Shown: one piece after another, positions 1 to 10,872 of the stretch
Numbering within the stretch: position 1 is the first letter of the stretch
Layout: each line of letters starts with the position of its first letter
Origin: Thermoplasmata archaeon
GTDB lineage: Archaea > Thermoplasmatota > Thermoplasmata > Thermoplasmatales > Thermoplasmataceae
DNA length: 10,872 nt
NCBI GenBank assembly: GCA_021816385.1
Contig: JAKAYJ010000029.1
Location: 1 to 10,872, forward strand
Direction of reading: 5' to 3'
The notes under the pieces: model-generated
Databases searched by the model: none
The model's input: only the letters and a program-made list of their open reading frames with translations
Told to the model about the DNA's origin: nothing
Translations under genes and position numbers: made by a program

Positions 1-330
1 CGCATTAAGAACAAAATCCGAATTCCCTGCAGCCTGCGCAGCAATAAAAACTGCATTTCCGAAACCCTTCTTTTCCTTCTGAAAAACTATCTCAAAGTCT
101 TCAAAATTTGACTCCACATACAGCTTGCTCATCTGGTCTGCCGGATCAAGTACAAGTATTATCTTATTACAACCATACTTCCTGAGTCTTCGATAAACAA
201 CGTCGATGACCGGTCTAAGAACAAGTCTATCATCGATTCTATCATAAATCGGCAACAGTTCTTTTCTGAATTTCCCGTCGAGTCCGGATCTCGTGCCAAG
301 ACCGGCCGCTGTAATTATACCGGTTACCAT
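1..330 (-). CDS. Sugar nucleotidyltransferase (GalU/RfbA-like), N-terminal part
   Basis: Only the first 110 codons lie in the window; the reading frame runs off base 1. The protein begins MVTGIITAAGLGTRSG, which matches the nucleotide-binding loop of nucleoside-diphosphate-sugar pyrophosphorylases (general form GxGTR, then a Lys a few residues later, then LLP). Such enzymes join a sugar 1-phosphate to an NTP to give an activated sugar for glycan synthesis. KEKKGFGNAVFIAAQ near the end of the fragment resembles the family's G-x-A-x-A segment. The usual Pro-Lys-x-x-Leu-Pro is RKELLP here, so the Pro is replaced by Arg while the Lys is kept. The ATG overlaps the TAA of the upstream membrane protein gene by one base (TAATG), which suggests translational coupling. 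The sugar and nucleotide cannot be told from this fragment. Confidence 0.85.
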   Translation of the reverse strand, partial: MVTGIITAAGLGTRSGLDGKFRKELLPIYDRIDDRLVLRPVIDVVYRRLRKYGCNKIILVLDPADQMSKLYVESNFEDFEIVFQKEKKGFGNAVFIAAQAAGNSDFVLNA

Positions 331-713
331 TATCTGTGTATTGTCACCCTGTTAAAATTACTTTTTATCCAGAATATTATGTAGGCTGCAGGAAATACAT
401 AGAAACCGGTAATCATCGTTATGTCAGCAATTCCTAAATATTTGGAGGAGTAAAAATCTGTCAATCCATTAAAATGAGCAGTGTTTGAAGAAATGAGGAA
501 GGAAATAATAGCAAGAATAACGCCAATAAACTGGAATCTGCTGCCATCAAAATACAGCAGCAGGATACCATATGAAATCAGTATAATTATGGCAAATATG
601 GTAAGGCCAGTCAGGCTTTCTGGCACAAGATTACCCAACCTGAGTGAGAGTGAACCAATTAAAAGGCTGAGTGCTGATAATAAAACAAGAGTTGAATAAA
701 TCTTTCTGTACAT
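330..713 (-). CDS. Small four-helix membrane protein, unknown function
   Basis: I do not recognise this family. From the ATG at 713 the protein is 127 residues, starting MYRKIYSTLVLL. It has four hydrophobic segments, at about residues 6-24, 32-53, 57-75 and 96-115, joined by short loops and ending in a basic tail (NFNRVTIHR). This suggests an integral membrane protein with little soluble mass. The frame stays open to an earlier ATG at 767, which would add 18 residues. I prefer 713 because a TTTAAA box at 735-740 sits about 24 bases upstream, as expected for a leaderless transcript, and because a basic residue pair followed by a helix is a natural membrane-protein start. The stop overlaps the start of the nucleotidyltransferase, so the two are probably one transcript. 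A role in surface glycan assembly would be a guess from that neighbour. Confidence 0.7.
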   Translation of the reverse strand: MYRKIYSTLVLLSALSLLIGSLSLRLGNLVPESLTGLTIFAIIILISYGILLLYFDGSRFQFIGVILAIISFLISSNTAHFNGLTDFYSSKYLGIADITMITGFYVFPAAYIIFWIKSNFNRVTIHR

Positions 714-734
714 AGAGCAGCATAGAGAGATAGG

Positions 735-740
735 TTTAAA
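735..740 (-). promoter_or_regulatory. Putative TATA box for the small membrane protein gene
   Basis: TTTAAA on the minus strand, centred about 24 bases before the ATG at 713. This spacing places transcription start at or next to the start codon (leaderless). If it is the true promoter, the alternative start at 767 lies upstream of the transcript. Confidence 0.45.
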
Positions 741-844
741 GATTGTTACATTGACACTAAACCTCATCGTTTGAGTGGAATTTTCACTATCATGTTACTC
801 CTTAGTTACGACAGCACTAAGAACTAAAACTAATGAAGAGCCAG

Positions 845-869
845 GTGGTTAACATGAATAGTGGATAAC
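845..869 (+). repeat. Direct repeat GTGGWTAAC before the proline dehydrogenase promoter
   Basis: GTGGTTAAC at 845-853 and GTGGATAAC at 861-869 differ at one base and are 16 bases apart, start to start. The second copy ends two bases before the TTTTAAAG box. Tandem sites just upstream of a TATA/BRE are where archaeal activators usually bind, so this may be a control site for the proline dehydrogenase gene. The match is short and could be chance. Confidence 0.35.
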
Positions 870-871
870 GG

Positions 872-879
872 TTTTAAAG
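872..879 (+). promoter_or_regulatory. Putative TATA box for proline dehydrogenase
   Basis: TTTTAAAG, centred near 875, predicts transcription from about 900, which gives a short leader before the ATG at 918. A second AT-rich box, GATAATAA at 891-898, is centred about 23 bases before that ATG and would make the message leaderless. I cannot choose between them; both support a start near 918. Confidence 0.4.
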
Positions 880-917
880 GATAGAAAAGGGATAATAACA
901 TCTTTGTCATTTTGTTC

Positions 918-1778
918 ATGATCTTAATGTTTAACGGGTTCATGGAAAAATTATTGGCTGGAAAATGGATTGCTGGACCATCTGTCGATGACGCCATAAC
1001 TAGAGGGGAGAGATTCAGGAAAATTGGAATTGGGGCCATATTCAATTATCTGGGAGAGGCACTCACAGATTCAAACGATATAGAGGAAGCAACTGGTATT
1101 TATATCAGGATTCTTGACAAGATCGATGCTGGAGATGAAAAGTTCCAGATATCCATAAAGCCAACTCAAATTGGTCTATCAGTGAGTCCTGACCTTGCAA
1201 AGAAAAACCTTGAGAGAATAGTCAGCAAGGCTAAGGAAAAAAATATTTTCACGTGGATAGACATGGAAGAATCTGAACTTGTAGATAAAACCATAGAGCT
1301 CTATAGAAGCCAGATTTCGACAGGTAACGTTGGTCTATGTGTCCAATCATACCTCAGGAGGACAAAAAAGGATGTGGAGGCACTTTCCAGTGAGGGCGGA
1401 ATATTCAGGCTGGTAAAGGGAGCTTATACAGAGGACGAAAAGGTGGCATTCAAGACGAAAGATGAGATCAATAAGAATTATGAGGAAATTTTAGTCTATA
1501 TGTTTGAAAACACAAAAATGTTTATGGTTGCAAGTCACGACGAGCTTATGATAGAGAAAGCAGTAAAATTAAGCGAGGAACATAAGAAAGAGGTCTGGTA
1601 CGGAATGCTTAATGGAATCAGGAATCAGTACCTTATCGATCTTCAGAAAAGAGGCAAGATGGCTTTCTCCTACATTCCATTCGGGCAGAAATGGATTCAG
1701 TATTCAGTGAGAAGAATGCAGGAAGCTGGTCATATAAGCCTCCTGATGAAATCATTGCTTCACGGACAAAAAGTTTAG
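918..1778 (+). CDS. Proline dehydrogenase, bacterial monofunctional PutB type
   Basis: FAD-dependent oxidation of L-proline to pyrroline-5-carboxylate, the first step of proline catabolism, with electrons passed to the membrane quinone pool. The protein is 286 residues from the ATG at 918, about the length of a single PRODH barrel. Family motifs appear in order (numbered from this start): AGPSVDDAI (19-27), SIKPTQIGL (79-87), WIDMEES (113-119), VQSYLRRT (142-149), RLVKGAYTE (164-172), the catalytic-site ASHDE (205-209), NGIRNQ (232-237), and YIPFGQKW followed by the paired Arg of YSVRR, which bind the proline carboxylate. No aldehyde dehydrogenase domain is fused, and no P5C dehydrogenase gene is in the window. 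A TTG at 912 and ATGs at 927 and 942 are alternative starts. Many archaea use unrelated heteromeric proline dehydrogenases, so this bacterial-type enzyme may have been acquired by transfer (inference). Confidence 0.9.
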   Translation: MILMFNGFMEKLLAGKWIAGPSVDDAITRGERFRKIGIGAIFNYLGEALTDSNDIEEATGIYIRILDKIDAGDEKFQISIKPTQIGLSVSPDLAKKNLERIVSKAKEKNIFTWIDMEESELVDKTIELYRSQISTGNVGLCVQSYLRRTKKDVEALSSEGGIFRLVKGAYTEDEKVAFKTKDEINKNYEEILVYMFENTKMFMVASHDELMIEKAVKLSEEHKKEVWYGMLNGIRNQYLIDLQKRGKMAFSYIPFGQKWIQYSVRRMQEAGHISLLMKSLLHGQKV

Positions 1779-1782
1779 ACTA

Positions 1783-1804
1783 TTGTCGAATATCAATTCG
1801 ACAA
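1783..1804 (+). promoter_or_regulatory. Perfect 9+9 inverted repeat, candidate operator
   Basis: The arms TTGTCGAAT (1783-1791) and ATTCGACAA (1796-1804) are exact inverted repeats around a 4-base spacer (ATCA). The repeat lies between the proline dehydrogenase stop (1776-1778) and the TATA box at 1806-1813, so a dimeric protein bound here would sit on the BRE site and block or recruit the basal factors. The next gene encodes an HTH protein of a type that binds such palindromes, so autoregulation is the simple reading. A terminator is less likely because no T-run follows on the plus strand. Confidence 0.65.
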
Positions 1805-1805
1805 A

Positions 1806-1813
1806 TATAAATA
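1806..1813 (+). promoter_or_regulatory. TATA box for the XRE regulator
   Basis: TATAAATA, centred about 24.5 bases before the GTG at 1834. It is one of the best matches to an archaeal TATA box in the window, and its spacing fits a leaderless message starting at that GTG. Confidence 0.6.
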
Positions 1814-1833
1814 AAATAAAATCATCAGCGGTT

Positions 1834-2508
1834 GTGAACGTAGAAGAAAAGATAGCTGGGGAAATAGTTCTGTCTGAGACTCCAAATGAAACTCTCAAGA
1901 AATGGAGGGAAGAATTTTCCATAACCAAAAGCGAACTTGCAAGGGAGATGAATGTCAGCCTTTCGATGATAAGTGATTATGAAACTGGCAGGAGGCAGTC
2001 GCCTGGTGTCAATACAATAAGAAAATTTGTTTCTGCAATGATAAGAATAGAGACAAAACATGGAGGCACAATACTGAGACGATACCGGTCTGGCGTGCCA
2101 TACGAAGCCCTCATCGACATAAGGGATTATGATCGGGATATAAATCTTAAAACAATTATCAATAAGATAAAGGGTGTATCAGTGTCAGGAGCACCAACTG
2201 ACAGGTATGTAAGGGGGTACACAATAGTCAACGGGGTGAAGGCAATACTTTCATTTTCTTACAGTGAGTATAGTCTCCTCTATGGATGGTCCAGTCAGAG
2301 AGTCATATTCTTTACTGATGTAAAGATGGGAAGAAGTCCCATGATCGCCATCAGGGTACACCCACTGAAGCCTGCTGCAGTTGTCTACGTAAAGGCAGAT
2401 CGTGTTGATGAACTGGCAATCAAACTTTCAGAAGTTGAAAATATACCACTCATAACAACCGAAATGGATACAGATGAAATTTCCAGGCTAATATCAAACA
2501 TAAAATGA
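1834..2508 (+). CDS. XRE-family transcriptional regulator with archaeal C-terminal domain
   Basis: DNA-binding regulator of 224 residues. A Cro/CI-type helix-turn-helix spans about residues 20-68, with the core ITKSELAREMNVSLSMISDYETGRR at 30-54 (the segment is longer, its key residues are S-x-L-A, the SMISDYE recognition helix and GRR). The remaining 150 or so residues form a separate alpha/beta domain that I cannot name; it may bind a ligand or form dimers. The architecture resembles a group of archaeal predicted regulators with an N-terminal XRE domain. The start needs care. A TTG at 1783 keeps the frame open, but that codon lies inside the inverted repeat and upstream of the TATA box. The GTG at 1834 has the TATA box at the right distance, so I use it. 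The gene lies 55 bases after the proline dehydrogenase gene on the same strand but has its own promoter. A role in proline control is possible but unproven. Confidence 0.8.
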   Translation: MNVEEKIAGEIVLSETPNETLKKWREEFSITKSELAREMNVSLSMISDYETGRRQSPGVNTIRKFVSAMIRIETKHGGTILRRYRSGVPYEALIDIRDYDRDINLKTIINKIKGVSVSGAPTDRYVRGYTIVNGVKAILSFSYSEYSLLYGWSSQRVIFFTDVKMGRSPMIAIRVHPLKPAAVVYVKADRVDELAIKLSEVENIPLITTEMDTDEISRLISNIK

Positions 2509-2591
2509 GTCTTTGAATTCAAATATACAACAACATTTCACAGTGTTAGCATATTCATTCTATGATTGAAGTTTATAGTACTTTGGAATTC

Positions 2592-3452
2592 TCAACCAAA
2601 TATTTTTTTAATAATAAACTGGGGATCATATGGAATGAGGTCTTCCATCTTTTGACCTATACCTAGAAAATAGATCGGTTCCTTAAACATGTGTGCTATG
2701 GAAAATATGGCACCGCCTCTTGCATCGGTATCAAGCTTGTTTACAACTATGCCATCAAACTTTATGTCTTTCAGAAACGTGGTAGCCTGCTCTATGGCAT
2801 CACTTGCAGCCATTGCATCCACCGTAAGGAATGTCAGGTCAGGCTTTGCAACACGTTTTATCTTTCTCATCTCATCCATCAGATTCCTGTTCGTCTGCAT
2901 CCTCCCTGCAGTATCAATCAAAACAAAATCCAGGTTTCTCGCTCTCGCATGCTCAATGGCATCGAATGCTATTGCAGAAGGGTCACTTCCCATTGTTTGG
3001 GATATTACACGTATTCCAAGCTCTTCACCGTGATATCTTATCTGTTCTATGGCCCCTGCCCTGAAAGTATCCGAGGCAGCAACCACCACAGTTTTTCCCT
3101 TATTCTTAAGCATGTATGAAAGTCTGGCGATTGTGGTGGTCTTTCCGGTTCCATTAATACCAAGAAACATTACAATTAAAGGCTTCTTGTTCATATCAAT
3201 GAGATTTATTTCCGGCTTAGCTTTTTGAAGAATTTCAAGCAGTATTTCTTTGAGACTCTCAATAGCCTCTATTCTGTTGAGTCTTTTCTGTTTTAAATGT
3301 TTCTTTTCAAATATATCCAGTATATATTCAACCGTTTCAAGGGAAACATCTGATTCAAGCAGTATTTCAAAATACTCATCCCTGAATCTGGATAGCTCTA
3401 TCTCGTCCTTGCTCCCTCTGAAAAGATTTCCAAGTTTCTCTCTAAGAGACAT
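2592..3452 (-). CDS. ftsY: Signal recognition particle receptor FtsY
   Basis: SRP-receptor GTPase that meets the SRP54 protein at the membrane and delivers ribosomes to the translocon. The protein is 286 residues and is the short archaeal form: an N domain (about 1-85) followed by the G domain, with no long acidic A domain. GTPase motifs: P-loop GINGTGKTTT (98-107), DTFRAGAIEQ (128-137), DTAGR (180-184), NKLDTDARGG (238-247) and GIGQ (264-267). The fourth motif reads NKLD, where SRP-type GTPases usually have TKxD. The ATG at 3452 lies inside the end of the prefoldin gene, an 11-base overlap, so the two are probably translated in a coupled way. It is the last gene of a pgk, prefoldin alpha, ftsY operon. 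Confidence 0.97.
   Translation of the reverse strand: MSLREKLGNLFRGSKDEIELSRFRDEYFEILLESDVSLETVEYILDIFEKKHLKQKRLNRIEAIESLKEILLEILQKAKPEINLIDMNKKPLIVMFLGINGTGKTTTIARLSYMLKNKGKTVVVAASDTFRAGAIEQIRYHGEELGIRVISQTMGSDPSAIAFDAIEHARARNLDFVLIDTAGRMQTNRNLMDEMRKIKRVAKPDLTFLTVDAMAASDAIEQATTFLKDIKFDGIVVNKLDTDARGGAIFSIAHMFKEPIYFLGIGQKMEDLIPYDPQFIIKKIFG
2603..2609 (+). terminator. Possible T-run terminator for the plus-strand regulator
   Basis: Seven T in a row on the plus strand, about 95 bases beyond the regulator's stop and inside the end of the convergent ftsY gene. Archaeal RNA polymerase stops at such T-runs. The 83-base gap between the two genes (2509-2591) holds only a short palindrome, TTTGAATTCAAA at 2512-2523, and no better terminator. 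Confidence 0.35.
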
Positions 3453-3858
3453 CTTCTTTCTGGCCTGAATTGATTGATTGAACTATAGCCTGATATCTTC
3501 TGAGTGCTTCAGCTCGCTGGTCGTTCATGCTCTGGAGTGATTTCCTGACTTCCTCTATCTGTCCCTTGAGACGTTCTATTGTTATTTCTGGCTTTTCTTC
3601 TATGAAGATGTCAGAGCCTATGGCTACCATTACTTCCTTCTCTCTTTCTATTCTCCCCTTGGCAAAAACACCTCCTCCCAGTGATATCAGGTTTTCTGAT
3701 GATTCTGATACTTCCTTTGACTGTAATACGCTGAGTGCTTTTCCATAGTCTTCTATTCCCTGGGTGAGTAGATTTATCTGCTTTTCTGAAGAATTTATAA
3801 AAGATTCCAGAAATTCCAGTTCTTCCCTTACATCAATTCTGTTCTCGTTATTTTCCAT
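3442..3858 (-). CDS. pfdA: Prefoldin alpha subunit
   Basis: Subunit of the hexameric archaeal prefoldin (two alpha, four beta), which holds unfolded proteins and passes them to the thermosome. The protein is 138 residues, the normal size. An N-terminal coiled coil (about 5-50) and a C-terminal coiled coil (about 93-132, RLKGQIEEVRKSLQSMNDQR) flank a beta-hairpin region containing LISLGGGVFAKGRIE and MVAIGSDIFIEE, both typical of the alpha subunit. The ATG directly follows the pgk stop (TAA ATG, no gap). AGGTGG ending just before the TAA is a good Shine-Dalgarno sequence, unlike the leaderless genes elsewhere in the window, as expected for an internal operon gene. Archaea often keep pfdA beside ftsY. 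Confidence 0.92.
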   Translation of the reverse strand: MENNENRIDVREELEFLESFINSSEKQINLLTQGIEDYGKALSVLQSKEVSESSENLISLGGGVFAKGRIEREKEVMVAIGSDIFIEEKPEITIERLKGQIEEVRKSLQSMNDQRAEALRRYQAIVQSINSGQKEDVS

Positions 3859-5109
3859 TTATTCCACCTTCTCAAAATATTCCCTGCTTTCCCTCAATGA
3901 CTCAAGTACAGGCATTGGCTCACCGGATAAATAGCTTATGAGTGCCCCACCACCCGTTGAGATGTGATCTATCCTGTTCTGAATATTCAGGGCTTCAATT
4001 GCAGAAATTGTATGACCGCCTCCAGCTATTTTCATTGCGGTTGATGCAGCCACCTCTCTCAGGATCTCGAACGTTCCGAAGCTGTACTGTTCAATTTCAT
4101 ACATTCCCATTGGGCCATTTATGAATATACTTTCTGCTTTTCTTATCTCCTCAGAGAACATTGCTATACTGTTGAGGCTTATGTCAGCAAGTATCTGATC
4201 ATCGGGTATTTCCTCCCCTTTCTCAACTCTCCTGTTTGAAGGATTCAGGACAAAATCATCTGGAATAAGGATCCTTTCACGGTATTTTTCAAGTAGTTCT
4301 CTGCATATCTTCAGGTATGCTTCATACTTCTTATTGTTCTTTATAATGAAATCCTCATTCTTTTTGCCAATTTTATATCCAGAGGCCCAGAGGAAAGCAT
4401 TTGCAACAACTCCACCTACGATTATATGATTAACGGTTCCCTTATGCAGGAACGATTCTGCAACAGTGATAGAATCTTCAATTTTAGCGCCTGCAAGTAT
4501 GGCGAGATTTTTACTTGTGTCTCCCTTGAGAAACGCATTAAGGGCATCTGTTTCCCTCTGTATCAGGAGGCCTGCAATGTTGGGCATCTTCCTTGAGAAA
4601 CCTGTGAGGGATGTCTGGGACCTGTGGATAGCCGGGAAAGCATCATTCACGAAATAATCACACACTTCTGATAGATTCCTGATAAAATTTGAATTTTCAA
4701 CGGTTTCCTTATCCTCTGGCTCAAGAACAACATCCTCTGAGAAAAATCTGGTATTCTCCAGCATCAGTATTTCTCCATTTGACATCTGCTTAATTGCCGA
4801 TATGGCACTTGAACCGTAGAGTGAATCAATATACCTGACTCTGCGACCAAGCAACCTTTCAAGTTTCCTTGCATGATTCAACAGTGAAGTAAAATCGGTC
4901 TTTCCAGGTCTGCTCTGGTGAGCAAGAATAACCAGTTTTGAACCTTTCAAACGCTCGATTGTTGGAAGATGAGATCTGAATCTCGTATCACTCATAATCT
5001 CATTTGTCACTGGATGTATTGGCGAGTTCAGATCCAGCCTTAAAAGAACAGTCTTTCCGCTAAAGTCGAAATCGTCAAGTGTGAAGAAATCCCTTTGCCT
5101 CTGATCCAT
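3859..5109 (-). CDS. pgk: Phosphoglycerate kinase, archaeal type
   Basis: Transfers phosphate between 1,3-bisphosphoglycerate and ADP in glycolysis and gluconeogenesis, in the cytoplasm. The protein is 416 residues, normal for archaeal PGK. Substrate-binding motifs in the N-terminal lobe: RLDLNSP (24-30), RFRSHLPT (43-50), AHQSRPGK (63-70), ENTRF (118-122) and DAFPAIHRSQTS (156-167). Nucleotide-binding motifs in the C-terminal lobe: AGAKIEDS (206-213), INGPMGMYE (330-338), AGGGHT (362-367) and STGGGA (384-389). The HQSRPG form, where bacteria have H-L-G-R-P, marks the archaeal branch. It is the first gene of the operon with pfdA and ftsY. The start ATG at 5109 has an AATTTATGTA box about 26 bases upstream. 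Confidence 0.96.
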   Translation of the reverse strand: MDQRQRDFFTLDDFDFSGKTVLLRLDLNSPIHPVTNEIMSDTRFRSHLPTIERLKGSKLVILAHQSRPGKTDFTSLLNHARKLERLLGRRVRYIDSLYGSSAISAIKQMSNGEILMLENTRFFSEDVVLEPEDKETVENSNFIRNLSEVCDYFVNDAFPAIHRSQTSLTGFSRKMPNIAGLLIQRETDALNAFLKGDTSKNLAILAGAKIEDSITVAESFLHKGTVNHIIVGGVVANAFLWASGYKIGKKNEDFIIKNNKKYEAYLKICRELLEKYRERILIPDDFVLNPSNRRVEKGEEIPDDQILADISLNSIAMFSEEIRKAESIFINGPMGMYEIEQYSFGTFEILREVAASTAMKIAGGGHTISAIEALNIQNRIDHISTGGGALISYLSGEPMPVLESLRESREYFEKVE

Positions 5110-5130
5110 ACAGACCCATAATGCCCTGAA

Positions 5131-5140
5131 TACATAAATT
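5131..5140 (-). promoter_or_regulatory. Putative promoter of the pgk-pfdA-ftsY operon
   Basis: AATTTATGTA on the minus strand, centred about 26 bases before the pgk ATG, which fits a leaderless start. A second box, CTATATAG at 5151-5158, would instead give a leader of roughly 20 bases. The 114-base gap 5110-5223 must hold the divergent promoters of both pgk and the Nudix gene. Confidence 0.4.
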
Positions 5141-5180
5141 AATTGTGAATCTATATAGTCCTGACATTGATTTTCTGCAA

Positions 5181-5205
5181 TTGATATAAATCAACATTTT
5201 ATAAT
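5181..5205 (+). promoter_or_regulatory. Putative promoter of the Nudix hydrolase gene
   Basis: Two TATA-like boxes precede the ATG at 5224. TTTATAAT (5198-5205) is centred about 22 bases upstream and would give a leaderless message. TTGATATAAATCAA (5181-5194) is centred about 37 bases upstream and would give a short leader. The second box is itself an inverted repeat with 5-base arms (TTGAT/ATCAA), so it may be a protein site, but arms this short can arise by chance in AT-rich DNA. Confidence 0.4.
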
Positions 5206-5223
5206 AACATGTAATACTTAACA

Positions 5224-5655
5224 ATGGTTCACGAAAGTAGTTCCGGAATAGTTATTTTCAGAAGAATGAACGAAATTCAGTTTCTATTCCTGATGAAAAA
5301 GGATGGTAATTTGGATTTTCCAAAGGGACATATAGAAAAGGGAGAAAATAAGACAGATGCAGCACTCAGGGAGACGCTCGAGGAGACAGGAATAGAGTGC
5401 AAGATAATACCCGGGTTTGAAGAGAAGACAGATTACTATTTCTATTATGACAAGAACAACATCCATAAGGATCTAACCCTGTTTCTCGGGGAAGTTGATA
5501 AGAACATAAAGGTAAAAACATCAGACGAGCACGAAGCCTATGTTTGGCTAAACTACGAGGAAACTTTAAAGTTTCTGAAGTTCGATAATCAGAAAAACAT
5601 AATCACTAAAGCCTACAACTTCATAAAAGAAAAATTATACGTGGAAAATAATTAA
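5224..5655 (+). CDS. Nudix hydrolase, Ap4A hydrolase type
   Basis: Hydrolase of a nucleoside diphosphate linked to another group. The protein is 143 residues, the usual size of asymmetrical diadenosine tetraphosphate hydrolases, and begins MVHESSSGIVIFRR. The Nudix box is complete: G35, E41, R49, E50, E53, E54 and G56 in the pattern Gx5Ex7REUxEExGU, within the segment GHIEKGENKTDAALRETLEE. FPKGHIEKGE is the common form in the MutT/Ap4A hydrolase subgroup, and the later HEAYVWLNYEE segment matches its C-terminal strand. The substrate cannot be fixed from sequence; Ap4A is the usual guess. The gene ends in convergence with the large membrane protein gene: the bases TTAA at 5652-5655 contain the stop codons of both. 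Confidence 0.88.
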   Translation: MVHESSSGIVIFRRMNEIQFLFLMKKDGNLDFPKGHIEKGENKTDAALRETLEETGIECKIIPGFEEKTDYYFYYDKNNIHKDLTLFLGEVDKNIKVKTSDEHEAYVWLNYEETLKFLKFDNQKNIITKAYNFIKEKLYVENN

Positions 5656-8111
5656 TTTCCACCGCCTGTGGGCATATTCTTTTTCTTCGCTCTCCATCTC
5701 CTGAATGCCCTGATTTCTAAATACAGGTCCGCAATCACGACGAGGACAACTATCAGGTCGAAAAGATAGAAGTAGCCAACAAGGGGTGTTAATAATATCT
5801 TCAGCTGTGGCACGAGCGAGCCCGCATCCATGTCAACATAGAAATAAAGTAAGTTATTTACCGCGTCCTGAACGGGTGGATCAGCTACAGAAAAACCGAC
5901 CAAAGGTCCAGTTGTATTCTCCTTAGTGTTATTGTTTTCATAGCTCACTATTGGATTTCCAAGTGTATAGAATCCTGGATTCCTGGTTATTACTGTAAAA
6001 TTAAGATACAGCGTATTTCCTGGAGATAGTTTTGCATAAGTTGAACTTTCAGTCGATCCGGAAATTATGTGAATGGAATTTCCGTACTCTCCCACAAATC
6101 CAGTTTCATTTATAGACAGGTTCGTGAGTGTATCTGTGTCCCTGTTCGTAACTCCTATGGAAACAGCATGTTCGTTTGCAGTTATGTTGGATATTCTATC
6201 TGAAACCTCCAGTTTAGCCGGGAAATTTGCATTTGTAACATAATTCACTTCATCCGGATTAATCATGCCCGTTGTATTTACCACTTTGGCATAGTTGCCG
6301 AAGTCTACTTCACTGGCAAGTGATTTGTTGTTAGTGTAACTGTAGAATTCATACTTGTTTACATTATTCATTTCCACCGGGAATCCTGTTACAATTAAAG
6401 ACTCAGGAGTTCCTGAGAAGTTAAGACTGTGATCATAGTTTATCAGTTTGGCCAGGGTAAACGTATGTTTGTTTCCTGAGGACGTATATACGTGATTCTG
6501 TTCAAAAATAGAAAGAGAGAAGGTAAAATCGGATTTAGAATTAAAAAGTGTAGACAGTCCTGAAAAGCTGGACAGATCTGAAGTTATTTCGCTTGAATGG
6601 ATACTTCCACCCATCATCACAAATGAATCAATAGGACCATCTGCTGTTACTGAACTTAGATTTCCGTCCTGAATAGAACTCTTAAGGATCAAGCTAGACT
6701 GAGTATTTCCATAGAATGCACCATTATTTTCTACCAGTTTGTTCTCAATATTCCTGTAATCAGGAGTGAATGAGAATAAATAAATCCCAACATCCGGTAT
6801 ATTAAGACTGCTCAGGCTGAGATTCAATGCCAGGACTGAATTTAGTGAACTGCCTCCTACCGATGACACAAAATTTTTAGCTGATGAATAGGTGGAAGAC
6901 TGCTGAGAATTTGAATAACCATCAGTGATAAACAGAATCATTCCTTCCGGGAGCAGGTTGAAAACCTGGGTTAACTCATTTGAATTGAAGTCAGTAGCAT
7001 GATACAGGTTATCAATACCTAATTGAGACAACAGATTAGAAACGTTGTATGTGACAAAATATGCGGACAGAATTGTTGAATTTGCAGCCATAAGTTCGCT
7101 TCCTGAGCTGCTGTTAGCTTGCATACTCCCATACACGCCATACTGTGACCCAGTTTTACCAATAAAACCACCGGCGAAGGAATACGAACTGTTACCACGC
7201 GAATTCAAGCTAGAATCGGTATGGAGGACATTTGTAATAAAACCTGTCGCAAATGACTGTTCTAATGTAGTTTGCGCCACATCACCTCTATTATTACTTT
7301 GATTACCTGAATGCATAATGGGTACAGAAAATGAAATTATGACAAGTAGTGTCAGTATGACTATTGCTGCCATTTTAGCAGTTTCCTTCGTTTCCTTAAC
7401 CTGCTCAGTATTCCCGGTCTTTGCAGGAGCCTTCTTCTCTCTCTTTGCATATCTATTAATTAGATATCCAACGAGCATAGCAACTATGGCAACAATCAGG
7501 AAGTCTTCGATTGCCTGTATAAGTAACTCTTTGAAGATAATCGGCCCGTATGTTGACACTATTGTACTTATGGAGGAAGCTGAAAATGAACCTGACGAAC
7601 CGGAGAGTGGATTAGAAGTACCTTTTCCAAGGAAAGAGGAAATTGTACTGAGTATCCTTTGTACCAATGGCTCAGAAAGAATAGCAGTCATTGAGCTTCC
7701 CTTTGGAATTGGAGGGAGACCTGAATTAGTTACACCGCTTACCGAGGTTGAGGTAGATAGTTTCAACAATGAACTGATTGCGCTGGTTTCATTGAACAGT
7801 ATGAAATACAGCGAAATACCCATTACTGTCAGTATTGATGCATATATAGAAATGGTTGATACAAAGGCTTTTCTGCCCTTTCTTGCCCCTATTCCAATTG
7901 CAATGCCAGTCAGTATAAATATGGGAATCAATATAGTCTCCTTTAATGGATTCCCAAGGAGAAACAATAAAAGTCCTGAAATTATAACAAAAGGGGTCCC
8001 AAGGGACGGTCCTATCCATTGGATCAGAGGACTGTAATAGACAGTTAGATAATAATAGCTTGAGAATAAAACGATTCCAAGTCCCAATAAGTATGATGTT
8101 AACTTACCCAC
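5652..8111 (-). CDS. Large membrane protein with a sequon-rich extracellular domain
   Basis: I do not recognise the family. The protein is 819 residues. Hydrophobic helices lie at about 5-25, 36-53, 57-75, 83-106, 192-218 and 246-266, and a last one at 775-797 is followed by a basic tail (RAFRRWRAKKKN). Residues 267-770 form one large region rich in Ser, Asn and Thr with about 15 N-x-S/T sequons (for example at 270, 307, 333, 344, 356, 430, 484, 564, 612, 642, 664, 668, 704, 732), so it is probably outside the cell and glycosylated. A linker at 221-245 is highly charged, as expected for a cytoplasmic loop. GMILFITDGYSNS (390-402), followed by IPDVGIYLFSFTPDYRN (438-454), vaguely recalls a von Willebrand A fold, but no DxSxS metal site is visible. 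The start is a GTG with a TATA box 24 bases upstream. A surface or cell-envelope role is inferred. Confidence 0.75.
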   Translation of the reverse strand: MGKLTSYLLGLGIVLFSSYYYLTVYYSPLIQWIGPSLGTPFVIISGLLLFLLGNPLKETILIPIFILTGIAIGIGARKGRKAFVSTISIYASILTVMGISLYFILFNETSAISSLLKLSTSTSVSGVTNSGLPPIPKGSSMTAILSEPLVQRILSTISSFLGKGTSNPLSGSSGSFSASSISTIVSTYGPIIFKELLIQAIEDFLIVAIVAMLVGYLINRYAKREKKAPAKTGNTEQVKETKETAKMAAIVILTLLVIISFSVPIMHSGNQSNNRGDVAQTTLEQSFATGFITNVLHTDSSLNSRGNSSYSFAGGFIGKTGSQYGVYGSMQANSSSGSELMAANSTILSAYFVTYNVSNLLSQLGIDNLYHATDFNSNELTQVFNLLPEGMILFITDGYSNSQQSSTYSSAKNFVSSVGGSSLNSVLALNLSLSSLNIPDVGIYLFSFTPDYRNIENKLVENNGAFYGNTQSSLILKSSIQDGNLSSVTADGPIDSFVMMGGSIHSSEITSDLSSFSGLSTLFNSKSDFTFSLSIFEQNHVYTSSGNKHTFTLAKLINYDHSLNFSGTPESLIVTGFPVEMNNVNKYEFYSYTNNKSLASEVDFGNYAKVVNTTGMINPDEVNYVTNANFPAKLEVSDRISNITANEHAVSIGVTNRDTDTLTNLSINETGFVGEYGNSIHIISGSTESSTYAKLSPGNTLYLNFTVITRNPGFYTLGNPIVSYENNNTKENTTGPLVGFSVADPPVQDAVNNLLYFYVDMDAGSLVPQLKILLTPLVGYFYLFDLIVVLVVIADLYLEIRAFRRWRAKKKNMPTGGGN

Positions 8112-8130
8112 CGGTGCATATAATCAACCC

Positions 8131-8139
8131 TATTATAAA
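8131..8139 (-). promoter_or_regulatory. TATA box for the large membrane protein gene
   Basis: TTTATAATA on the minus strand, centred 24 bases before the GTG at 8111, which supports that unusual start and a leaderless message. The six bases upstream (8140-8145), where BRE would be, are original genome sequence. The inserted element begins immediately beyond them, so basal promoter bases are intact while everything further upstream was displaced. Confidence 0.6.
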
Positions 8140-8160
8140 TTTTACAATAATCTGAGCAAG

Positions 8161-8184
8161 AAAGCTCCGACCTTCAGGGAGGAG
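8161..8184 (+). repeat. Left-end hairpin and guide of the IS element
   Basis: AAAG (8161-8164) is followed by an imperfect hairpin: CTCC (8165-8168) pairs with GGAG (8181-8184), CC (8171-8172) pairs with GG (8177-8178), the loop is TTCA, and a GA/GA internal mismatch separates the two short stems. It resembles the right-end hairpin in its CTCC/GGAG base, as expected if one TnpA recognises both ends. Confidence 0.75.
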
Positions 8185-8228
8185 ATGAATTGTGAAAGTT
8201 TATTGGTATTTGTGTGACTGTGTAAGTA

Positions 8229-9398
8229 ATGATTAAAATCCTCAAGGTGCGTTTATACCCAAATGTAGAACAGACGGTTCTTCTGGAAAAGCACTTTGGG
8301 TCATGCCGCTTTGTATGGAATCATTTTCTCGAAGTGAGAAACAAGTACTTTGCTGAGCATAAGAACGACAAAAAGAGGGGATTATCAGGTTTCGATACCA
8401 TGAAGATGTTAACGACATTGAAGAAGGGGTTAACATGGTTGAACGAAATCAATTCTCAGAGCCTTCAACACTCCCTTGTAAAGCTGGACATGGCATTCAA
8501 GTCGTTTTTCAAGCATAATGCCAGTTATCCGAAATTCAGATCAAAAAAGGATAACCAGTATTTCATAATACCATCAGGATTCAAAACAGACGGAAACAAG
8601 CTGATTATCAAAAAATTCATGGAAGGCATAGAGTACAGAGACGAATCTACATTTCCAGCCGATATAAAGCAGGTTATTGTAACTAAAGATGTTGAACGCT
8701 ACTATGCATTTATCCAGCATGAAACTGATGAGAAGTTATCTAAAGGAGATGCCATCATCGGCATAGACATGGGAATCAAGGCATTCCTAACCACATCGGA
8801 TAAATTGCAGGTTGAACCGCTTAATGCATTGAGGAAAAGTGAAAAGAAGTTAAAAAGAGAACAGCGGAGGTTATCAAGGAAAAGAAAAGGATCGAAAAAC
8901 AGGAAGAAGCAGATAGTGAAAGTGCAGAAGATAAATCAGAAAATCAGGGATGCAAGAACGGATTTCAACCACAAGGTATCAACAGCGATAGCCAAGCATT
9001 ACGGTACTGTTGTAATTGAGGATTTAAACATACAGGGAATGCAAAGAAACCAACATCTTGCAAGAAGCATAGCAGATCAGGGATTGTATCTGTTCAAGAC
9101 CATGCTAACGTATAAACTCGAATGGGGGGAAGCGGTCCTCATTGAGATTGGAAGATTCGATCCTTCATCAAAGATGTGCTCAAAATGCGGAAACATCAAG
9201 CATGATTTGAAACTGTCGGATCGCATATATCACTGCAATGTGTGTGGTCTTTCTATGGACAGGGATCTGAATGCTGCAATAAACATAAGGAATATGGGAT
9301 TAATAAAAATAGGACAGGACATGTCCAAATTCACGCCTGTGGAAAGTGCTACAGCAGCGGAACTCTCAAAAGGAGGTCTACGAGTTGCCACTCTATGA
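8229..9398 (+). CDS. tnpB: RNA-guided nuclease TnpB of an IS200/IS605 element
   Basis: TnpB proteins are RuvC-type nucleases guided by an RNA made from the element's right end; they cut the empty donor site and so favour retention of the element. The protein is 389 residues and looks full length. An N-terminal domain begins MIKILKVRLYPN and contains WNHFLEVRN (30-38). RuvC residues are visible: D180 in GIDMGIKAF, E264 in VVIEDLNIQGM and D346 in DRDLNAAINIRN. A zinc ribbon has C317, C320, C336 and C339. A basic stretch (about 202-233) precedes RuvC-II. All key residues are present, so it is probably active. The ATG at 8229 has a weak GTTTATT box about 28 bases upstream. The last codons and the right end overlap the presumed guide RNA. 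Confidence 0.95.
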   Translation: MIKILKVRLYPNVEQTVLLEKHFGSCRFVWNHFLEVRNKYFAEHKNDKKRGLSGFDTMKMLTTLKKGLTWLNEINSQSLQHSLVKLDMAFKSFFKHNASYPKFRSKKDNQYFIIPSGFKTDGNKLIIKKFMEGIEYRDESTFPADIKQVIVTKDVERYYAFIQHETDEKLSKGDAIIGIDMGIKAFLTTSDKLQVEPLNALRKSEKKLKREQRRLSRKRKGSKNRKKQIVKVQKINQKIRDARTDFNHKVSTAIAKHYGTVVIEDLNIQGMQRNQHLARSIADQGLYLFKTMLTYKLEWGEAVLIEIGRFDPSSKMCSKCGNIKHDLKLSDRIYHCNVCGLSMDRDLNAAINIRNMGLIKIGQDMSKFTPVESATAAELSKGGLRVATL

Positions 9399-9457
9399 AT
9401 CAGGAACCTCCGATGCTTTAGCATGGAGAGGATGTCAGGAAACTTTTTTTATAAGTC
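9340..9457 (+). ncRNA. Predicted reRNA (omega RNA) and guide of TnpB
   Basis: In this family the guide RNA covers the end of tnpB and the right end, and the guide is the flanking DNA just after the element. Structure visible here: GG-AACTC (9359-9365) can pair with GAGTT-CC (9382-9389, one G bulged); the end hairpin 9408-9428 has an 8-bp stem with one bulged G and the loop TTTA; and GGAGGT (9372-9377) is the exact reverse complement of ACCTCC (9406-9411), a candidate pseudoknot competing with that hairpin. The scaffold would end at 9438 and the guide would begin GAAACTTTTTTTATAAGTC. The 5' boundary is a guess. The T7 run at 9444-9450 could end transcription inside the guide. Confidence 0.45.
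9404..9438 (+). repeat. Right-end hairpin, guide and cleavage site of the IS element
   Basis: GAAC (9404-9407) is followed by the stem CTCC-(G)-ATGC pairing with GCAT-GGAG (9408-9428, loop TTTA), then ten bases ending in TCAG. The ending GAGGATGTCAG is of the kind commonly seen at right ends of archaeal IS605-type elements. The final TCA is also the reverse complement of the acetyltransferase stop codon TGA. Confidence 0.8.
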
Positions 9458-10007
9458 TTGCTGGATTTCCTCCCACTAATACATCTGGAGGGACATTTCT
9501 CGTAACCACAGAACCAGAAGCAATTACGGATCTGTTTCCAATACTGATTCCCGGATTTATTATGGCACCACCTCCAATCCATACGTCATCACCTATGGTC
9601 ACTGGTTTTCCCAGCTCCAGTCCACTTATTCTTTTTTGACTTTCCAGTGGGTGAGATGCCGTATATATATGGACAGAAGGTCCGAGAAGAGCATTTCTTC
9701 CTATGGTCACCCTGCAGACATCCAGTATAACACAGTTATAATTTGCATAAAACTCATCTCCAATCTCAATATTGTAGCCATAGTCACAGTAAAAAATAGG
9801 TTCAATATAGGGATTTTTTCCTACCTTTCCAAAAAAGGCTTCAAGGATTTGAATTCTTCTGGAAGCATTACCTACTGGAATTATGTTGAATTCATTCAGT
9901 ATGGTTCTTGCCCTCATTCTTTCTTCAATAAGCTGGGCATCGCTCGAACGGTATAATTCCCCGGAGATCATTTTTTCCTTTTCGCTCAATGGGTTCCTAT
10001 GCTTCAT
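9435..10007 (-). CDS. Sugar O-acetyltransferase, LacA/Maa type
   Basis: Acetyl-CoA-dependent transferase of the left-handed beta-helix family (maltose, galactoside or NodL acetyltransferases). The protein is 190 residues, normal for the family. An N-terminal helical cap, MISGELYRSSDAQLIEER (13-30), is the maltose acetyltransferase signature. Hexapeptide repeats follow, with IFYCDYGYNIEIGDEFYANYN (its key part 71-91), the catalytic histidine H119 in YTASHP, VTIGDDVWIGGGAII (136-150), and the ending VPPDVLVGGNPARLIKKV. The ATG at 10007 has a TTTATAAT box 25 bases upstream. The stop codon TGA is supplied by the last bases of the IS element: before insertion the gene ended TCG TAA, now TCC TGA, Ser-stop in both cases. 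The acceptor sugar is unknown; the real substrate may be an envelope glycan. Confidence 0.93.
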   Translation of the reverse strand: MKHRNPLSEKEKMISGELYRSSDAQLIEERMRARTILNEFNIIPVGNASRRIQILEAFFGKVGKNPYIEPIFYCDYGYNIEIGDEFYANYNCVILDVCRVTIGRNALLGPSVHIYTASHPLESQKRISGLELGKPVTIGDDVWIGGGAIINPGISIGNRSVIASGSVVTRNVPPDVLVGGNPARLIKKVS

Positions 10008-10028
10008 CTTAAATTAACCACAACTTCC

Positions 10029-10036
10029 ATTATAAA
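10029..10036 (-). promoter_or_regulatory. TATA box for the acetyltransferase gene
   Basis: TTTATAAT on the minus strand, centred about 25 bases before the ATG at 10007, which fits a leaderless transcript. The gap 10008-10082 holds nothing else that I can identify apart from the T-run after the tRNA. Confidence 0.55.
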
Positions 10037-10076
10037 CGATTCGATCACTAAAAATTCAATAATGACATAATGCCTT

Positions 10077-10081
10077 AAAAA
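10077..10081 (-). terminator. Possible T-run terminator after tRNA-Ser
   Basis: Five T in a row on the minus strand, one base after the tRNA 3' end. This is enough for archaeal RNA polymerase to stop and would separate the tRNA from the acetyltransferase promoter. Confidence 0.4.
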
Positions 10082-10082
10082 G

Positions 10083-10164
10083 CGCCGGGAGAGAGATTCG
10101 AACTCCCGATCCACAAAGGGAACCAGATCTCAAGTCTGGCGCCGTACCACTGGGCCACCCCGGC
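10083..10164 (-). tRNA. tRNA-Ser(UGA)
   Basis: An 82-base gene that folds as a class II tRNA. The acceptor stem GCCGGGG pairs with TCCCGGC (one G-T), with discriminator G as in serine tRNAs. The D stem has three pairs, GCC/GGC. The anticodon stem CCAGA/TCTGG encloses the loop CTTGAGA, giving anticodon TGA, which reads UCA. A 15-base variable arm is typical of serine tRNA. The T arm is GGGAG, TTCGAAT, CTCTC. CCA is not encoded and no intron is seen. A TATA-like AGTATATTG lies near 10197-10205, about 37 bases upstream. Confidence 0.95.
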
Positions 10165-10231
10165 AAATCTGTATGTTAAATCAATTCAAATGCAAACAAT
10201 ATACTGCAAGATCAAGAACTGAGAAAATATC

Positions 10232-10828
10232 TTATCTTCTCAATCTGTCATTTGCCCTTATTGAGGGTCTGCTTTTTGCTGATCCCTGTCTTCCAGTCCT
10301 CAGCCCTCTACCCTTGTAACCTGCTGAAGTGAGACCCCTGTAAACCCTGCCCTTGTTCTGTGGTTCTGAGATCCATGAAATTCTGTTGTCCTTGTAGATC
10401 GTTGGCTGGTTTTTATCTACTAGAATTATCTCATAATACTTGTAGAACCCGTCTTCACCCACGTAATAGGAGTTCAGAACTTCAGTATTCGGATATTTAT
10501 CTGCAGCTCTTTCCTCTGCAATCCACTGGATGCTCTTTTTTCTTGTGAGCTTGCTGTATGCCAGTCTTCTCGGTCTCCTTCCTCCCATTATTTTAGGTCT
10601 GTTGGACCCTCCTCTTCTGACTCTTGATCTTACTACTATATATCCGATCTTTGCCTTATATCCAAGTGATCTTGCCCTATCCAGTCTGGTTGGATGTTCC
10701 AGTCTTTCTATGGAATTTCCTTTCCTCCAGTCTATCATCCTTTCCCTCTGAAACAACAGGATTTCAGACTTCTTTGGATTCTTCCACGTTTCTGCGATTT
10801 TGCCATATAGATTTGAATGATTAACCAT
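10232..10828 (-). CDS. rpl15e: Ribosomal protein L15e (eL15)
   Basis: Protein of the large ribosomal subunit, found only in archaea and eukaryotes. The protein is 198 residues, close to the usual 194-196, and very basic. Family segments run the whole length: [29 protein letters not shown] near the start (key part 8-35), [30 protein letters not shown] (45-74), [11 protein letters not shown] (84-94), [22 protein letters not shown] (106-127) and [25 protein letters not shown] (165-189). The ATG at 10828 is the natural start, since [10 protein letters not shown] aligns with the family N-terminus. The upstream sequence (10829-10872) has only weak TATA-like elements (ATTACATTA near 10845-10853), and nothing else is identifiable there before the window ends. 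Confidence 0.97.
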
Positions 10829-10872
10829 TTCTTTCTACCCTTAAGTAATGTAATGGTGATATGAAGCTATAA

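Follow-up and report, generated by a model that had tools for sequence, protein, structure and literature searches.

The window, by which we mean the whole 10,872-nucleotide stretch of Thermoplasmata DNA that was analyzed, holds genes for ribosomal protein L15e, phosphoglycerate kinase, prefoldin, an SRP54-type GTPase, proline dehydrogenase, a NUDIX protein and a large membrane protein, together with an acetyltransferase gene and a 1293-bp element of the IS200/IS605 type on the forward strand (8146-9438). The sole gene of this element is tnpB (8229-9398, +), and the features expected of an IS200/IS605 element of the IS1341 type are present, namely an intact TnpB, subterminal hairpins, the absence of a target duplication (the flanks read TTAC and GAAAC) and the absence of an internal tnpA, just 83 nt of the element lying upstream of tnpB. 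Consistent with this, no Y1 domain was found in the 11 window proteins scanned (17 ORFs are listed).

The known code of IS608 consists of the cleavage sites TTAC (CL) and TCAA (CR) and the guides AAAG (GL) and GAAT (GR), with A+16:T-3 and A+17:T-4 paired and the triplet bases A+42 and T+43 immediately downstream of the hairpin (PMC5934647). At the left end of the element, TTAC (8142-8145, +) is the left cleavage site and the target kept in the flank, and is also the predicted TAM of TnpB by analogy with published systems (PMC8612924, PMC10640517). The left guide tetranucleotide AAAG (8161-8164, +) occupies +16 to +19 of the element, in the same register as in IS608, and directly precedes the left subterminal hairpin CTCCGACCTTCAGGGAGGAG (8165-8184, +), which reads CTCC-GA-CC, TTCA and GG-GA-GGAG. 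The hairpin is followed directly by AT (8185-8186, +), placed like A+42 and T+43 of IS608 (PMC5934647) and possibly of like function. At the right end, the guide tetranucleotide GAAC (9404-9407, +) is followed by the right subterminal hairpin CTCCGATGCTTTAGCATGGAG (9408-9428, +), the linker AGGATG (9429-9434, +) and TCAG (9435-9438, +), the right cleavage site, which closes the element, its final G being the tenth base past the hairpin. The earlier note had described a tnpB-only element with IS608-like ends, in which the left code TTAC/AAAG is identical to that of IS608 and the right code has changed from TCAA/GAAT to TCAG/GAAC through compensating changes of the fourth bases, and every letter and distance that it named was found in the sequence.

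The right hairpin is supported by compensatory changes, since six of its eight pairs are changed on both sides among 13 copies, in which 93.3% of cells are paired, as against at most 60.2% for all slid versions. Single-strand DNA folds of the two ends were no better than those of shuffled sequences (z -1.36 and -0.60).

Boundaries of the element and its tnpB

Alignment of the right ends of 15 close relatives, some of them fragments, revealed an identity of 1.00 over TCAG, which drops to 0.53 one base outside and to 0.21-0.37 beyond; the fragments L027 and L038, left out of these 15, likewise end in TCAG. At 10 left ends of relatives the identity outside TTAC is 0.18-0.49, the identity over TTAC itself being circular because these ends were picked by the TTAC pattern. 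Fourteen Thermoplasmata left sides were also compared, 11 of which are of the AAAG type. By our own reading, 10 of these 11 (L214 included) begin after TTAC and the exception, L002, has TTATG instead, while the other three left sides (L007, L023 and L044) are of another kind; the fragments L027, L033, L038 and L063, which have left ends of different types, were omitted from the 14. Among these other types, L007, L032 and L045 have a hairpin followed by ATACACGG, and L023, L044 and L063 have a GCAAG hairpin followed by TTAG. Homology among the copies, which sit in unrelated flanks, stops at TTAC and TCAG and was not found to run past 8145 or 9438, indicating that both ends are exact to the base, as the earlier note had held.

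A syntenic locus in genome G381 (L217) provides the unoccupied state. There the membrane-protein gene (54%) adjoins the acetyltransferase gene (68%) without the element, and the gap between them retains ATTATAAAGATTTTAC, as compared with ATTATAAATTTTAC in the window, at 36 and 34 nt, respectively, from the membrane-protein start; TTTTAC is thus retained at the unoccupied locus. Together with the relatives, this locus supports the reading as a tnpB-only element. The acetyltransferase gene of the window (9435-10007, minus strand) now ends in TCC TGA, a stop codon formed by the TCA of the element, and ends in TCG TAA when the window flanks are joined as an empty site. Both TTAN and TCAN contain stop-codon complements, so that insertions in stop codons are nearly silent. 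An insertion preference for stop codons was considered and rejected, there being no enrichment in the 61 insertions examined: beside the right end, minus-strand frames open for at least 60 codons number 6, 7 and 5 by frame (6 being the frame that stops in the site), and those open for at least 100 codons number 5, 4 and 2.

TnpB is a protein of 389 aa with HTH, OrfB and TNB domains (Pfam). Three acidic RuvC positions are present, two of which we take to be such in the TnpB alignment, and so are both CxxC pairs of the zinc ribbon. The match to ISDra2 TnpB (PDB 8bf8) has an E value of 3.2e-48, and the remaining acidic position, D191, is named for that protein (PMC8612924). The nearest TnpB relatives were found in Thermoplasmata MAGs, at 70-79% in eight of 12 loci. 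The 3' end of tnpB and the right end (9315-9438, +, with an approximate 5' limit) form a predicted omegaRNA scaffold, a role assigned from the TnpB literature. Over these 3' 124 nt the mean column identity is 85% among 13 copies and continues beyond the stop codon into non-coding DNA; the RNA fold of the conserved region is weak (z -1.65). The adjoining flank (9439-9458, +, at an assumed guide length) would serve as the omegaRNA guide and, together with TTAC, matches the re-joined donor site, as in the mechanism proposed for ISDra2, in which TnpB recuts the re-joined donor site at TTGAT (PMC8612924).

The element could also be read as an immobile relic, or its TnpB as a protein that the host has retained for some other purpose, with the ends surviving as fossils. 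Such a reading agrees with the absence of tnpA from the element and of a second TnpB copy among the listed ORFs of the window. We nevertheless regard it as unlikely, since the reading frame is intact, the three RuvC acidic positions are present, the ends are intact to the base and related copies occur in unrelated flanks. Very probably, the element is a non-autonomous IS200/IS605 element of the IS1341 type that is moved in trans by a Y1 transposase.

Guide and site letters among relatives

To the right of tnpB, a scan of 217 sequences by letters gave 143 GAA...TCA matches at 6-nt spacing, compared with 39-73 for five control letter pairs, so the background of this letter scan is high. When the linker was required to begin with AG, 66 ends were left, and 61 of them have complementary fourth bases (C:G 26, G:C 35); among the five misses, L003 (GAAA/TCAG) seems genuine, whereas the other four resemble chance hairpins. 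A second scan, in which the guide and site letters were unused, was anchored on a hairpin plus AG[GT]ATG alone and recovered 118 hairpins. GAAN and TCAN are both present at 60 of these 118, and 59 of the 60 are complementary at the fourth base, as against 29.6 on average and at most 45 in 10,000 shuffles. Nine more right ends were read with the register shifted by one or two bases; eight have GAAG/TCAC and L204 has GAAG/TCAA, giving a total of 67 of 69. Fourth-base complementarity at the right ends thus exceeds chance, with L003, L204, L012 (GAAC/TCAA) and the fragment L038 (GAAT/TCAG) as exceptions to the pairing rule. Over all 118 hairpins the position pairs 1-2, 2-1 and 4-4 are prominent, as in IS608, in which guide base 4 pairs with site base 4; pair 3-1 scores too because those letters are nearly invariant. 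The compensating fourth-base change that had been proposed for this element is therefore borne out by covariation among its relatives.

On the left, 55 AAAN hairpins followed by ATGA were found, with TTAN 11-18 nt upstream in 38, and the fourth bases are complementary in 34 of these 38 (G:C 22, A:T 6, T:A 6). The four misses are L002, L062, L183 and one chance-like hairpin. Many of the 17 other AAAN hairpins are chance-like; in L065, L105 and L128 TTAC lies at a distance of 19 nt, and the left hairpin of L141 is real but lacks TTAN in place. Two loci of genome G204, L183 and L190, have near-identical left ends with the guides AAAT and AAAG, respectively, both after TTAC.

Close TnpB relatives were also observed to differ in their left hairpins, which are of the CCACTGAG type or a CTCCGACC-like type. 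The contrast is seen between L002, L004, L005, L008 and L214 on one side and the window, L003, L006, L009 and L043 on the other, and extends to L132, L100, L105 and L128. With the exception of L002, TTAC/AAAG is unchanged across these differing hairpins, and CCACTGAG-type left hairpins occur at tnpA loci too. Left ends seem to have been exchanged between elements.

The bases that covary on the right fall inside the predicted RNA scaffold, directly ahead of the guide, where the omegaRNA of ISDra2 has a pseudoknot (PMC10097598). The GAAC/TCAG covariation might accordingly be kept by omegaRNA structure, through pairing at the right end, and not by TnpA reading DNA. In the published description, however, the ISDra2 pseudoknot joins -6 to -2 with -102 to -106, and -1, which corresponds to the fourth base, is not among the positions named for it (PMC10097598). 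Moreover, the left code covaries likewise although its site lies outside both the element and the RNA, and we consider maintenance by omegaRNA structure very improbable as compared with recognition of the DNA by TnpA.

To extend the survey, a wider set of 67 loci (plasmids, Thermoproteota) was read by letters alone, which gave complementary fourth bases at 10 of 21 right hits and 13 of 32 left hits, most of them resembling chance hairpins; in this set the letters by themselves were uninformative. Ends judged real by their hairpins, after the letters had been seen, carry GAAC/TCAG (L242, L249, L256, L261 and L270), TTAA/AAAT (L271, from an H. pylori plasmid, and L285) or TTAT/AAAA (L253 and L279). 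L272 (H. pylori) has AAAT without TTAN in place, and L281 has AAAA with TTAA at a hairpin resembling those of right ends. Across archaeal relatives the fourth-base rule is widely obeyed, with real exceptions. In 39 elements of six bacteria the cleavage sites were reported to be divergent and generally conserved within clades (PMC9956272). None of the titles returned by our literature searches dealt with natural guide/site covariation in Thermoplasmata; such covariation may already be reported elsewhere.

The number of independent code switches was estimated on a quick TnpB tree of 53 rows, from which three ends without a long frame and then six rows had been omitted. This tree needs three right-code changes. 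With two more rows omitted, both on long branches, it needs four guide-base and three site-base changes on the right, and four and five changes, respectively, on the left (26 labelled rows, with the labels of L072 and L150 misread). The independent-pairs test is without power on this tree. With so few independent switches, only a handful of events underlie the covariation, which agrees with the mechanism but alone is no proof of selection. Shared ancestry, in which each of a few clades received a single guide-site pair by descent and pairing was not selected for, would agree with the small number of changes (3-4 on the right and 4-5 on the left, two left labels being misread) and with the lack of power of the test. 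We judge it a highly unlikely explanation, since complementarity prevails almost throughout in the three left and two right pairs, mixtures being few, and since the pairing is known from the crystal structures and retargeting of IS608 (PMC5934647, PMC8266576).

Among the decoded ends the right site reads TCAN and the left site TTAN with few exceptions, which raises the question of why the fourth base alone changes. One answer, which we put forward with considerable doubt, is that in tnpB-bearing IS200/IS605 elements the DNA code may evolve freely at the fourth base alone while TnpB holds the first three, the left TTA as part of a motif read by TnpB and the right TCA as part of a pseudoknot of the guide RNA. 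In the RNA of ISDra2, -6 to -2 form a pseudoknot and a once-predicted pairing with -30 to -32 does not occur (PMC10097598); by our own reckoning, -30 to -32 would correspond to the guide. If this answer is true, the compensating change would be a trace of DNA-DNA recognition by the transposase and RNA/protein recognition by the nuclease sharing the same letters.

tnpA-bearing elements and a possible route of movement

The Y1 transposase could be supplied by related elements, and a TnpA of the kind that the earlier note had predicted for the host was located in the related genomes G148, G005 and G006. PF01797 is present in seven of the 10 genomes reached through relatives, and no match was found in the other three (G002, G003 and G007; MAGs). 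In a sample of 250 genomes of the class, PF01797 was detected in 69 at E 0.001, 67 of them over the cut-off, and 16 of 80 tnpA loci are without a tnpB hit. Sister tnpA-tnpB elements of 1.54-1.57 kb with the same code were identified at L071 (G005) and L072 (G006), both with TTAC/AAAG and GAAC/TCAG, and at L102, L089, L094, L096, L101, L104, L137 and L140. The last seven, of about 1.57 kb, combine CTCC-type hairpins with the four-part code of the window; at L138 the right end alone was matched by pattern.

Genome G148 holds both the tnpA-tnpB element L104, whose tnpA is an open frame of 141 aa with E 2.6e-40 to PF01797, and a window-like copy, L043 (76%). The four-part code is common to both, and the 20-nt left hairpin is letter-identical in the window, L043 and L104. 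L043 is the nearest row to the window on the 53-row TnpB tree, in which L001 (79% identical) is not included. The co-occurrence of L104 and L043 in one genome, with identical left hairpins, is the best evidence for mobilization in trans. The tnpA elements of G005 and G006 match the resident window-like copy in the four-part code but not in the left hairpin.

The route would then be as follows. A Y1 (HUH) TnpA supplied in trans would bind both subterminal hairpins on single-stranded DNA and would cut after TTAC on the left, where AAAG may pair with the site (A:T, A:T, G:C), and after TCAG on the right, where GAAC may pair with the site (G:C, A:T, C:G). The excised strand would be circularized and reinserted after another TTAC. 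TnpB, with an RNA derived from the 3' end of its gene together with the right end, may cut the re-joined donor site (TTAC plus the right flank), and this cutting would favor retention of the element. Guide-chosen cutting and joining by TnpA is known for IS608 and is presumed here by analogy. Sites of IS200/IS605 elements are chosen by guide complementarity, and changing the guide changes the sites of IS608 (PMC8266576).

The element is a small, ordinary archaeal mobile element of a known kind, and the guide/site rule was already known, having been derived from crystal structures and engineered IS608 variants (PMC5934647, PMC8266576). What is added is an element defined to the base, a natural test of the code, in which three left and two right pairs of natural archaeal elements fit the rule, and a named candidate TnpA family. 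The code can be used to call the exact ends, the targets and the likely TnpB motifs of tnpB-only elements, and points to the TnpA that could move them.

Comparison with known systems

The element resembles IS608 in the left code TTAC/AAAG, the guide at +16 to +19, the guides directly 5' of the hairpins, the AT after the left hairpin, and the pairing of guide 1 with site 2, guide 2 with site 1 and guide 4 with site 4. It differs in carrying TCAG/GAAC at the right where IS608 has TCAA/GAAT, in lacking tnpA, and in having left and right hairpins unlike each other. Furthermore, the base directly following the element, which in the target is the one that follows TTAC, is A in 11 of 15 copies, whereas in IS608 C is preferred and purines are disfavored at this position (PMC5934647).

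With the IS1341 type, which has been named as a tnpB group (PMC9956272), it shares a single tnpB, the lack of tnpA and ends of the IS605 type. The left target is TTAC here, in contrast to the left motif TTTAT of the archaeal solo tnpB copies of Sulfolobus islandicus, which is taken as the likely TnpB motif (PMC10640517). TnpB of the element has the domain order and catalytic positions of ISDra2 TnpB (8bf8), the target of ISDra2 being the five-base TTGAT (PMC8612924). The Thermoplasmata tnpA-tnpB elements (L104, L094, L089, L096, L101, L137 and L140) carry tnpA and a distantly related TnpB, unlike the element in the window, with which they have in common the four-part code and closely similar hairpins.
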